From assembly GCF_900187885.1 (NCBI RefSeq), contig NZ_FYEK01000020.1, positions 1 through 64,000 on the forward strand: a stretch of DNA of 64,000 nucleotides, in the 5' to 3' direction. Shown in pieces: positions 1 to 64,000 of this stretch (positions are counted from its first letter, which is position 1; every line of letters begins with the position of its first letter). This DNA is from Thermoflexus hugenholtzii JAD2. Its GTDB lineage: Bacteria; Chloroflexota; Anaerolineae; Thermoflexales; Thermoflexaceae. Under the pieces are notes generated by a model, which was not told where the DNA came from, ran no database searches, and saw only the letters and a program-made list of their open reading frames with translations. Both the position numbers and the translations under genes were made by a program.

Positions 1-1380
1 CCGACGCCCACCCCGACCGCCGCCCCGCCGCCCACGCCGGCCCCCAGCCCCACCCCCGCGCCCTCCCCCACGCCGGCCCCGGTGGAGATCTCCATCACCT
101 GCCGCTGCGTCAAGGGCGGGGTGAACGCCAACACGGTGAAGTGGCTCACCGAGACCGTCATCCCCACCTTCGAGCAGCAGATGGCCGCCAAGGGGACCCC
201 CGTCAAGGTGCGGCTGGTGGAGTTCGGGGGCAGCGATGAGGAGCTCAAGGCCCAATACGCCCTGGACCTCAAAGCCGGCAAGGGCCACGACGTGATGGCC
301 TTCGACGGCTTCTGGACGGCGGAGTTCGTCGCCGGCGGGCTGATCAAGCCGCTGGACGAGATCGCCGGCCCCGAGGTCAACCAGTGGGAGGGCTGGGCTC
401 ACATCCCGGACCGGGTGCAGGCGCTGCTGATGTATCAGGGCAAGCGCTACGGCATCCCCACCGGCACCGACGTCCGGGTGATCTGGTATCGCAAGGACCT
501 CTTCCAGAAGGCCGGCCTGCCGGCGGACTGGCAGCCGACCTCCTGGGAGGACATCTTCGCCGCCGCCCGGCAGATCAAGAAGGCCCTCCCCGATGTGATC
601 CCTATGCAGGTCAACGCCGGGACCGCCATGGGCGAGGCGACCACCATGCAGGGCTTCTACCCGGTGCTGCTGTCGGCGGGCTCTTTCATCTACGATTGGG
701 ACCAAAACAAGTGGATTGTGCGCAGCCCGGCGATGCTGGACGCCCTGAACTTCTACAAGCGGGTCTACCTCGATGAGAAGCTGGGCGACGCCCGCCTCCA
801 GCTCATCAAGGAGGGCCGCAACCAATCCTTCGCCCTGTTCCGCGACGGCAAGATCGCCATGCTGTGGGAGGGGGATTACTTCTGGCGCTCGGTGGTCAAC
901 CCGGCCGTTAAGTCCGAGTGGGCCATCCCTAACCGGGATGAGGTGGTGGGCTGGGCCAAGATCCCGGCCAAGGAGCCGGGCCAGGGCTACCGGGGCCAGG
1001 ACTTCGTGACCATCTCCGGCGGCACCGGCTTCATCCTCAACCCCAACACCAAGCACCCGAAGGAGGCCTGGGCCTTCCTCTCGTTCATGTTCAGCAAGGA
1101 GATGCTGATGGAGTTTCAGAAGATCGAGCCGCGGATCCGGGCCCGGGACGACGTGCCGGTGACGGGGGATCCGGTGATGACGGAGCTGGTCAAGCTGCTG
1201 CCGCTGACCACGGTCCGCCCCATGCTCCCGGTCTATCCCAAGGTCTCCCAAGCGGCCCAGTTGGCCACCGAGCGGGTGGTCTCGGGCGAGATGACGCCGG
1301 AGCGGGCCATGGAGGCCTACGCGAAGGAGGTGACGGACCTGGTCGGGCCGGACAACGTCCTGGACCTCATGCCGCGCTAG
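1..1380 (+). CDS. ABC transporter sugar-binding lipoprotein (5' end outside window)
   Basis: Extracellular solute-binding protein of family 1 (the COG1653 sugar type), which captures a carbohydrate outside the membrane and delivers it to the permeases encoded next. The open frame runs in from base 1; the first 27 codons are a Pro/Thr/Ala/Ser-rich linker of the kind that follows a lipoprotein signal in Gram-positive and Chloroflexota binding proteins, so the signal peptide and Cys lie upstream of the window. The GTG at 82 is only an internal valine. The body carries typical family sequence such as YGIPTGTDVRVIWYRKDLF and a C-terminal lobe with GGTGFILNPNTKHPKEAW. Two permeases and an ATPase follow in the same direction. 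The exact sugar cannot be read; the mannosidase downstream suggests mannosides. Confidence 0.9.
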   Translation, partial: PTPTPTAAPPPTPAPSPTPAPSPTPAPVEISITCRCVKGGVNANTVKWLTETVIPTFEQQMAAKGTPVKVRLVEFGGSDEELKAQYALDLKAGKGHDVMAFDGFWTAEFVAGGLIKPLDEIAGPEVNQWEGWAHIPDRVQALLMYQGKRYGIPTGTDVRVIWYRKDLFQKAGLPADWQPTSWEDIFAAARQIKKALPDVIPMQVNAGTAMGEATTMQGFYPVLLSAGSFIYDWDQNKWIVRSPAMLDALNFYKRVYLDEKLGDARLQLIKEGRNQSFALFRDGKIAMLWEGDYFWRSVVNPAVKSEWAIPNRDEVVGWAKIPAKEPGQGYRGQDFVTISGGTGFILNPNTKHPKEAWAFLSFMFSKEMLMEFQKIEPRIRARDDVPVTGDPVMTELVKLLPLTTVRPMLPVYPKVSQAAQLATERVVSGEMTPERAMEAYAKEVTDLVGPDNVLDLMPR

Positions 1381-1409
1381 GCCCCGACGGGGGTGGTGAG
1401 GTCATCCGG

Positions 1410-1446
1410 GAGGCCCGGGGTGTCGGGAGGCGGCGCCCCGGGCCTC
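1410..1446 (+). other. Intercistronic hairpin after the binding-protein gene
   Basis: A perfect 11-bp inverted repeat, GAGGCCCGGGG at 1410-1420 with CCCCGGGCCTC at 1436-1446, lies between the binding-protein stop and the permease start. No T-run follows, so it is not a canonical terminator. Such stems usually protect the 3' end of the highly expressed binding-protein message or reduce read-through into the permeases; that role is inferred. Confidence 0.6.
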
Positions 1447-1474
1447 ATCGGGAGGAGCATGCGAGGAGGAACCG

Positions 1475-2383
1475 GTGGTCCAGCGTCGCCCCATCCTGTC
1501 CCTTCCCATCGGGCTGCTGTTTCTGCTGCCCGCTCTCTTCTTCGTGGCCGTCTTCCTGGTCTTTCCCTCCCTCTGGGTGCTCTGGATCAGTCTGACCAAC
1601 CAGACCCTGACCGGGGAGACGGCCCTGCGGCCCCAGTTCGTGGGCCTGGCCAACTTCCGGTATCTCTTCGACCCTGAGAACTGGGCGGTGCGGGGCTACT
1701 TCGGGAACGCCCTGCGCAACAGCGTCCTTTTCGTCGTCGGCTCAGGCCTGATCGGCCAGGCGGGGCTGGGGTTGGCCATCGCCTGGGCCTTCCACCGACG
1801 CCGGGGCCTGCTGCGGGAGGTCCTCTACACCCTGGTCATCCTGGCCTGGATCATCCCGGACGTGGTGGTGGCCTTCATGTGGGTGGCCTACCTGGACCGG
1901 GATCGGGGGACCCTGAACGCCCTCCTCTCGGCCCTGGGCCTGGGGCGGGTCGACTGGCTGATCGAACGGCCGCTGCTCTCGGTCATCATCTTTAACACCT
2001 GGCGGGGGACCGCCTTCTCGATGTTGCTGTTCTCCTCAGCCTTAGCGATGCTGCCTCCCTCGTATCTGGAGGCGGCGGCGGTGGCCGGGGCCCGCCCGTA
2101 TCAGGCCTTCCGGGACATCATCCTTCCCTCCATCCGCAGCCACATCGTCACGGACCTGATCCTGATCACCCTGTGGACCTTCAACACCTTCACGCCGTAT
2201 CTGATCACCGGGGGCGGCCCCACCTTCCGCTCGGAGGTGGTCTCGATTTACACCTTCCGGGTCGCCTTCCAGCATTTCGAGTTCGGCCGCGGGGCGGCGG
2301 TAGCGGTAGTGATGATGCTGATCAATCTGACCCTGGCCCTGGCCTATCTCTCCACCCTGCGTCGGGAGGCCCGTGCCCGATGA
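1475..2383 (+). CDS. Sugar ABC transporter permease, MalF/UgpA type
   Basis: Membrane component of a carbohydrate importer, 302 residues. About six hydrophobic segments are visible, the first being GLLFLLPALFFVAVFLVFPS near the N terminus. The inner-loop motif that contacts the ATPase is present as YLEAAAVAGARPYQAFRDI, close to the EAA consensus. The start is GTG at 1475, preceded by GAGGAGGA at 1463-1470. The stop overlaps the next permease start by four bases (ATGA), which implies translational coupling. Substrate is unknown; the pairing with a family 1 binding protein and a MalK-like ATPase places it in the CUT1 class. Confidence 0.92.
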   Translation: MVQRRPILSLPIGLLFLLPALFFVAVFLVFPSLWVLWISLTNQTLTGETALRPQFVGLANFRYLFDPENWAVRGYFGNALRNSVLFVVGSGLIGQAGLGLAIAWAFHRRRGLLREVLYTLVILAWIIPDVVVAFMWVAYLDRDRGTLNALLSALGLGRVDWLIERPLLSVIIFNTWRGTAFSMLLFSSALAMLPPSYLEAAAVAGARPYQAFRDIILPSIRSHIVTDLILITLWTFNTFTPYLITGGGPTFRSEVVSIYTFRVAFQHFEFGRGAAVAVVMMLINLTLALAYLSTLRREARAR

Positions 2384-3207
2384 CGGTGATCCGCTACGTT
2401 CTCTCCCGCATCCTCTTCGCCGGCTTCGCCGCCCTGGTGGGCGCTTTCTTCGCCCTGCCCATGCTGTGGCTGACCCTGGCCCCCTTCAACGCCCGGGGGA
2501 CCCTGGCGGTGGAGATCCCCCGGCCCTTCACCCTGGACAACTTCCAGGCCGTCTTCGCCAACACCTTCGCCGTGCGGGCTCTGGGCAACAGCTTGATCCT
2601 GGCCGGGGGGACGATGCTGGTGGTGACCCTGGCGGCCACCCTGGCCGCCTACGCCCTCTCCCGGGCGGAGGTGCCCTACTACGATCTCCTCACCTATGGC
2701 CTGATCCTCTTCTCCTCGGTGGTCACCGGCACGGCGGCCATGGTCCCCATCTTCCTTCTGGCCAATGCCCTGGGGCTGGTGGACACTTACGTCGGGGTGA
2801 TTATGGCCTTCACAGGGGGGCTGCTGCCCACGGCCATTTTCATCCTGCGGGATTTCGTGGAGGGCCTCCCTCGGTCCTACGAGGAGTCGGCCATGGTCTG
2901 CGGGGCGAGCCCCTGGCGGATGGTATGGGATGTGGTGATGCCGCTGCTGCGGCCGGGGATGATGGTGGTGGGGATCTGGGCCTTCGTGCAGGTCTGGGGG
3001 GCCTTCCTCATCCCCTTCGTGCTGCTGCGCAGCCCGGAGCGCATGCCCGCCGCCATCGCCATCTACTCCTTCTACACCGAGGCGGGCACCCCCATCCTTA
3101 CCCTCACCTCGGCCTACGCGCTGCTCTACGCCCTCCCGGTGTTGGCTCTCTATCTCTTCGTCAACGCCCGTTATGGGTTCCGGTTCTTCGGGGGGATCAA
3201 GCGCTGA
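2380..3207 (+). CDS. Sugar ABC transporter permease, MalG/UgpE type
   Basis: Second membrane subunit of the importer, 275 residues. The chosen start is the ATG overlapping the preceding stop (ATGA), giving MTVIRYVLSRILFAGFAAL and a first membrane helix; the longer open frame upstream is only overlap with the neighbour. It has the MalG-type EAA loop YEESAMVCGASPWRMVWDVV about two-thirds along, and ends in a hydrophobic segment followed by a short basic tail (RYGFRFFGGIKR). Together with the permease at 1475-2383 it would form the heterodimeric channel energised by the ATPase at 3528-4613. Confidence 0.92.
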   Translation: MTVIRYVLSRILFAGFAALVGAFFALPMLWLTLAPFNARGTLAVEIPRPFTLDNFQAVFANTFAVRALGNSLILAGGTMLVVTLAATLAAYALSRAEVPYYDLLTYGLILFSSVVTGTAAMVPIFLLANALGLVDTYVGVIMAFTGGLLPTAIFILRDFVEGLPRSYEESAMVCGASPWRMVWDVVMPLLRPGMMVVGIWAFVQVWGAFLIPFVLLRSPERMPAAIAIYSFYTEAGTPILTLTSAYALLYALPVLALYLFVNARYGFRFFGGIKR

Positions 3208-3268
3208 GATCCGGCGAGATGGATCCGGTAGAATGGGATCTGCAGGCCTTTGATCGAAGGGGGAGTCG

Positions 3269-3439
3269 ATGGAATGGCGGGATTACATCTCCATGGATCC
3301 GGAGGTCCTGGGCGGGGTGATTCGAGGCACCCGTGTCCCTGTGCAGATGGTGATCGGCTCCCTTGTCCTGGATGGGACCGCCTCTCCATGGCGAGGTGCT
3401 GCAGAGCACATCTTCGGGCAATTGGCTGCGGAATCTTAA
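3269..3439 (+). pseudogene. Decayed DUF433-family (antitoxin-like) gene
   Basis: A 56-codon frame with a good ribosome site (AAGGGGGAG) starts MEWRDYISMDPEVLGGVIRG and continues TRVPVQMVIGSL, which strongly resembles the N terminus of DUF433 proteins. These are about 75 residues, usually read GGKPVIRGTRVPV, and often partner a PIN/DUF5615 toxin. Here the Lys-Pro between GG and VIRG is missing, and after GSL the sequence no longer matches the helix-turn-helix half, although EHIFGQLAAES may be a remnant. A TAGAAT at 3229-3234 could be its old -10 box. No partner toxin gene is adjacent. It sits between the permeases and their ATPase, so it probably inserted into the operon and then decayed. A very short functional protein is not excluded. 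Confidence 0.5.
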
Positions 3440-3527
3440 CGCGTGATCATCAACTGGGATCCAGTGTCCTTCTCCGCGTGCAGGAGCCTTATCCTCGAGG
3501 CATCTTCTTCAGGAGGCAGAGCGTGCC

Positions 3528-4613
3528 ATGGCGCGGATCCGGCTGGAGGGGGTGACGAAGGCGTTCGGGGCGGTGGTGGCGGTGGACACGGTGACCCTGG
3601 ACATCGAGGACGGGGAGTTCTTCGCCCTGCTGGGGCCCTCCGGGTGCGGGAAGACCACCACTCTGCGCCTGATCGCCGGGCTGGAGCGCCCCACCCGGGG
3701 GCGGATCTTCATCGGGGAGCGCGACGTCACCGAGCTCCCTCCACAGGCCCGGGACGTGGCCATGGTCTTCCAGGACTACGCCCTCTATCCGCATATGACG
3801 GTCCTGGAGAACATTGGCTACCCGCTCAAGGTGCGCCGTTACGCCAAACCCGAGATCCATCGCCGGGTCCGGGAGGTGGCGGAGGTCCTGCAGATCGCGG
3901 ATCTGCTGGACCGACGGCCGGGGCAGCTGTCGGGCGGGCAGCAGCAGCGGGCCGCCGTCGCCCGGGCCCTGGTCTACCAGCCCCAGGCCTTCCTCTTCGA
4001 CGAGCCGCTGAGCAATCTGGACGCCAAGCTGCGCCTGGAGGCCCGCAGCTTCCTGAAGCATCTCCAGAAGTCCCTGGGCATCACCACCGTCTACGTCACC
4101 CACGACCAGGCGGAGGCCATGGCCCTGGCGGACCGCATCGGGGTGATGGATCGGGGCCGCCTGCTGCAGGTGGGGACGCCCCTGGAGATCTACCGGCGGC
4201 CCCGCAACACTTTCGTCGCCACCTTCATCGGAAGCCCTCCCATGAACCTGCTCTCCGGCCGCCTCCACCTGGCCGAGTCCGCCCTGATCCTGACGGACGG
4301 CCAGGCGCTCTCGGTGGCCGACCGCGTCGAGGCGTTGCGCCAGGCCTTCCGGGAGGGCGAGCGGGTCTGGCTGGGGGTTCGTCCCGAGCATCTGGCCCTG
4401 GCCGATGGGCCCGGGCCGACCCATCTCTCCGCCCGGGTCTACGCGGTGGAGCCGCTCGGGGTGGAGACGCTGGTGACGGTTCAGGTGGACGAGGAGCGCC
4501 TCACCCTGCGGCTGTCGGTGGATGAGCCGCCGGTGTTGCGGGAGCAGGTGTGGGTGCGGGTGCCGATGGAGCGGGCGCTCTTCTTCCGGGAGAGCGGCGA
4601 GCTGGCCCTGTGA
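3528..4613 (+). CDS. Sugar ABC transporter ATP-binding protein, MalK/UgpC type
   Basis: Cytoplasmic ATPase, 361 residues, that drives the CUT1 importer encoded upstream. Visible motifs are Walker A GPSGCGKTTTLRLIAG, the Q-loop FQDYALYPHMTVLENI, the signature [15 protein letters not shown], Walker B AFLFDEPLSNLDAKL and the switch histidine in VTHDQAEAM. After about residue 235 comes the MalK-type regulatory/OB region (VWLGVRPEHLAL). ATG at 3528 follows AGGAGGCAG. Such ATPases can serve several transporters, so exclusive pairing with the neighbouring permeases is likely but not certain. Confidence 0.93.
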   Translation: MARIRLEGVTKAFGAVVAVDTVTLDIEDGEFFALLGPSGCGKTTTLRLIAGLERPTRGRIFIGERDVTELPPQARDVAMVFQDYALYPHMTVLENIGYPLKVRRYAKPEIHRRVREVAEVLQIADLLDRRPGQLSGGQQQRAAVARALVYQPQAFLFDEPLSNLDAKLRLEARSFLKHLQKSLGITTVYVTHDQAEAMALADRIGVMDRGRLLQVGTPLEIYRRPRNTFVATFIGSPPMNLLSGRLHLAESALILTDGQALSVADRVEALRQAFREGERVWLGVRPEHLALADGPGPTHLSARVYAVEPLGVETLVTVQVDEERLTLRLSVDEPPVLREQVWVRVPMERALFFRESGELAL

Positions 4614-4624
4614 GGGGGAAGCCA

Positions 4625-6049
4625 ATGCGGACGCTATTGCGCTGGGAAGGCCGCTTCACCCCGGCTGACAAGGCGGCCTCGGATTACGTGCTCCTGCCCT
4701 TCGAGGTCCCCCCTGGCATCGCCCGCCTTGAGGTCCGCTACACCTTCGAGGGCCAGGGCCAGCCGGAGAGCCCGAACGCCATCGACCTGGGCCTGTTCGA
4801 CCCGCGAGGGGCCGACTTCCTGCGCGGGGAGGGCTTCCGGGGCTGGAGCGGGAGCGCCCGAACGGAGGCGGTGCTCACGCCCTGGGCGGCCACCCCAGGC
4901 TATCTGCCCGGCCCTCTCCTCCCCGGCCGCTGGCACGTGATCCTGGGGCTCTACCGCATCGCCCCCCAGGGTTGCGCCTGCGCAGTGACCGTTCTGGCCT
5001 CCGAGGAGGAAGGGCCGCTCCCGCATCCCCCACCCCCGGAGGGGGGAATCGAGGAGCTTCCCTCCCGGCCCGGCGGGGGGGCAGCCTGGCTGCGGGGGGA
5101 TCTCCAGAGCCACAGCCACCACAGCGACGCGCCGGGCTCCTTAGAGGACCTGGTGGCCGCCGCCCGGCGGCGAGGGCTGGATTTCCTGGCGGTGACGGAG
5201 CACAACACCGTCAGCCACTTCCCCTATCTGCGGGCCTGGAGCGGGCCGGATCTCCTGCTCATCCCGGGGGAGGAGGTGACCACGTATTACGGCCACATGA
5301 ACGCCTGGGGCCTCTCCCGCTGGCTGGATTTCCGCTGCCGGACGGTGGAGGAGCTGCGGGCGGTCATCGACGCCGCCCACGCGATGGGCGCCCTGGTCTC
5401 CATTAACCATCCCAAGACCGACGGGCCGCCCTGGGAGTATCCTCTGGATCTCCCGGTGGACGCGGTAGAGGCCTGGCAGGGGCCCTGGCCCCTGCGCAAC
5501 TGGGAATCCCTGGCCTTCTGGGACCGGCTGTTGCGGGCCGGGCGCCGGGTGACGGCGGTGGGCGGCAGCGATAAACACCAGGACCGACCCGGCGAGGGCA
5601 CGCCCTTTTATCAGGTCGGCCACCCCACCACCTGGGTGTATGCGGCGGATCGGACGGTCCCGGCCATCCTGGAGGCCATCCGCTCCGGCCGGGTGGTGAT
5701 CACCGCGGACGTGGACGCCCCGTGGCTGGAGCTCACGGCCGAGCGCGGGGATACGACCTGGATGGTGGGGGAGACTGTCCCACCCGGCGGCGCTGTCCGG
5801 GTGCGCTATCGGGTGTGGGAAGGGAAGGGCCTGCATCTGCGGCTGCTCTCCCGGGAAGGGGAGCTCCTCTTCCTCCCGGTGGATCGTTCCCCCTTCGAGG
5901 GGGTGCTGGAGCTCGACCTGGGCCGCCATCGCTACGTCCGGGCGGAGCTACGGGGCGTGCGGCATTTCGCGGAGGAGACCCCGGATGACCTGCCCATGGT
6001 CGCGATGACCAACCCCATCTGGGGAGGCCCGGGCCCGGAGGGGCCGTGA
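4625..6049 (+). CDS. PHP-domain phosphoesterase, CehA/McbA family
   Basis: Predicted metal-dependent hydrolase, 474 residues. The first 150 residues form a beta-rich module (LEVRYTFEGQGQPESPNAID). The PHP domain then begins with the metal motif LRGDLQSHSHHSDAPGSLED and continues with AVTEHNTVSHF, IPGEEVTTYYGHMNAWG, SINHPKTDG and AVGGSDKH, all positions where PHP enzymes place His/Asp/Glu ligands. The start is ATG 4625, eleven bases after the ATPase stop, with GAGGGGAAG in front. Family members act on phosphodiesters or esters. The place between a sugar ATPase and an alpha-mannosidase suggests processing of a phosphorylated or lipid-linked glycan, but the substrate is not readable. Confidence 0.8.
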   Translation: MRTLLRWEGRFTPADKAASDYVLLPFEVPPGIARLEVRYTFEGQGQPESPNAIDLGLFDPRGADFLRGEGFRGWSGSARTEAVLTPWAATPGYLPGPLLPGRWHVILGLYRIAPQGCACAVTVLASEEEGPLPHPPPPEGGIEELPSRPGGGAAWLRGDLQSHSHHSDAPGSLEDLVAAARRRGLDFLAVTEHNTVSHFPYLRAWSGPDLLLIPGEEVTTYYGHMNAWGLSRWLDFRCRTVEELRAVIDAAHAMGALVSINHPKTDGPPWEYPLDLPVDAVEAWQGPWPLRNWESLAFWDRLLRAGRRVTAVGGSDKHQDRPGEGTPFYQVGHPTTWVYAADRTVPAILEAIRSGRVVITADVDAPWLELTAERGDTTWMVGETVPPGGAVRVRYRVWEGKGLHLRLLSREGELLFLPVDRSPFEGVLELDLGRHRYVRAELRGVRHFAEETPDDLPMVAMTNPIWGGPGPEGP

Positions 6050-6091
6050 AGCGGCCTCGGAACGCGGACATCTTCCCACGGAGGCGTGCGG

Positions 6092-8953
6092 ATGCAACCG
6101 GAAGCCTTCATCGTCCCCCACACCCACTGGGATCGGGAGTGGTATCGCCCCTTCCAGGCCTTTCGTTACCGTCTGGTGGACCTGGTCGAACAGGTCCTTC
6201 GGATGATCGAAGGGGATCCGGATTTCAGGGGGTTCCTGCTCGACGGCCAGTCGGTGATCCTGGAGGACGTCCTCACGGTGCGCCCGGATCTGGAGCCGCG
6301 GATCCGACAAGCGGTGGAGGCCGGCCGCCTCTGGATCGGCCCCTGGTATGTGCTCCCTGACGAGTTCCTGGTGAGCGGGGAGGCGCTCGTCCGCAACCTC
6401 CAGGTTGGGATTCGCATCGCCCGCCGCTTCGGCGGCGAGATGCCCATCGGCTACACGCCGGATCCCTTCGGCCATGTGGGACAGCTGCCCCAGATCCTGA
6501 AAGGGTTCGGGATCGAGGCCGCCGTGTTCCAGCGCGGCCTGGACGAGCAGCCCACGCTCCTCTGGTGGGAGGCCCCAGACGGCACCCGGATCTTCACGGT
6601 GTATCTCCGGGACGGCTACGGGAACGCCGCCTGGATCCCGGAGGACGCGGAGGCCCTGGCGGCCTACCTGAAGGCCCAGGCCCTCTCCCTGATGCCCCAC
6701 ACGCCGGTTCCCCTCCTCTTGCTCATGAACGGGACGGACCATCTCTTCCCCCATCCGCAGCTGACGGAGCGGCTCCGGGCGGCCCAGACGCATCTCCCGG
6801 ATCTCCGCCTGCGCCTCGCTTCCCTGGCGGATTACATCGCCGCGGTGCGGACTGCTCTCGGCGAGCGGCTGTCGGATCTCCCCGTGGTTCACGGGGAGCT
6901 GCGCTCCAGCCGACGCCATCCGGTCCTGCCCGGCGTGCTCTCCACCCGCATCTGGATCAAGCAGCGCAACGCCGCCGTCCAGACCGTGCTGGAGCGCTAC
7001 GCGGAGCCCCTGATGGCCTTCGCGCATCTTCTCTGCGGCCTGGATCGGCGGGCCTTCCTCTTCGAGGCCTGGCGGCTCCTCCTTCAGAACCACTTTCACG
7101 ATTCGATCTGCGGGACGGGGGTGGATGCGGTTCACGAAGACATGCGGCCGCGCTTCGATCACGCTGAGCAGATCGCTGGCCTGGTGAGTCGGGAATCCCT
7201 GGAGCGGCTCCTGCGGCCGGAGGCGGCCGAGGCCCCACCCGGCTGGCTGGCCTCAGACCCAGCGTCAATGGAGCAGACGCTGCTGGTCTACTGCCCGATC
7301 CCGGGCCCCGTTCGAGGCCCCGTGGAGCTGACCCTCCCCGCCCTCCCGCCGGGCCTGACGTATTGCCTCCTGGATCCCGAAGGGCGTGAGCTCCCGCTCT
7401 TTCAGGTGGAGCGGGGGACGCCTGACGAGACGCGCTGGACTGTCAGCTCGACGGAGTGGCCGGGCTTCCTGAACCGCCTGCTCTGGGCCTACGTGGGCCC
7501 CTATGCGGCGAAGCGGGTGTGGGTGGATCTCGAGGGGCAGCGGATCTGGGCGGAGTGGGCGGACGCCTCCGCAGATATGGATCACGGGATGATCACCCGT
7601 GTCGTTCGCGTGGCCCGCCAGCTGGGGGAGCGACAACCGGCCATCACGGCCCCATGGACGGTCTCGGCGGCGATGGGAGGAGCCTCCCGTTGGGCCTTCG
7701 TCCTCCCCGAGGGCCGGGGGGTCGGCCTCCAGGCCTACCGGCTGCAGATCCGCCCCGGGACACCCCGCCTGGTCACCCGACGTCCCCGGGCGGAGCCGGA
7801 GATCGCCAACGAGTTCTTCCGCCTCACAGCGGATCCCTCAGATGGGACCCTGCAGCTGGAGGATCTCCGGACGGGCCGGCGGTGGCGCGGCCTGAACCGC
7901 TTCGAAGATGAAGGGGATGCCGGGGATGTCTACAACCATGAGCTGCCGGCAGAGGATCGGCGGGTGGACCGCCCGGCGGCGCCGCCCCGGGTGGAGGCCT
8001 GGGAGGAGGAGCCGTTCGGTCAGTGCCTGGAGGTCGATTTGCCATATGAGATCCCGGCCGGGCTGCGGCCGGACCGCCGGGGACGCTCCGCGGAGATGAT
8101 CCCGCTGTCGATCGCCGTGCGGGCATGGCTGCGACCGGGAGTTCCCCGGGTCGATATGGAGGTCGTGGTGGACAATCGGGCGGCCGATCACCGCCTGCGT
8201 GTGGTCTTCCCCACCGGCATCCGGTCCGAGACCTGGGTGACGGAGGGGGCGTTTGACCTCGTGGTTCGCCCGGTGGGCCTCCGCGTCCGGGCCGATGACT
8301 CCTGGGTGGAGCAGCCGGCCCCTACCGCCCCCCAGCAGGGCTTCGCGTTCGTGGAGGACGCCACCGGCGGGCTCCTGGTGGCGAACCAGGGGCTCCCGGA
8401 GATCGAGGCCCGGACGGACGCGGAGGGACAGGTGGAGCTGGTCCTCACCCTGTTGCGGTGCGTGGGCTGGCTGTCGCGGGGGGATCTGCGATCCCGGCGG
8501 GGGCATGCGGGGCCGCCGCTGCCCACGCCCGCTGCGCAGATGATCGGGCGCTGGGCCTTCCGCTACAGCCTGATCCCCTACACCGACCGTTGGGAGGCGA
8601 TCCGGGAGGCCCAGCGCTTTCAGGCGCCGCCCCTCGCCAGGGCGGGCCCGGGCCGTCTGTCGGAGCGACCGTTCCTGGAGGTAGAGCCGGCCGCCTTTGT
8701 CCTGACCGCTGTGAAGGCCCCTGAGGAGGGGGAGGGCCTCATCGTGCGAGGGTATAACGCCGCCGAGGAGGTCGTCCAGGTCCGGCTTACCTTCTGGCAG
8801 CCGGTTCAGGCGGCCTGGCGGGCGGACCTCATGGAGCGTCTCCAGGAGCCCCTTCGCCCGGAGAGGTCCTCTCTGACCTTCCGGGCCCGCCCCAAGGAGA
8901 TCGTCACCGTGCGGGTGGTCCTCGCCCCGCTCCTCCGGCATTCGGAAGGATAA
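6092..8953 (+). CDS. Alpha-mannosidase, glycoside hydrolase family 38
   Basis: Retaining alpha-mannosidase of 953 residues, near the usual bacterial GH38 length. The N-terminal catalytic domain has the zinc motif VPHTHWDREWYRPFQ, the likely nucleophile Asp in GYTPDPFGHVGQLPQIL, and NHFHDSICGTGVD for the helical zinc/active-site region; long beta domains follow. A GTG at 6086 is in frame, but GGAGG at 6080-6084 is almost touching it, whereas it lies seven bases from ATG 6092, so the latter is chosen. No signal peptide is seen, so the enzyme is probably cytoplasmic and acts on oligosaccharides brought in by the transporter encoded upstream. Confidence 0.92.
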   Translation: MQPEAFIVPHTHWDREWYRPFQAFRYRLVDLVEQVLRMIEGDPDFRGFLLDGQSVILEDVLTVRPDLEPRIRQAVEAGRLWIGPWYVLPDEFLVSGEALVRNLQVGIRIARRFGGEMPIGYTPDPFGHVGQLPQILKGFGIEAAVFQRGLDEQPTLLWWEAPDGTRIFTVYLRDGYGNAAWIPEDAEALAAYLKAQALSLMPHTPVPLLLLMNGTDHLFPHPQLTERLRAAQTHLPDLRLRLASLADYIAAVRTALGERLSDLPVVHGELRSSRRHPVLPGVLSTRIWIKQRNAAVQTVLERYAEPLMAFAHLLCGLDRRAFLFEAWRLLLQNHFHDSICGTGVDAVHEDMRPRFDHAEQIAGLVSRESLERLLRPEAAEAPPGWLASDPASMEQTLLVYCPIPGPVRGPVELTLPALPPGLTYCLLDPEGRELPLFQVERGTPDETRWTVSSTEWPGFLNRLLWAYVGPYAAKRVWVDLEGQRIWAEWADASADMDHGMITRVVRVARQLGERQPAITAPWTVSAAMGGASRWAFVLPEGRGVGLQAYRLQIRPGTPRLVTRRPRAEPEIANEFFRLTADPSDGTLQLEDLRTGRRWRGLNRFEDEGDAGDVYNHELPAEDRRVDRPAAPPRVEAWEEEPFGQCLEVDLPYEIPAGLRPDRRGRSAEMIPLSIAVRAWLRPGVPRVDMEVVVDNRAADHRLRVVFPTGIRSETWVTEGAFDLVVRPVGLRVRADDSWVEQPAPTAPQQGFAFVEDATGGLLVANQGLPEIEARTDAEGQVELVLTLLRCVGWLSRGDLRSRRGHAGPPLPTPAAQMIGRWAFRYSLIPYTDRWEAIREAQRFQAPPLARAGPGRLSERPFLEVEPAAFVLTAVKAPEEGEGLIVRGYNAAEEVVQVRLTFWQPVQAAWRADLMERLQEPLRPERSSLTFRARPKEIVTVRVVLAPLLRHSEG

Positions 8954-8988
8954 AGCCAGAAGCCGGTCCCAGGCGGATGCGGTGCGCC

Positions 8989-9024
8989 GGGGAGGAAGGC
9001 CTGAGGAGGTCTCCTCCCCTTTTT
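8989..9024 (+). terminator. Intrinsic terminator of the sugar/mannosidase operon
   Basis: GGGGAGGA at 8989-8996 pairs with TCCTCCCC at 9012-9019 and is followed by TTTTT (9020-9024). It lies 36 bases past the mannosidase stop, marking the end of the operon. Confidence 0.75.
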
Positions 9025-9085
9025 ATCGCCACGCCTCCGGGAGGGATGCCGGAGAGTCCCGACGCCTTCATCCTTCCTCCGGGGG

Positions 9086-9120
9086 ATCTTCGCAGGATCT
9101 TCACAGGACCCGGGCAGAAT
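9086..9120 (+). promoter_or_regulatory. Candidate response-regulator operator and promoter
   Basis: Two head-to-tail 11-base units, ATCTTCGCAGG (9086-9096) and ATCTTCACAGG (9097-9107), differ at one base. OmpR/PhoB-family regulators typically bind direct repeats with 11-base spacing overlapping the -35 region. Here the second repeat lies in the -35 position of a CAGAAT -10-like hexamer at 9115-9120. The operon it precedes encodes just such a regulator, so autoregulation is a reasonable inference. No good TTGACA is visible, which fits an activated promoter. Confidence 0.5.
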
Positions 9121-9158
9121 CCAGGGTGGAAGTGAGATCCACAGGCGGGAGGAAGCCG

Positions 9159-9944
9159 ATGAAGCGTTGGAAAATCGTGGGGGCGCTGGTGTTGCTGGTG
9201 CTTCTGATCGGGATGGTGGGGGTTGGAATCGGCATCGCACGGATGGCGATGGGATGGACCCTTCCCACCTTCGACGGGGCCGGGCCGGTCCCCTCGGCTC
9301 CGGGGCCGGGCCGATGGCCCGGCGGGAGGACGGGTCCGTGGAGTGGGATGGGGTGGGGGGCGATCCCGGGGACGCCTCTCTCCGATGAGGAGGCGGTGCG
9401 CATCGCCCGCGATGTCATCGCCGCCTATGGGAACCCAGACCTGGAGCTGGCTGAGGTCATGGCCTTCGATAACCACTTCTACGCCCAGGCGCGGGAGCGC
9501 TCCACCGGCCGCTACGCCTTCGAGTTTCTCATCGATCGGTTCACCGGGGCCGCCCATCCGGAGCCGGGGCCCAACATGATGTGGAACGCCCGCTACGGGA
9601 TGATGAGGAACCACGGCATGATGGGGAGCGGGTGGGGCGTCTCCGGGGAGATGCGCCTCTCGCCGGAGGAGGCGCGGCGGATCGCCCAGGCTTACCTGGA
9701 TTCGGCGATGCCGGGGGCCACGGTAGATGAGGAGGCCGATCCCTTCTACGGCTACTACACGCTGCACATCCTGCGGGACGGCCGGATCGTTGGGATGCTC
9801 AGCGTGCACGGCAGCACTGGCCAGGTGTGGGTGCATACCTGGCATGGGAGCTTCCTGCGGATGGTCTACGGCCATGAGGGGGAGCACGGATCCTTCGGGG
9901 GCGATGGCGCGGCCCTCGCGTTCCTGTCCATAATTTCCCTGTGA
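9159..9944 (+). CDS. Membrane-anchored PepSY-like protein of a two-component operon
   Basis: Protein of 261 residues with one N-terminal membrane helix (VGALVLLVLLIGMVGVGIGIA) and an outside domain. Two segments resemble PepSY helices that begin a repeat: LSDEEAVRIARDVIAAYG and LSPEEARRIAQAYLDSAMPG, each followed by a beta-rich stretch (FEFLIDRFTGAAH; LHILRDGRIVGMLSVHG). Between them is a Met/His-rich loop, MMWNARYGMMRNHGMMGSGW. ATG 9159 follows GGCGGGAGGAAG; the longer upstream frame is ignored. It opens the operon with the zinc-ribbon protein, the regulator and the kinase. A role in sensing or buffering a soft metal such as copper is inferred from the Met-rich loops, not shown. Confidence 0.7.
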   Translation: MKRWKIVGALVLLVLLIGMVGVGIGIARMAMGWTLPTFDGAGPVPSAPGPGRWPGGRTGPWSGMGWGAIPGTPLSDEEAVRIARDVIAAYGNPDLELAEVMAFDNHFYAQARERSTGRYAFEFLIDRFTGAAHPEPGPNMMWNARYGMMRNHGMMGSGWGVSGEMRLSPEEARRIAQAYLDSAMPGATVDEEADPFYGYYTLHILRDGRIVGMLSVHGSTGQVWVHTWHGSFLRMVYGHEGEHGSFGGDGAALAFLSIISL

Positions 9945-9956
9945 AGGAGGAAAACC

Positions 9957-10343
9957 ATGAGCCGCAACTGGATTGGCCTGCTGATCGGAGCGCTGGTGTT
10001 GCTGGTCCTGCTGGTCGGCGCCCTGGGCCTGCTGGCCGGCCCGGCGTGGGGCTGGGGGTGCCCGGGTTGCCCGATGATGGGGCGCTGGGGCTGGGGCGGC
10101 ATGGGCTGGGGCTTCGGGCTGTGGATGATGCTGCTGGGCCTGCTGCTCCCCTTGCTGTTCCTCGGCCTGATCATCGCCGCGGTGGTCTGGGGGATCCAGC
10201 AGGTGACCCGGGCCGGCGGCCTGCCCCCCGCTGCGCCTCCGGCGGCTCGCTGTCCGCAGTGCGGCCGCCCCGTCCAGGCGGACTGGGCCCACTGCCCCTA
10301 CTGTGGGGCTTCGTTGACCGGCGGGTCGGCACGGCAGGGTTGA
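9957..10343 (+). CDS. Small membrane protein with C-terminal zinc ribbon
   Basis: Protein of 128 residues with two membrane helices (LLIGALVLLVLLVGALGLLAG and LLGLLLPLLFLGLIIAAVVW), a Trp/Gly/Met-rich loop between them containing GCPGCPMMGRWGWGGMGW, and a soluble C terminus with two CxxC pairs, CPQCGRPVQADWAHCPYCG, that form a zinc ribbon. Start ATG 9957 is preceded by AAGGAGGAAAACC and lies 12 bases after the upstream stop. No specific function is recognised; the CPGC plus Met-rich loop could bind a metal at the membrane, in keeping with its neighbours. Confidence 0.7.
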   Translation: MSRNWIGLLIGALVLLVLLVGALGLLAGPAWGWGCPGCPMMGRWGWGGMGWGFGLWMMLLGLLLPLLFLGLIIAAVVWGIQQVTRAGGLPPAAPPAARCPQCGRPVQADWAHCPYCGASLTGGSARQG

Positions 10344-10377
10344 AGGCTCACGGAGTCAGGCAGAGCAGAGGGTCGGC

Positions 10378-11058
10378 ATGCGGACGGTGCTGGTGGTGGA
10401 GGACGAGCCCCGGATGCGCCAGGTGATCCGGGCCTACCTGGAGCAGGCGGGGTTCCGCGTGATCGCGGTGGGGGACGGCCCCAGCGCGTTGCATGCCTTC
10501 CGGCGGGAGCGGCCCGACCTCATCGTCCTGGACCTGATGCTGCCGGGCATGGATGGCTTCGACGTCTGTCGCGCCATCCGGCGGGAGTCCGGGGTGCCCA
10601 TCCTCATCCTGACGGCGCGGGTGGAGGAAGAGGATCGGGTGGTGGGCCTGGAGCTGGGGGCGGACGATTACATCACCAAGCCCTTCAGCCCGCGCGAGCT
10701 GGTGGCGCGGGTTCGCGCGGTCCTGCGGCGGGCACAGGGGGAGATCTCCCCGCCCGCCGTCCTCCGGGTGGGGGATCTGGTCATTGACCTGGAGCGCCGG
10801 GAGGTGCGGGTGGGCGACCGGGAGGTCCGTCTGACGCCCACGGAGTTCGAGCTGCTGACGGCCATGGCGCGCCATCCGGGCCGTGTCTTCACCCGACTGC
10901 AGCTGCTGGAGCGGATCCAGGGCGCAGCCTACGAAGGATATGAACGGACCATCGACGCGCACATCAAGAACCTGCGCCAGAAGATCGAGCCGGATCCCCG
11001 CAACCCGCAGTATATCCTCACCGTCTATGGGGTCGGCTACAAGCTTCGGGAGGAGTGA
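10378..11058 (+). CDS. OmpR/PhoB-family response regulator
   Basis: DNA-binding response regulator, 226 residues. The receiver domain has acidic residues VVEDE near positions 7-10, the phospho-acceptor Asp at about 52 in [14 protein letters not shown], the Thr of ILTAR and the Lys of [11 protein letters not shown]. The C-terminal winged helix reads [20 protein letters not shown], ending [16 protein letters not shown] and YGVGYKL. It overlaps the downstream kinase region, indicating co-transcription. Phosphorylation by that kinase and binding to the 11-base direct repeat at 9086-9107 are inferred. Confidence 0.93.
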
Positions 11059-11072
11059 GCGGGGGGATCCGG

Positions 11073-12476
11073 ATGCGGAGCCTGTGGGCGAAGCTGACCC
11101 TGGCCTTCATCGGCGTGGTCGTCCTGAGCCTGCTGACCACGGCCCTCCTGATCGCCCTGGCCACCGCAGGGGAGTTCCGGGTCTATGTGGCCCGGGGGAA
11201 CCGGCGCTGGGCGGAAGGGCTGGCCCCGCTCTTCGCTGCATATTACGCCCGGGTTGGGAGCTGGGAGGGCGTGGAGGCCGTGCTTGAGGACATGCCGATG
11301 CCCATGCCCGGCATGGGGCCCATGCATCCGCCCATGGGGATGATGGGGATGAACCGGGCGATGTGGCGGATGATGGGCCACCGCCTGATCCTGACCGACG
11401 AGGCGGGGCGGGTCCGGCTGGATTCCGAGGGGAGCGCAGTGGGGACCCTCCTCCCGGCGGCGCGAGAGCAGGGGGTCCCGATCCGCGTGGCGGGGCGGAC
11501 GGTGGGGTGGCTGCTCATCGGCGAGGTGGAGAGCCCCACCGGGCCCTCGGCGGAGTTCTTGGCTCAGGTGCGGCGGGCCATCGCCCTCAGCACGCTGCTC
11601 GGGATCGCGCTGGCCCTGGGGGCGGGCTCCTGGGTGTTCTTCCGGCTGATGCGTCCGCTCCAGGCCCTCCAGCAGGCGTCCCGGCGGATCGCGAGGGGGG
11701 ATCTCGGCGCGCGCATCCCGGCGCGGGAGGCTGGGGAGCTGGGGGAGGTGGCTCGGGCGTTCAATCAGATGGCGGAGGCGCTGGCCCGGGCGGAGCAGCA
11801 GCGGCGTCAGATGCTGGCGGACATCGCCCACGAGCTCCGCACCCCCCTGGGGATCCTGCAGGGGCAGCTGGAGGCGCTGCTGGATGGCGTCCTTCCCCTG
11901 GTGCCGGAACAGATCGTCCAGGTCCACGACGAGGTGCGGCACCTGGCCCGGCTGGTGGAGGACCTGCGGCTCCTCGCCCTGGCGGAGGCCGGTCAGCTGC
12001 GGCTGGAGCGGAGGCCTGTGGACCTGCGATCCCTAATCGAGGAGGCCGCCGACCGCATCGCCTTGCAGGCGGCGGAGAAGGGGATCCGGCTGGAGGTGCA
12101 TCTTCCGGAAGGGCTGCCGCCGGCGTGGGGGGATCCGGGGCGTCTGCGGCAGGTGCTAATGAACCTGCTCACCAATGCCCTCCGCTACACGCCTGCCGGC
12201 GGCCGGATCACCATCGAGGCCCAGCCCCTCGGGGATCAAGTGCAGGTGAGCGTCCGCGACACCGGGGTGGGGATCGCCCCGGAGGATCTGCCCTATGTCT
12301 TCGATCGGTTCTACCGGGCGGAGAAATCCCGGGCCCGGGCGGACGGGGGGTCGGGGCTGGGGCTGGCCATCGCCCGCCACCTGATCGAGGCCCATGGAGG
12401 CCGTATTGGGGTCGAGAGCCAGCCCGGCCAGGGCTCCCATTTCTTCTTCACCCTCCCCATTGTCTCCCGCCCATAA
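11073..12476 (+). CDS. Sensor histidine kinase with methionine-rich sensor loop
   Basis: Membrane histidine kinase, 467 residues. The first helix lies near residues 8-31 and the second near 168-190. The loop between them contains a methionine-rich stretch (residues 74-101: 12 Met plus one His, for example [13 protein letters not shown]). HAMP follows ([20 protein letters not shown]), then the phospho-His motif [10 protein letters not shown] (His about 253) and the ATPase boxes [23 protein letters not shown] and [16 protein letters not shown] 11073 has GGGGGGAT at a proper distance; an in-frame GTG at 11055 touches its own Shine-Dalgarno. Met-rich loops commonly bind Cu(I)/Ag(I), so this is a candidate copper sensor. 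No copper pump is nearby. Confidence 0.9.
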
Positions 12477-12505
12477 AGTGGCCGCGCCCCGCATCCTTAC
12501 GGATG

Positions 12506-12514
12506 TGCTATAAT
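12506..12514 (+). promoter_or_regulatory. Extended -10 promoter for tRNA-Arg
   Basis: TGCTATAAT, a perfect extended -10 element (TG-N-TATAAT), lies 14 bases before the tRNA 5' end. No recognisable -35 box is present, which extended -10 promoters tolerate. Confidence 0.75.
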
Positions 12515-12528
12515 GGAAAAAGCGAGAG

Positions 12529-12602
12529 GCCCCCGTAGCTCAACTGGATAGAGCAAGGGCGTCCTAAGTCCTGCGTTGCGGGTTCGAATCCCGCCGGGGG
12601 CA
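12529..12602 (+). tRNA. tRNA-Arg (anticodon CCU)
   Basis: A 74-base cloverleaf can be folded by hand: acceptor GCCCCCG (12529-12535) with CGGGGGC (12595-12601), D stem GCTC/GAGC, anticodon stem AGGGC/GTCCT around the loop GTCCTAA with anticodon CCT, and T stem GCGGG/CCCGC around TTCGAAT. It reads AGG arginine codons. CCA is not encoded. Promoter in front and terminator behind make it a stand-alone unit between the kinase and the amino-acid transporter genes. Confidence 0.95.
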
Positions 12603-12611
12603 CTTGAGAAG

Positions 12612-12637
12612 AAGCCGGGCGGAACGCCCGGCTTTGT
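12612..12637 (+). terminator. Intrinsic terminator after tRNA-Arg
   Basis: AAGCCGGGCG (12612-12621) and CGCCCGGCTT (12625-12634) form a perfect 10-bp stem with a GAA loop, ending in a short T-rich tail. It ends the tRNA transcript; the next gene starts 30 bases on. Confidence 0.8.
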
Positions 12638-12666
12638 GTTCCGGTGTGTTCGCGGGGAGCGAATCC

Positions 12667-13431
12667 ATGGATGTGGGGAAAGCGCGGATGGGGACCCGGC
12701 CGATCATCTCCTTCCGGCAGGTGAACAAATGGTTCGGGAATCTGCACGTTCTGCGGGACATCACGCTGGACATCTATGAAGGGGAAGTGGTGGTGATCTT
12801 CGGCCCCAGCGGGGGCGGGAAGAGCACCCTGATCCGCACCATCAACCGGCTGGAGCCCATCGACTCCGGTGAGCTGTGGGTGGACGGCATCCCGGTTCAC
12901 GATCCCCGCATCAACGTCAACCGCCTCCGTCAGGAGATCGGGATGGTCTTCCAGCAGTTCAATCTCTTCCCCCATCTGACGGTGCTGGAGAACATCATCC
13001 TCGGTCCGGTGCATGTGAAGAAGATCCCCCGGGCGGAGGCGGAGCGGCTGGCCATGCAGCTCCTGGAGCGGGTGGGGATCCCCGAGAAGGCCCACGCTTA
13101 CCCGGCCCAGCTGTCGGGCGGACAGCAGCAGCGGGTGGCCATCGCCCGAGGCCTGGCTATGCGGCCGAAGATCATGCTCTTCGATGAGCCGACCAGCGCC
13201 CTGGATCCCGAGATGATCAAGGAGGTGCTGGACGTGATGGAGGATCTGGCCCGGGAGGGGATGACCATGGTGGTGGTCACCCACGAGATGGGCTTCGCCC
13301 GACACGTGGCGGACCGCATGGTCTTCCTGGAAGGGGGCCGAATCGTAGAGATCGGGACCCCTGATGAGATCTTCGAGAACCCCCGGCACGAGCGCACCCG
13401 GGTCTTCCTGAGCCAGGTCCTGCGTCATTAG
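12667..13431 (+). CDS. Polar amino-acid ABC transporter ATP-binding protein, GlnQ type
   Basis: Cytoplasmic ATPase of 254 residues. Motifs: Walker [20 protein letters not shown]-loop [16 protein letters not shown], signature [17 protein letters not shown], Walker [16 protein letters not shown] and switch [17 protein letters not shown]; the INRLE and MGFA sequences are typical of the glutamine/glutamate class. ATG 12667 has GGGGAG upstream; the frame extends further 5' but runs through the tRNA terminator. Another in-frame ATG at 12688 is a less likely start. It belongs with the binding protein and two permeases that follow. Confidence 0.93.
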
Positions 13432-13451
13432 CGAGCAAGGCTTTCCGTTGC

Positions 13452-13482
13452 GGCCTCACCCCCGCGGCGGGAGGCCATTTTT
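13452..13482 (+). terminator. Hairpin with T-run between ATPase and binding-protein genes
   Basis: GGCCTC (13452-13457) pairs with GAGGCC (13471-13476), with a GC-rich interior, followed by ATTTTT. It may terminate part of the transcription from the ATPase gene or act as a processing site. The next gene starts 19 bases later, with GGAGGTGG as its ribosome site. Confidence 0.55.
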
Positions 13483-13500
13483 AATCTCAGGAGGTGGACG

Positions 13501-14391
13501 ATGGCGCTCAGACTATCTCGAATGGCCTTGCTCGGGTTGGCCCTCGCCCTGGTCCTGGCAGCCTGTCAGGCGCCCGGGGCCACGCCGGCCCCTCAAAAGG
13601 GCCGCGCCCCTCTCGCCCCCGAAGGAACCCTCCTGCGCAAGATCCAGGATCGCGGCAAGCTGATCTGCGGCACGAAGTATGACATCCCCACCTTCGGTTA
13701 CCTCAACCCTAAGACCAACCAGGTGGAAGGCTTCGATGTGGAGATCTGCCGTGCCGTCGCCGAGTACATCTTCGGCGATCCCAACGCGGTGGAGATTAAG
13801 GAGGCCATTTCCAAGAACCGCATCCCCTTCCTCAAAGAGGGCGTGGTGGACATCGTGGCTTCGACGATGACCATCAACGAGGAGCGCCTGAAGGAGATCG
13901 ATTTCTCCGTCGTCTATTACGTCGCCGGCCAGTCCCTCCTGGTCCCCAAGAACAGCCCCATCAACGGCCTGGATGACCTCAAAGGCAAGCGGGTGGGCAC
14001 CGTGAAGGGTTCCACCTCGGAGAAGAACATCCGGGCCATCTCGGATCAGAAGGGGCTGAACATCGAGGTGGTGCTCTTCGACACCTACTCGGAGGCGGTG
14101 GCGGCCATGGACGCCGGCCGCGTGGACGCGGTGACCACCGATGACATCATCCTCTACGGCTTCGTGCGCCAGGAGCCGGATAAGTGGAAGGTGGTCGGAG
14201 GGCGCTTCACGGTGGAGCCCTATGGCGTGGGGGTGAAGAAGGGCGAGGAGGAGCTCCTGGAGGTGGTGAACACAGTGATCCGGGAGCTTAAGTCTTCCGG
14301 CCGCTGGAAGGAGATCTACAAGAAGTGGATCCCCAGTGACACGGTGCCGGAGCCCCCGCCGGATGATTGGCGGGCGGTGAGCCAGCCGTGA
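13501..14391 (+). CDS. Polar amino-acid-binding lipoprotein (SBP family 3)
   Basis: Extracytoplasmic binding protein, 296 residues, for a polar amino acid. The N terminus is a lipoprotein signal with lipobox LVLAAC (Cys near residue 18) and a short Pro/Ala linker. The mature protein has the family 3 motif CGTKYDIPTFGYLNPKTNQV, GFDVEICRAVAEYIFG, TMTINEERLKEIDFS and LKGKRVGTVKGSTSEKNI. The Arg of the TMTINEER segment and the Asp of VDAVTTDD are usual ligand contacts. The downstream hairpin would let this message be produced in excess over the permeases, as is normal for such operons. Confidence 0.93.
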   Translation: MALRLSRMALLGLALALVLAACQAPGATPAPQKGRAPLAPEGTLLRKIQDRGKLICGTKYDIPTFGYLNPKTNQVEGFDVEICRAVAEYIFGDPNAVEIKEAISKNRIPFLKEGVVDIVASTMTINEERLKEIDFSVVYYVAGQSLLVPKNSPINGLDDLKGKRVGTVKGSTSEKNIRAISDQKGLNIEVVLFDTYSEAVAAMDAGRVDAVTTDDIILYGFVRQEPDKWKVVGGRFTVEPYGVGVKKGEEELLEVVNTVIRELKSSGRWKEIYKKWIPSDTVPEPPPDDWRAVSQP

Positions 14392-14413
14392 TCCCCCCCG
14401 ATGCGAAGATCCG

Positions 14414-14447
14414 CCGGCGGGGCGCTCACGGCGCCCCGCCGGTTCTT
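14414..14447 (+). terminator. Intercistronic terminator/attenuator after the binding-protein gene
   Basis: A perfect 12-bp stem, CCGGCGGGGCGC (14414-14425) with GCGCCCCGCCGG (14431-14442), is followed by TTCTT. It lies 22 bases past the binding-protein stop and before the permeases, so it probably causes partial termination. Confidence 0.7.
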
Positions 14448-14485
14448 ATCCGCACGGATCCCAGGCCTCCCATTCGGGTGGAACC

Positions 14486-15127
14486 ATGAGCACGGCGGAC
14501 GTCTGGCATTACCTGCTTCTGGGCCTGTGGACGACCCTACGGCTCTCCCTCGCCAGCATGGGGGTGGCGTTGGCCCTGGGGACACTGATCGGGGTGTTGC
14601 GGGTCTCCCCGGTGCCTCCCCTTCGCTGGTTCGCCGCCGGGTATGTGGAGTTCTTCCGGGATATCCCACTGTTGCCGGTGCTGGTCTTCGTCTACAGCGG
14701 GTTGCCCAAGGCGGGAATCCGGCTCCCCACTTCTTTCGATAGCGCGGTGGCCGGGCTGGGGGTTTACACGGCCGCCTTCGTCGCGGAGGTGGTGCGGGCC
14801 GGCCTCCAGTCGGTCCACAGGGGTCAGATCGAGGCCGCCCTCTCCCTGGGCATGACCTTCCCCCAGATGGTCCGCCTGGTGTTGCTGCCTCAAGCCTTCC
14901 GCATGATGATCCCGCCCCTGGGCACCGTGTTCATCGCCCTGGTGAAGAACACCTCCATCGCCTCGGCCATCGCTGTCGAGGAACTGCTGTATCAGGCGGA
15001 GTTCGTCATCGGCCGCACCTTCGCTGACTGGCCGATGCTGATCGCCTTTCTTCTCTATCTGGTGATCACCGTGCCCCTCAGCGGGCTGGTGAACTTTCTG
15101 GAGCGCCGTCTGCGGATCCTCTTCTGA
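14486..15127 (+). CDS. Amino-acid ABC transporter permease (HisM/GlnP type), first
   Basis: Integral membrane subunit of 213 residues. It begins DVWHYLLLGLWTTLRLSLAS, the usual start of the His/Glu/Gln permease family, and carries the loop motif IEAALSLGMTFPQMVRLVLLPQAFR, which docks to the ATPase. Several hydrophobic helices are visible. The start is ATG 14486; no strong Shine-Dalgarno is seen, only GGGTGGAACC. The second permease begins 11 bases after its stop, so the two presumably form a heterodimer. Confidence 0.92.
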   Translation: MSTADVWHYLLLGLWTTLRLSLASMGVALALGTLIGVLRVSPVPPLRWFAAGYVEFFRDIPLLPVLVFVYSGLPKAGIRLPTSFDSAVAGLGVYTAAFVAEVVRAGLQSVHRGQIEAALSLGMTFPQMVRLVLLPQAFRMMIPPLGTVFIALVKNTSIASAIAVEELLYQAEFVIGRTFADWPMLIAFLLYLVITVPLSGLVNFLERRLRILF

Positions 15128-15137
15128 GGCGGAGGGG

Positions 15138-15902
15138 ATGCAGGCATCGGAGCGACCCTGGCAGACCCTGGCGGGCGTGGGGATCGTGCTGGCCCTGATC
15201 CCCCTGGCCTTCCGTATGGAGCCGGCGCGGTTCGCGCCGTTCCTCGAGGGATCCACCTGGCGGTTCCTGGCCCTGGGGCTGCTCCTCACCCTGGAGGCCT
15301 CGGCGATCGCCATCCTGGCCAGCATCCCGCTGGCCCTCTTCTTCGCTCTGGCCCGCCTGAGCGGCCCGTTCTGGCTCCGCTACCCCGTGATCGCCCTGGT
15401 GGAAGGCATCCGGGCTCTCCCCCTCCTGGGGCTGATGTTTTATCTCTTCCTGCGCCTGAGCGCCCTGGGCCGGCAGCTGGGGATGGAGGCGCTGACCCGG
15501 CCCGACGCGGCGGTGATCGCCGCCCTCTGGCTCTACACGGGCGCGGTGAACGGCGAGGCCCTGCGCGCGGCCATCCTCTCCCTCCCCCGAGGCCAGTGGG
15601 AGGCCGCCCGCTCCCTGGGCTTGACCTACGGCCAGGCGATGCGCTTGGTCATCCTCCCCCAGGCCTTCCGACGGGCCCTTCCCCCGCTGGTGGCCCAGTT
15701 CGCCACTCTGGTGAAGGATACCTCCCTGGGCGCCATCATCGGGTTCATCGAGCTCTACCGGCGGGGGGTGATCCTCTTTCAAGGGGAGCGCAACCCCATG
15801 GAAACCCTCTACGTGATCTCGGTGATCTATTTCCTCGTTAACTACACCCTCGGCCGGCTGGCTGGGACGCTGGAGCGCCGGCTGGGGCTTCACCGCGGGT
15901 AG
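15138..15902 (+). CDS. Amino-acid ABC transporter permease (HisM/GlnP type), second
   Basis: Second permease, 254 residues. It has FLALGLLLTLEASAIAILAS, GIRALPLLGLMFYLFLRL and the ATPase-contact loop WEAARSLGLTYGQAMRLVILPQ. GCGGAGGGG precedes ATG 15138. It is slightly longer than its partner because of an extra N-terminal helix (GVGIVLALIPLAFRM). With the ATPase (12667), binding protein (13501) and first permease it completes a polar amino-acid importer. Confidence 0.92.
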   Translation: MQASERPWQTLAGVGIVLALIPLAFRMEPARFAPFLEGSTWRFLALGLLLTLEASAIAILASIPLALFFALARLSGPFWLRYPVIALVEGIRALPLLGLMFYLFLRLSALGRQLGMEALTRPDAAVIAALWLYTGAVNGEALRAAILSLPRGQWEAARSLGLTYGQAMRLVILPQAFRRALPPLVAQFATLVKDTSLGAIIGFIELYRRGVILFQGERNPMETLYVISVIYFLVNYTLGRLAGTLERRLGLHRG

Positions 15903-15935
15903 GGCCAGCCCCCCGATCGGAAGAGGCGGCTGCGC

Positions 15936-15941
15936 TATAAT
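15936..15941 (+). promoter_or_regulatory. -10 box (TATAAT) before cytidine deaminase
   Basis: A consensus TATAAT at 15936-15941. Transcription would start at about 15948, almost on top of the upstream in-frame ATG at 15950, so that codon would be leaderless. No clear -35 box is seen 16-18 bases upstream. Confidence 0.6.
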
Positions 15942-15979
15942 TCCCGTGCATGAACTTCCAGCGGAAAGGAACCCCACGG

Positions 15980-16375
15980 ATGGAAGATCGGGCACTGGTG
16001 GAGCTGGCCCTCCGGATGCGTGAGCGGGCCTATGCCCCTTACTCCGGCTACCGGGTGGGGGCCGCCCTGCTGAGCGCCTCCGGCCAGGTGTTCACCGGAT
16101 GCAACGTGGAGAACGCGGTCTACCCCCTTGGGCTGTGCGCGGAGCGGGTAGCCGTGTTCAAGGCCATCTCCGAAGGGGAGCATCACTTCACCGCCATCGC
16201 GGTCGCCACCGAAAACGGCGGCACGCCGTGCGGAGCCTGCCGCCAGGTCCTCTCCGAGTTCTCCCCCGACCTGCGGATCCTCCTGGTCGACGCGAAAGGA
16301 CACGTGCGGGAGACCTCCCTGCGGGCCCTGCTGCCGGAACCCTTCGGGCCCCGGGATCTCCAGGCGGTTCGCTGA
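15980..16375 (+). CDS. cdd: Cytidine deaminase
   Basis: Zinc enzyme of pyrimidine salvage that deaminates cytidine and deoxycytidine to uridine forms; 131 residues, typical of the homotetrameric class. It shows YAPYSGYRVGAALLSASG, the catalytic pair TGCNVENAVYPLGLCAER (zinc Cys and catalytic Glu) and the second zinc motif GGTPCGACRQVLSEF. ATG 15980 is chosen because GGAAAGGA lies about ten bases upstream and the family begins here. ATG 15950 would add ten residues but falls at the predicted transcription start. The LCP gene follows after ten bases. Confidence 0.93.
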   Translation: MEDRALVELALRMRERAYAPYSGYRVGAALLSASGQVFTGCNVENAVYPLGLCAERVAVFKAISEGEHHFTAIAVATENGGTPCGACRQVLSEFSPDLRILLVDAKGHVRETSLRALLPEPFGPRDLQAVR

Positions 16376-16385
16376 GGAGACAGGC

Positions 16386-17714
16386 ATGGCACCCGGGATC
16401 CAGACGCCATGGCGGCGGCTCCCCCTCCTCGGGCTCCTCTGGGCGCTGGGGGTGCTGGGGATCGGGACAGGGCTGGGCCTCGGGGCGTATCGCTTGGCCT
16501 TCCAGGAGGCCCTGCGCGCCGTCCCCATCCTCCCGCCCCCTGGCGCCTCGGTCTCCTCCTCTCCCACCACCCACAGCGGCCCCCTCCATCTTCCGGAGTG
16601 GACCGGGAAGGAGCGGGTGAACATCCTGGTTTTGGGGATCGATCAGCGGGAGGGGGAGTCGGGCCCCTGGCGCACCGACACGATCATGGTGGTGACGATC
16701 GATCCCGTGGGTCTCTCCGCCGGGGTGCTCTCCATCCCCCGCGATCTGTGGGTGACGATCCCCGGTTTCGGGGAGAACCGCATCAACACGGCCCACTTTC
16801 TGGGGGACGCCTACGGCTACCCGGGCGGCGGGATCGCCCTGGCCCAGGAGACCCTGCGCTATAACTTCGGGATCGCCACCTCCTATTACGTGCGGGTGAA
16901 CTTCACCACCTTTGAGAAGGCCATCGATCTGCTGGGCGGCATCGAGCTCTGCGTCCCGGAGGCCATCGATGATCCCCATTATCCAGACGCCCGTTACGGA
17001 TATGAGCCCTTCCACATCGAGGCGGGATGCCAGCATCTCGATGGGCGGACGGCGTTGAAATACGCGCGGACGCGGGCCACCCGTGGGGGGGACTTCGATC
17101 GCATGCGCCGCCAGCAGCAGGTGATCCAGGCGGTGCGGGAGCGGGTGCTTCGGCTGAACATGCTGCCGGAGCTGATCGCCCGGGCCCCGGCGCTCTGGGA
17201 GACGGTGAAGGACGGGGTCCGCACGAACCTCTCCCTGGAGGAGATGATCGCCCTCGCCCGCCTGGCCGCCCGCATCCCCGATGACCGCATCCGGATGGTG
17301 ACCATCGGTCCCTCGATGACCATCCCCGCCACGACTCCCGATGGGGCTGAGGTGCTGGTCCGCATCCCTGAGAAGGTCCAGGAGGCCCTGACGGACCTGT
17401 TCGGGCCCCAGCCGATGCACTTGAAGGCCCGGATCTCTGTGCGGAACGGGACGTTGCGGCCGGGCCTGGCGACCCGGGTGGCCGAGATCCTCCGCTCCCT
17501 CGGCGCGGAGATCGTGGAGGTGGGGAACGCGGATCGCTCCGATTACGGGGAAACCCGCATCTTGGCCCGCCCGGAGGCCCTGGAGGCGGGCCGCCAGGTG
17601 GCGGGATGGCTGGGCCTCCCCCTCACCGCGGTGCAGCCCACGCCGGATCTCGCCTGCGCCTGCGATCTGGTCATCCGCCTGGGAGCGGACTTCCCGGAGC
17701 TGGCGGGGCCATAA
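16386..17714 (+). CDS. LytR-CpsA-Psr (LCP) family protein with LytR_C domain
   Basis: Membrane-anchored protein of 442 residues. An N-terminal helix (LLGLLWALGVLGIGTGLGLGA) is followed by an LCP catalytic domain with NILVLGIDQREGESGPWRTD, SIPRDLWVTIPGFGENRINTA and GRTALKYARTRATRGGDFDR; the Arg/Asp positions are those that bind the polyprenyl-pyrophosphate donor. LCP enzymes transfer glycopolymers from lipid carriers to cell-wall or surface acceptors. The last 100 residues form a LytR_C-like domain (KARISVRNGTLRPGLATRVA). The acceptor in this lineage, which may have an atypical envelope, is unknown. Confidence 0.9.
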   Translation: MAPGIQTPWRRLPLLGLLWALGVLGIGTGLGLGAYRLAFQEALRAVPILPPPGASVSSSPTTHSGPLHLPEWTGKERVNILVLGIDQREGESGPWRTDTIMVVTIDPVGLSAGVLSIPRDLWVTIPGFGENRINTAHFLGDAYGYPGGGIALAQETLRYNFGIATSYYVRVNFTTFEKAIDLLGGIELCVPEAIDDPHYPDARYGYEPFHIEAGCQHLDGRTALKYARTRATRGGDFDRMRRQQQVIQAVRERVLRLNMLPELIARAPALWETVKDGVRTNLSLEEMIALARLAARIPDDRIRMVTIGPSMTIPATTPDGAEVLVRIPEKVQEALTDLFGPQPMHLKARISVRNGTLRPGLATRVAEILRSLGAEIVEVGNADRSDYGETRILARPEALEAGRQVAGWLGLPLTAVQPTPDLACACDLVIRLGADFPELAGP

Positions 17715-17811
17715 GGGATGCCGCGGCGTCCCCGCGTGGCCTGGCATGCCCCCTGTAGAGGAGGAAGGCTGTGAAGCGAGGAGACCGAGATTCGCGTTTT
17801 CGGGAGGCGCC

Positions 17812-18990
<1,179 letters not shown>

Positions 18991-18993
18991 GCC

Positions 18994-20061
18994 GTGGTCC
19001 TCAAGGAACGCCTGAAAGCCTATGCCCGCTCCCTCGGCTTCGACCTGATCGGGGTGGCCGCGGCGGGCCCCACGCCCTCCGCCGATCGCTACGAGGAATG
19101 GGTCCGCGCGGGCCGCGCGGCCACCATGGCCTACCTCACCCGGCCCGAGGCCATCGAGAAGCGTCGGGACGTCCGCCACCTCTGGCCGGAGGCCCGCTCC
19201 GTCATCGTGGGGGCCATGAACTACTACGCCGGGGATTTCCCGCCGCCCCGGGAGGATGTTCCGCAGGGACGGGTCGCCCGCTACGCCTGGGGGGAGGACT
19301 ACCACGAGGTCCTGCGGGAGCGCCTGGAGGCGCTCTTAGAGTTCCTCAACCGGGAGGCCGGCCGCCCGGTGCGGGGACGGATCTACGTGGACACCGGGCC
19401 GGTGCTGGAGCGGGCCTGGGCCGTCCAGGCCGGCCTGGGATGGATCGGCAAGAACAGCATGCTCATCCACCCCCGCCTGGGCTCCTACCTGTTCCTGGGG
19501 ATCCTGCTGGTGGATCTGGAGCTGGAGCCCGACCCGCCCTTCCCGACGGACCACTGCGGCACCTGCACCCGCTGCATCGAGGCGTGCCCGACGCGCTGCA
19601 TCCGCCCCGATCGCACGCTGGAGGCGGAGCGCTGCCTCTCTTACCTGACCATCGAGCGGCGGGAGGAGATCCCGATGGAGCGGCGGGCAGCGATCGGGGA
19701 CTGGATCTTCGGGTGCGACATCTGCCAGGAAGTCTGCCCCTGGAACCGGCGGTTCGCCCGGCCGACCGCCGAGCCGGCCTTCCAGCCCCGGGAGGGGATC
19801 CCCCGCTTGGCCCTGGCAGAGATCCTGGGGATGGATGAGGCAGCATTCCGGGCGCGGTTCCGCCGCAGCGCCATCCGCCGGGCCAAACGGCGGGGGCTGG
19901 TGCGCAACGCCCTGGTGGTCGCGGGGAACCTGCGGGCGCGTTCGCTCCGCCCGCTGCTCGAACGCTGGCGGGCCGATGAGGATCCCATCTTGCAGGAGCA
20001 CGCCGCATGGGCTCTGGAACGGATAGAGGAAGCCCAGGTCCTTTTAGAGGGTCCGGGATGA
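18994..20061 (+). CDS. queG: Epoxyqueuosine reductase
   Basis: Cobalamin- and Fe-S-dependent enzyme that reduces epoxyqueuosine to queuosine in tRNA, 355 residues. The N-terminal part carries SLGFDLIGVAAAGPTPSADR, TRPEAIEKRRDVRHLWPEA and the QueG signature GLGWIGKNSMLIHPRLGSY. Two 4Fe-4S motifs follow: CGTCTRCIEACPTRC and CDICQEVCPWN. A helical C-terminal tail contains a HEAT-like repeat (LVRNALVVAGNLRARSLRPL). Start is GTG 18994, three bases after the dehydrogenase stop. The next gene overlaps by four bases. No other queuosine genes are in the window. Confidence 0.92.
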   Translation: MVLKERLKAYARSLGFDLIGVAAAGPTPSADRYEEWVRAGRAATMAYLTRPEAIEKRRDVRHLWPEARSVIVGAMNYYAGDFPPPREDVPQGRVARYAWGEDYHEVLRERLEALLEFLNREAGRPVRGRIYVDTGPVLERAWAVQAGLGWIGKNSMLIHPRLGSYLFLGILLVDLELEPDPPFPTDHCGTCTRCIEACPTRCIRPDRTLEAERCLSYLTIERREEIPMERRAAIGDWIFGCDICQEVCPWNRRFARPTAEPAFQPREGIPRLALAEILGMDEAAFRARFRRSAIRRAKRRGLVRNALVVAGNLRARSLRPLLERWRADEDPILQEHAAWALERIEEAQVLLEGPG

Positions 20062-20516
20062 AAGCCGCGCGGGGTGTTTATGTGCTGTGGCTGGAGGCGT
20101 GGGGGGAGGTGGTCATCGGCCGGCTCGGGCGCTGGCCCCTCGCTGGGACCTACGCCTATGTGGGCTCGGCCCGGGGGCCCGGAGGCTTCCAACGGTTGGA
20201 GCGCCACCGGAGGGTGGCGGAGGGCCGGAGCTCGACACGTCGCTGGCACATCGATTACCTGCTCACCGCCGGGCAATGGCGGGGCGCTTTCGTGAGGGAG
20301 ACTGAGGATCCCGCGGCGGAGTGCGCCCTGGCCCGGGCCCTGGCCGAACACCTGCCCCCCGCCATCCCGCACTTCGGAAGCAGCGACTGCCGCTGCCCCA
20401 CCCATCTCTTCGCCGTCCCCGATCCCGAAGGATTCCTTCAGTTACTCGCCGCCCAGGGCCTCCGGGCTTTCCCGGAGCGTGAGGATGCAGGCGTTCGGTC
20501 CGCCTGGATGCGTTAA
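20058..20516 (+). CDS. DUF123 (GIY-YIG-like) protein
   Basis: Protein of 152 residues whose opening, GVYVLWLEAWGEVVIGRLGR followed by GTYAYVGSARGPGGFQRLERH, resembles the DUF123 domain, a GIY-YIG-related module often found alone or joined to endonuclease III. The conserved WHIDYLLTAG and FGSSDCRCPTHLF segments fit this family. The ATG start overlaps the QueG stop (ATGA). Nuclease function has not been established for the stand-alone form, so the activity is left open. Confidence 0.75.
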   Translation: MKAARGVYVLWLEAWGEVVIGRLGRWPLAGTYAYVGSARGPGGFQRLERHRRVAEGRSSTRRWHIDYLLTAGQWRGAFVRETEDPAAECALARALAEHLPPAIPHFGSSDCRCPTHLFAVPDPEGFLQLLAAQGLRAFPEREDAGVRSAWMR

Positions 20517-20619
20517 AATGAGTGAGAGAAGGGGACTCGATGGGGATCATCCGCCAGGAGGGCGCTCCGGGGCGCGGGCGCCCCGCGGGTTTCCCTGAGC
20601 CACCGGGAGGAGCGAATCG

Positions 20620-20808
20620 ATGTTTTCCGCATTGGTCGAGGCCGCGATGGAAAAGGCCCGCTTCCGCCAGCTGGAGGACGGGACCTATTACGGGGAGATC
20701 GAGATGTACCCGGAGGTCTACGCCACCGGAGCGACCCTGGAGGAATGTCGCCGGGAGCTGGAGGAGGTGTTGATCGAGTGGCTGCAGGATCGCCTGTCCC
20801 GCCCGTGA
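20620..20808 (+). CDS. HicB-like small protein
   Basis: A 62-residue protein, MFSALVEAAMEKARFRQLED..., containing GEIEMYPEVYATGATLEECR and RRELEEVLIEWLQDRL, which match the half-RNase-H HicB/UPF0150 fold. GGGAGGAGCGAATCG precedes ATG 20620. HicB antitoxins usually sit beside a HicA toxin, but neither the 100 bases upstream nor the overlapping downstream gene encodes one. It may be an orphan antitoxin or a regulator. A TTAAAAT at about 20513-20519 could be its -10 box. The GTG start of the lipoate ligase overlaps its stop. Confidence 0.7.
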   Translation: MFSALVEAAMEKARFRQLEDGTYYGEIEMYPEVYATGATLEECRRELEEVLIEWLQDRLSRP

Positions 20809-21635
20809 CCTTCCCGCCCGCCCGCTGGCGTCTGCTGTGGTCGCCTCCTGCGGACGGCGCCACCCAGATGGCCATCGATGGGGCCATTGTGGAGGCCGTG
20901 GCGGCCGGGGAAGCTCCGCCGACAGTGCGCTTCTACCGCTGGGATCCGCCCTGCCTCAGCCTGGGGCGGAGCCAGCCGGTGGAGGAGGTGGATCTCTCGC
21001 GCTGTCGGGCCGATGGGGTCGAGGTGGTGCGGCGGCCCACGGGGGGACGAGCCATCCTCCACGCGGAGGAGCTCACTTACAGCGTGATCTTCCCGGAGGC
21101 CGACCCCCGGGCGGCCGGCGGCATACCGGAGACCTTCCGCCGGTTCGCCCAGGCCTTCGCGGCCGCCTTACGCGCCCTGGGCGTCCCCGACGTCGCCCTG
21201 GCCCCCCCGCTGGATCCGCGCGTCCGGGGCGAGGGGTTCGTCTGCTTCGAGGTGCCCACGGACTCCGAGCTCACCGTGGGCGGGCGCAAGATCATGGGCA
21301 GCGCCCAGTGGCGTCATCGCGGCGTGGTGCTGCAGCACGGCTCCCTCCCCCTGGACGGCGACCCGGGGGCCATCGCCCGGTATCTACGCCGCGGGCCGGA
21401 TCCCGAACGGCTCCGTCGGCGGGCGATCACCCTTCGGGAGGCCGTGGGGCACCCGGTGGCTTTCGAGGTGGCGGCGGAGGCGATCCTGATCGCGTTCCGC
21501 GAGCTCCTGAACATCCATGTCTTTCCGGGGGACCTGATCCCGGCGGAGGCGGCGCGGATCCCGGCGTGGCGGGATCGCGTGGCCATCCTGCGGCGGGAAG
21601 GGGAGCCCCAGCAAGGAGCATGGCGATGGTCGTAG
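20805..21635 (+). CDS. Lipoate-protein ligase A family protein
   Basis: Cofactor transferase of 276 residues that attaches lipoate or octanoate to E2/H proteins. It has PPCLSLGRSQPVEEVDLSRC, the signature VVRRPTGGRAILHAEELTYS and GRKIMGSAQWRHRGVVLQHGS, with the lysine expected to contact the lipoyl-AMP phosphate. Start GTG 20805 overlaps the HicB-like stop (GTGA). The frame extends upstream into that gene but without a good start. LipM octanoyltransferase is an alternative assignment, because the two share this fold and size. Confidence 0.85.
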   Translation: MTFPPARWRLLWSPPADGATQMAIDGAIVEAVAAGEAPPTVRFYRWDPPCLSLGRSQPVEEVDLSRCRADGVEVVRRPTGGRAILHAEELTYSVIFPEADPRAAGGIPETFRRFAQAFAAALRALGVPDVALAPPLDPRVRGEGFVCFEVPTDSELTVGGRKIMGSAQWRHRGVVLQHGSLPLDGDPGAIARYLRRGPDPERLRRRAITLREAVGHPVAFEVAAEAILIAFRELLNIHVFPGDLIPAEAARIPAWRDRVAILRREGEPQQGAWRWS

Positions 21636-21910
21636 GCACCTGCACGGTGGAGCTGCATCTGCCGGAGGCGCTGTCGTTGAAAGACAAGCGCAGCGTGATG
21701 AAATCCCTTATCGCCCATCTGCGCCAGTCCTTCAACGTGGCGGCGGCGGAGATCGATCATCAGGACTTCCCGCAATCGGCCCGGCTGGGCCTGGCCACCA
21801 TCTCCAACGACGCCGGCCACATCCACGCTACCCTGGAGGGCGCCGTCCGCTGGATCCAGGCCCATCGGCCGGACGTGATGGTGGTGGATTGGGAGATCGC
21901 GATCCTGTGA
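21626..21910 (+). CDS. DUF503 (YlxP-like) protein
   Basis: A 94-residue protein beginning MVVGTCTVELHLPEALSLKD and continuing KRSVMKSLIAHLRQSFNVAA, the conserved DUF503 sequence seen in YlxP-type proteins often coded near rbfA/infB and proposed to bind ribosomes or RNA. AAGGAG at 21613-21618 lies seven bases from ATG 21626 but only one from ATG 21620, so the later start is preferred. Its start lies inside the end of the lipoate ligase gene, indicating coupling. Confidence 0.85.
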   Translation: MVVGTCTVELHLPEALSLKDKRSVMKSLIAHLRQSFNVAAAEIDHQDFPQSARLGLATISNDAGHIHATLEGAVRWIQAHRPDVMVVDWEIAIL

Positions 21911-21955
21911 ACGCTCCCGCGGGCGCTCGCCCGTTCACAGGGAAAGGAGCCTGGG

Positions 21956-23365
21956 ATGGCGTATCGGACCACGCTTGTCCGCGAGCCTGCGGTGGCCGGC
22001 GCCTTCTACCCGGCGGACCCGGGGGCGCTGCAGGAGATGGTGGATCGCCTGCTCGCGGAGGCACCTCGCTATGAGACCGAGCCGGCCGCCCTGATCGTCC
22101 CCCACGCCGGCTACATCTACTCGGGCCATGTGGCCGCGTGGGGGTTCCGGCAGCTGGAGGGCCGTCCTTACGACGCTGTGGTGGTGCTGGGCACCAACCA
22201 CGTGGAGCCTTTCTTCCGCGAGATCTCTGTCTGGGCCCGGGGTGCGTGGCGGACTCCCTTGGGAGAGATCCCCATCGATGAGGAGCTGGCCGACGCCCTG
22301 CTGGCCGCAGGCCCGCCGCTGCGCTTCGTCCCCGAGGTCCATCTGGAAGAACATTCCATCGAGGTGGAGCTTCCCTTTCTGCAGCGGCTGTTCCCCGAGT
22401 TGCGCTTCGTCCCGGTGATGATCGGGGAGCCTTCCCCGGAGAACATCGAGGCCCTCGCGGATGCCCTGGCCCGGGCCCTGGCCGGCCGGCGGGCCATCGT
22501 CATCGCCAGCAGCGACCTCTCCCATTACCCGCGGGATGAGCACGCCCGTCAGGTGGACCTCAGCGCCATCGGTGCCATCCTCTCACTGGATGAGGAGCTG
22601 CTCCGCCATACCATCGCCGAATGGATGGCACGTCGGATCCCGGGGCTGGCGACGCTGATGTGCGGCGAGGGGCCCGTGCGCACGGCCATGGCCTACGCCC
22701 GGCGCACCGGCGCGGTCCACACGACCCTGCTCCGCTACGCCAACTCCAGTGACGTCCCCTACGGGCGCAAGGACCATGTGGTGGGCTACGCGGCTATCCG
22801 CTTCGCCCGGGAGCCGGATCCCCCCCTTGGCGCTGAGGATCGGCACACCCTTCTGGAGATCGCCCGGGAGGCGGTGACCCACGCGGTGCATGGGCGGCCC
22901 CTGCCGGAGCTGTCGGTTTCGTCCCCCGCCTTGCAGTTGCCCCGCGCCTGTTTCGTGACCCTGACCCGGGGCGGCCACCTGCGGGGATGCCGGGGGGAGG
23001 TCTGGCCGCGCTCGGATCTCGCCCACGCCGTGCAGCGGGTGGCGGTGCTCTCCGCCCTCGATGATCCCCGTTTTCCTCCTGTGACCGTGGAGGAGTTGCC
23101 CCATCTGGAATATGAGATCAGCGTCCTCTCCCCGCTGCGGCCGGTGGCCGACCCTGAGGAGATCGTGATCGGGCGGGACGGCCTCTTCCTCCTGGCGGGG
23201 GGCCGCACGGGGTTGCTGCTCCCCCAGGTCCCGGTGGAGCAGGGATGGGATCGGGAGGCCTTCCTGCGGGCCATCTGCCTCAAAGCGGGCCTCCCGGAGG
23301 ACGCCTGGCGGTGGCCGGAAGCCCGCCTCTTCCGCTTCGAGGCGGAGGTGTTTGGGGAATCGTAG
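21956..23365 (+). CDS. Memo-AMMECR1 fusion protein
   Basis: A 469-residue fusion. Residues 1-275 are Memo-like (AmmeMemoRadiSam system protein B): REPAVAGAFYPADPGALQEM, LIVPHAGYIYSGHVAAWGF, EEHSIEVELPFLQRLFP and ASSDLSHYPRDEHA, with the His and Cys (LMCGEGPV) positions of that metal/dioxygenase-like fold. Residues from about 300 are AMMECR1-like (protein A): CFVTLTRGGHLRGCRGEVWP and DPRFPPVTVEELPHLEYEIS. The third, radical-SAM member of the system is not in the window. Start ATG 21956 follows AAAGGAGCC. The biochemical role of this system is unknown. Confidence 0.9.
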   Translation: MAYRTTLVREPAVAGAFYPADPGALQEMVDRLLAEAPRYETEPAALIVPHAGYIYSGHVAAWGFRQLEGRPYDAVVVLGTNHVEPFFREISVWARGAWRTPLGEIPIDEELADALLAAGPPLRFVPEVHLEEHSIEVELPFLQRLFPELRFVPVMIGEPSPENIEALADALARALAGRRAIVIASSDLSHYPRDEHARQVDLSAIGAILSLDEELLRHTIAEWMARRIPGLATLMCGEGPVRTAMAYARRTGAVHTTLLRYANSSDVPYGRKDHVVGYAAIRFAREPDPPLGAEDRHTLLEIAREAVTHAVHGRPLPELSVSSPALQLPRACFVTLTRGGHLRGCRGEVWPRSDLAHAVQRVAVLSALDDPRFPPVTVEELPHLEYEISVLSPLRPVADPEEIVIGRDGLFLLAGGRTGLLLPQVPVEQGWDREAFLRAICLKAGLPEDAWRWPEARLFRFEAEVFGES

Positions 23366-23481
23366 GAAGCGCACTGCGGAGAGGGGGCGCGTCGATCCGG
23401 CCTTCTATGGAGCTGGGCGACCAGCCCTCCCTTGATTTCCATCTTCCCCGTGGCGCGCTCCCATCGAAGGACATCGTCCGT

Positions 23482-23718
23482 TCACCAAGCACGGCCATAC
23501 ACCTTTTCAGCCAGCTCCGCCCCCAGTATCATCTCCGCCAGCATCCGGCGCACCTCTTCGGGCGTGGCCTGGGGATGGCGCTGTCGGATGCCGCGGATGG
23601 CCAGCGTGCGGACGGTCTCGTTGAGGCTATCCACGATCGCGAATTTCTTCCACGGCGGCATACGCCGGATCCATTCGATTTGAAGGACCCTGATCTTCGG
23701 ATGGGTGTCCGAGAACAT
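23482..23718 (-). CDS. Small conserved hypothetical protein
   Basis: A 78-residue protein, MFSDTHPKIRVLQIEWIRRM..., with a helical C terminus (RHPQATPEEVRRMLAEMILG). AGGAGG lies six bases before its ATG, and the open frame upstream has no such site, so the short form is taken. Similar small proteins with an arginine-rich middle helix and a PxxTPEEVRRxLAE-like tail occur beside predicted nucleotidyltransferases or transposon-associated genes in other bacteria, but I do not recognise a function. It converges on the Memo-AMMECR1 gene and diverges from the subtilase gene. Confidence 0.65.
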   Translation of the reverse strand: MFSDTHPKIRVLQIEWIRRMPPWKKFAIVDSLNETVRTLAIRGIRQRHPQATPEEVRRMLAEMILGAELAEKVYGRAW

Positions 23719-23948
23719 CCGGCCTCCTATGGCGATCCGGCTTGCCTCGCACGAGTTGCGCTCTGCCTTTTGCGGGATGGCCGAGGATCGGAGGTCCGAA
23801 GTTCGAGGAGTCCCCGAACATCCGCTGCTGATCCAGAAATCCATTTTATCCCACAAACCCTCTTTTGACTCGCACGCCGATGCCGTCGGTTTGGGGAGTC
23901 CACCTCGGGTCTAAAATTGTGCATATCAACGGTTGAAGGAGGAGGTGC
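23719..23948. promoter_or_regulatory. Divergent intergenic region with two weak promoter candidates
   Basis: This 230-base gap is visibly less GC-rich than its surroundings. TAAAAT at 23912-23917 (plus strand) could serve the subtilase, and GATAAAAT read on the minus strand near 23843-23850 could serve the small hypothetical gene. Neither has a convincing -35 box. No open frame with a ribosome site is seen. Confidence 0.35.
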
Positions 23949-25328
23949 ATGATGCGTGGGTCCAGACGGCTCGTCCTGGTGCTGGCCTGGATCCTGGGAG
24001 GGCTTCCGGTCGCGAGGCCGTGGCCGGGTGCATCCGGCGCCTCCGCCGCGCCGGCGTGTTTTCTCCCGCTGGAGGATGGCCGTTGTCTTCCCCCGCCGAC
24101 CCTGGCTGATTCGGCCCCACCGCCTGCAGCGCATGCGCAAACGGCCTCGGCCTCCCGGGGCCTCGGCGTTCTGGTGAAGCGCAAGGCGGACGTCCCGCCG
24201 GGTGCTTTCCGGGTAGGCCTGGCCGCGGCCGGCTTCCCCGGCGCCGAGGCCTTAGCCGTCCCCCGCTGGTGGCGTATCCCGGTGCCGCCGGGGGAGGACC
24301 CCGAGGCCCTGGCGGCGCGGCTGCGCCAGCGCCCCGACGTCGAAACCGCCGAGGTTGACCGCCCGGTCCGCATCGCCTTCACCCCTAACGATCTTTACTA
24401 CGGCTATCAGTGGAACCTCCCGCAGATCCGCGCCCCCCAGGCCTGGGACGTCATCACCGGGACCGCCGGGGTCTGGATTGCCATCGTGGACACGGGGGTG
24501 GATTACACCCATCCGGATCTCGCCTCCTCCCGGCTGTGGTTAGGGTGGGATTTCGCAAACAGCGACAACAATCCAATGGATGACCATGGCCACGGCACCC
24601 ACGTGGCGGGGATCGCCGGGGCGAATACGAACAACGGCCAAGGCGTCGCCGGCGTGTGCTGGGGCTGTGACCTGCTCGCGGTGAAGGTCCTGGATGCAAG
24701 TGGAGGGGGTTATGCTTCGTGGGTGGCGGATGGGATCCGGTATGCCGCCGACTGGGGGGTGGCTTTCGGAAAGCGCACGGTCATCAACCTGAGCCTGGGG
24801 AGCCCATATCCCAGCCGCGTCCTCGCCGACGCCGTCGCCTACGCCCAGGGCCAGGGCGCCCTGATCGTGGCGGCGGCGGGGAACGATGGCGTCAATGAGC
24901 TGTTCTATCCGGCGGCCTATCCCGGGGTGATCGGCGTCGCCGCCACGGATTCCTCGGATCAGCGGGCATCATTCTCTAACTGGGGATCCCATGTGGACAT
25001 CGCTGCGCCGGGAGTGAGTATCCTTTCCACAATGTGGGGGTGGTATTACTTTGCCGATGGCACCTCCATGGCCACGCCCCATGTAGCGGGGGTGGCGGGA
25101 TTGGTGTGGTCGGCGGGGCCGGCCCTGACAGCGAGCCAGGTGTGCGGCGCCCTGCTCCGCACCGCTGTGGACCTGGGGACCCCCGGGCGGGATGACATCT
25201 ATGGATACGGCCGGTTGAACGCCGAAGCGGCGGTCCGCAGCGTGGTGCCTCCCCCACCCGGCCCGCCTCCCGGGCCCTATCGGGTATATCTCCCGCTGGT
25301 GATGTCGCCGCCCTTCGTCTGCCCGTGA
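23949..25328 (+). CDS. Secreted subtilisin-like serine protease (S8)
   Basis: Exported peptidase of 459 residues. A signal peptide (RRLVLVLAWILGGLPVARPW) is followed by a propeptide-like region containing a fervidolysin-type segment (ALAARLRQRPDVETAEVDRP). The catalytic triad is clear: Asp in IAIVDTGVDYTHPDL, His in GHGTHVAGIAGANTNN and Ser in GTSMATPHVAGVAG, with oxyanion Asn in VAAAGNDGVNE. The C terminus has a Pro-rich spacer and ends RVYLPLVMSPPFVCP, a YLPLV-type tail common on secreted Chloroflexota proteins. Start ATG 23949, or 23952 after GAGGAGGTGC. Probably scavenges peptides outside the cell. Confidence 0.92.
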   Translation: MMRGSRRLVLVLAWILGGLPVARPWPGASGASAAPACFLPLEDGRCLPPPTLADSAPPPAAHAQTASASRGLGVLVKRKADVPPGAFRVGLAAAGFPGAEALAVPRWWRIPVPPGEDPEALAARLRQRPDVETAEVDRPVRIAFTPNDLYYGYQWNLPQIRAPQAWDVITGTAGVWIAIVDTGVDYTHPDLASSRLWLGWDFANSDNNPMDDHGHGTHVAGIAGANTNNGQGVAGVCWGCDLLAVKVLDASGGGYASWVADGIRYAADWGVAFGKRTVINLSLGSPYPSRVLADAVAYAQGQGALIVAAAGNDGVNELFYPAAYPGVIGVAATDSSDQRASFSNWGSHVDIAAPGVSILSTMWGWYYFADGTSMATPHVAGVAGLVWSAGPALTASQVCGALLRTAVDLGTPGRDDIYGYGRLNAEAAVRSVVPPPPGPPPGPYRVYLPLVMSPPFVCP

Positions 25329-25404
25329 GGAGGGAACTGGCGGCCGACCCCTGAGCCCGGTTATCCTTGGAGACGCCAACTTCCCTTGCGGTAAAGGCGC
25401 TCTG

Positions 25405-26325
25405 ATGCCGCGACCGATCCTCATCGTTCACGGTGGCGCGGGGACCATCCCGGAGGAGCGCCACGCGGCGGCGGTGGAGGGATGCCGCCGGGCGGTGCAG
25501 GCGGGATGGTCGATCCTGGAGGCCGGCGGCTTCGCCCTGGACGCGGTGGAGGCCGCCGTGCGGGTGTTAGAGGATGACCCCACCTTCAACGCCGGGCGGG
25601 GCAGCGTGCGAACCCGAGCGGGCACGGTGGAGATGGATGCCCTGATCATGGAGGGGACTACCCTGCGCGCCGGGGCCGTGGCGGCTGTCCGTCGAGTCCG
25701 CAACCCCATCCTCCTGGCCCGGGCGGTGATGGAGCGCACCCCCCATGTCCTCCTCGTGGGCCCGGCCGCGGAGGCCCTGGCCGAGCTGCTCGAGCTCCCC
25801 ATGGCGGACGATGCGGAGTTGGCCGCTCCCCGGGACCGCCTGGGCGAGGAGCTCCCCCGGCCGGAAGGGTCTGTGAATCTCCGGGAGATCCTGGCGCAGG
25901 CTCTCTCCGGGCCGATGGATACCGTCGGGGCGGCGGCTATGGATGCCGCGGGCCGCCTCGCCGCCGCGGTCTCCACCGGTGGTATGTCGAACAAGTGGCC
26001 GGGCCGGGTGGGGGATTCGGCCCTCATCGGTTGCGGGGCTTATGCGGACGACCGGAGCGGGGCGGCAGTAGCCACCGGATGGGGGGAGACCCTGATGCGG
26101 GTGGTGATCGCCAAGACCGCCTGCGACTTCATGGCCCTGGGGCTCTCCGCCTCGGGTGCCGTGACGGCTGCCATCCGCCTGCTGGAGGAGCGGGTGAATG
26201 GGCGGGGCGGGCTGATCGCCATCGACCGGGAGGGCCGCATCGGCATCGCCCACAACACGCCCCATATGAGCTGGGCGTGGACCGATGGACGTGTTCTGGA
26301 GGCCGGGATCCGCGCGCCGGAGTGA
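25405..26325 (+). CDS. Isoaspartyl peptidase / type 2 L-asparaginase (Ntn hydrolase)
   Basis: N-terminal-nucleophile hydrolase of 306 residues, expected to self-cleave before Thr173 (PMDTVGAAAMD) to give alpha and beta subunits. It starts PILIVHGGAGTIPEERH and has FNAGRGSVRTRAGTVEMDA. Downstream of the nucleophile are VSTGGMSNKWPGRVGDSALIG and GCGAYAD, the usual substrate-binding region. The residue before the nucleophile is Asp, as in taspase-like members, rather than the usual Gly. Substrates are isoaspartyl dipeptides or asparagine. Start ATG 25405 has only a weak GTAAAGG ribosome site. Confidence 0.9.
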   Translation: MPRPILIVHGGAGTIPEERHAAAVEGCRRAVQAGWSILEAGGFALDAVEAAVRVLEDDPTFNAGRGSVRTRAGTVEMDALIMEGTTLRAGAVAAVRRVRNPILLARAVMERTPHVLLVGPAAEALAELLELPMADDAELAAPRDRLGEELPRPEGSVNLREILAQALSGPMDTVGAAAMDAAGRLAAAVSTGGMSNKWPGRVGDSALIGCGAYADDRSGAAVATGWGETLMRVVIAKTACDFMALGLSASGAVTAAIRLLEERVNGRGGLIAIDREGRIGIAHNTPHMSWAWTDGRVLEAGIRAPE

Positions 26326-26338
26326 GCGCGGGGCTTGG

Positions 26339-26755
26339 TCACCGGCGAGTCCGGAGCCGCTCCAGCTCGAGGCTGAGCCGCAGGGCGACCCCGCTGAGGA
26401 CCCCAGTGAGGTGCGCGGCCAGGTAGGGGGAGATGTCCAGCTCTCGCCCCAGGATCCGGGTTTGATAGAAATAGGGGGCCCAGGCCAGCACACCCAGATA
26501 GATCAGGAGCCGGCTGAGCCAGCGCCGCCGACCACCATGCTGCGCCTCGCCTGGACGTCCTTCCATTGCCGCCGCCCGGGCCCGCAGCCGCCACCCGCCC
26601 AGCACGCCCGCGAGATGCGCCGCCAGGAAGGGGAGGATCGGCCAGTCCTCCCCCGCCACCGTCGCCGTGAGGAAGGGGACCCAGACCAGCACGCCCAGGA
26701 GGATCAGCCCGTTGCCCAGCCACCGCCATGCCTCCGGGTTGAGGGAGAAGCCCAT
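26339..26755 (-). CDS. Four-helix membrane protein with internal duplication
   Basis: A 138-residue membrane protein made of two copies of one unit joined by an Arg-rich linker (GRPGEAQHGGRRRW). Copy 1 includes LILLGVLVWVPFLTATV and ILPFLAAHLAGVLGGWRLR; copy 2 includes LIYLGVLAWAPYFYQTR and ISPYLAAHLTGVLSGVALRL. Each copy is a pair of membrane helices with a conserved LGVL.WAPF and PxLAAHLxGVLxG. GGTGGAGG lies four bases before ATG. No family is recognised. It converges with the isoaspartyl peptidase gene. Confidence 0.75.
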   Translation of the reverse strand: MGFSLNPEAWRWLGNGLILLGVLVWVPFLTATVAGEDWPILPFLAAHLAGVLGGWRLRARAAAMEGRPGEAQHGGRRRWLSRLLIYLGVLAWAPYFYQTRILGRELDISPYLAAHLTGVLSGVALRLSLELERLRTRR

Positions 26756-26851
26756 GAAACCTCCACCATAGATGAGTTTTCTGTGCTTTCATGTTGCCCG
26801 GAGAAGCCGTGGGCGGCAAGAAGCGCGGATCCGGTTTATGGGAAGAAGGCG

Positions 26852-27649
26852 ATGGCTCGAGTTCGTCTGGATCTTCTGCTGGTGGAGCGAGGGCTGGCGG
26901 AGAGCCGGGAGCGGGCGCAGCGCCTGATCCGCGCCGGCCGGGTCCGGGTGGGGGATCGGGTGGTGGATAAGCCCGGGGCCCTGGTGCCGCCGGACGCGCC
27001 GGTGCGGATCACCGAGCCCTTCCCCTATGTGAGCCGCGGCGGCCTGAAGCTGGCTGCTGCCCTGGCCCGCTTCCCGGTCCTCGTGCGGGGGGCGGTGTGC
27101 GCCGATGTGGGCGCTTCCACGGGGGGCTTCACCGATTGCCTGCTCCAGCATGGGGCGGCCCGGGTCTACGCCATCGATGTGGGCTACGGCCTGCTGGACA
27201 TGCGGCTGCGCCAGGATCCACGGGTGATCGTGATGGAACGGACCAACGCCCGTTATCTCACGGAACTGCCGGAGCCCGTGCATCTGGTGACCATGGACGT
27301 CTCCTTCATCTCGGTCCGGCTGATCCTTCCCAATGCCCACCGCTGGCTGGTCCCGGAGGGCCACGCCATCGTGCTGGTCAAGCCTCAGTTTGAGGCCGGG
27401 CGCGCCGAGGTCAAACGGGGCGTGGTGCGCGACCGCGCGGTCCACGAACGGGTGTTGCGGACGCTGATCGAGTGGAGCCGGGCGCATGGCTGGTGGCCCC
27501 GGGGGCTGATCCCCTCGCCGCTGCTGGGGCCGGCGGGCAACGTGGAGTTCCTCCTCTGGCTGCAGAAGGGAGAGGGGCCGACGGATGTCGAAAACCTTCT
27601 CCACGAGGCGTTCGCCGAACTGGAGGCCCATCCCCCAGCCCGGGAGTAG
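26852..27649 (+). CDS. tlyA: TlyA-family rRNA 2'-O-methyltransferase
   Basis: S4-domain RNA methyltransferase of 265 residues. The S4 domain is at the start (RVRLDLLLVERGLAESRERA, AGRVRVGDRVVDKPG). The SAM-binding and FtsJ-like part has the TlyA signature YVSRGGLKLAAAL, then CADVGASTGGFTDCLLQ, YAIDVGYGLLDMRLR, TMDVSFISVRLILP and VKPQFEAGRAEVKRGVV. Proteins of this type methylate 16S and 23S rRNA and are often annotated as hemolysin A. ATG 26852 is preceded by GGAAGAAGGCG. It diverges from the duplicated membrane protein. Confidence 0.92.
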   Translation: MARVRLDLLLVERGLAESRERAQRLIRAGRVRVGDRVVDKPGALVPPDAPVRITEPFPYVSRGGLKLAAALARFPVLVRGAVCADVGASTGGFTDCLLQHGAARVYAIDVGYGLLDMRLRQDPRVIVMERTNARYLTELPEPVHLVTMDVSFISVRLILPNAHRWLVPEGHAIVLVKPQFEAGRAEVKRGVVRDRAVHERVLRTLIEWSRAHGWWPRGLIPSPLLGPAGNVEFLLWLQKGEGPTDVENLLHEAFAELEAHPPARE

Positions 27650-27702
27650 CACCGGCTTCCATGGCCCTAACCCGAAAGTCCCGCAGGGTGAGGAGAATCC
27701 AG

Positions 27703-27730
27703 TTGACATTTTCTTTTGCTGTGGTAAGAT
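27703..27730 (+). promoter_or_regulatory. Sigma-70-type promoter of the SAM riboswitch leader
   Basis: TTGACA at 27703-27708, a 16-base spacer and TAAGAT at 27725-27730, in an AT-rich patch that stands out in this genome. Transcription would start near 27737, about 65 bases before the riboswitch. Confidence 0.85.
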
Positions 27731-27801
27731 AAACGCAAAAGGGATGATGGCGTCGTGGAAAGCGATGAGGCCTCATCCCGGGACAATTGAATAGAGCGTG
27801 G

Positions 27802-27955
27802 CACTCATCGAGAGAGGCGGAGGGACCCGGCCCGACGAAGCCTCGGCAACCTCCCGTGGAGCATCAGGGCCGACCGGGGAGCACGCCGCCCCCCGGCGGA
27901 GCGCTCCCGGGGATGGTGCCAAATCCGGCAGACGGTTCGGTCTGGGAGATGAGGT
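27802..27955 (+). promoter_or_regulatory. SAM-I (S-box) riboswitch
   Basis: The leader shows the S-box core in order: CTCATCGAGAGAGGCGGAGG, GGCCCGACGAAGCCTCGGCA, then GGTGCCAAATCC near 27915 and the closing GATGAG. The P1 helix is CTCATC (27804-27809) with GATGAG (27948-27953). A GC-rich variable arm fills 27853-27910. Binding of S-adenosylmethionine is known to stabilise P1 and release the terminator arm. Here it would shut down the SAM synthetase gene downstream, giving end-product feedback. Confidence 0.95.
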
Positions 27956-27973
27956 GGCCCGCAGCGGCGATGT

Positions 27974-28004
27974 GCCTCTTCTTCCCAGAAGAGGCTTTTG
28001 TTTT
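27974..28004 (+). terminator. Riboswitch expression-platform terminator
   Basis: GCCTCTTC (27974-27981) and GAAGAGGC (27988-27995) form a perfect 8-bp stem with loop TTCCCA, followed by TTTTGTTTT. It lies 20 bases after the SAM-I P1 helix and is the expected off-switch when SAM is bound. Confidence 0.9.
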
Positions 28005-28005
28005 G

Positions 28006-28035
28006 CCCCGCCCCTCCTCCCGGCGGGGTGTTTTT
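28006..28035 (+). terminator. Second terminator in series behind the SAM riboswitch
   Basis: CCCCGCC (28006-28012) pairs with GGCGGGG (28022-28028), followed by TGTTTTT. It starts two bases after the first terminator's T-run, so the leader carries two hairpins in tandem. It could tighten repression or be a fail-safe. Confidence 0.65.
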
Positions 28036-28131
28036 ATGTCCGCGCCCCGCCGGATGGGACAGGGTCGTGTAGTTCGGAAGGGGACGAACCCTCGTAAGAG
28101 GGAGTCATCCTGAATGAAAGGAGGACCCGGG

Positions 28132-29322
28132 ATGCGGAACATCGTGGTTTCCGAAGCCGGCGGCCCTTACATCGAGGACCTTCCGGTGGAGATCGTGGAG
28201 CGGAAGGGCATCGGGCATCCGGATAGCCTGTGCGACGGCATCGCCGAGCGCATCAGCCGGGAATACACCCACTGGTGCGAGGAGCACCTGGGCGGCGCGC
28301 TGCACCACAACTTCGATAAGGTCCAGCTGGTCGCCGGAGAGGTCTCGGTGCGCTTCGGCGGCGGAGAGCTGCTGAAACCCATCCGCATCCAGATCGCCGG
28401 CCGGGGCACCCCCTACTACAACGGCCAGGCGATCCCAATGGAGACCATCGCCATCGAGGCCGCCCGGGCCTATCTGCGGGAGACCATGCGCTATCTGGAT
28501 CCGGTGAAGCATGTGATCATCGACTGCTTCGCCGGGCGCGGCGCCAGCGAGCTGATCGACATCGTCCATCAGGTGACCGCCAACGACACCAGTTTCGGCG
28601 TCGCCCACTGGCCCCGCAGCGGCCTGGAGGAGGCGGTCTACCAGGCCGCCCAGTATCTCAACTACGAGCTGATCAACCAGTTCCCCATCGGCGAGGACGT
28701 CAAGGTCATGGGGCTGCGCCAGGGGAACCAGGTCATCCTGACCGTGGCCGTCCCCTTCATCGCCACCCGGGTGCACGATGCGGCGGAGTATGAAGAAGCC
28801 AAGCGGGGGGTGCAGGAGGCGCTGCAGCGCTTCGTCTCCAGCCTCCCCGCCCTGGAGGGACGAACGGTCCGGGTCGACGTCAACACCGCCGATCACGCCA
28901 AGCGGGGGGATTTCTACCTGACCCTGACCGGGACCAGCGCCGAGATGGGCGACGATGGCGCCGTCGGCCGGGGGAACCGCATCACCGGCCTGATCACCCC
29001 CTTCCGCTCCTCCAGCCTGGAGGCCGCCGCTGGCAAGAACCCCATCTCCCACGTCGGGAAGGTCTACAACGTGCTGGCCCTGGAGATCGCCCGGGACATC
29101 GTCGCCCGCCTTCCGGAGATCCGAGAGGCCACCGTGTATCTGCTCTCCCAGATCGGGAAGCCACTGGATCAGCCGCTGATCGCCAACGCCGCCGTCCGGG
29201 TCCGCTCCGGCCGGCTCACCCCGGGGATCCAGGAGGCCGTGCGGGCGATCGTGGATGAACACCTCTCCAACATCCACCAGGTCCGCCGTAAGATCATCGC
29301 CGGCGAGGTCTCCCTGTTCTGA
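28132..29322 (+). CDS. S-adenosylmethionine synthetase, archaeal type
   Basis: Makes S-adenosylmethionine from ATP and methionine; 396 residues. The sequence belongs to the archaeal AdoMet synthetase family (about 400 residues), not the bacterial MetK family: [78 protein letters not shown] and [22 protein letters not shown] 28132 is chosen because AAAGGAGG lies seven bases upstream; ATG 28114 has no ribosome site. Its leader carries a SAM-I riboswitch, so transcription is feedback-controlled by its product. Confidence 0.95.
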
Positions 29323-29352
29323 GCCTTCCTGCCCAGGGAACGGACGCCTTCG

Positions 29353-29391
29353 AGGGCTGAGCGGGCGCACCGATGCCCCGCTCAGCCCTTT
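29353..29391 (+). terminator. Terminator after the SAM synthetase gene
   Basis: A perfect 13-bp stem, AGGGCTGAGCGGG (29353-29365) with CCCGCTCAGCCCT (29377-29389), ends in TTT. It lies 31 bases past the stop. The open frame of the next gene extends back into this hairpin, which argues for the later start chosen there. Confidence 0.75.
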
Positions 29392-29435
29392 GGAGGAATC
29401 CTCCGCGCGATTCCCGGCTGTGTGGAGCCTGCGGG

Positions 29436-31379
29436 ATGCCCCGACGAACCCGGATACGATGGCTGGCAGCGGTCGCCCTGCTCTGGCTCGCCGCTCTGCT
29501 CCGCTGGCTGGACCTGCCTCACATCCCCTATGGGCTCTGGTATGACGAGGCGTATTACGGGCTGGATGCGCTGCGGGTGCTGCAGGGGGAGGTGCGGATC
29601 TTTTTCCCGGAGAACAACGGCCGCGAGCCCCTGTTCATCTATCTGGTGGCCAGCGCCATCGCCATCCTGGGGCCCACCCCTTACGCGCTGCGGCTCACCG
29701 CCAGCATGATCGGCCTGCTCGCGGTGGCCGCGGCCTTCCGAATGGCATGGACGATCTCCCGGCGCTGGGAGGTGGGTGCCCTGAGCGGGGCGCTGATGGC
29801 TTTTCTGCTCTGGCCTCTGAACCTCAGCCGGGTGGGGTTCCGGGCTGGGCTGTTCCCCTTGGCGGCCGCTCTCACCCTCTGGGCCTTCACCCGCGCCGCC
29901 CGCAGCGGCCGGGAGCGGGACTGGGCTGTGGCTGGATGGATCTGGGGGCTGAGCTTCTATACCTACTTGGCCGCCCGCATAACGGTTCTCCCCATCGCCC
30001 TGGAGTTGCTGCTCGGGCGCTGGCGGGCGCCGGATCGCTTCCGGGTTCGAGCCATCGGGGCCTTCCTGGGATGCGCGCTGCTCACCGCCTCGCCGCTGAT
30101 CGCCTATTTCCTCACGCACCCGGCGGAGTTCACCCTCCGTGGGGAGCAGACGGCGGCCTTCCAGGGCGGGCGCCCCTGGCTGGGGGTGGCCAAGGAACAG
30201 GCCCTGCGGGTAGGCGGGATGTTTTTCTGGCAAGGCGACTCGTATCCGCGCCACAACACCGAGAGCCGCCCGGTCTTCGATCCCCTTTTGGCCTTCGCTT
30301 TTCTGGTCGGCGGGATCCAGGCCTTTCGCCGAGCGCCTTTCACAGCCCTGTGGGGGATAGCCATGCTGCTGCCCACGTTCCTGGCTACCGAGGCCCCCCA
30401 TTACCTGCGGGCCAGCGGGGCGCTGCCGGTGGTGGTCTTCTGGGCCGCCCTCGGCCTGTGGACCCTTGCCGGGGCGGCGGCCCGCTGGGCCCGCACGCCC
30501 TGGGCGGCGGCCCTCCTCCTCGGGGGCGGGCTCGGCCTCAGCTTCCCCTGGCACGCCGTCGCTTACTTCCATCCGGGATGGTGGGCCCAGGCCCAGGTGC
30601 GCGGGGCCTTCTCCCTGGATTCGTGGGAGGTGGCCCAGGAGATCCGCGCCTTCCGGCGCGCGGAGCCCTCCGGGACCGTGGTGCTCTCAGAGCGCCTCTG
30701 GGCCGGGCGGGCGGAGATGCGGTTCCTCCTCTGGGGGGAATCCGGCGTGCGGATCCGGCGGCTGACGGAGGATCCTCCCGATCCGCCCCCGGCTCCGGCG
30801 ATGGTCATCGGCTGGCAATACGAGGAAGTCCCGCTCCTGCGGCGGTGGCTTCCTCCGGGCGCGCTGCTTTCGGTGCGGGCGCCGCCCCCGTGGCCGGGAG
30901 AGCGCGTTCCCCGCTACCGGGTGATGCGGGCGGAGCCGCCCGATCGGATGCGCTCGAATCTGCGCGCGGTCTTCGCGGATGGGATCGCGTTGCAGGGAGG
31001 GATGGCGGTGCGGGCGGGACGGTTCCTCACGGTGACGCTGGACTGGGAGGCGGTGGGGCAGCCCTCCCGGGATTACAGCGTCTTCGTCCACGTCTACCGG
31101 GAGACGGAGGCGCCCCGGTGGCCCCCGGCCATCCCACCGCAGGCCCAGCACGATGGCGGGATCGCCGAGGGCGCCTACAACACGGGGGTCTGGCGACCCG
31201 GCGACCGCATCCGGGAGGTTCGGGTCATCCCGCTCCCGGAGACGCTCCTTCAGGGGCCGTTAAGGGTCTGGGTGGGCCTTTACCGGTGGGAGGATGGCGC
31301 GCGCCTCCCGCTTCGGGGAGGCGGCGAGGCGGTCGCCATTCCGGTGGAGGAGGCCGAGCGCTCTGCCCGGTCCCCATAA
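29436..31379 (+). CDS. Membrane glycosyltransferase, GT39/ArnT-like (GT-C fold)
   Basis: A 647-residue protein with about ten membrane helices and a C-terminal soluble beta domain of about 200 residues. The first outside loop has WYDEAYYGLDALRVLQGEVR, with the Asp-Glu pair typical of GT-C enzymes of the dolichyl/undecaprenyl-phosphate-sugar class, then NNGREPLFIYLVASAIAILG and YALRLTASMIGLLAVAAAFR. Such enzymes move a sugar from a polyprenyl phosphate to an external acceptor. ATG 29436 (MPRRTRIRWLAAV) gives a proper positive-inside start. The C-terminal part (PSRDYSVFVHVYRETEAPRW) looks like a jelly-roll and may bind glycans. Confidence 0.8.
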   Translation: MPRRTRIRWLAAVALLWLAALLRWLDLPHIPYGLWYDEAYYGLDALRVLQGEVRIFFPENNGREPLFIYLVASAIAILGPTPYALRLTASMIGLLAVAAAFRMAWTISRRWEVGALSGALMAFLLWPLNLSRVGFRAGLFPLAAALTLWAFTRAARSGRERDWAVAGWIWGLSFYTYLAARITVLPIALELLLGRWRAPDRFRVRAIGAFLGCALLTASPLIAYFLTHPAEFTLRGEQTAAFQGGRPWLGVAKEQALRVGGMFFWQGDSYPRHNTESRPVFDPLLAFAFLVGGIQAFRRAPFTALWGIAMLLPTFLATEAPHYLRASGALPVVVFWAALGLWTLAGAAARWARTPWAAALLLGGGLGLSFPWHAVAYFHPGWWAQAQVRGAFSLDSWEVAQEIRAFRRAEPSGTVVLSERLWAGRAEMRFLLWGESGVRIRRLTEDPPDPPPAPAMVIGWQYEEVPLLRRWLPPGALLSVRAPPPWPGERVPRYRVMRAEPPDRMRSNLRAVFADGIALQGGMAVRAGRFLTVTLDWEAVGQPSRDYSVFVHVYRETEAPRWPPAIPPQAQHDGGIAEGAYNTGVWRPGDRIREVRVIPLPETLLQGPLRVWVGLYRWEDGARLPLRGGGEAVAIPVEEAERSARSP

Positions 31380-31404
31380 CCGTTCCGCAACGCCTCATCC
31401 GCGG

Positions 31405-34400
31405 TTAACCCGCCGATCGGCCTTCCCCTTCGGGCGGCCGGAGACGCCCTTCCTCAGGGGCGGAAGGAGAGAGGGTCTCCCGGAGCAGCAACCGCACCCG
31501 AGCCCGTTGGGCGATCTCCATCACGGTGAGGAAAACCGCGTTGGGCATCTCCGACGCCGGCAGCGCCCGGATCAGCGCCTGCACGGTGTCGGGATCGTTC
31601 CCCACCCGACGCAGCGCCTCCAGAGCGCGCCCCTGGATGTAGGGCGGCATCTCGGGATCCAGGGCCAGGGTCAGCAGGGTCTCCTCGAACTCCGGCCCGG
31701 CGCAGGTGACCAGGGCATCCGCGGCCGCCCGCCGCAACGGCATCGGGGTCTCCGGATTCCGAACTAGGATCCAGAAGGTCGGGAATGCCTCCGGCCCGCC
31801 GTGGCGCTCCAGGATCCGGAGGATCCCCTGGCGGACGGGGAGATCCAGGGCGCTCTCCAGAAGCAGCCGGGCCAGGGGGGCGATCAAGGTGGGATCCCAC
31901 AGGTTCCCCAGGCTTTCCGCCATGGCCTGGCGGATCGCCGGATCGATCCGGACGTCCGGGAGCATGGCGAGGATCTCCGGGGCTGCCGGGCGATGATGGA
32001 GCGTGGCGAGGGTCAGGGCGATGGCCCCCCGCACATGTGGATCGATCCGCTCGTCGCGCGCCAGCCACATCAGCTCCTCGCCGATCTCCGCCGCGCCCAG
32101 GACGCCGAGGGTTTCGGCGATGGCCTGCCGCACCGAGGAGGGGATTCGCTCATCGGGCAACAGCTGGATCAGCGAACGCACCACCTCGCGCGCCCGGAGC
32201 GTCCCCAGGGCGTCGGCGATGGCCCGGCGAGCGGTCACCGGGAGGTTCTCCGCGCGCAACAGGGGGATCAGCTCGGGGGCCACGGAGGGATCGCGGATCA
32301 ACCCGATGGCCAAGGCCGCCCGGGCCTGGATAAAGGGATCTTCGGTGGGATCGCGCAGCCGTTCCAGGAGGGCCGGGATGGCGGCGGACGCGCGCATCGC
32401 GCCCAGGGCCAGGGCGATCCGCTCGCGGATTGTGGAATCGGCGTGGCGGTCTCGCAGGACCTCCAGCAGCTGGGGGACTGCACGGAGGGCCCCGATGGCG
32501 GCCAGGGCGTCCGGCACCAGCGCCCGCAGGGAGGGATGGGCCTGAGGGTCCTGAAGGATCTGCAGCAGCAAGGGGACTGCGCGGGCCTCCTTCAGCCGGC
32601 CCAGGGCGATGATCGCCTGCCGTTGCAACAGCAGGCGGGCGAACTCCTCCTGCTCCGCGCCGGCCAGGCCGAGCCAGTGGCCCAGGCGTTCGAGCCACGG
32701 CCGGAAGGGGCTGCCTGAGCGGAGGATCCACGTGCTCACCTGTGCCCGAAGGCGGTGGCGGGGGCCTTCCCGGAGCAGGCCTATCAGCCACGGGCTGAAC
32801 TCCCGGAAGCCGGCCTCGGCCAGGCCGTTCACGATCGCCGCCCGGAGGCTCACCTCCAGGTTTGGATCCTCCGCCAGGGTCAGCAAGGTCTCCAGATGCG
32901 AGGCCTCGGCGAGAGCCGTCGCCGTCTCGATCATTCGGCGCCGGAGCTCCAGCGGCAGGTCAGGATCCCGGATCAGGGGCACCAGCTCCTCCACGATGCG
33001 GCTATCGCCCAGGGTGCGCAGCGCATCCAGAAGGGTCTCGCGGACGATGGGGTTCAGCCAGGGAAGGCCCAGGTGCTCGACCAGGGCTGGGCCCAGAGAT
33101 CGATCGCCGATGCGGGCGATGGCCATCACCACCTTGCGCCGCAGCTCCACCCCCAGGCTCTCATCCCCGATGAGATCCAGGAGGTCCCGGGCGATGGCGG
33201 GATCCCCCAGATGCCCGAGGTGTTCGGCGATCTGCTCTCGAATCGGAAGCGGAATGCGATCGTCCCGCAGGGCCAGGGCCAAGAGCCCAACGGCGCGGGG
33301 GCCCTGCTCCCGGGCGATGGCTTCCACAATGGCCGCGCGGGCGCTGAAGGGCAGATCTGGACGGCGGAGCTGATCCGCCAGCCACTCCAGCTGGCCCGGG
33401 ATGCCGGCCAGGATGGAGGCGGCCTCCTGTTGCAGGAACGAATAGGGGGCCTCCGTCAGCAACGTCCGCAGGCGCCCCACGATCGCGTCCCGGATCTCCG
33501 TCTGAAGGTGCGGAGCCTCCATGAGGCATCGGCCGGCCAGCCGGGTTCGGGTGTAGAAGAAGTCGTCCTCCGGCTCCAGAAGCTCCGTCAAGAGCCGCCG
33601 TGCGGCCGCGGGCTCGCTCAGGCCGGCGAGCATCACCAGCGCCTCCTGCCATTCCGGCTCCTCGGCCTGCTGCACCAGCTGGGCCTGCCGCGAGGGATCC
33701 GCCAGGGCGGATTGGGCGATCAGGGCCGAGGCGAAGGCCGGATGCCGGAAGGCGATGGTGGACCCGGGAGTGATCAACCCGCAGCGCTCCCGCAGCCAGG
33801 AGAGGGCGGCATGGACCTGGGCCGTCTCCAAGCGGGGATCCTGACGCAAGAGATCCGATAGATCTTCTTCGATGAATCCGATGGGGAGGGAGGAGCGGCG
33901 CAGCCAGCGCATCGCCCAGGCCAGATGTTCCAGGGCCGTCCGTTTGAGGGAGGCCGGGAGATCCTCCTCCGGGGGGAGAGCCTGAGGGCGGTCCATCAGG
34001 ATCGGGACGAGCTGGGCGTAGAGGGCGGAGCGACGCGCAGGCAGGCCCCCGCTCTGGACGGCGAGAGCGAGAAGCCCACTCAGGAATCCGGGCTGGCGGG
34101 CCAGCTCCCAGCGCTCCGCATTCTCCCGCAGCGCCGACAGCAACGCCTGGGGATCTGGAAGGGCAGGCCCTTTGCGGCGGCCCAGGGCCGCCTGCCAGCG
34201 CTCGATCAGCGTCTGGATCTGGGGATCTGACCAGGGGGCGAGGTCGAAGCCGTCAAATCCCTCCAGCCGCAGGGCCGGGTTGTTCCCCGCGATCACAATG
34301 GAGCATCGCGTTCGAGCGGCCAGCTCCTCCAGCGCCTCCAGGAGGGTGGCCTCCGCGTCCGGGCGATCCGTTTGCCCCAGATCATCTACCAGCAGCGCGC

Positions 34401-35049
34401 ACCGGCCCTGCTGTAGCCAGCGTTCCACCTGATCCGCAGGCAGAGAGAGCGCTCCCCGGCTGATCCGGTAGAGGAGCCCTGCCAGTTGCGGGCCCAGGGG
34501 GAGGTGAGGCTGGTAGTGGGCGGCCGATAAATAGAAAGGGATTTGAGCGGTGAAGGTGGCGGCGGCGGGCACCCGGTCCGCCGCCAGCGTCCGGAGCAGC
34601 GCCAGCAGGCCCTGCGGCCGTCCCCGGACGGCCTCCGACCAGCGGAGGGCCAGCATCTGCAGGAGCGTGGTCTTCCCGGATCCCGGTCCGCCCACGATCC
34701 ACCAGCGGAGCGCGGTGGGGGCGTTGGCGGAGGAGGGCTGGCGGAGGATCAGCGGAGGGACTACGAAGACCTGCTCCAGCGGGATCGGAGCGATGAGGTG
34801 TTGCAGGGGCCCGGTGGCGTGGGGGAGGACTGGCTGGATGCGCGCTGCGACCCGCCGGAGGTTTCCTTCCCGGAACGATCTGCCGACCCGGCGGCTCAGG
34901 AAGGCCCCGGCGCGATGGAGAAGCAACGGGATCAGCAGCGTCAGCAACGCCCCCAGAGCGGCTGCCAGAGCCAGCATCACCCACTGGATGAGATCGGTCC
35001 GCGCCTGCAACAACAAGTGGAGCACCTCTGTCCCCTGCCCGCCGACCAT
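31405..35049 (-). CDS. Membrane-anchored NACHT/STAND-like NTPase with long HEAT-repeat array
   Basis: A 1214-residue protein. One membrane helix lies near residues 21-45 (LIQWVMLALAAALGALLTLL). A P-loop domain follows with Walker A WWIVGGPGSGKTTLLQMLAL (about 118-130), Walker B CALLVDDLGQTD (about 217-228) and a sensor-like SIVIAGNNPALRL. A helical region runs to about 480, then some twenty HEAT repeats with recurrent units such as ALRDDRIPLPIREQIAEHLG and DPSVAPELIPLLRAENLPVT. This order fits STAND/NACHT switch proteins. GAGGAG lies nine bases before the chosen ATG; ATG 35058 touches it. It stands alone, so the partner sensed is unknown; defence or signalling roles are possible. Confidence 0.8.
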   Translation of the reverse strand: MVGGQGTEVLHLLLQARTDLIQWVMLALAAALGALLTLLIPLLLHRAGAFLSRRVGRSFREGNLRRVAARIQPVLPHATGPLQHLIAPIPLEQVFVVPPLILRQPSSANAPTALRWWIVGGPGSGKTTLLQMLALRWSEAVRGRPQGLLALLRTLAADRVPAAATFTAQIPFYLSAAHYQPHLPLGPQLAGLLYRISRGALSLPADQVERWLQQGRCALLVDDLGQTDRPDAEATLLEALEELAARTRCSIVIAGNNPALRLEGFDGFDLAPWSDPQIQTLIERWQAALGRRKGPALPDPQALLSALRENAERWELARQPGFLSGLLALAVQSGGLPARRSALYAQLVPILMDRPQALPPEEDLPASLKRTALEHLAWAMRWLRRSSLPIGFIEEDLSDLLRQDPRLETAQVHAALSWLRERCGLITPGSTIAFRHPAFASALIAQSALADPSRQAQLVQQAEEPEWQEALVMLAGLSEPAAARRLLTELLEPEDDFFYTRTRLAGRCLMEAPHLQTEIRDAIVGRLRTLLTEAPYSFLQQEAASILAGIPGQLEWLADQLRRPDLPFSARAAIVEAIAREQGPRAVGLLALALRDDRIPLPIREQIAEHLGHLGDPAIARDLLDLIGDESLGVELRRKVVMAIARIGDRSLGPALVEHLGLPWLNPIVRETLLDALRTLGDSRIVEELVPLIRDPDLPLELRRRMIETATALAEASHLETLLTLAEDPNLEVSLRAAIVNGLAEAGFREFSPWLIGLLREGPRHRLRAQVSTWILRSGSPFRPWLERLGHWLGLAGAEQEEFARLLLQRQAIIALGRLKEARAVPLLLQILQDPQAHPSLRALVPDALAAIGALRAVPQLLEVLRDRHADSTIRERIALALGAMRASAAIPALLERLRDPTEDPFIQARAALAIGLIRDPSVAPELIPLLRAENLPVTARRAIADALGTLRAREVVRSLIQLLPDERIPSSVRQAIAETLGVLGAAEIGEELMWLARDERIDPHVRGAIALTLATLHHRPAAPEILAMLPDVRIDPAIRQAMAESLGNLWDPTLIAPLARLLLESALDLPVRQGILRILERHGGPEAFPTFWILVRNPETPMPLRRAAADALVTCAGPEFEETLLTLALDPEMPPYIQGRALEALRRVGNDPDTVQALIRALPASEMPNAVFLTVMEIAQRARVRLLLRETLSPSAPEEGRLRPPEGEGRSAG

Positions 35050-35227
35050 CGTTCTCATCTCCTCGAGATCTTCTCAGGATATGGCGATGCTGCGGCGATG
35101 GGCCCGCAAATTTCCTCGTGTTGGGCAAGACGGACGAGCTCCGAAAGCCCGTTTGAACCCCTGGCTGTTACGGAAACCGCTGTCCGGTCTTCCATGGATA
35201 TGGTTTAATCTTCCAGACTGATTTCTC

Positions 35228-35265
35228 CATAAAGGCTGGGCGGACGCCCGAAGCGTCCGCCCAGC
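35228..35265 (-). terminator. Terminator of gyrB
   Basis: GCTGGGCGGACG (35235-35246) and CGTCCGCCCAGC (35254-35265) make a perfect 12-bp stem. Read on the minus strand, it lies 27 bases past the gyrB stop and is followed by CTTTATGG, a weak T-run. Confidence 0.65.
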
Positions 35266-35292
35266 GTATGGATTTGGCGCTTTGGGATGCGC

Positions 35293-37476
<2,184 letters not shown>

Positions 37477-37484
37477 TTACTTTT

Positions 37485-37512
37485 TTGAAAGATCTGCTTA
37501 AAATTCTTAAAA
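37485..37512 (+). promoter_or_regulatory. Candidate promoter for the DUF2089 operon
   Basis: TTGAAA (37485-37490), a 16-base spacer and TTAAAA (37507-37512) lie in a markedly AT-rich patch between the divergent gyrB and DUF2089 genes. It would give a leader of about 30 bases. Confidence 0.5.
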
Positions 37513-37547
37513 AGAGATTTTTTAATTTCCTCGAGGGATATGGGGGG

Positions 37548-37937
37548 ATGAACAGGTGGCTGGGGGTGTGTCCGGTGTGTGGGGCGGGGCTGGAGGTGGT
37601 GGCCCTGCAGTGTCCGGCCTGTGAGGCGCGGATTGAGGGGCGGTTCCGTCTGGGGCGGCTGGCGCGGTTGACGCCGGAGCAGCTGGCCTTTGTGGAGCTG
37701 TTCCTGCGGAGCGAGGGGAAGTTCACCCGCCTGGAGAGCCTGACGGGGCTTTCGTATCCGACGCTGCGCAAGCGGCTGCAGGAGATCCTGCGGGCGATGG
37801 GCTATGAGGCGGAGGAGGAAGCGCCCCCCGGCCCGGAGGAGCGGCGACAGATCCTGGAGGAGCTGGCGGCAGGCCGGATTTCCTATGAGGAGGCGTTGCG
37901 ACGGCTCCGTGGCCGCCCGGGATCTCCGGAGGCGTGA
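37548..37937 (+). CDS. DUF2089 family zinc-ribbon regulator-like protein
   Basis: A 129-residue protein. Two CxxC pairs, CPVCGAGLEVVALQCPAC, form a zinc ribbon, followed by RLTPEQLAFVELFLRSEGKF and ESLTGLSYPTLRKRLQEILR, a helix-turn-helix of the DUF2089 type. The C-terminal tail LEELAAGRISYEEALRRLRG resembles a SHOCT-like motif. Members are thought to be transcription regulators in envelope-stress loci. Start ATG 37548 follows GAGGGATATGGGGGG; the upstream in-frame codons lie in the promoter. A GNAT gene starts two bases after its stop. Confidence 0.85.
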   Translation: MNRWLGVCPVCGAGLEVVALQCPACEARIEGRFRLGRLARLTPEQLAFVELFLRSEGKFTRLESLTGLSYPTLRKRLQEILRAMGYEAEEEAPPGPEERRQILEELAAGRISYEEALRRLRGRPGSPEA

Positions 37938-37938
37938 G

Positions 37939-38925
37939 ATGGTGATCACGGCCCGCCGGGGAGCGAATCGAGGGTTGCGGCCTGCCGACGTGCGGCGGGA
38001 TCTGCGGGGGATCGCCGATTTGCTGGCGGAGGCCTTCGCGGGGGAGCTGGATGAGGCGGGCTGGCGGATCCTGCGGGAGATGCGCTTCTGGGCGCGGTGG
38101 GGATGGCTGTTGCGCGCGCTGGAGTGGTTCCTCCCTCCCGGGGAGGCCTTCGCCCCTGGCTACGTCTGGGTGGAGGACGGCCGCATCGTGGGTTACACGA
38201 TGGTCCGCCGCCTCCGGCCGGGCTCAGGGGACTGGCTGATCGCCAATGTGGCAGTGGCGGAGGGGTTCCGGGGGAGGGGGATCGGCCGGGCCCTGGTCTC
38301 CGCGTGCCTGGAATACGCCCGGGCTTCCGGGGCCCGCCGGGCTGTCCTTCAGGTCCGGGCGGACAACACGCCTGCTCTCCAGCTATATCGGTCGCTGGGG
38401 TTTCAGGAGATCGGGCGGATCCAGCTTTGGCGGCGGGAGACGGGAGGGCATGCGGGACAGCTGGGAGCGGCCATCTTGGAGATCCCGGGATGCTGGGTGC
38501 GCCCCGCCCGGGCGGCGGAGCTTTCCCCCCTGATGGCGCATGTCGCGGCCTGGGAGAACCCGGCGATGCGCCTGTTTGAGCCCCTGGATCTCCTCCCGAC
38601 CGCTCTGGTTTGGGGACCTCTTCGGCCGTGCGGGAGGGGGCTCTGGGTGCTGGAGGCGGAGGATGGCAGGATGCTGGGCCTAGCGGCCTGGACGCGGCGG
38701 GAGGGCCGCTGGACGCTCCGGCCCTTCGTGGATCCTTCAGCGACGCCGCTGCAAGTCCAGTGGCTGGTGACCGCCGCTTTGCAGGAGGCTCCTCGGGGCC
38801 TCCCGCTCGTGGCCCTCACCGGCGGGGAGCCTGCTCTCTCCGCTGCTTTGCTGGCCGCTGGGTTCCAGCTGGCGCGTACGTTGATCGGCATGGGTTGCGA
38901 CCTGAGCGCAGCGTCCCCGCGTTGA
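37939..38925 (+). CDS. GNAT-family N-acetyltransferase (two GNAT-like halves)
   Basis: A 328-residue protein. The first half is a classic GNAT domain: GYVWVEDGRIVGYTMVRRLR, then NVAVAEGFRGRGIGRALVSA, the acetyl-CoA pyrophosphate loop, and NTPALQLYRSLGFQEIGRIQ. The second half (WVRPARAAELSPLMAHVAAW, LLGLAAWTRREGRWTLRPF) looks like a second, more diverged GNAT fold lacking the QxxGxG/A loop. It lies in one operon with the DUF2089, SHOCT-like and MFS genes. The substrate is unknown. Confidence 0.85.
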   Translation: MVITARRGANRGLRPADVRRDLRGIADLLAEAFAGELDEAGWRILREMRFWARWGWLLRALEWFLPPGEAFAPGYVWVEDGRIVGYTMVRRLRPGSGDWLIANVAVAEGFRGRGIGRALVSACLEYARASGARRAVLQVRADNTPALQLYRSLGFQEIGRIQLWRRETGGHAGQLGAAILEIPGCWVRPARAAELSPLMAHVAAWENPAMRLFEPLDLLPTALVWGPLRPCGRGLWVLEAEDGRMLGLAAWTRREGRWTLRPFVDPSATPLQVQWLVTAALQEAPRGLPLVALTGGEPALSAALLAAGFQLARTLIGMGCDLSAASPR

Positions 38926-38967
38926 TGGGAAAACGCCGCGCACGACCCTTTTCATCAGGAGGCACCG

Positions 38968-39336
38968 ATGACGCGGGATGTGGAGTGGCTGCGGATCCTG
39001 AAGATGATCGAAGCCGGGCAGATCACCGCCGAGCAGGGCCTGGAGCTGCTGCGGGCCCTCCAGGAGGCGGAGGAGGCGGAGGGCTCTCCTTTATCGACCG
39101 GCCGCTGGTTGCGCATCCGGGTCACCGATGTGGCCACCGGACGCCCCCGGGTGCATGTGAACGTCCCGCTGCGCCTGCTGGATCTGGGGCTGCGGATCGG
39201 TGAGCGGCTGGCGCCGGAGATCGCGGGGCTGGACCTCCAGAAGTGGCTCGAACAGCTGCGGGCGAGCGGCAGCGGGAAGCTGGTGGAGGTCCTGGACGAA
39301 GAGGAGGGCGAGCGCGTGGAGATCACCGTGGAGTGA
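38968..39336 (+). CDS. SHOCT-like domain protein (YvlB/LiaX N-terminal type)
   Basis: A 122-residue protein. The first 35 residues, EWLRILKMIEAGQITAEQGL then ELLRALQEAEEA, form the SHOCT-like helical hairpin found at the start of YvlB/LiaX-type proteins. The rest, WLRIRVTDVATGRPRVHVNV and LRLLDLGLRIGERLAPEI, matches the short domain that usually links it to a beta-helix (DUF4097), which is missing here. Pairing with a DUF2089 gene is also seen in envelope-stress operons of Firmicutes, so a related role is plausible. ATG 38968 follows ATCAGGAGGCACCG. Confidence 0.8.
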   Translation: MTRDVEWLRILKMIEAGQITAEQGLELLRALQEAEEAEGSPLSTGRWLRIRVTDVATGRPRVHVNVPLRLLDLGLRIGERLAPEIAGLDLQKWLEQLRASGSGKLVEVLDEEEGERVEITVE

Positions 39337-39366
39337 GCGCGAGGATCTCGTCTTGGGAGCGCTTCG

Positions 39367-40605
39367 ATGCGATCTCCGGACGGCATCTCGCGGGCCTTCT
39401 GGGCCGTCTGGATCGCGCACGCCCTCTCCCTGTTCGGGAGCATGCTGATCCAGTTCGCCCTGGTCTGGTGGATCGCCCGCACCACGGACTCCGCCACCGC
39501 CCTCTCCGTCGCCACATTGCTGATTCTCCTGCCGGGGGTCCTGCTGGGGCCGGTGATCGGTGCCTTAGTGGACCGCTGGGATCGCCGGGGGATCATGCTG
39601 GGGGCCGATGGGGGGATGGCGGCCATCACCCTCTTCCTGATCCTGCTTGCTCGGGCCGACATGTTGCATTTGGGCCCGATCTACGCGGCCCTGTTCCTCC
39701 GGTCCATCCTGGAAACCTTCCACTGGTCCGCCCTTCAGGCCTCAATCGCCCTGCTGGTCCCGGAGCGTTATCTCGCTCGCATCGCCGGGCTGAACCAGGC
39801 CTTGAGCGGGGCCCTGAATATGGTCGCTCCTCCCGCCGGGGCGCTCCTGCTGGGCCTCCTTCCCCTCCCGGGGGTGCTGCTCGTGGATGTAGTGACGGCG
39901 GCACTGGCGATGCTGGCCCTGGGGTTCGTGCGGATCCCTTATCCAGGGGGCTTCGGCCCGGCGCGGCCTGTGGGATGGCAAGAAATCCGGGAAGGCCTGG
40001 AGTATGTGCGGCGATGGTCAGGGGCGTTGATCCTGATGGGGATGGGGGCGCTGATCAACTTCCTGGTGAACCCGGCGTTTGCGCTGCTTCCGCTGCTGGT
40101 GATTCGGCATTTCCGGGGCGGCGCCCTGGAGCTGGGCGCTCTGGAATCCGCCTGGGGGGCTGGGATCATCAGCGGCGGGCTCCTTCTGGGCGCGTGGGGA
40201 GGCTTCCGTCGGCGCATTCACACCACCCTGGTCGGGCTGATCGGGATGGGGGCAGCGATCCTCTCGCTGGGGCTTCTTCCCGCCGGGGCCTTTCCGTTCG
40301 CGCTGGGTGTGATGTTCGTGGGAGGCCTGATGAACGTGCTGACCAACGGGCCGATCCTGGCCATCCTCCAGGCGGTGGTGCCACCTGCCCTGCAGGGTCG
40401 GGTGCTGACGGTGGTCTCCAGCGTCGTCGGTCTCATCTCTCCTCTGGGGATGGCCATCGCCGGGCCGGTGGCGGATGCCCTGGGCGTGCGCGTCTGGTTT
40501 GTGGCCGGAGGGCTGGCCTGCGCCCTGGCGGGGGGGATCGGCCTGGGGATCCCTTCCGTAGTGCAGATGGAGGAGCAGGCGCCGGCCGGGGTCGCTGAGC
40601 CATGA
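39367..40605 (+). CDS. MFS transporter (macrolide-efflux-like)
   Basis: A 412-residue membrane protein with about twelve helices. It begins GISRAFWAVWIAHALSLFGS and contains the loop GALVDRWDRRGIMLGADG, typical of MFS motif A in the MefA/Tet-like group, with RSILETFHWSALQASIALLV and LNQALSGALNMVAPPAGALL. Likely a proton-driven exporter; the substrate is unknown. It lies 30 bases after the SHOCT-like gene and appears to be the last of that operon. Confidence 0.87.
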   Translation: MRSPDGISRAFWAVWIAHALSLFGSMLIQFALVWWIARTTDSATALSVATLLILLPGVLLGPVIGALVDRWDRRGIMLGADGGMAAITLFLILLARADMLHLGPIYAALFLRSILETFHWSALQASIALLVPERYLARIAGLNQALSGALNMVAPPAGALLLGLLPLPGVLLVDVVTAALAMLALGFVRIPYPGGFGPARPVGWQEIREGLEYVRRWSGALILMGMGALINFLVNPAFALLPLLVIRHFRGGALELGALESAWGAGIISGGLLLGAWGGFRRRIHTTLVGLIGMGAAILSLGLLPAGAFPFALGVMFVGGLMNVLTNGPILAILQAVVPPALQGRVLTVVSSVVGLISPLGMAIAGPVADALGVRVWFVAGGLACALAGGIGLGIPSVVQMEEQAPAGVAEP

Positions 40606-40714
40606 GAGGTGGGGAAGGGAGATGCTCCCCCAGACCGGCCTTCCTTCGTGGTAGAGAAGCCACGCTGCGCCCGGCGTTGAAGCGGTATCCAGCGTTTCGG
40701 TAAGGAGGAGGACG

Positions 40715-41626
40715 ATGCCCTGGCGTTTCGGTGTTCAGCTCCTTCAGGCTCCGTTGCTCCTGGAGCTCCTGTGGCCCCCAGCGTCGGGCGTCCGGGGGGA
40801 GACCTGGGTGGATGCCGCAGAGCTGGCGGGGCGGATCGCGGATCGTGGGTTCCATCTGATCGAGCTGAACCCCGACCTTCAGGTGGTGCTCCCGGAGTCC
40901 TTCGCCCTCCCCGCGCTTCGCCGCTTGCAGGACCTGAAACAAGCGCGGGGCCTGCGCTACACGGTCCATCTTCCGCTCTGGACGCTGGATCCCTCCAGCC
41001 CGGTGGAGGGGATCCGTCGCGCTTCCGTGGATGTGCTGGTGGAAGCGGTGTTCCGTCTGGCCCCGCTGGAGCCGGAGGTCTATGTGCTTCACGGGGCGGG
41101 GCCCCTGGCTGCGGAGTTCTTCACGTTGCCGGGCCTTCCGGGAGGCCCCCGTTTGGCGCTCATGCGCCGGTTCCAGGAACAGGCGGCGCGCAGCATCGAG
41201 GAGCTGTTGCGACGCACCGGCCTGCCCTCCCGCTCCCTGGCCCTGGAGACGATCCAGTTCCCTCTGGAGCTCACCTTGGAGCTGGCGGAGGCGCTGGATC
41301 TCTCCATCTGCTTTGACACCGGCCATGTGATCTCCCGGCAGCCGGGCCCGGTGGGCTTCGGGGAGGCCCTGGCGCGTTGCCTCCCCCGCCTGGCGGAGGT
41401 GCACCTGCATGATGGCGATTATCGCGAGCGGCCTGATGGCTCTGTCGCCTGGGCCGATCATCTTCCCCTCGGGGAGGGAGCGGTCCCGGTGGGGGAGCTC
41501 TTCCGGGCCCTGGAGGCCCATGGGTTCGCCGGGCCGGTGATCTTCGAGCTGAGCCTGGATGCTGCTGAGGCCTCCCTGGCTTTCCTGAGGCAGGCGGGCC
41601 TGGCGGGATCGCCTTTCGAAGTGTGA
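40715..41626 (+). CDS. TIM-barrel sugar-phosphate isomerase/epimerase-like protein
   Basis: A 303-residue protein of the xylose-isomerase-like TIM-barrel superfamily. The likely metal ligands appear in order: LALETIQF (Glu), CFDTGHVIS (Asp/His), EVHLHDGDYRERPDG (His/Asp) and VIFELSLDAAE (Glu). The N terminus reads FGVQLLQAPLLLELLWPPAS. Members include sugar epimerases, endonuclease IV relatives and the cobamide phosphodiesterase CbiR. The last is a possible identity here, but I cannot confirm it from sequence alone. TAAGGAGGAGGACG precedes ATG 40715. Confidence 0.75.
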   Translation: MPWRFGVQLLQAPLLLELLWPPASGVRGETWVDAAELAGRIADRGFHLIELNPDLQVVLPESFALPALRRLQDLKQARGLRYTVHLPLWTLDPSSPVEGIRRASVDVLVEAVFRLAPLEPEVYVLHGAGPLAAEFFTLPGLPGGPRLALMRRFQEQAARSIEELLRRTGLPSRSLALETIQFPLELTLELAEALDLSICFDTGHVISRQPGPVGFGEALARCLPRLAEVHLHDGDYRERPDGSVAWADHLPLGEGAVPVGELFRALEAHGFAGPVIFELSLDAAEASLAFLRQAGLAGSPFEV

Positions 41627-41652
41627 GGCGTGGGGGAAGGATCCGTCAGGCC

Positions 41653-42780
41653 CTATGTGGGGGTTTCCACCTCGTCTTCCCCCGGCCCTTCCTCGGGGAT
41701 CTCTTGGGGGGCGAAGGCCCTCCCGTCCTGCAGCCACCACACCCCCCGCGCCCGAGCCATCCGCCGCGCCGGCGCCGTCAATTCCTTCGCCGCCACCACC
41801 GGGATCACCTCCGCCTCCAAAGCCCGGGCGAAGATAGCCGCCCGCTCCGCCGCCCGGGCCACGTCCTTCGTGGTCCCCTGCCAGGAAATCTCCACCGCCA
41901 GAACCACCCGGCGGTCCTCCCGCCGGTGGAAGCCCTCCACCAGCGCGTCCAGAGGGGCAGCCCGGTCGACCTCTTCTTCCGTGATGCGCCCAGCCGCCTC
42001 GGCCTCCTCCAGGATCTCCATCTTGCGCACATCGGGGACGACGATGGCCCGCCGCAGCAGGGGGCGGAAGAGGGCAGCAGGCTTTTCGGTGTAGAGGGCT
42101 TCCAGGCGCATCGACTTGAGCTGCCCCAGGTCCCGGCTGTGGTCCTCCTGGCGGCGCTCCACCCGGTCCACCCGCTCGGTCAGGATCCGGAGGGCCTCAG
42201 CCAGTTCGGCAAACCGACGATCGGTCTCGACCCGGTAGGCGGCGAACTCCTCGTAGTGACGGCGTTGGGCTTCGGCCAGCTCGGCGAAGCGACGATCGGT
42301 TTCGGCGCGGAACTCCAGGAACTCCTGGCGGTGAGCGGCGAAGGCCTCGGCCAGGCGCTGGAGGTTCTCCTCGGTGCGGCGCTGGGCCTCGGCCAGACCG
42401 AGCTGGGTCTGGGCCAGATTGCCCACGATCTCGCTTAGGTGATGAACAGTTTCAGTGAGGTGATGAACCGTCTCAGTCAGGTTACGGACCGCCGTGCTGA
42501 GCTCTTCGAGGCGGGCGTTGACCTGGGCCTGGTGGGCTAGGAACTCCTGACGGTGGTTCACAAAGGCCTCGCTCAGACGGCGAACGGCTTCCGCCAGCTC
42601 CGTGAACCGGCGTTCGGTTTCCGCCCGAAGCTGGGCCAGCTCGTCCCGCAGGTCTGCCAGCTCAGTGGGCATGCGGAGGACCTCCTCCGAGGCCAGCAGG
42701 GCCCAGAGGACCTTCCGCCATTCGGGGTGGGCCTGCAAGAGGGCGACCAGATCCCGCAGGTCTTCCGCCGTCAGTGCCAT
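41653..42780 (-). CDS. Long coiled-coil protein with C-terminal PD-(D/E)XK-like domain
   Basis: A 375-residue protein. Residues 40-240 are heptad-repeat coiled coil with recurring units RRFTELAEAVRRL, RRFAELAEAQRRH and RRFAELAEALRIL, plus NLTETVHHLTETVHHLSEIV. The last 130 residues (LEALYTEKPAALFRPLLRRA, DRRVVLAVEISWQG, AIFARALEAEVIPVVAAKEL) resemble the restriction-nuclease-like domain of DUF3782-type proteins, though the Lys of the D/E-X-K core is replaced (VEIS). GGAGG lies six bases before ATG 42780; GTG 42783 is too close. Such proteins occur in many copies in thermophiles and cyanobacteria; their role is unknown. Confidence 0.75.
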   Translation of the reverse strand: MALTAEDLRDLVALLQAHPEWRKVLWALLASEEVLRMPTELADLRDELAQLRAETERRFTELAEAVRRLSEAFVNHRQEFLAHQAQVNARLEELSTAVRNLTETVHHLTETVHHLSEIVGNLAQTQLGLAEAQRRTEENLQRLAEAFAAHRQEFLEFRAETDRRFAELAEAQRRHYEEFAAYRVETDRRFAELAEALRILTERVDRVERRQEDHSRDLGQLKSMRLEALYTEKPAALFRPLLRRAIVVPDVRKMEILEEAEAAGRITEEEVDRAAPLDALVEGFHRREDRRVVLAVEISWQGTTKDVARAAERAAIFARALEAEVIPVVAAKELTAPARRMARARGVWWLQDGRAFAPQEIPEEGPGEDEVETPT

Positions 42781-42802
42781 CACGTGCCTCCTTCAACGCG
42801 AT

Positions 42803-42811
42803 ATTGTAACA
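42803..42811 (-). promoter_or_regulatory. Extended -10 promoter for the coiled-coil gene
   Basis: On the minus strand TGTTACAAT is an extended -10 element (TG-N-TACAAT), 23 bases before the ATG. Transcription would start about seven bases on, leaving room for the AGGAGG ribosome site. Confidence 0.6.
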
Positions 42812-42879
42812 CAAAACAAGGGTTCGAAGACGGGTGTGAGATCCGTTGTGCGGATCGTCGTCCTCACCGACTCCGGGGC

Positions 42880-43377
42880 TCACTCTGCCATCCACCGCGG
42901 CTCGAAGGCGGCGGCCATCTCCCAGAAGAGGGCGATCTGGAGGATCGTGGTCATGTGCTCATAGGTGTGCTGGAGGGTCTTGGTAACGATCCAGGCCAGC
43001 GTCCGCGTTCCCCAGACCGTCCCCGACACCGGCCGGGTCCAGACCTCCGGCGGGAGGGGACGGGCCAGGGCGATGGTCTCCCGGCGGACGGCCTCCAGCT
43101 GCTCCAGCCAGCGGGCGGCGGGGATCTCCCGGGGCCAGGCGAGATCTTCATCCGGGACCTCGCCGGGAAGGAGGGGGCCTTGCAGGCCTAAGGCGTAGCG
43201 CATCTGGGGCAGGGCGATGTGGTGCTCATAGAACCAGAGGTGGTAAAGATGGCGACGCACGGACCACTCGCCCAGGGCGGGGGGAGGGCGGCGCGCCTCC
43301 CGCTCCGGGGGGACCTGGGCGAGGGCCCAGCGCAGGTCCTCCAGCGTGGAGTCCAGGCGTCGGAGCAGCGCGTCCAT
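42880..43377 (-). CDS. DinB-family protein
   Basis: A 165-residue four-helix protein of the DinB/YfiT superfamily. The metal-binding histidines are suggested by WSVRRHLYHLWFYEHHIAL near residue 45 and LQHTYEHMTTILQIALFWEM near residue 145. Related proteins include thiol-dependent transferases and damage-inducible proteins, but the substrate of this one is unknown. It starts ATG 43377 and has no obvious ribosome site. It lies 35 bases downstream of the Fe-S oxidoreductase gene on the same strand, so it could be co-transcribed. Confidence 0.75.
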   Translation of the reverse strand: MDALLRRLDSTLEDLRWALAQVPPEREARRPPPALGEWSVRRHLYHLWFYEHHIALPQMRYALGLQGPLLPGEVPDEDLAWPREIPAARWLEQLEAVRRETIALARPLPPEVWTRPVSGTVWGTRTLAWIVTKTLQHTYEHMTTILQIALFWEMAAAFEPRWMAE

Positions 43378-43412
43378 CGCGACGCCGTAAGCAGCGCTCG
43401 GGTTCCTTAGGA

Positions 43413-45422
43413 TTAGGGCTCGATCACGGCTTCGGCCAGGATCTCCGCCACATCCCGCACCGGGAGCCGCTCGGCGACGCCCCGGGTTTGGGCGGCGGAG
43501 GTCAGCATCAGCTGGCAGAAGGGGCAGGCCACCGCCACCGCCTCCGGGCTTGTCCCTATGGCCTCGTCGAGCCGCTGGAGGTGGATGGGACGGGCCTGAG
43601 GGGTGTCCATCCAGACCTGGGCCCCGCCGGCGCCGCAGCAGAACCCCCGCTCCCGGCTCCGGGCCATCTCCACCAGCTCGGTCCCGCTCCTCTGTAGTAG
43701 GTGCCGCGGCGCATCGAAGATCCCGTTGTAACGGCCCAGATAGCAGGAATCGTGGAAGGTGAGCCGCCGGGAGACAGGGCGCCGGGGCTGGAGGCGCCCT
43801 TCTTCCAGCAAGCGGGCCAGGAACTCCGTGTGGTGGACCACCTCGAAGCGCCCGCCGAACTGTGGGTATTCGTTCCGGAAGGTGTTATAGCAGTGCGGGC
43901 ACATGGTCAGCAAGGTGCGGAACTTATAAGCACGCAGGGTCTCCAGGATGGCCTCGGTGGCCGCCACATACATCGCCTCGTGGCCCGCGCGGCGGGCCCA
44001 CTCGGCCGTGCAGGTTTCTTCATCCCCCAGCACGGCGAAGTCCACCCCCGCGGCCTGGAGCAGGCGGGCAATGGCCCGGGCGGTGCGCTGGCCGCCGGGA
44101 TCGAAAGCCCCCGCGCAGCCCACCCAGAAGAGGACCTCCGCCTCCCCCTTCTCCGCCATCACCGGGACGTCCAGGCCCTTCGCCCATTCCAGGCGCGAGG
44201 TCCGTTGCCCCCATGGGTTGCCCGCCCGCTCCGTGTTGCGGAACGTGTTGGAGAGGGAGGCCGGGACATCCCCTTCCATCAGGGTCAGGTAGCGTCGCAT
44301 GCCCACGATGAGGTCCACGTGCTCGATCAGCACCGGGCATTCGTGAACACAGGCGTAGCAGGTGGTGCAGGCCCACAGGGCCTCGCGCGGGGTCACCGCC
44401 CCAGTTAGGACGATGCGTTCCTCATCCACCCGGATGGGGGCGAAGGGGTTCAAGGTGGGCGGCAGCAGGGCGTGGAGGGTGTTTCGCACGTCCAGCACCA
44501 CCTGCTTGGGGTTGAGGGGCGTCCCGGCGGCGTAGGCTGGGCAAGCCGCCTGACACCGGCCGCACTCGGTGCAGGCCTCCCCGTTGAGCAGCTGCACCCA
44601 GGTCAGATCCCGCAACGTCTCGATGCCCAGCCGTTCTGCTGTCTCCAGGTCCGGGATCGGCGTCAGGGCCCCGTTGGGCCGGTCCATGCGGGAGAAGAAC
44701 ACGTTGAGGGTGGAGGAGACGATGTGAACCAGGAAGCCCACCGGGATGAAGACGTAGGTGAGGCCGGCCAGGGCGGCGTGGAAGGCCCAGGTCGCCTGAT
44801 GGAGGGGACGCAGGAATTCTTCCCCCAGGCCCATGGCGATCCAGAGCTGGCCCAACCCCCATCCCATAAAGGAAGCGGGCCCCCAGGGCGGGCGCTGCAC
44901 GGCCATGCGGAAGGATTCCAGGAGCCAGCCGGTGATGATGAGGACGGCCAGCCAGGCCATGGCCAGATCGAAGCGGCGGCCGTAGCTCAGCTTGGGCGGG
45001 CGGGCAGCGTATCGACGCCATGCGAGGACTCCCATCCCGATCAGGGCGAGCAGGGTGAAGAGATCCAGCACGAACTCGTAGACCAGATAGATCTCCCCCC
45101 GCAGGAACTTGAACAGGTCCGCGTCGATGAAGGCCAGGGTGGTCCCGATGAAGAAGATCACGAATCCCCAGAACAGCGAGGCGTGGGAGAGGCCCCCAAC
45201 GGGGTCCCGAATCACCCGGCGCTGCCCCAGGACATAGATCAGGACCCGCTTCAGGCGCTCCGGAAGGCGATCGAAACGCATCTCCGGCCGGCCGACGGCC
45301 CACCAGATCCGAATGCGTCGATAAAAGGAAAGAAGGAAGATGGCCAGACAGAGGGCATGGAAGGCGTAGACGGCCGGCTGGGCCCATGCAGGCATGTTCC
45401 AGAGGTTGATCCGCTCGGGCAT
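43413..45422 (-). CDS. Membrane Fe-S oxidoreductase with CCG domains (HdrD/GlpC-like)
   Basis: A 669-residue protein that joins a membrane module of five to six helices (for example LIYVLGQRRVIRDPVGGLSH, EFVLDLFTLLALIGMGVLAW) to a soluble reductase. Two 4Fe-4S motifs, CTECGRCQAACP and CTTCYACVHECP, are followed by two cysteine-rich CCG domains (VLFWVGCAGAFDPGG...TMCPHCYNTF and HDSCYLGRYNG...RGFCCGAGGAQVWM). It resembles heterodisulfide-reductase subunits D/E fused, or the large membrane oxidoreductases often annotated as Fe-S-binding. Likely moves electrons between the quinone pool and a soluble donor such as a flavoprotein. No ETF gene is adjacent. Confidence 0.85.
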   Translation of the reverse strand: MPERINLWNMPAWAQPAVYAFHALCLAIFLLSFYRRIRIWWAVGRPEMRFDRLPERLKRVLIYVLGQRRVIRDPVGGLSHASLFWGFVIFFIGTTLAFIDADLFKFLRGEIYLVYEFVLDLFTLLALIGMGVLAWRRYAARPPKLSYGRRFDLAMAWLAVLIITGWLLESFRMAVQRPPWGPASFMGWGLGQLWIAMGLGEEFLRPLHQATWAFHAALAGLTYVFIPVGFLVHIVSSTLNVFFSRMDRPNGALTPIPDLETAERLGIETLRDLTWVQLLNGEACTECGRCQAACPAYAAGTPLNPKQVVLDVRNTLHALLPPTLNPFAPIRVDEERIVLTGAVTPREALWACTTCYACVHECPVLIEHVDLIVGMRRYLTLMEGDVPASLSNTFRNTERAGNPWGQRTSRLEWAKGLDVPVMAEKGEAEVLFWVGCAGAFDPGGQRTARAIARLLQAAGVDFAVLGDEETCTAEWARRAGHEAMYVAATEAILETLRAYKFRTLLTMCPHCYNTFRNEYPQFGGRFEVVHHTEFLARLLEEGRLQPRRPVSRRLTFHDSCYLGRYNGIFDAPRHLLQRSGTELVEMARSRERGFCCGAGGAQVWMDTPQARPIHLQRLDEAIGTSPEAVAVACPFCQLMLTSAAQTRGVAERLPVRDVAEILAEAVIEP

Positions 45423-45531
45423 CGCGACTCCCTCCCGCGGACGGGATCCATGCGGCGCTGGAGCGCGGTTTTGAGTTTAGCACAGAGGGTGTTCGGGAGA
45501 TGTTCAGATGGGGCAGTGGCGCGGGGATCGA

Positions 45532-45560
45532 TTGGACAGTATCGGAAGATCTGGTATAAA
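45532..45560 (+). promoter_or_regulatory. Promoter of the fluoride-riboswitch operon
   Basis: TTGGAC (45532-45537), a 17-base spacer and TATAAA (45555-45560, continuing AAT) give a near-consensus promoter. Transcription would begin around 45567, about 15 bases before the riboswitch. Confidence 0.75.
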
Positions 45561-45580
45561 ATAGAAACACAAGAATGAAT

Positions 45581-45649
45581 CCGGTGATGAGGCTCGCCGG
45601 GCGGGGGATCCCCGCGAACTGCCATGCGAGGCATGGCTGATAGCCTCTA
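45581..45649 (+). promoter_or_regulatory. Fluoride riboswitch (crcB motif)
   Basis: The conserved core is present in order: GGTGATGAGGCTCGCC, GAACTGCC, and GGCTGATAGCCTCTA, closely matching the Thermotoga fluoride aptamer. Helices: CCGGTG (45581-45586) with CGCCGG (45595-45600); GCCATGC (45621-45627) with GCATGGC (45631-45637); and long-range GAGGCT (45589-45594) with AGCCTC (45642-45647). An extra hairpin, GCGGGG/CCCCGC at 45601-45615, is inserted between the first two elements. Fluoride binding would hold AGCCTC and prevent the terminator, turning the genes downstream on. Confidence 0.92.
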
Positions 45650-45675
45650 TCCCGAAGCGGGATAGAGGCTTTTTT
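45642..45675 (+). terminator. Fluoride-controlled terminator
   Basis: AGCCTCTATCCCG (45642-45654) pairs perfectly with CGGGATAGAGGCT (45658-45670) around an AAG loop, then TTTTT. Its 5' arm is the same AGCCTC that closes the fluoride aptamer, so the two folds exclude each other. Confidence 0.92.
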
Positions 45676-45691
45676 GTTGGAGGGTGAGCGG

Positions 45692-46453
45692 ATGAGCTGG
45701 GGGCTGGCGGTTTTGCAGCATGCGTTGCGACAGCCGGGCTGCCCGCTGTGTCGTCTGCAGCGGGAGGCGGAGGCGCGTTACCTAGAGAACCTGCTCTGGG
45801 AGAACGTGAACGATCCCGCCACGCGGGAGCAGTGGGCGGCCGGCCTGGGGTTCTGTGCGCGGCACGCCTGGCAGCTGCAACGCCTGGAGGCCCGCCGCTA
45901 CGGGGATGGCCTCGGGAACGCGATCCTCTATGAGGATCTCCTGCAGCGGGTGATCCCCGTCCTGGAGGCGATGGCCCGGGAGCCAGCCATGGATCCGCTC
46001 CCCCTTCACCGGCGGCTGGCTCACGTCCTCCGCCTCCCCCGCTCAGGGGATCCCGAAGGGATCCCCGGCTTGCAGGGGCGGGCGCGCTGTCGGGTGTGCC
46101 GGCTGGGGGAGGAGACCGCGCGGGCGTATGCGGAGTGGCTGGTCGAAGGGCTGGGGGACGCCGAGGTCCGGGCGCGCTACGCGGCTTCGGATGGGCTGTG
46201 CCTGCCTCACCTGCGGATGACCCTGATCTGCGCCCGCACGCGCGCTCCTCAGGCTCTGGCGGATCTGGCCGGCGATGCCGTCCGACGCCTTCAACGCCTG
46301 CTCGGCGCGCTGCGGGAATACATCCGCAAGCACGACTGGAACTATCGCCATGAGCCGATGAGCCCGGAGGAGCGCCGTTCGTGGATCCGGGTGGTCGCCT
46401 TCTTCGTCGGGGAGGGAGAAGGGGATGGTTCGCTGGACGATCGAGGTGGATGA
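45692..46453 (+). CDS. DUF6062-like CxxC protein, first gene behind the fluoride riboswitch
   Basis: A 253-residue soluble protein in two similar halves, each with a CxxC and a distal C..H pair. The first has GCPLCRLQREAEARY then LGFCARHAWQLQRLEARRYG; the second has RCRVCRLGEETARAYAEW then GLCLPHLRMTLICARTRAP. The pattern CPLC...GFC..H resembles DUF6062 proteins of Clostridia. Four cysteine-pair ligands and histidines suggest two bound metal ions, probably zinc. ATG 45692 follows TTGGAGGGTGAGCGG, 17 bases after the terminator. A role in fluoride tolerance is inferred only from the riboswitch. Confidence 0.8.
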   Translation: MSWGLAVLQHALRQPGCPLCRLQREAEARYLENLLWENVNDPATREQWAAGLGFCARHAWQLQRLEARRYGDGLGNAILYEDLLQRVIPVLEAMAREPAMDPLPLHRRLAHVLRLPRSGDPEGIPGLQGRARCRVCRLGEETARAYAEWLVEGLGDAEVRARYAASDGLCLPHLRMTLICARTRAPQALADLAGDAVRRLQRLLGALREYIRKHDWNYRHEPMSPEERRSWIRVVAFFVGEGEGDGSLDDRGG

Positions 46454-46862
46454 GGAGACCGCGCAGCGCTGGCAGGCCCTTTGGGCGTCCCGGGGCCTGA
46501 GCCCCACGGAGGGTTTGCTCTTCTTCCTGGGGCTGGGAGCCGCGTATGCGGAGGGTCAGGCGGTCCTCTCCGGGGTGGCCGCCGGGACCCATTCCGCGGA
46601 GGAGGTAGAGCGCCTGATCCGGCGCCTGGTGGAGCTCGAAGGACGCCACGCGGTGGTGAGGTTCCGGCTGTTTCAATGCGAGCAAGCGCTCCAGCGTTGG
46701 GAGCTCAGCCATGGGGCCATTGAGACCATGAGCACCGGGCTGCAGGAGGTGGTCCGTCGCCTCCGGGAGGAGAACGCCCAGCTTCGCGAGGCCTTGCGCC
46801 GTCTGCAGGGGGACTCGGCGGCCGGGGCAATGGATCCCGGAGGCGGAGTGGGTGGAGCCTGA
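46425..46862 (+). CDS. Small protein with C-terminal coiled coil (fluoride operon, paralogue 1)
   Basis: A 145-residue protein overlapping the preceding gene by 29 bases. The N terminus (VRWTIEVDEETAQRWQALWA, RGLSPTEGLLFFLGLGAAYA) looks like a ribbon-helix-helix-type beta strand plus helices. The C-terminal half is coiled coil (VVRFRLFQCEQALQRWELSH, VVRRLREENAQLREALRRLQ). The gene at 48132-48551 has the same layout and a matching V-x-R-Y/F-R-x-F motif. No family is recognised. It could be a DNA-binding or scaffold protein. Confidence 0.7.
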   Translation: MVRWTIEVDEETAQRWQALWASRGLSPTEGLLFFLGLGAAYAEGQAVLSGVAAGTHSAEEVERLIRRLVELEGRHAVVRFRLFQCEQALQRWELSHGAIETMSTGLQEVVRRLREENAQLREALRRLQGDSAAGAMDPGGGVGGA

Positions 46863-46883
46863 ACGTCCGGCGGGGGGCGCGGG

Positions 46884-47384
46884 ATGGAACGGATCACCCG
46901 GTTCTGTCCGGAGTGCTGGGCGGAGCTGCCTGCAGGGGAGCAGGCGGTTTGCCCGGCCTGTGGGGCTTCCCTGACGGAGGAGCGCGATTTCTTTGAGAAG
47001 CTGCTCCGTGCCCTCTGGCATCCGGAGCGGACCCGGGCGGCGACCGCGGCGGCCGTCCTGGGGCAGCTGGGGGATCCACGGGCGGTGCCGCCTTTGATCG
47101 AGGCGGCCCTCCGCGCCCGGGATTTCGGCGTCCAGGAGGCTGCGGTGCGCAGCCTGGGACGTCTGCGGGATCCGCGGGCGATCCCCGCCCTGGCGTTGCT
47201 GTTGCGGATGGAGAGCCCCCTCCCCGTGCGCCTGGCGGCGGTGAAGGCCCTGGCGGCCTTTGACGATCCTCGAGCGCGGGAAGCCCTGCGGGGCGCGCTG
47301 AACGACCCCTCCGGGGTAGTGCGGCAGGCGGCCCGGGAAGCGTGGAAAGCCGGTTCTCGCCTGGTGAGCCAAGAGGAGGGATGA
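46884..47384 (+). CDS. Zinc-ribbon and HEAT-repeat protein (fluoride operon)
   Basis: A 166-residue protein. An N-terminal zinc ribbon, RFCPECWAELPAGEQAVCPAC, is followed by about four HEAT/PBS-lyase-type repeats: RAATAAAVLGQLGDPRAVPP, VQEAAVRSLGRLRDPRAIPA, VRLAAVKALAAFDDPRAREA and VRQAAREAW. Such repeats bind proteins or chromophore-carrying subunits. Its ribosome site is weak (CGGGGGGCGCGGG). It lies between the coiled-coil protein and pyrophosphatase genes. No enzymatic motif is seen. Confidence 0.75.
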   Translation: MERITRFCPECWAELPAGEQAVCPACGASLTEERDFFEKLLRALWHPERTRAATAAAVLGQLGDPRAVPPLIEAALRARDFGVQEAAVRSLGRLRDPRAIPALALLLRMESPLPVRLAAVKALAAFDDPRAREALRGALNDPSGVVRQAAREAWKAGSRLVSQEEG

Positions 47385-47506
47385 AAGGAGGGCCATCGCA
47401 GCCTGGTTCTCTTCGAGATGAGCGAGCGCCTTGGGTTTCGGAGGGCAGGTAACTGGCCTGAGGATCTCGATCTTTGAAATCTTTTCCATCCGGAGGCAAG
47501 GCAGCG

Positions 47507-48038
47507 ATGAACCTGTGGAAGGATCTTCTGCCCGGACCGGATGTGCCCCATATGATCCATGTGGTGGTGGAGATCCCCAAGGGATCTCGCAATAAATATG
47601 AGTTCGACAAATCGACGGGCATGCTTCGCCTCGATCGAGTTCTTTATTCTCCCCTCCATTATCCGGGAGATTACGGCTTGATTCCTCGGACCCTTTATGA
47701 GGATGGAGATCCCCTGGATGTTCTGGTGATGGTCACGGAGCCGACGTTCCCGGAGTGCATCATCGTGGCGCGGCCCATCGGATTGTTCCGGATGATGGAT
47801 CGGGAGGTGCCGGATGATAAGATCCTGGCGGTCCCTGCCATGGACCCGCTGTTCCAGGATTACCACGATATCTCGGACATTCCCCAACATTTCCTCCGAG
47901 AGGTTGCGCATTTCTTCGCGGTCTACAAGGATCTGGAGGGGGGGGCGGGTGCGGACGCTGGGATGGGAGAACGCGGATCGGGCCAAGGAGCGGATCCTTC
48001 ACGCCGTCCGGCTTTACGCGGCGCGCGAAGGGGAGTGA
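47507..48038 (+). CDS. ppa: Inorganic pyrophosphatase, family I, frame broken in a G8 run
   Basis: Cytoplasmic Mg-dependent enzyme that hydrolyses pyrophosphate and is strongly inhibited by fluoride. Motifs: [40 protein letters not shown] and the active-site [10 protein letters not shown], then [11 protein letters not shown]. The reading frame meets eight G at 47938-47945. Seven would restore the family C terminus, [20 protein letters not shown], ending at 48038 with about 176 residues. As written, the frame instead runs on with unrelated sequence to 48148. This may be a sequencing error, a real mutation or slippage. ATG 47507 follows CGGAGGCAAGG. Membership of the riboswitch operon is probable but there is a 122-base gap before it. 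Confidence 0.85.
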
Positions 48039-48131
48039 AGGACCCCAACCGGTGGAGGCCGCGGCGGGATGATCGCCGGCGGATCTGCTTCCGGGGCCCG
48101 GAACTGAGCCCATTGAGGAGGGAAGGCAGGG

Positions 48132-50173
<2,042 letters not shown>

Positions 50174-50174
50174 C

Positions 50175-50220
50175 TATAAACGTCGATGGGGAGGGCTGTT
50201 GGGCCGCTCCCCATCGACGT
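50175..50220 (-). terminator. Terminator between the Roadblock gene and pyrG
   Basis: ACGTCGATGGGGAG (50180-50193) and CTCCCCATCGACGT (50207-50220) form a perfect 14-bp stem with a 13-base loop. On the minus strand it is followed by TTTATA. It follows the Roadblock stop by 24 bases and precedes pyrG. Confidence 0.75.
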
Positions 50221-50244
50221 GAGCTCCCGGATCCCATTGCCGGT

Positions 50245-50619
50245 TCACCCCATCAGTTTGGCCAGATCCTGGGCTGCCCGGCGCATGTCCAGGAACACCA
50301 GACCCAGCTTGGCGTTCTCCCGCGCCAGGACGGTGAGCACGGCCTCCTGGCCCACGGCCATCAGGATCACGTAGCCGTTGGAACCGTGCACATAAACCTG
50401 GTCCAGGGTCCCTCGCCCCAGCTCGCTGGCGATCCGCTCCCCCAGGGAGAGCATGGCCGCGGACATGGCGGAGACCCGATCCTCCTCCACATCCCGGGGG
50501 AGCGCGGAGGCGATGATCAACCCATCCACGGAAACCAGAGCTGAGGCCTCGATGTCCGGCGTGCTGGCCTGGAGGTCCTTCAGTCGTTGCACGATCAGCT
50601 CGGTGCGGGACCTGGCCAT
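50245..50619 (-). CDS. Roadblock/LC7-domain protein (MglB-like)
   Basis: A 124-residue Roadblock protein: DIEASALVSVDGLIIASALP, VSAMSAAMLSLGERIASELG, QVYVHGSNGYVILMAVGQEA and LTVLARENAKLGLVFLDMRR. Such proteins regulate Ras-like GTPases of the MglA type, for example as GTPase activators in polarity. No MglA-like gene is in the window. ATG 50619 is the first start downstream of a good promoter; the longer open frame crosses that promoter and a repeat and is rejected. Confidence 0.88.
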   Translation of the reverse strand: MARSRTELIVQRLKDLQASTPDIEASALVSVDGLIIASALPRDVEEDRVSAMSAAMLSLGERIASELGRGTLDQVYVHGSNGYVILMAVGQEAVLTVLARENAKLGLVFLDMRRAAQDLAKLMG

Positions 50620-50655
50620 CGGAGTCGCTCCACGGCTTGAGGATTTACCGCTCTG

Positions 50656-50684
50656 AGCATACCATGGCCTCCCCAGGCCGTCAA
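50656..50684 (-). promoter_or_regulatory. Promoter of the Roadblock gene
   Basis: On the minus strand TTGACG (50684-50679), a 17-base spacer and TATGCT (50661-50656). The expected transcript starts near 50649, 30 bases before the ATG. Confidence 0.75.
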
Positions 50685-50732
50685 CGCCTGGGAGCTCTCC
50701 TTCCCGGCGGTGTCGAATGAATTCGGCCTCAA

Positions 50733-50914
50733 AAGGCCTTCGGCCGATGGTCAGCCTGGGCGCCGACCGGAAAGGTGTTTTTGCGTCGGCGGAGGCCGAC
50801 GCCTGGCGCGCAGCGCCTTGGGAGGCCGATTTCAATCGGCGTGAAGGCCTTCGGCCAGTGGTCGGCCTGCGCCGACCGGGGAAAGGTGTCGGCGGAGACC
50901 GATTTCAATCAGCG
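50733..50914. repeat. Imperfect tandem repeat with internal palindromes
   Basis: Two adjacent units, 50733-50842 and 50843-50914, share in order AAGGCCTTCGGCC, GGTCxGCCTG, GCGCCGACCGG (or GCCGACCGG), AAAGGTGT, GTCGGCGGAG and CCGATTTCAATC. The first is longer by about 38 bases in its middle. Both carry short inverted repeats (CCGATTTCAATCGGC in the first). It lies in the intergenic region between the Roadblock promoter and the lipid-kinase gene. No protein with a ribosome site is encoded. It looks like a dispersed genomic repeat element. Confidence 0.7.
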
Positions 50915-50942
50915 AGCCAAATCGCCATTGGAGCGAGGGGCA

Positions 50943-51860
50943 GTGGAGGAGCGCTGGTGGGTGATCGTGAATCCGGTGGCCGGCAACGGCCGCACCGGGC
51001 GCCGGTGGGGCGGGCTGGAGGCCCGCCTGCGCGTGGAAGGGATCCGGATGGAGGTCGTCTTCACCCAGGAGCCGGGCCACGCCACGGCCCTGGCCCGTCA
51101 AGGGATCGAAGCCGGGTTCACCACCGTGGTGGGGGTGGGCGGCGATGGGACCCTCCACGAGATCCTCAACGGCCTCCCGTTGGAGGATCCCGAGCGGATG
51201 CAGCGGATCCGCCTGGGCATGCTCCCCTTGGGCACCGGCTCCGACTTCGTCCGCACCTTTGGGCTGCCCCGGGACCCGGTGGCGGCGGCCCTCCGGTTGC
51301 GGGAGGGGCGGGTGCACTGGGTGGACGTGGGGCAGGTGACCTGCCGGCGGGCCGGAGAGACCGTCACCCGTTATTTCGTCAACGCCGCCGGCCTGGGCTT
51401 CGATGGGGAGGTGGCCGATCGCACCAACCGGGGGATCAAGGCCTTCGGCGCCACCGGCACCTATCTGGTCTATCTCTTCCTCACGCTCCTCATGTATCAG
51501 AATAAAACCGTCCGCCTCCGCCTGGACGGAGAGGAGCACGCCGGGCGGATGAACTCGGTGCTGGTCTGCAACGGTCGTTACTTCGGAGGCGGGATGTTCA
51601 TCGCCCCTCAGGCTGCTGTCGACGACGGCTGGTTCGACGTCATCGTGCTGGGAGATCTCGGGAAGGGGGAGATCGTCTGGAACCTCCCCCGGGTGTATCG
51701 GGGAACCCATCTGACGCATCCGAAGATCACCTGGCGGCGCGCCCGGGAGGTCCATGTGGAAGCCCAGGAGCGGATGTTCCTGCAGGCGGAGGGGGAGCTC
51801 ATCGGGGAGGCTCCCGCCGCTTTCCGCCTCCTCCCCCGGGCCTTGCCCTTCCTGGCCTGA
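50943..51860 (+). CDS. Diacylglycerol/lipid kinase family protein
   Basis: A 305-residue protein of the DagK/YegS family. It has WWVIVNPVAGNGRTGRRW, then the nucleotide-binding GGDGTLHEILNGLPL, LGMLPLGTGSDFVRTFGLP and the C-terminal VCNGRYFGGGMFIAPQAAVD and DDGWFDVIVL. These enzymes phosphorylate diacylglycerol or other lipids at the membrane face. Start GTG 50943 follows GCGAGGGGCA and excludes the repeat upstream; a later in-frame GTG at 50961 is less likely because it would cut into the first strand. Confidence 0.9.
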   Translation: MEERWWVIVNPVAGNGRTGRRWGGLEARLRVEGIRMEVVFTQEPGHATALARQGIEAGFTTVVGVGGDGTLHEILNGLPLEDPERMQRIRLGMLPLGTGSDFVRTFGLPRDPVAAALRLREGRVHWVDVGQVTCRRAGETVTRYFVNAAGLGFDGEVADRTNRGIKAFGATGTYLVYLFLTLLMYQNKTVRLRLDGEEHAGRMNSVLVCNGRYFGGGMFIAPQAAVDDGWFDVIVLGDLGKGEIVWNLPRVYRGTHLTHPKITWRRAREVHVEAQERMFLQAEGELIGEAPAAFRLLPRALPFLA

Positions 51861-51910
51861 GGGCGACGTCCGCCTCCGCGCCTCGCATCCTGTGGAGGAG
51901 CCGAGCCGGT

Positions 51911-53044
51911 ATGCTAACCATTCAGGAATGCCGGACGCCGGCGGAGCGCCGGGCTTTCGTGACGTTCCCCTGGCGGGTTTACCGGAGTGATCCTCACTGG
52001 GTGCCTCCGCTGATCAGCGAGCGGATGGCCTTCTTCGACCCGCAGCGGAACCCCTTCTATCAGCACGCGGAGGTGGCCCTTTTCATGGCCCGGCGGGATG
52101 GGGAGCCGGTGGGCACCATCGCTGCCCTCATCAATCACCAGCACAACGCTTTCCACAACGAGCGGGTGGGGTTCTTCGGAGCCTTCGAGGTGCTGCCGGA
52201 CCGGGAGGCCGCCCATGCGTTGCTGGCCACCGCCCGGGACTGGGTCCGGGAGCGGGGGATGACGGCCCTGCGGGGCCCGGCCACCTTCAGCACCAACGAG
52301 GAGTGCGGCCTCCTCATTGAGGGCTTCGAAGAGCCCCCGCGCATCCTGATGGCTTACAACCCTGCCTATTACCGGGACTTCATTGAAAGCTTCGGCTTCC
52401 AGAAGGCGATGGATCTCTACGCCTATGAACTCACAGTGGAGGTCTTCAACTGGCCGGAGAAGCTGGTCCGGGTGGTGGAGAAGCTGAAGAGCCGGGCGAA
52501 GTTCCGGGTTCGCCCGGGAAACATCCGGCGCTTCCGGGAGGAACTGGATCGCATCAAGAAGGTCTACAACTCCGCCTGGGAGCGGAACTGGGGTTTCGTG
52601 CCGCTGACGGATGCGGAGATCGAGCACATGGCGGCCCAGCTGATCCGCTTCGTGGACCCGGATTTGGTGTTCATCGCCGAGGTCGATGACGAGCCCATCG
52701 GCTTCTCCCTAACCCTGCCGGATCTGAACCAGGCCCTGCGCAAAGCCTACCCGCGGCCCGGGGTGCCGGAGTGGTGGACGTTGATCAAGCTTCTTTACTA
52801 CTGGAAAGTGCGCCGGGTGGTGGACACCATCCGCGTGCTGGCCATGGGGGTGGTGGAGAGCTGGCGCGCCCAGGGGGTGAGCGCCCTGTTTTACTACGAG
52901 ACGGCGAAGGCGGCTCTGCCCAAGGGCTACCGGCGCGCGGAGATGTCCTGGATCCTGGAGAACAACCTGATGATGAACCGGGACATCCGGACGATGGGCG
53001 GGCGGCTGTATAAGATCTACCGCATGTATGAGCTGCCGCTGTGA
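51911..53044 (+). CDS. GNAT-superfamily protein (YghO-like)
   Basis: A 377-residue protein. It begins with RRAFVTFPWRVYRSDPHWVP and contains HNERVGFFGAFEVLPDREAA, RGPATFSTNEECGLLIEGFE and IRVLAMGVVESWRAQGVSAL, the conserved blocks of a GNAT-like family often annotated as N-acetyltransferase or hypothetical. It ends EMSWILENNLMMNRDIRTMG. The substrate is unknown; lipid or aminoacyl modification has been suggested for the family but not proven. Start ATG 51911. The MFS gene overlaps its stop by one base. Confidence 0.8.
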   Translation: MLTIQECRTPAERRAFVTFPWRVYRSDPHWVPPLISERMAFFDPQRNPFYQHAEVALFMARRDGEPVGTIAALINHQHNAFHNERVGFFGAFEVLPDREAAHALLATARDWVRERGMTALRGPATFSTNEECGLLIEGFEEPPRILMAYNPAYYRDFIESFGFQKAMDLYAYELTVEVFNWPEKLVRVVEKLKSRAKFRVRPGNIRRFREELDRIKKVYNSAWERNWGFVPLTDAEIEHMAAQLIRFVDPDLVFIAEVDDEPIGFSLTLPDLNQALRKAYPRPGVPEWWTLIKLLYYWKVRRVVDTIRVLAMGVVESWRAQGVSALFYYETAKAALPKGYRRAEMSWILENNLMMNRDIRTMGGRLYKIYRMYELPL

Positions 53045-54294
53045 TGTGGGCCCGGACGCTCTGGCGGAAGGGGCGGGCGCTCTGGCCCTTCGGAGGGTCG
53101 TTCACCCTGCTCTGGCTGGGCCAGTTCCTCTCGCAGGTGGGCGATCAGTTCTTGTTCATCGCCGGCCTGAGCCTCCTGAACCGCCTGACGGACTCCCGGG
53201 CGGCCTTCGGGGGGCTGGCCCTGGCCATCACCGTCCCTCAGATCCTCTTCGGGCTGTGGGGCGGGGTCTTCGTGGATCGATGGCCCCGCCGCTTCGTGCT
53301 GATCGGCTCGGACATCGCCCGCGCCCTGATCGTCCTGGGCGCGTTGACCGTGCAGACGAACGCCGATCTGTGGCGGATGTATCCGCTGGCCTCGGCCCTG
53401 GCCATCGCCGGGCTTTTCTTCTACCCCGCCCGCAACGCCGTGCTCCCCGCCCTGGTCCCGCCCGCCCACCTGCTCCAGGCCAACGCGGTGCTCCAGGCCA
53501 GCTACATCCTGGCCCTGATCGTGGGGGGGATCTCAGCTGGCCTCTTCGTGGATCGCTTCGGCCCTTACACGGCCTTCGTTCTGGACAGCCTCACCTTCCT
53601 GATCTCCGCCATCAGCCTGGCCTGTATCCGCCTGCCGCCGGCCGTCAATCGCCCCCAGCCTGCCCTGCAGAACTCCCCCGGCCGGGATCTGTTAGAGGGC
53701 CTTCGCTTCGTCTGGGAGCAACGGGCCCTCCGCCGGGTGACGGCCATCACTCCCTTCGCCACCGTGGGGATCGGGACGGTCCAGGTCCTCGGCCTGGCCT
53801 TCCTGGCGGAGGTCCTGAACGTGCGAGCCGGAGGCTTCGGGTGGACGATGGCGATGATGGGCGTGGGCCTGGCACTGGGGCTGGGCGGGATGCCGCTGCT
53901 GGGCCGCTGGCTTCCTCCGCACCGGGCCGTGGGGCTGGCCCTGGCGGCCGCCGGCCTGGCCACCGTGCTCTTCAGTCAGGCCCAGACCTTCGCCTTCGTC
54001 CTCATCGCCGCCCTGGCGATGGGATTGTGCGTGGTGATCGCCCGGGCGGGGCTGGCCACCCTGATGCAACAGCTGACCCCGGATGGCCTGCGTGGGCGGG
54101 TGGATAGCCTGCTTAACCTCTCGGTCAACGGGGCCCTGGCCCTGGCCCAGGGGAGCGCCGGGCTCTTCGGGCAGTTGTGGGGGCCTCGCCCGGTGCTCCT
54201 GGGGGCCGGCCTCCTGATGATCGCGGTGGGCGGCTTGGCGACCCTCAGCATGCGCAGGCTGGTCTATGAGCCGGAATCCCGGGTCCAGCTTTGA
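53044..54294 (+). CDS. MFS transporter
   Basis: A 416-residue membrane protein of the major facilitator superfamily with about twelve helices. It opens GSFTLLWLGQFLSQVGDQFL and has GVFVDRWPRRFVLIGSDIAR as motif A, FYPARNAVLPALVPPAHLLQ and TPDGLRGRVDSLLNLSVNG. It is close to Enterobactin-exporter/MefA-like efflux proteins. ATG 53044 overlaps the previous stop as TGATG; GTG 53041 is also in frame. Substrate unknown. Confidence 0.87.
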   Translation: MWARTLWRKGRALWPFGGSFTLLWLGQFLSQVGDQFLFIAGLSLLNRLTDSRAAFGGLALAITVPQILFGLWGGVFVDRWPRRFVLIGSDIARALIVLGALTVQTNADLWRMYPLASALAIAGLFFYPARNAVLPALVPPAHLLQANAVLQASYILALIVGGISAGLFVDRFGPYTAFVLDSLTFLISAISLACIRLPPAVNRPQPALQNSPGRDLLEGLRFVWEQRALRRVTAITPFATVGIGTVQVLGLAFLAEVLNVRAGGFGWTMAMMGVGLALGLGGMPLLGRWLPPHRAVGLALAAAGLATVLFSQAQTFAFVLIAALAMGLCVVIARAGLATLMQQLTPDGLRGRVDSLLNLSVNGALALAQGSAGLFGQLWGPRPVLLGAGLLMIAVGGLATLSMRRLVYEPESRVQL

Positions 54295-54371
54295 CCCTGA
54301 ACCCTCGGTTCCCCCATCCGGTGATGCACGCTGGATCCCGCTCCTGTCTGAAGCAGAGGCTCGCGCTGCAC

Positions 54372-54377
54372 TATAAT
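54372..54377 (+). promoter_or_regulatory. -10 box (TATAAT) of the gatC-gatA transcript
   Basis: A consensus TATAAT with a weak CTGAAG at -35 distance (54348-54353, spacer 18). It lies 65 bases before gatC, where the previous gene has already ended. Confidence 0.6.
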
Positions 54378-54442
54378 TCAGTGAGAGCGGCCGATCTCTT
54401 TAAATCCAGGCCTTTATCTCCAGGAATGCACCGGAGGTAATC

Positions 54443-54736
54443 ATGGCGATCTCCCGGGAGGAAGTGGAGCACATCGCCGAGCTGGCCAAGCTGGCTCTGA
54501 CGGAAGAAGAAAAAACCCTCTACGCGGAACAGCTCTCCGCCATCTTGGAGTATTTCCGCCAGCTGCAGGAGGTGGATACCTCGGGGATCCCGCCGACGGC
54601 CACCGTCCTGCCGATCCGCAACGTCTTCCGGCCCGATGAGCCGGGGGAGCCGATGTCCCGGGAGGAGCTGCTTCGGAACGCCCCCGCCCAGGCGGACGGA
54701 TGTTTTCAGGTGCAGCCGATCCTGGAGTTCGACTGA
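54443..54736 (+). CDS. gatC: Asp/Glu-tRNA(Asn/Gln) amidotransferase subunit C
   Basis: Small subunit, 97 residues, of the amidotransferase that converts mischarged Glu-tRNA(Gln) or Asp-tRNA(Asn) to the amide forms. The whole sequence is typical: [40 protein letters not shown] and [20 protein letters not shown], where the last wraps around GatA. ACCGGAGGTAATC precedes ATG 54443. gatA starts 11 bases after its stop. gatB is not in the window. Confidence 0.95.
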
Positions 54737-54747
54737 GGAGGCAGGCC

Positions 54748-56250
54748 GTGGCCCCCTGGCGGTGGACGATTCACGAGACCCTGGAGCATCTGCGGCGCGG
54801 CGAGATCTCCGCGGTGGAGGTCACCCGGGCGTATCTCGACCGCATCGAGGCCCTCGATCCCTTCCTGCACGCCTACATCACGGTGACGCCGGAGGAAGCC
54901 CTCGCCCAGGCCCGGGAGGCGGACGCCCGCTGGACGGCCTGGCGACGGGATCCGTCGACGTCGCTCCCGCCGCTCAACGGGATCCCCCTGGCCATTAAGG
55001 ACGTGATCTGCGTGCGGGGAGTGCGCTGCACCTGTGGCTCCCGTATCCTCGAGAACTTCGTCCCGCCTTATGACGCCACCGCGGTGGCCCGGCTGCGGGA
55101 GGCCGGGGCGGTCTTCCTGGGGAAGACCAACACCGATGAGTTCGCCATGGGCTCCTCCACGGAGAACTCGGCCTTCGGGCCCACTCGCAACCCTTGGAAC
55201 CCCGAGCGGGTGCCCGGCGGATCCTCCGGGGGCAGTGCGGCGGCGGTGGCGGCCGACCTCTGCGCCGGAGCCCTGGGCACCGACACCGGGGGTTCCGTCC
55301 GCCAGCCGGCCGCGCTATGCGGCGTGGTGGGCCTCAAGCCCACCTACGGACGGGTCTCCCGCTACGGCCTGGTGGCCTATGGCTCCTCCCTGGATCAAAT
55401 CGGGCCCATCACCAAGGACGTGCGGGATGCGGCGCTGTTGTTGCAGATCATCGCGGGGCCGGACCCACGGGACGCCACCTCATGGCCGGCGCCCGTCCCG
55501 GATTACACCCAGGCCCTGATCCCGGATCTTCGGGGGATGCGGGTCGGGGTTCCCCCGGAGTATTTCATCCCCGGGATGCAGCCGGAGGTGGAGCGGGCCG
55601 TCCGGGAGGCCATTGAGGTCCTGGCCGAGCTGGGCGCGGAGGTGATCGAGGTCTCCCTGCCCCACACCCGCTACGCCCTGCCGACTTACTATCTGATCGC
55701 CCCGGCGGAGGCCTCGGCGAACCTGGCCCGCTACGACGGCGTCAAATACGGCCTGCGGATCCAGGGGGAGACCATCTGGGACACTTACCGCCTCACGCGG
55801 GGGAACGGGTTCGGGCCCGAGGTCAAGCGGCGCATCATGCTGGGGACCTATGCGCTGTCTGCCGGTTATTACGATGCCTACTACCTGAAGGCCCAGAAGG
55901 TGCGCACGCTGATCCGGCAGGATTTCGAACGGGCCTTCGAGCGGGTGGACGTGATCGTCTGCCCCACCTCGCCCACGACGGCCTTCCGGCTGGGGGAGCG
56001 CACCGCCGACCCGTTGCAAATGTATCTCGCGGATATCTTCACCATCACTGCGAACCTGGCCGGCATCTGCGGCATCAGCGTCCCGTGCGGTTTCGATGGG
56101 GAAGGTCTGCCCATCGGGTTGCAGATCCTGGGACCTGCCCTGGGAGAGGAGAAGATCCTGCGCGTGGCCTACGCCTATGAGCAGGCCACCCCGTGGCATC
56201 ATCAGCGCCCGCCGATCGATGCGGCGCTTCAGGGGCGAGCGGGGGCCTGA
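54748..56250 (+). CDS. gatA: Asp/Glu-tRNA(Asn/Gln) amidotransferase subunit A
   Basis: Amidase subunit, 500 residues, that releases ammonia from glutamine. It has the amidase signature with the catalytic Ser-cisSer-Lys triad: Lys in [14 protein letters not shown], and the Ser-rich run [20 protein letters not shown] with [20 protein letters not shown]. The GatA-type C terminus is present ([34 protein letters not shown]). Start GTG 54748 is preceded by GAGGAGGCAGG; the upstream extension overlaps gatC in another frame. Confidence 0.95.
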
Positions 56251-56310
56251 CGCGTTCCGGCACGGAACGGAGGGATCCGCCCGCAGGCCGATCCCGGACT
56301 CGGATCGCCG

Positions 56311-57510
56311 ATGAAACCGGTATGGCATGTCCTGTTGCTCCCAGCGGATGCGGATTGGCGGTGGGTGGAAGCTGCCCGCCTCTATGTGGAGCGCTTCCGC
56401 GTCCTCTGGGCATGGGATCCGGAACAGGCGGTGGCGCTTCCCGGGGATCCCCTCCTTCTCTCCCTGGTCCTGCCGGACGGACGTCCCGGGCACACCGCGG
56501 CCTGGCTCCGCCAGCGTCGTCCTTCCATCCTCCTGGACGTGCTGTTCGCCCCCACCCCGGAGCACCTGCAGCGGATCCTGGACGCAAGGGCCGCCCAGGG
56601 GGACCGGCTGGGCCGGGGGCTCCGGGTGGTCACGACGGACCGGCTGAACGTCCGGAGCGGTCCGAGCCGTTCGGCTCCCATCGTCGGCCGCCTGGAGCCC
56701 GGGGTGGAGGTGGAGGTGATCGGGCGCAGCGCCGACGGCGTCTGGTGGGCGATCCGGGATCCCGGTGGGCGGGGCCGGGCGTGGATCGCCGCCGCCTACA
56801 CCCGCATCGTGCGGGGGATCCCGGAGACCCTCCCCATCTGGATCGGGGCTCCCCCGCGGGTCCGCGCCCGCCGAGCGCTCCCAGTCCATCGGGCGCCGGA
56901 TCCCGGATCGCCGGTCGTGGGATGGCTCGCGGCGGGGGCGGAGCGGGAGGCCCTGGGGCGGACGGAGGAGGGGGAATGGGTGCAGGTCGCCTTCCCGGAC
57001 GCCGCCCATCCGGGCTGGGTGCGCGGGGTGGACCTAGAGGTGGAGGCCGGGGCGCTAGAGGGCCTGCCGGTCTACGCCTCCTCCCGTTGGCTGGAGCCTC
57101 CGGTGCGGCCGCCCCTCATCCAGCGGCCCTTCGGGGCGGATCCGGTGGCCTTCGCCGCGTGGGGTCTGCCTGGGCATGAGGGGATCGATTTCGCCGCCCA
57201 GCCGGGCGATCCGGTTTATGCGGCAGCAGATGGCTGGGTCCTGCAGGCCGGGGATCGCCTTGAACATCCTTATGGCACCCAGGTGCGGATCCAGCATCGG
57301 AGGCCCGATGGCGTTTACGTCACGGTCTACGGTCGCCTGATGCCCGGCAGCCTGATGGTCCGCGCTGGGGAGTTCGTCCAGGCCGGCCGGATGCTGGGCC
57401 GCGTGGGTCCAGAGGGGTTCGTGCACTTTATGCTCAAGAAAGAGGGGGCGCGGAACGGCCCCTACGGGGACATCCTGGATCCCTCGCCGCATCTCCGCCT
57501 CGCGCCCTGA
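56311..57510 (+). CDS. SH3-domain protein with degenerate M23 (LytM-like) domain
   Basis: A 399-residue protein. An N-terminal region of about 100 residues is unrecognised. Two SH3b-like domains follow ([20 protein letters not shown] and [20 protein letters not shown]). The C terminus is M23/LytM-like: [20 protein letters not shown] gives the HxxxD zinc pair and [20 protein letters not shown] the second zinc histidine. The catalytic histidines usually seen as YxHL and HxH are replaced by YGRL and FVH, so hydrolytic activity is doubtful. No signal peptide is obvious. A start ATG at 56311 has a weak ribosome site. Confidence 0.8.
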
Positions 57511-57553
57511 CCGCGGTGGAAAGTTCGTTCACTTCCTCGGAGGTACAGCGTCT

Positions 57554-58180
57554 ATGGATCAGGTGCGGATCATCCGTCATCCGGTGGTTCAGCACAAGCT
57601 GACGGAGCTGCGGGATCTTCAGACGCCCCCGTCCCGGTTTCGGGAGCTGCTCCGGGAGATCACCCCACTCCTCCTGTATGAGGCCACCTGGGATCTGGAG
57701 GTGGAGGAGGTTCCGGTGCGCACCCCGATGGGGGAGGGGCGGGGGCAGCGGCTGCGGGGCGCGGTGGGCCTGGTGCCCATCCTGCGGGCCGGGCTGGGGA
57801 TGGTGGAGGGCGCCCTCCAGGTTTTCCCCGAGGCCCAGGTCTGGCATCTGGGCCTCTACCGGGATGAGCGCACCCTGCAGCCGGTGGCCTATTACAACCG
57901 GCTGCCCGCCCAGCCCACCGTGACCTGGTGCTTCATCCTGGATCCGATGTTGGCCACCGGCGGCTCGGCGGTGGCGGCGGTGGACATGGTCAAGCGCTGG
58001 GGGGTTCCCCATATCGTCTTCGTCGGCCTGATCGCCGCTCCGGAGGGGCTGGAGCGCTTCCGGGGAGCGCATCCCGACGTCCCGGTTTATGTGGCGGCGG
58101 TGGACAGCCATCTAAACCCCCACGGCTTCATCGTGCCCGGCCTGGGGGATGCGGGCGACCGCCAGTTCGGAACCGGATGA
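57554..58180 (+). CDS. upp: Uracil phosphoribosyltransferase
   Basis: Salvages uracil to UMP with PRPP; 208 residues. It begins [20 protein letters not shown], continues [20 protein letters not shown] and [20 protein letters not shown], and has the PRPP loop [20 protein letters not shown] and the uracil-binding [18 protein letters not shown] and [20 protein letters not shown]. The GDAGDR end is diagnostic. CCTCGGAGGTACAGCG precedes ATG 57554. Confidence 0.95.
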
Positions 58181-58258
58181 GCCGGCTGTCTCAAAGGCGC
58201 AAGGCAAACCGGGATCGCCTCGCCATCTTTCCATGGCCGGGTGTGCAGGAGGCGCATA

Positions 58259-58552
58259 ATGGGACGCTTCATGAGCCTGCGGGTGATCGCATGGGCGTTG
58301 CGGGCGGCGGGCCTGCTGATGGGGATCGGGATCGGGCTCGCTCTCTGCTCGGCGTGGATCCCCGGAGGCCTCGGCTTCTTCCGAATGCCCTCTCCGCTGG
58401 AAGGAGTTCTCCTCCTGGGCGCGGGGCTCCTCTACGCATTGCTCCTCTACGGAGCTGGGGAGCTGATCGAGCTGCTCCTGGCCATCGAGGATCATGTCCG
58501 GACGATGGCCGAACATTTCCGACGTCAGGGACCTCCGTCTGCGGTCTCCTGA
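58259..58552 (+). CDS. Small two-helix membrane protein
   Basis: A 97-residue protein with two hydrophobic helices (AAGLLMGIGIGLALCSAWIP and GVLLLGAGLLYALLLYGAGE) and a polar C-terminal tail (LLAIEDHVRTMAEHFRRQGP). GGAGG lies six bases before ATG 58259; the open frame starts 18 bases earlier without support. No family is recognised. It is downstream of upp and upstream of the nucleotidyltransferase fusion, possibly in one transcript. Confidence 0.65.
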   Translation: MGRFMSLRVIAWALRAAGLLMGIGIGLALCSAWIPGGLGFFRMPSPLEGVLLLGAGLLYALLLYGAGELIELLLAIEDHVRTMAEHFRRQGPPSAVS

Positions 58553-58640
58553 AGGCGGGAAGCCCGCGGGATGCGCCCTCCGGATGAGGCGATCCCATCG
58601 CCGGGATCGACACAGCGCTTTGCAGGTAGGCATAACGGTT

Positions 58641-61271
58641 ATGGAAGCAGGCCTGACGCTGGTCCTCACCCATGAGAACGCGGATTTCGACGCCGTGGCC
58701 GCCCAGCTGGCGGCGGCCCGGCTTTACCCGCGGGCCATCCCGGTGCTCCCCCGACGGGTGAACCGGAACGTGCGGGCTTTCCTGAACCTCTACGGGGACC
58801 AGCTGCCGTTCATGCTCCCGGATGAGCTGATCCGCCGCCCGGTGGATATGGTCATCCTGGTGGACACCCAGACGATGGCCACGGTGCGGGGGATGGGGCC
58901 GCAGACCCGGGTGCAGATCATCGACCACCATCCCCTGGCCCGGGATCTGCCTCCGGGCTGGACCTACCACGGGGAGCCGGTGGGGGCGACCACCACGCTC
59001 CTGGTGGAGGGGCTGGCCGAACGGGGGATCGCCCTGAGCTGGGTGGAGGCCACTTTTTTGCTGTTAGGGATCTACGAGGACACCGGATCCCTCACCTATC
59101 CTTCCACCACGCCGCGGGATCTGCGGGCGGCGGCCTGGCTGATGGAGCGGGGGGCGGATCTCGCCGTGGTCAGTGAGTTCCTGCACCATCCTCTCTCCGA
59201 GGCCCAGCGCCGCCTATATGATCGCCTGCTGGAGTCCGCGCAGACCCTGGAGCTGGAGGGGCACACGGTGATCATTGCCGCCGCGCGGGCGGATGGTTTC
59301 CTGGAGGAAATCTCCAGCGTGGCCCATCGCCTGCGGGACCTCTTCGAGCCCTCCGCCCTCTTCGTGCTGGTGGAGTTCGACGGGCACGTCCAGCTGGTAT
59401 GCCGCACCACCACCGACGACATCGACGCCGGCAGCGTCGCCGCCCACTTCGGGGGCGGGGGCCACGCCCGCGCGGCCGCCGCGGTGATCCGGGGCCGCCC
59501 CCTGGAGGAGATCCGGGAGGAGCTGGTGCGGATCTTGCCCCGACACATCCGGCCGGCGGTCACGGTGGCTGAGATCATGTCCCGCGGCGTGCGGGTCCTC
59601 CCGCCGGACCTCCCCATCCGGGAGGCGGCGAAGGAGATGCAGCGCACCGGCCACGAGGGCTTCCCGGTGGTGCGCGAGGGGCGGGTGGTGGGCCTGCTGA
59701 CCCGGCGGGCGGTGGATCGGGCCATGCAGCACGGGCTGGGCGGCCAGCCGGTGGAGCGGGTGATGGAGAAAGGGGAGGTGTTCGTCCTGCCCTCCGACCC
59801 GGTGGAGAAGGTCCAGCGCCTGATGATCGAAACCGGCTGGGGGCAGATCCCGGTGGTGGAAGATGGTGAGGTCGTCGGCATCGTCACCCGCACCGACCTG
59901 ATCCAGCTGTGGGGGGAGCGCCGGAAGGTCCGCCCGCGCTTCAGCGTGACCTCCGCGATGGAGGTCGCCTTCCCGCCCCCCTGGCTGGCCCTGGTGCGGG
60001 AGATCGGGGCCACGGCCCAGGCCATGGGCTTCACCGCTTACTTCGTCGGCGGGCTGGTGCGCGACCTCATCCTCAACTACCCCATCGTGGATGTGGATAT
60101 CGTGGTCGAGGGGGATGCCATCGCCCTGGCGGACGCGATGAGGGCGCGTTACGGCGGACGCGTGGTCGCCCACCGGCGGTTCGGGACGGCCAAATGGTTG
60201 CTGGAGGGGACTGCGATCGCCACTCCGGCCGGGCCGGTGGAGGGGTTGAGGGCCATCGACTTCGTCACCGCCCGCCGGGAGTTCTACGCCCACCCGACGG
60301 CGCTCCCCCAGGTGGAGCCCAGCTCCATCAAGCAGGACCTGCATCGCCGCGATTTCACCATCAACACCCTGGCGGTCTGCCTGAACCCCGATCGCTTCGG
60401 GGAGCTGCTCGATTTCTATGGGGGCCTGCAGGACCTGCAACGAGGCCTCATCCGCGTCCTCCATTCCCTGAGCTTCGTGGAGGATCCCACCCGGATCCTG
60501 CGGGCGGCCCGCTTGGAAGCCCGCCTGGGCTTCCGGGTGGAACCCCGGACGGAGGAGCTCATCCATCACGCGGCGGATCTGCTGGCCCGGGTGAGCGGGG
60601 AGCGGATCCGACACGAGATGGAGCTGATCCTGGCCGAGCCGGAGCCGGAGCGGATCCTCGCCCGGCTGGAGGAATGGAAGGCCCTGACGTTCGTGATGCC
60701 GGGCCTCCGGGCGGACGATTGGCTGCAGGAGCGCTTCCGCGCGATGCGCGCGGCCCTGGAGGACGGAGAGTGGCAGGCCCGGGAGGGGACTCCGTTGGAT
60801 CGCTGGCGGGTTCTGGCCGGGTGGGGGCTGATGGCCTATCGGCTGACCCCGGCCCAGTTGGAGCAGGGGATCCGCCGGCTGCGCTTCCCGGGCCGGGAGG
60901 CCGAGGCGTTGCGGGCCGTGCTGGAGGTTCGGGGGAAGCTCGAGCGCCTCGCGGAGCCGCTCAAGCCCAGCGCCGTCGCCGAGCATCTGGATCCGTATCC
61001 CCTGATCGCCCTCTTCGTGGTGTGGGTCGCCGCGCCGCCCGGCCGGGCCCGGGAGAGCCTGTTCCAGTATGCCCATGCCTGGCGAAGGGTCCGGCCGCTG
61101 CTGCGGGGGGACGACCTGCGTCAGTTGGGGATCCCGCCCGGCCCGGCCATCGGGGAGATGCTGCGGGCCCTCCGGGCTGCCCGCCTGGATGGGGAGGTGC
61201 AAACCCGGGAGGATGAGATCGCTTTCGTGAAGGCCCGCATAGGCGCCGCATCCGGACAGAGCTCCCAGTAA
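58641..61271 (+). CDS. DHH-CBS-CCA fusion: tRNA nucleotidyltransferase with phosphoesterase domain
   Basis: An 876-residue fusion. Residues 1-310: DHH/DHHA1 phosphoesterase (LTHENADFDAVAAQLAAARL, ILVDTQT, IIDHHPLARDLPPGW, and the DHHA1 motif AHFGGGGHARAAAAVIRG). Residues about 315-440: two CBS domains (EIMSRGVRVLPPDLPIREAA; EKGEVFVLPSDPVEKVQRLM). Residues about 470-876: class II poly(A)/CCA nucleotidyltransferase (GFTAYFVGGLVRDLILNYPI, DVDIVVEGDAIALADAM, RRDFTINTLAVCLNPDRFGE, EDPTRILRAARLEARLGFRV). In some bacteria with this layout the enzyme adds only A or CC. ATG 58641 is the first good start; no strong ribosome site is seen. Confidence 0.9.
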   Translation: MEAGLTLVLTHENADFDAVAAQLAAARLYPRAIPVLPRRVNRNVRAFLNLYGDQLPFMLPDELIRRPVDMVILVDTQTMATVRGMGPQTRVQIIDHHPLARDLPPGWTYHGEPVGATTTLLVEGLAERGIALSWVEATFLLLGIYEDTGSLTYPSTTPRDLRAAAWLMERGADLAVVSEFLHHPLSEAQRRLYDRLLESAQTLELEGHTVIIAAARADGFLEEISSVAHRLRDLFEPSALFVLVEFDGHVQLVCRTTTDDIDAGSVAAHFGGGGHARAAAAVIRGRPLEEIREELVRILPRHIRPAVTVAEIMSRGVRVLPPDLPIREAAKEMQRTGHEGFPVVREGRVVGLLTRRAVDRAMQHGLGGQPVERVMEKGEVFVLPSDPVEKVQRLMIETGWGQIPVVEDGEVVGIVTRTDLIQLWGERRKVRPRFSVTSAMEVAFPPPWLALVREIGATAQAMGFTAYFVGGLVRDLILNYPIVDVDIVVEGDAIALADAMRARYGGRVVAHRRFGTAKWLLEGTAIATPAGPVEGLRAIDFVTARREFYAHPTALPQVEPSSIKQDLHRRDFTINTLAVCLNPDRFGELLDFYGGLQDLQRGLIRVLHSLSFVEDPTRILRAARLEARLGFRVEPRTEELIHHAADLLARVSGERIRHEMELILAEPEPERILARLEEWKALTFVMPGLRADDWLQERFRAMRAALEDGEWQAREGTPLDRWRVLAGWGLMAYRLTPAQLEQGIRRLRFPGREAEALRAVLEVRGKLERLAEPLKPSAVAEHLDPYPLIALFVVWVAAPPGRARESLFQYAHAWRRVRPLLRGDDLRQLGIPPGPAIGEMLRALRAARLDGEVQTREDEIAFVKARIGAASGQSSQ

Positions 61272-61275
61272 ATCC

Positions 61276-61305
61276 CTTCCGGGTTAGCGCATAGAAACCC
61301 GGAGG
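61276..61305 (+). terminator. Possible terminator of the nucleotidyltransferase fusion gene
   Basis: CTTCCGGGTT (61276-61285) pairs with AACCCGGAGG (61296-61305; one G-T pair), and the T-rich CCTTGCTTTTA follows a few bases later. It lies just past the stop. Confidence 0.5.
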
Positions 61306-61474
61306 CCCTCCTTGCTTTTATCCTCCATAGTGGGCATGTGAGTAGCATGGATGTGCGTCGTCTCCAGCGGCCGCTGCCTTCCGGGGGGATCTGCTCCAGC
61401 CTGTTGTGGATCGTTGCAGGCACTATTTGGGAGATCTCTTGGCACGCTGGCCGTGAGGCTGCGTTCTCCCGACG

Positions 61475-61506
61475 GGATAAGGAGCCGGGAGGAGCTTCCC
61501 GGCTCC
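61475..61506 (-). terminator. Terminator of the amidohydrolase gene
   Basis: GGAGCCGGGA (61481-61490) and TCCCGGCTCC (61497-61506) make a perfect 10-bp stem. On the minus strand the next bases are TTATCCCG. It is 33 bases past the amidohydrolase stop. Confidence 0.55.
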
Positions 61507-61538
61507 CAAAGGTAAGTGCGGAGATCGCTCAGGCATCT

Positions 61539-62891
61539 CTACTCTCCCCGCACGATGCGCCGGGCGATGCGGTTGTGCTGTTCGATCAGGCGGCCTTCTT
61601 CTATGGGGAGCAGATGCCCCTCCTGAACGATCACCTTCCCCTGGACCACCACCCAATCGGCCGGGCGGGGCTGACAGAACACCAGGGCGGCGACCGGGTC
61701 GTGCAGGGCCCCTGCGTAATCCAGACGATCCAGCCGCCAGGCGGCGAAGTCTGCCGCCTTCCCCGGCGCGAGCTGCCCGATGTCATCCCGCCCCAGCACC
61801 GCCGCGCCGCCCCGGGTGGCCAGCCACAGGGCCTCCTCCGCGGTCAGAGCGTCGGGCCGCTCCAGGGCCACCCGCTGGAGGAGCATCGCCTGTCGGACCT
61901 CCGCCAGCATGTGCGAGGAATCGTTGCTGGCGCTGCCGTCCACCCCCAGCCCGACCTTCACCCCGTGGTCCAGCATCGCCCGGATCGGGGCGACGCCGGA
62001 GGCCAGCCGCATGTTGGAGGTGGGGCAGTGGGCGACGCCCACCCCCGTGCGGGCCAGGGCGGCGATCTCCTCCCGGTTCACGTGCACCATGTGGGCAAAC
62101 CACACATCGGGCCCTTCCCAGCCCAGATCGGCGGCGAAGGCCACGGGGCGCTTGCCGAACCGGGCCAGACAGTATTCCTCCTCATCCCGGGTCTCCGCCA
62201 GGTGTGTGTGGAGCATCACCCCGTAATGGCGGGCCATGGCCGCCGCCTCCCGCATGAGATCCGGGGTGACGGAGAAGGGGGAGCACGGCGCCAGGGCCAC
62301 CCGGCACATCGCGTAGGGCTTCGGGTCGTGATAGGTCTCGATGACCCGCTGCATATCTTTCAGGATCGCCTCCTCATCCTCCACCACGGAGTCCGGCGGG
62401 AGGCCGCCCTGGGATTCCCCCAGCGACATGGCCCCACGGGTGGCGTGGAAGCGGATCCCGATCTCCCATGCCGCGCGGATCTCGTCGTCCAGTCTCGCTC
62501 CGTTAGGGAACAGATACAGGTGATCGCTGGTGGTGGTGCAGCCGGAGCGAAGGAGCTCCGCCATCCCTACCAGGGCGCTGACGTAGACCGCCTCCGCGTC
62601 CATGCGGGCCCAGATCGGATACAGGGTGCGCAGCCAGTCGAAGAGCTTGGCGTTCTGGGCGATGACCCGGGTGAGGGTCTGATAGAGATGATGGTGGGTG
62701 TTGACCATGCCCGGGATCACCACCATCCCCCGGGCGTCCAGGACGAGGTCCGCCTCCTGGGGCAGCTCCTCCGTCCGCCCCACCTGTTCGATCACGCCGT
62801 CCCGGGCGAAGAGGCCCCCGTTCGGGATCCGCCGCCGGGCGTCGTCCATGGTCACCAATACCTCCGCGTGGCGCACCAGCAGGGTCGTCAT
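61539..62891 (-). CDS. Amidohydrolase, 8-oxoguanine deaminase-like (TRZ/ATZ family)
   Basis: Zinc aminohydrolase of 450 residues. Metal and active-site motifs: IPGMVNTHHHLYQTLTR, MLHTHLAETRDEEEYCL, WFAHMVHVNREEIAAL, AHCPTSNMRLASGVAPIRAM and GLGVDGSASNDSSHMLAEVR, the last typical of 8-oxoguanine deaminases and hydroxydechloroatrazine hydrolase-like enzymes. It ends with GQLAPGKAADFAAWRLDRLD. Removal of ammonia from a purine or triazine is expected; the exact base is not certain. The minus-strand start ATG 62891 has GGGAGGCGATCA just upstream. Confidence 0.88.
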   Translation of the reverse strand: MTTLLVRHAEVLVTMDDARRRIPNGGLFARDGVIEQVGRTEELPQEADLVLDARGMVVIPGMVNTHHHLYQTLTRVIAQNAKLFDWLRTLYPIWARMDAEAVYVSALVGMAELLRSGCTTTSDHLYLFPNGARLDDEIRAAWEIGIRFHATRGAMSLGESQGGLPPDSVVEDEEAILKDMQRVIETYHDPKPYAMCRVALAPCSPFSVTPDLMREAAAMARHYGVMLHTHLAETRDEEEYCLARFGKRPVAFAADLGWEGPDVWFAHMVHVNREEIAALARTGVGVAHCPTSNMRLASGVAPIRAMLDHGVKVGLGVDGSASNDSSHMLAEVRQAMLLQRVALERPDALTAEEALWLATRGGAAVLGRDDIGQLAPGKAADFAAWRLDRLDYAGALHDPVAALVFCQPRPADWVVVQGKVIVQEGHLLPIEEGRLIEQHNRIARRIVRGE

Positions 62892-63013
62892 TGATCGCCT
62901 CCCCGGACGCGGGATTCGAATCTCCGATTGGGTTCATTTTACCCGGGCCGTGAAGGTAGAGTAGGAGCAGGTCCGGACAGCGGGCGTGGCGATCCCCCGG
63001 GAGGGTCGTGGCG

Positions 63014-63754
63014 ATGTGGGCCATCGGGCTGGATTTAGCGTGGTCGCCCCGGAACCCGAGCGCCGGGGTGGTGTTGGGATGGGCGGAGGATCACTGGGAG
63101 GTGGCCGCCTGGGAGGCGCAGCTGGGCCCCGATGCCGAGATCCTGGCCTTCCTGGAGCCCTATTTAGACGCCCCCTGTGTGATCGGGATCGATGCGCCCC
63201 TCATCGTCCCCAACGAGACGGGTTCCCGGCCCTGCGATCGGATCCTGGCCTCCCGCTTCGGCCGCCATCACGCGGGCGGCTATCCGGTCAACCGCCGCTG
63301 GCTGCGGTCCTTCGGTGGGCTGCGGGGGGAGGCCCTAGCGCAGGCCCTTTATGCCCGAGGGTTGGCCCTGGAGCCTCCCGAGGCCCCCCGCCTCCCGGTC
63401 CGCGTGGTCCTGGAGGTGTTCCCCCATCCGGCCGCCGTGGTCCTGTTTGGCCTGCGGCAGATCATCCGTTATAAACGGTTGCGTCGGGATCGGTGGGCGC
63501 GGGGGTTGCGACGGTGGCATCAGCGGCTGCTGACCCTCGAGGCCTTCCGGCCTCCGGTGCGCTGGCCGGAGCCCTGGCGCGAGCCGCCCCGCGGGGGGAC
63601 CCGACGGATGTGGAAGGCGTGGGAGGATCAACTGGATGCGGCTTTCTGCGCCTATATCGCGGGCTACGTCTGGTTCCACGGCCCGGCGGGCTATGAGCGG
63701 ATCGGAGATCTGGAGACCGGCTTGGTGATCGTCCCCCGTCGGATCGATGGGTAA
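63014..63754 (+). CDS. DUF429 family protein (predicted RNase H-fold)
   Basis: A 246-residue protein. It begins MWAIGLDLAWSPRNPSAGVV and contains CVIGIDAPLIVPNETGSRPC, FGRHHAGGYPVNRR, RVVLEVFPHPAAVVLFGLRQ, RYKRLRRDRWARGLRRW and AWEDQLDAAFCAYIAGYVWF. These Asp/Glu-rich blocks are the conserved ones of DUF429, a family with an RNase H-like fold and predicted nuclease activity. GGGAGGG lies nine bases before ATG 63014; GTG 63008 is too close. It diverges from the amidohydrolase gene. Confidence 0.88.
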   Translation: MWAIGLDLAWSPRNPSAGVVLGWAEDHWEVAAWEAQLGPDAEILAFLEPYLDAPCVIGIDAPLIVPNETGSRPCDRILASRFGRHHAGGYPVNRRWLRSFGGLRGEALAQALYARGLALEPPEAPRLPVRVVLEVFPHPAAVVLFGLRQIIRYKRLRRDRWARGLRRWHQRLLTLEAFRPPVRWPEPWREPPRGGTRRMWKAWEDQLDAAFCAYIAGYVWFHGPAGYERIGDLETGLVIVPRRIDG

Positions 63755-63788
63755 GGCAAGGATCCGGACTCCGGCGCAGGAGGGGAAG

Positions 63789-64000
63789 ATGAGCGGGGAG
63801 TGGCCGTGCTGTGCGGAGCCGCTGCCGGAGATGGTGCGGCAGGGCTTGGAGCGGTTCAACGCGGGGGAGTATTTCGAACAGCACGAGATCCTCGAGCACG
63901 CGTGGCGGGCGGAGGCCCGGCCGGTGCGGGAGATCTATCAGGGCATCCTGCAGATCGGCGTGGCCTGCTATCAGATCCAGCGGGGCAATTACGCTGGGGC
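63789..64000 (+). CDS. DUF309 family protein (cut by right edge)
   Basis: The last 212 bases encode the start of a DUF309 protein. The translation is MSGEWPCCAEPLPEM then VRQGLERFNAGEYFEQHEIL, EHAWRAEARPVREIYQGILQ and IGVACYQIQRGNYAG. FNAGEYFEQHEILEHAW is the DUF309 signature (helical, about 130-150 residues). AGGAGGGGAAG precedes ATG 63789. The function of this family is unknown. The reading frame is open at the window edge. Confidence 0.88.
   Translation, partial: MSGEWPCCAEPLPEMVRQGLERFNAGEYFEQHEILEHAWRAEARPVREIYQGILQIGVACYQIQRGNYAG

Follow-up and report, generated by a model that had tools for sequence, protein, structure and literature searches.

Fluoride defence has been described mainly as export and as replacement of inhibited enzymes (PMC11139923). 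The window analyzed here, a stretch of 64,000 nucleotides from Thermoflexus hugenholtzii JAD2, contains an operon behind a fluoride riboswitch that differs from the known regulon of this riboswitch class (RF01734) in being headed by a helical protein with CCCH sites, rather than by an exporter or a target enzyme, in a genome without CrcB. What is such a protein, and what could it be doing at the head of a riboswitch operon?

The first gene of the operon encodes a DUF6062 protein

The gene (45692-46453, + strand) encodes a protein of 253 residues and starts at an ATG with a good ribosome-binding sequence, GGAGG, ahead of it. A Pfam profile search bears out the membership in DUF6062 proposed in the initial annotation (PF19538, 63.2 bits against a curated cut-off of 27, E = 3.2e-17), with a nearly full-length match of residues 14-224 to profile positions 17-223 of 243; the protein shares with the family both CxxC...CxxH sites and the length of about 250 residues. 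Its nearest relatives in named records, at 75-97% identity, are from Thermoflexus species. A clear match to an unrelated enzyme family, which would have told against the initial reading of the gene, is absent from Pfam, NCBIfam and the PDB, and NCBIfam models gave no match of any kind. Weak resemblances to the mitoribosomal protein S18a (E = 0.2, sequence profile against PDB chains) and, as a second family, to glutaredoxin, rubredoxin-like proteins or DUF7560 (all E > 0.01 and inconsistent in a Pfam scan of 14 members) were rejected. The protein is predicted to be cytoplasmic, with neither a signal nor a membrane segment (maximum mean hydropathy of 0.97 over 19 residues).

A fluoride riboswitch shares a strand with a terminator

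Directly ahead of the gene lie an aptamer and a terminator, in agreement with the earlier proposal that this is the first gene behind a fluoride switch. The aptamer (45574-45656, + strand) matches RF01734 with 31.3 bits (E = 5.8e-7 in 401 bases), short of the gathering score of 34, probably as a consequence of a hairpin inserted after P1 (about 45599-45616). Such an extra hairpin is common in Chloroflexota fluoride aptamers (alignment A3), so that the Rfam cut-off misses likely real copies, that of the window included. A Chloroflexota model (R1), whose training set includes the window copy, gives 56.4 bits (E = 7e-17), and the aptamer of a relative (G001) reaches 35.0 bits with the Rfam model; the riboswitch is also present in other Thermoflexus. 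In alignments, the window aptamer has P1, P3, the pseudoknot strands GAGGC and GCCTC, and the conserved GATG and CTGAT segments. It is the only convincing fluoride riboswitch of the genome (97.7% complete), the next match having an E value of 0.1. Upstream, a sigma-70-like promoter (45533-45562, + strand) is a consensus match only, with 10 of 12 positions matching and one such element found against 0.1 expected; an overlapping reading pairs TTGGAC (45532-45537) with TATAAA (45555-45560) across 17 nt.

The intrinsic terminator (45642-45676, + strand) consists of a hairpin with a 13-bp stem (45642-45670) followed by a T-run; a folding energy of -16.3 kcal/mol (z = -3.9) was obtained for the 36 nt from position 45645. 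The pseudoknot strand GCCTC lies within the 5' arm of the terminator, AGCCTCTATCCCG, and aptamer and terminator are therefore mutually exclusive, an overlap that reads as the ON-switch arrangement usual for this riboswitch class. The aptamer, the strand common to pseudoknot and terminator, and the presence of a pyrophosphatase gene are all as in the known crcB-motif (RF01734) regulon. Elsewhere in the window, a SAM riboswitch (RF00162) was found at 27802-27955, with 71.6 bits.

Downstream genes of the operon

After the switch, the gene order is DUF6062, a ribbon-helix-helix-like coiled-coil protein, a zinc-ribbon/HEAT protein, inorganic pyrophosphatase and a paralogue of gene 2. Gene 2 (46425-46862, + strand; 145 residues) overlaps the DUF6062 gene by 29 nt and has a ribbon-helix-helix-like N-terminus, a fold assigned by eye, followed by a coiled coil; its paralogue is gene 5 (48132-48551, + strand; 139 residues; E = 4e-9). 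All 10 cases sampled from the family of these two proteins, which are possible regulators, lie in fluoride riboswitch operons. Gene 3 (46884-47384, + strand; 166 residues) combines a zinc ribbon with HEAT repeats, and its family is present in riboswitch operons of 13 sampled genomes. The same zinc-ribbon/HEAT type recurs beside DUF6062 in other fluoride operons (for example, L231 6911-7348), and in Thermomicrobium roseum and several Chloroflexota it is followed by MoxR, DUF58 and DUF4129-type genes. In these fluoride operons the MoxR-DUF58-DUF4129 sets come directly after DUF6062 and the HEAT gene, whereas they are absent from the window operon.

Gene 4 encodes a family I inorganic pyrophosphatase (47507-48042, + strand; PF00719, E = 5.9e-52), an enzyme known both as a target of fluoride and as a riboswitch partner (PMC11139923). 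Its reading frame is broken near 47940 (47930-47945) at a G-run, GGAGGGGGGGGCGG in the window against GGAAGGCGGGCGG in a relative (L050), and the normal C-terminus runs on in the +1 frame; the frameshift is either genuine or an artefact of sequencing or assembly at the G-run. No CrcB was found in the genome. It encodes one CLC-type protein, whose membrane part is followed by a long tail resembling CBS domains and which in our judgement seems an ordinary CLC rather than a fluoride-specific one.

Two homologous helical units, each with a Cys/His site

The N-terminal unit (residues 14-100; 45731-45991, + strand) carries the motif CPLC...GFCARH and a conserved loop, WENVNDPxxR, and the C-terminal unit (residues 130-225; 46079-46366, + strand) carries CRVC...GLCLPH and a tail motif, ExIRKxxWxxRxE. 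As first noticed, each half holds one CxxC...CxxH site, formed by C17, C20, C55 and H58 in the first and by C133, C136, C170 and H173 in the second. A single CxxC-x32..36-CxxH unit arises in 8 of 20,000 shuffles of the protein, and the real protein has two. The two halves of the window protein share 38% identity across a BLASTP alignment of 42 residues (E = 9e-6), and unit profiles built from 97 relatives align to each other with an hhalign probability of 98 and an E value of 1.7e-13. With every Cys and His masked, the N-unit and C-unit profiles still align at E = 4.4e-7, against 0.034 for a reversed profile and 0.09-0.64 for 12 column shuffles, which indicates that the similarity goes beyond the ligands alone.

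The spacing is also regular. Counted from the first Cys of CxxC up to the His of CxxH, 94 of 97 N-units span 42 residues and 67 of 97 C-units span 41, precisely the spans of the window protein (42 and 41). The 97 relatives were chosen because a loose pattern, allowing 20-60 residues in between, finds exactly two units in each; ligand conservation is therefore partly by construction, while the spacing is not so affected. At least two CxxC...CxxH units are present in 113 of the 119 relatives collected.

An AlphaFold2 model built from 14 sequences (pLDDT 80, pTM 0.74) is all helix, with helices at residues 18-38, 42-49, 56-69 and 74-96 in the N-terminal half and at 134-153, 157-165, 171-184 and 186-214 in the C-terminal half. 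The C-terminal half modelled alone gives the same fold (pLDDT 84). The helix order is the same in both halves, so the lack of structural similarity that would have weakened the proposed duplication is not seen, and model and masked profiles together uphold it. By comparison of the sequences, the halves are homologous and reflect an internal duplication, and the protein is accordingly modelled as a pair of homologous units, each all-helical and about 100 residues long. Foldseek returned no match (best E = 0.97), whether the whole model was compared with the PDB and with viral models or the C-terminal half with the PDB.

DUF6062 recurs behind fluoride riboswitches in Chloroflexota

Our survey sample comprised 400 Chloroflexota genomes, with DUF6062 in 101 and a fluoride riboswitch in 146. 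With the Rfam model alone, 23 of 123 DUF6062 matches are co-oriented with a riboswitch and lie within 3 kb downstream of it; conversely, among the Chloroflexota riboswitch matches listed, 22 of 150 have a co-oriented DUF6062 gene within 3 kb. A second model, built from local Chloroflexota copies and run over the loci around DUF6062 matches, places 20 of 109 matches 97-322 nt behind a co-oriented fluoride riboswitch. By our own estimate from the counts, the chance of a given gene being first behind a fluoride riboswitch is about 1.5e-4 to 5e-4, so that well under one case, about 0.02-0.06, would be expected, and the co-location in independent lineages is beyond chance. Riboswitch-linked members belong to about 15 GTDB families and are spread across the protein tree; with 116 members on the tree, 17 changes of the linkage label are required (at least 8 on well-supported branches), and linkage has thus been gained or lost many times.

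The neighbours of riboswitch-linked DUF6062 genes include pyrophosphatase, enolase, phosphoglycerate mutase (PGM), CrcB, UspA, MutS, a Na/H antiporter and MoxR-DUF58, with pyrophosphatase, enolase and MoxR each present in part of the operons only; the counts are conditional on DUF6062, as the survey started from it. Enolase, PGM, UspA, CrcB and MutS in such islands are as in the known RF01734 regulon (PMC11139923). By eye, 40 loci at strong riboswitches without a DUF6062 match hold mostly known partners (Na/H antiporter, CrcB, MutS-like and others). Most Chloroflexota DUF6062 genes have no riboswitch nearby, and 66 of the 116 tree members lack one within the several kb read, partly because contigs end; the function of the family may therefore be broader or otherwise regulated. 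Neighbours shared among riboswitch-free DUF6062 genes amounted to local synteny among related genomes only. Some loci (L106, L097, L173 and L098) are fluoride islands, in which five to nine riboswitches lie within 12-20 kb and no two of them precede the same gene or operon. In Chloroflexota, fluoride islands also hold a divergent DUF6062-like subfamily (cluster 820) that lacks the first CxxC (L091 3434-4162; L097 near 7876).

Relatives on plasmids

Outside Chloroflexota, the distribution was sampled through plasmids. A search of 72,556 plasmids with the window protein (P0001) led to two places, in T. roseum and Arthrobacter sp. ZXY-2, and three Burkholderia plasmids emerged when the Arthrobacter protein served as the query. 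In all four plasmid regions read, an out-of-sample check, a fluoride riboswitch directly precedes the DUF6062-like gene; it scores 47-56 bits with the Rfam model in Burkholderia and falls below the Rfam cut-off in Arthrobacter (33.1) and T. roseum (29.0). On the T. roseum plasmid the riboswitch is followed by TRD_RS12225, a Pfam DUF6062 match (E = 1.5e-9), and then by HEAT, MoxR, DUF58 and DUF4129 genes. The Arthrobacter plasmid has a riboswitch, ARZXY2_4354, a second riboswitch, PGM, an enolase-Usp fusion, two CrcB and MFS; the fusion of enolase to a universal stress protein domain is one 621-residue reading frame (L230 7682-9547). V1241_RS28190 of B. multivorans and KEH56_RS19020 of B. cenocepacia are accompanied by pyrophosphatase, HAD, MutS, a dynamin-family protein and hydrogenase-type subunits, the dynamin-family gene lying directly 3' of the DUF6062-like gene (L232 5709-7826; L233 5691-7796).

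ARZXY2_4354 has no Pfam match; the Arthrobacter and Burkholderia proteins match the profile of the collected family with E values of about 1e-14 to 1e-16, in a very small search. In these proteins the first CxxC is missing, CPRH is retained and unit 2 contains an additional CxxC, which indicates that not every member requires two intact metal sites. These copies also show that DUF6062 travels with compact fluoride islands.

Discussion

From the anatomy of the leader and the known riboswitch class, intracellular fluoride would bind the leader RNA and stabilize the aptamer pseudoknot. With the GCCTC strand thus unavailable to the terminator, RNA polymerase would read on into DUF6062, the helper genes and the pyrophosphatase. 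On the known biology of the class, fluoride is thus expected to switch the window operon on, and the context suggests that DUF6062, like other genes of such operons, contributes to fluoride tolerance. The recurrence of the family behind fluoride riboswitches in distant bacteria argues, to our mind with high probability, that DUF6062 is a recurrent fluoride-response protein, a member of the fluoride-response set.

How it would act is less certain. Our best guess, offered tentatively and drawn from the helical architecture and the gene neighbours, is a zinc-stabilized helical adaptor or protector of fluoride-sensitive metal or phosphate enzymes. Its clients would include pyrophosphatase, enolase and phosphoglycerate mutase, and its partners would be the zinc-ribbon/HEAT protein and, in certain lineages, a MoxR AAA+ ATPase and a DUF58 protein. 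From its ligand pattern, each CxxC-x34-CxxH site is most likely a structural zinc site.

The same ligands could instead be exchangeable, with DUF6062 as a metal buffer, store or sensor answering a disturbance of divalent metals caused by fluoride. All eight are the best-conserved positions (partly by construction), longer members have three to five CxxC, many fluoride-linked members being among those with units so multiplied, and divalent cation transporters are frequent neighbours of fluoride exporters (PMC11139923). However, the sites lie where helices begin within a compact helical fold, which is more typical of structural zinc, and divergent fluoride-linked members lack half of site 1, so we regard a buffering role as unlikely. 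We give equally little weight to a regulator, a zinc-finger-like nucleic-acid or sigma/anti-sigma partner that would widen the response beyond the riboswitch: DUF6062 is often the first gene and the window operon also encodes ribbon-helix-helix-like coiled-coil proteins, yet no DNA-binding family is matched in Pfam, NCBIfam or the PDB.

Residues other than the ligands are also conserved, namely E37, D41 and R45 in the loop of unit 1 and E209, R212, K213 and E221 in unit 2, and they likely mark a working surface; D41 and R45 persist, by eye, in the divergent plasmid proteins. Strong conservation of such polar residues, including the ExIRKxxWxxRxE motif, would suit an enzyme that circumvents a step blocked by fluoride or clears an inhibitor derived from it, but neither an enzyme family nor an enzyme fold matches, and we consider catalysis less likely still. 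A passenger gene, paired by chance with a pyrophosphatase that alone would suffice as the reason for the window riboswitch, is very improbable, as most other lineages have DUF6062 behind the riboswitch without pyrophosphatase, repeatedly as first gene, and as chance pairing is contradicted by the recurrence in about 15 families of Chloroflexota and on plasmids of Actinomycetota and Betaproteobacteria.

In Enterobacter cloacae FRM, the riboswitch operon ppaC-uspA-eno-gpmA-crcB-orf5249 confers fluoride resistance, as established by knockout and complementation (PMC5533749). Like the window operon, it is riboswitch-controlled and encodes fluoride-inhibited enzymes; unlike it, it has no DUF6062-like gene among the six listed (PMC5533749). 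The literature searched, outside which lies the 2012 Science list of riboswitch-linked genes, where prior notice is possible, held no mention of DUF6062, and the fluoride link of this family of unknown function is an addition made here.

The recurrence in other families and phyla is a larger result than the single window locus. With DUF6062 repeatedly first behind the fluoride switch and no structural relatives found in the PDB, it points to a missing part of the fluoride response. We rate as not far short of an even prospect that the family represents a third class of fluoride defence, neither exporter nor extra enzyme copy, in which a zinc-stabilized helical protector or adaptor would keep fluoride-poisoned metalloenzymes working across Chloroflexota, Actinomycetota and Pseudomonadota, partly on plasmids. 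DUF6062 thereby gains its first testable role.
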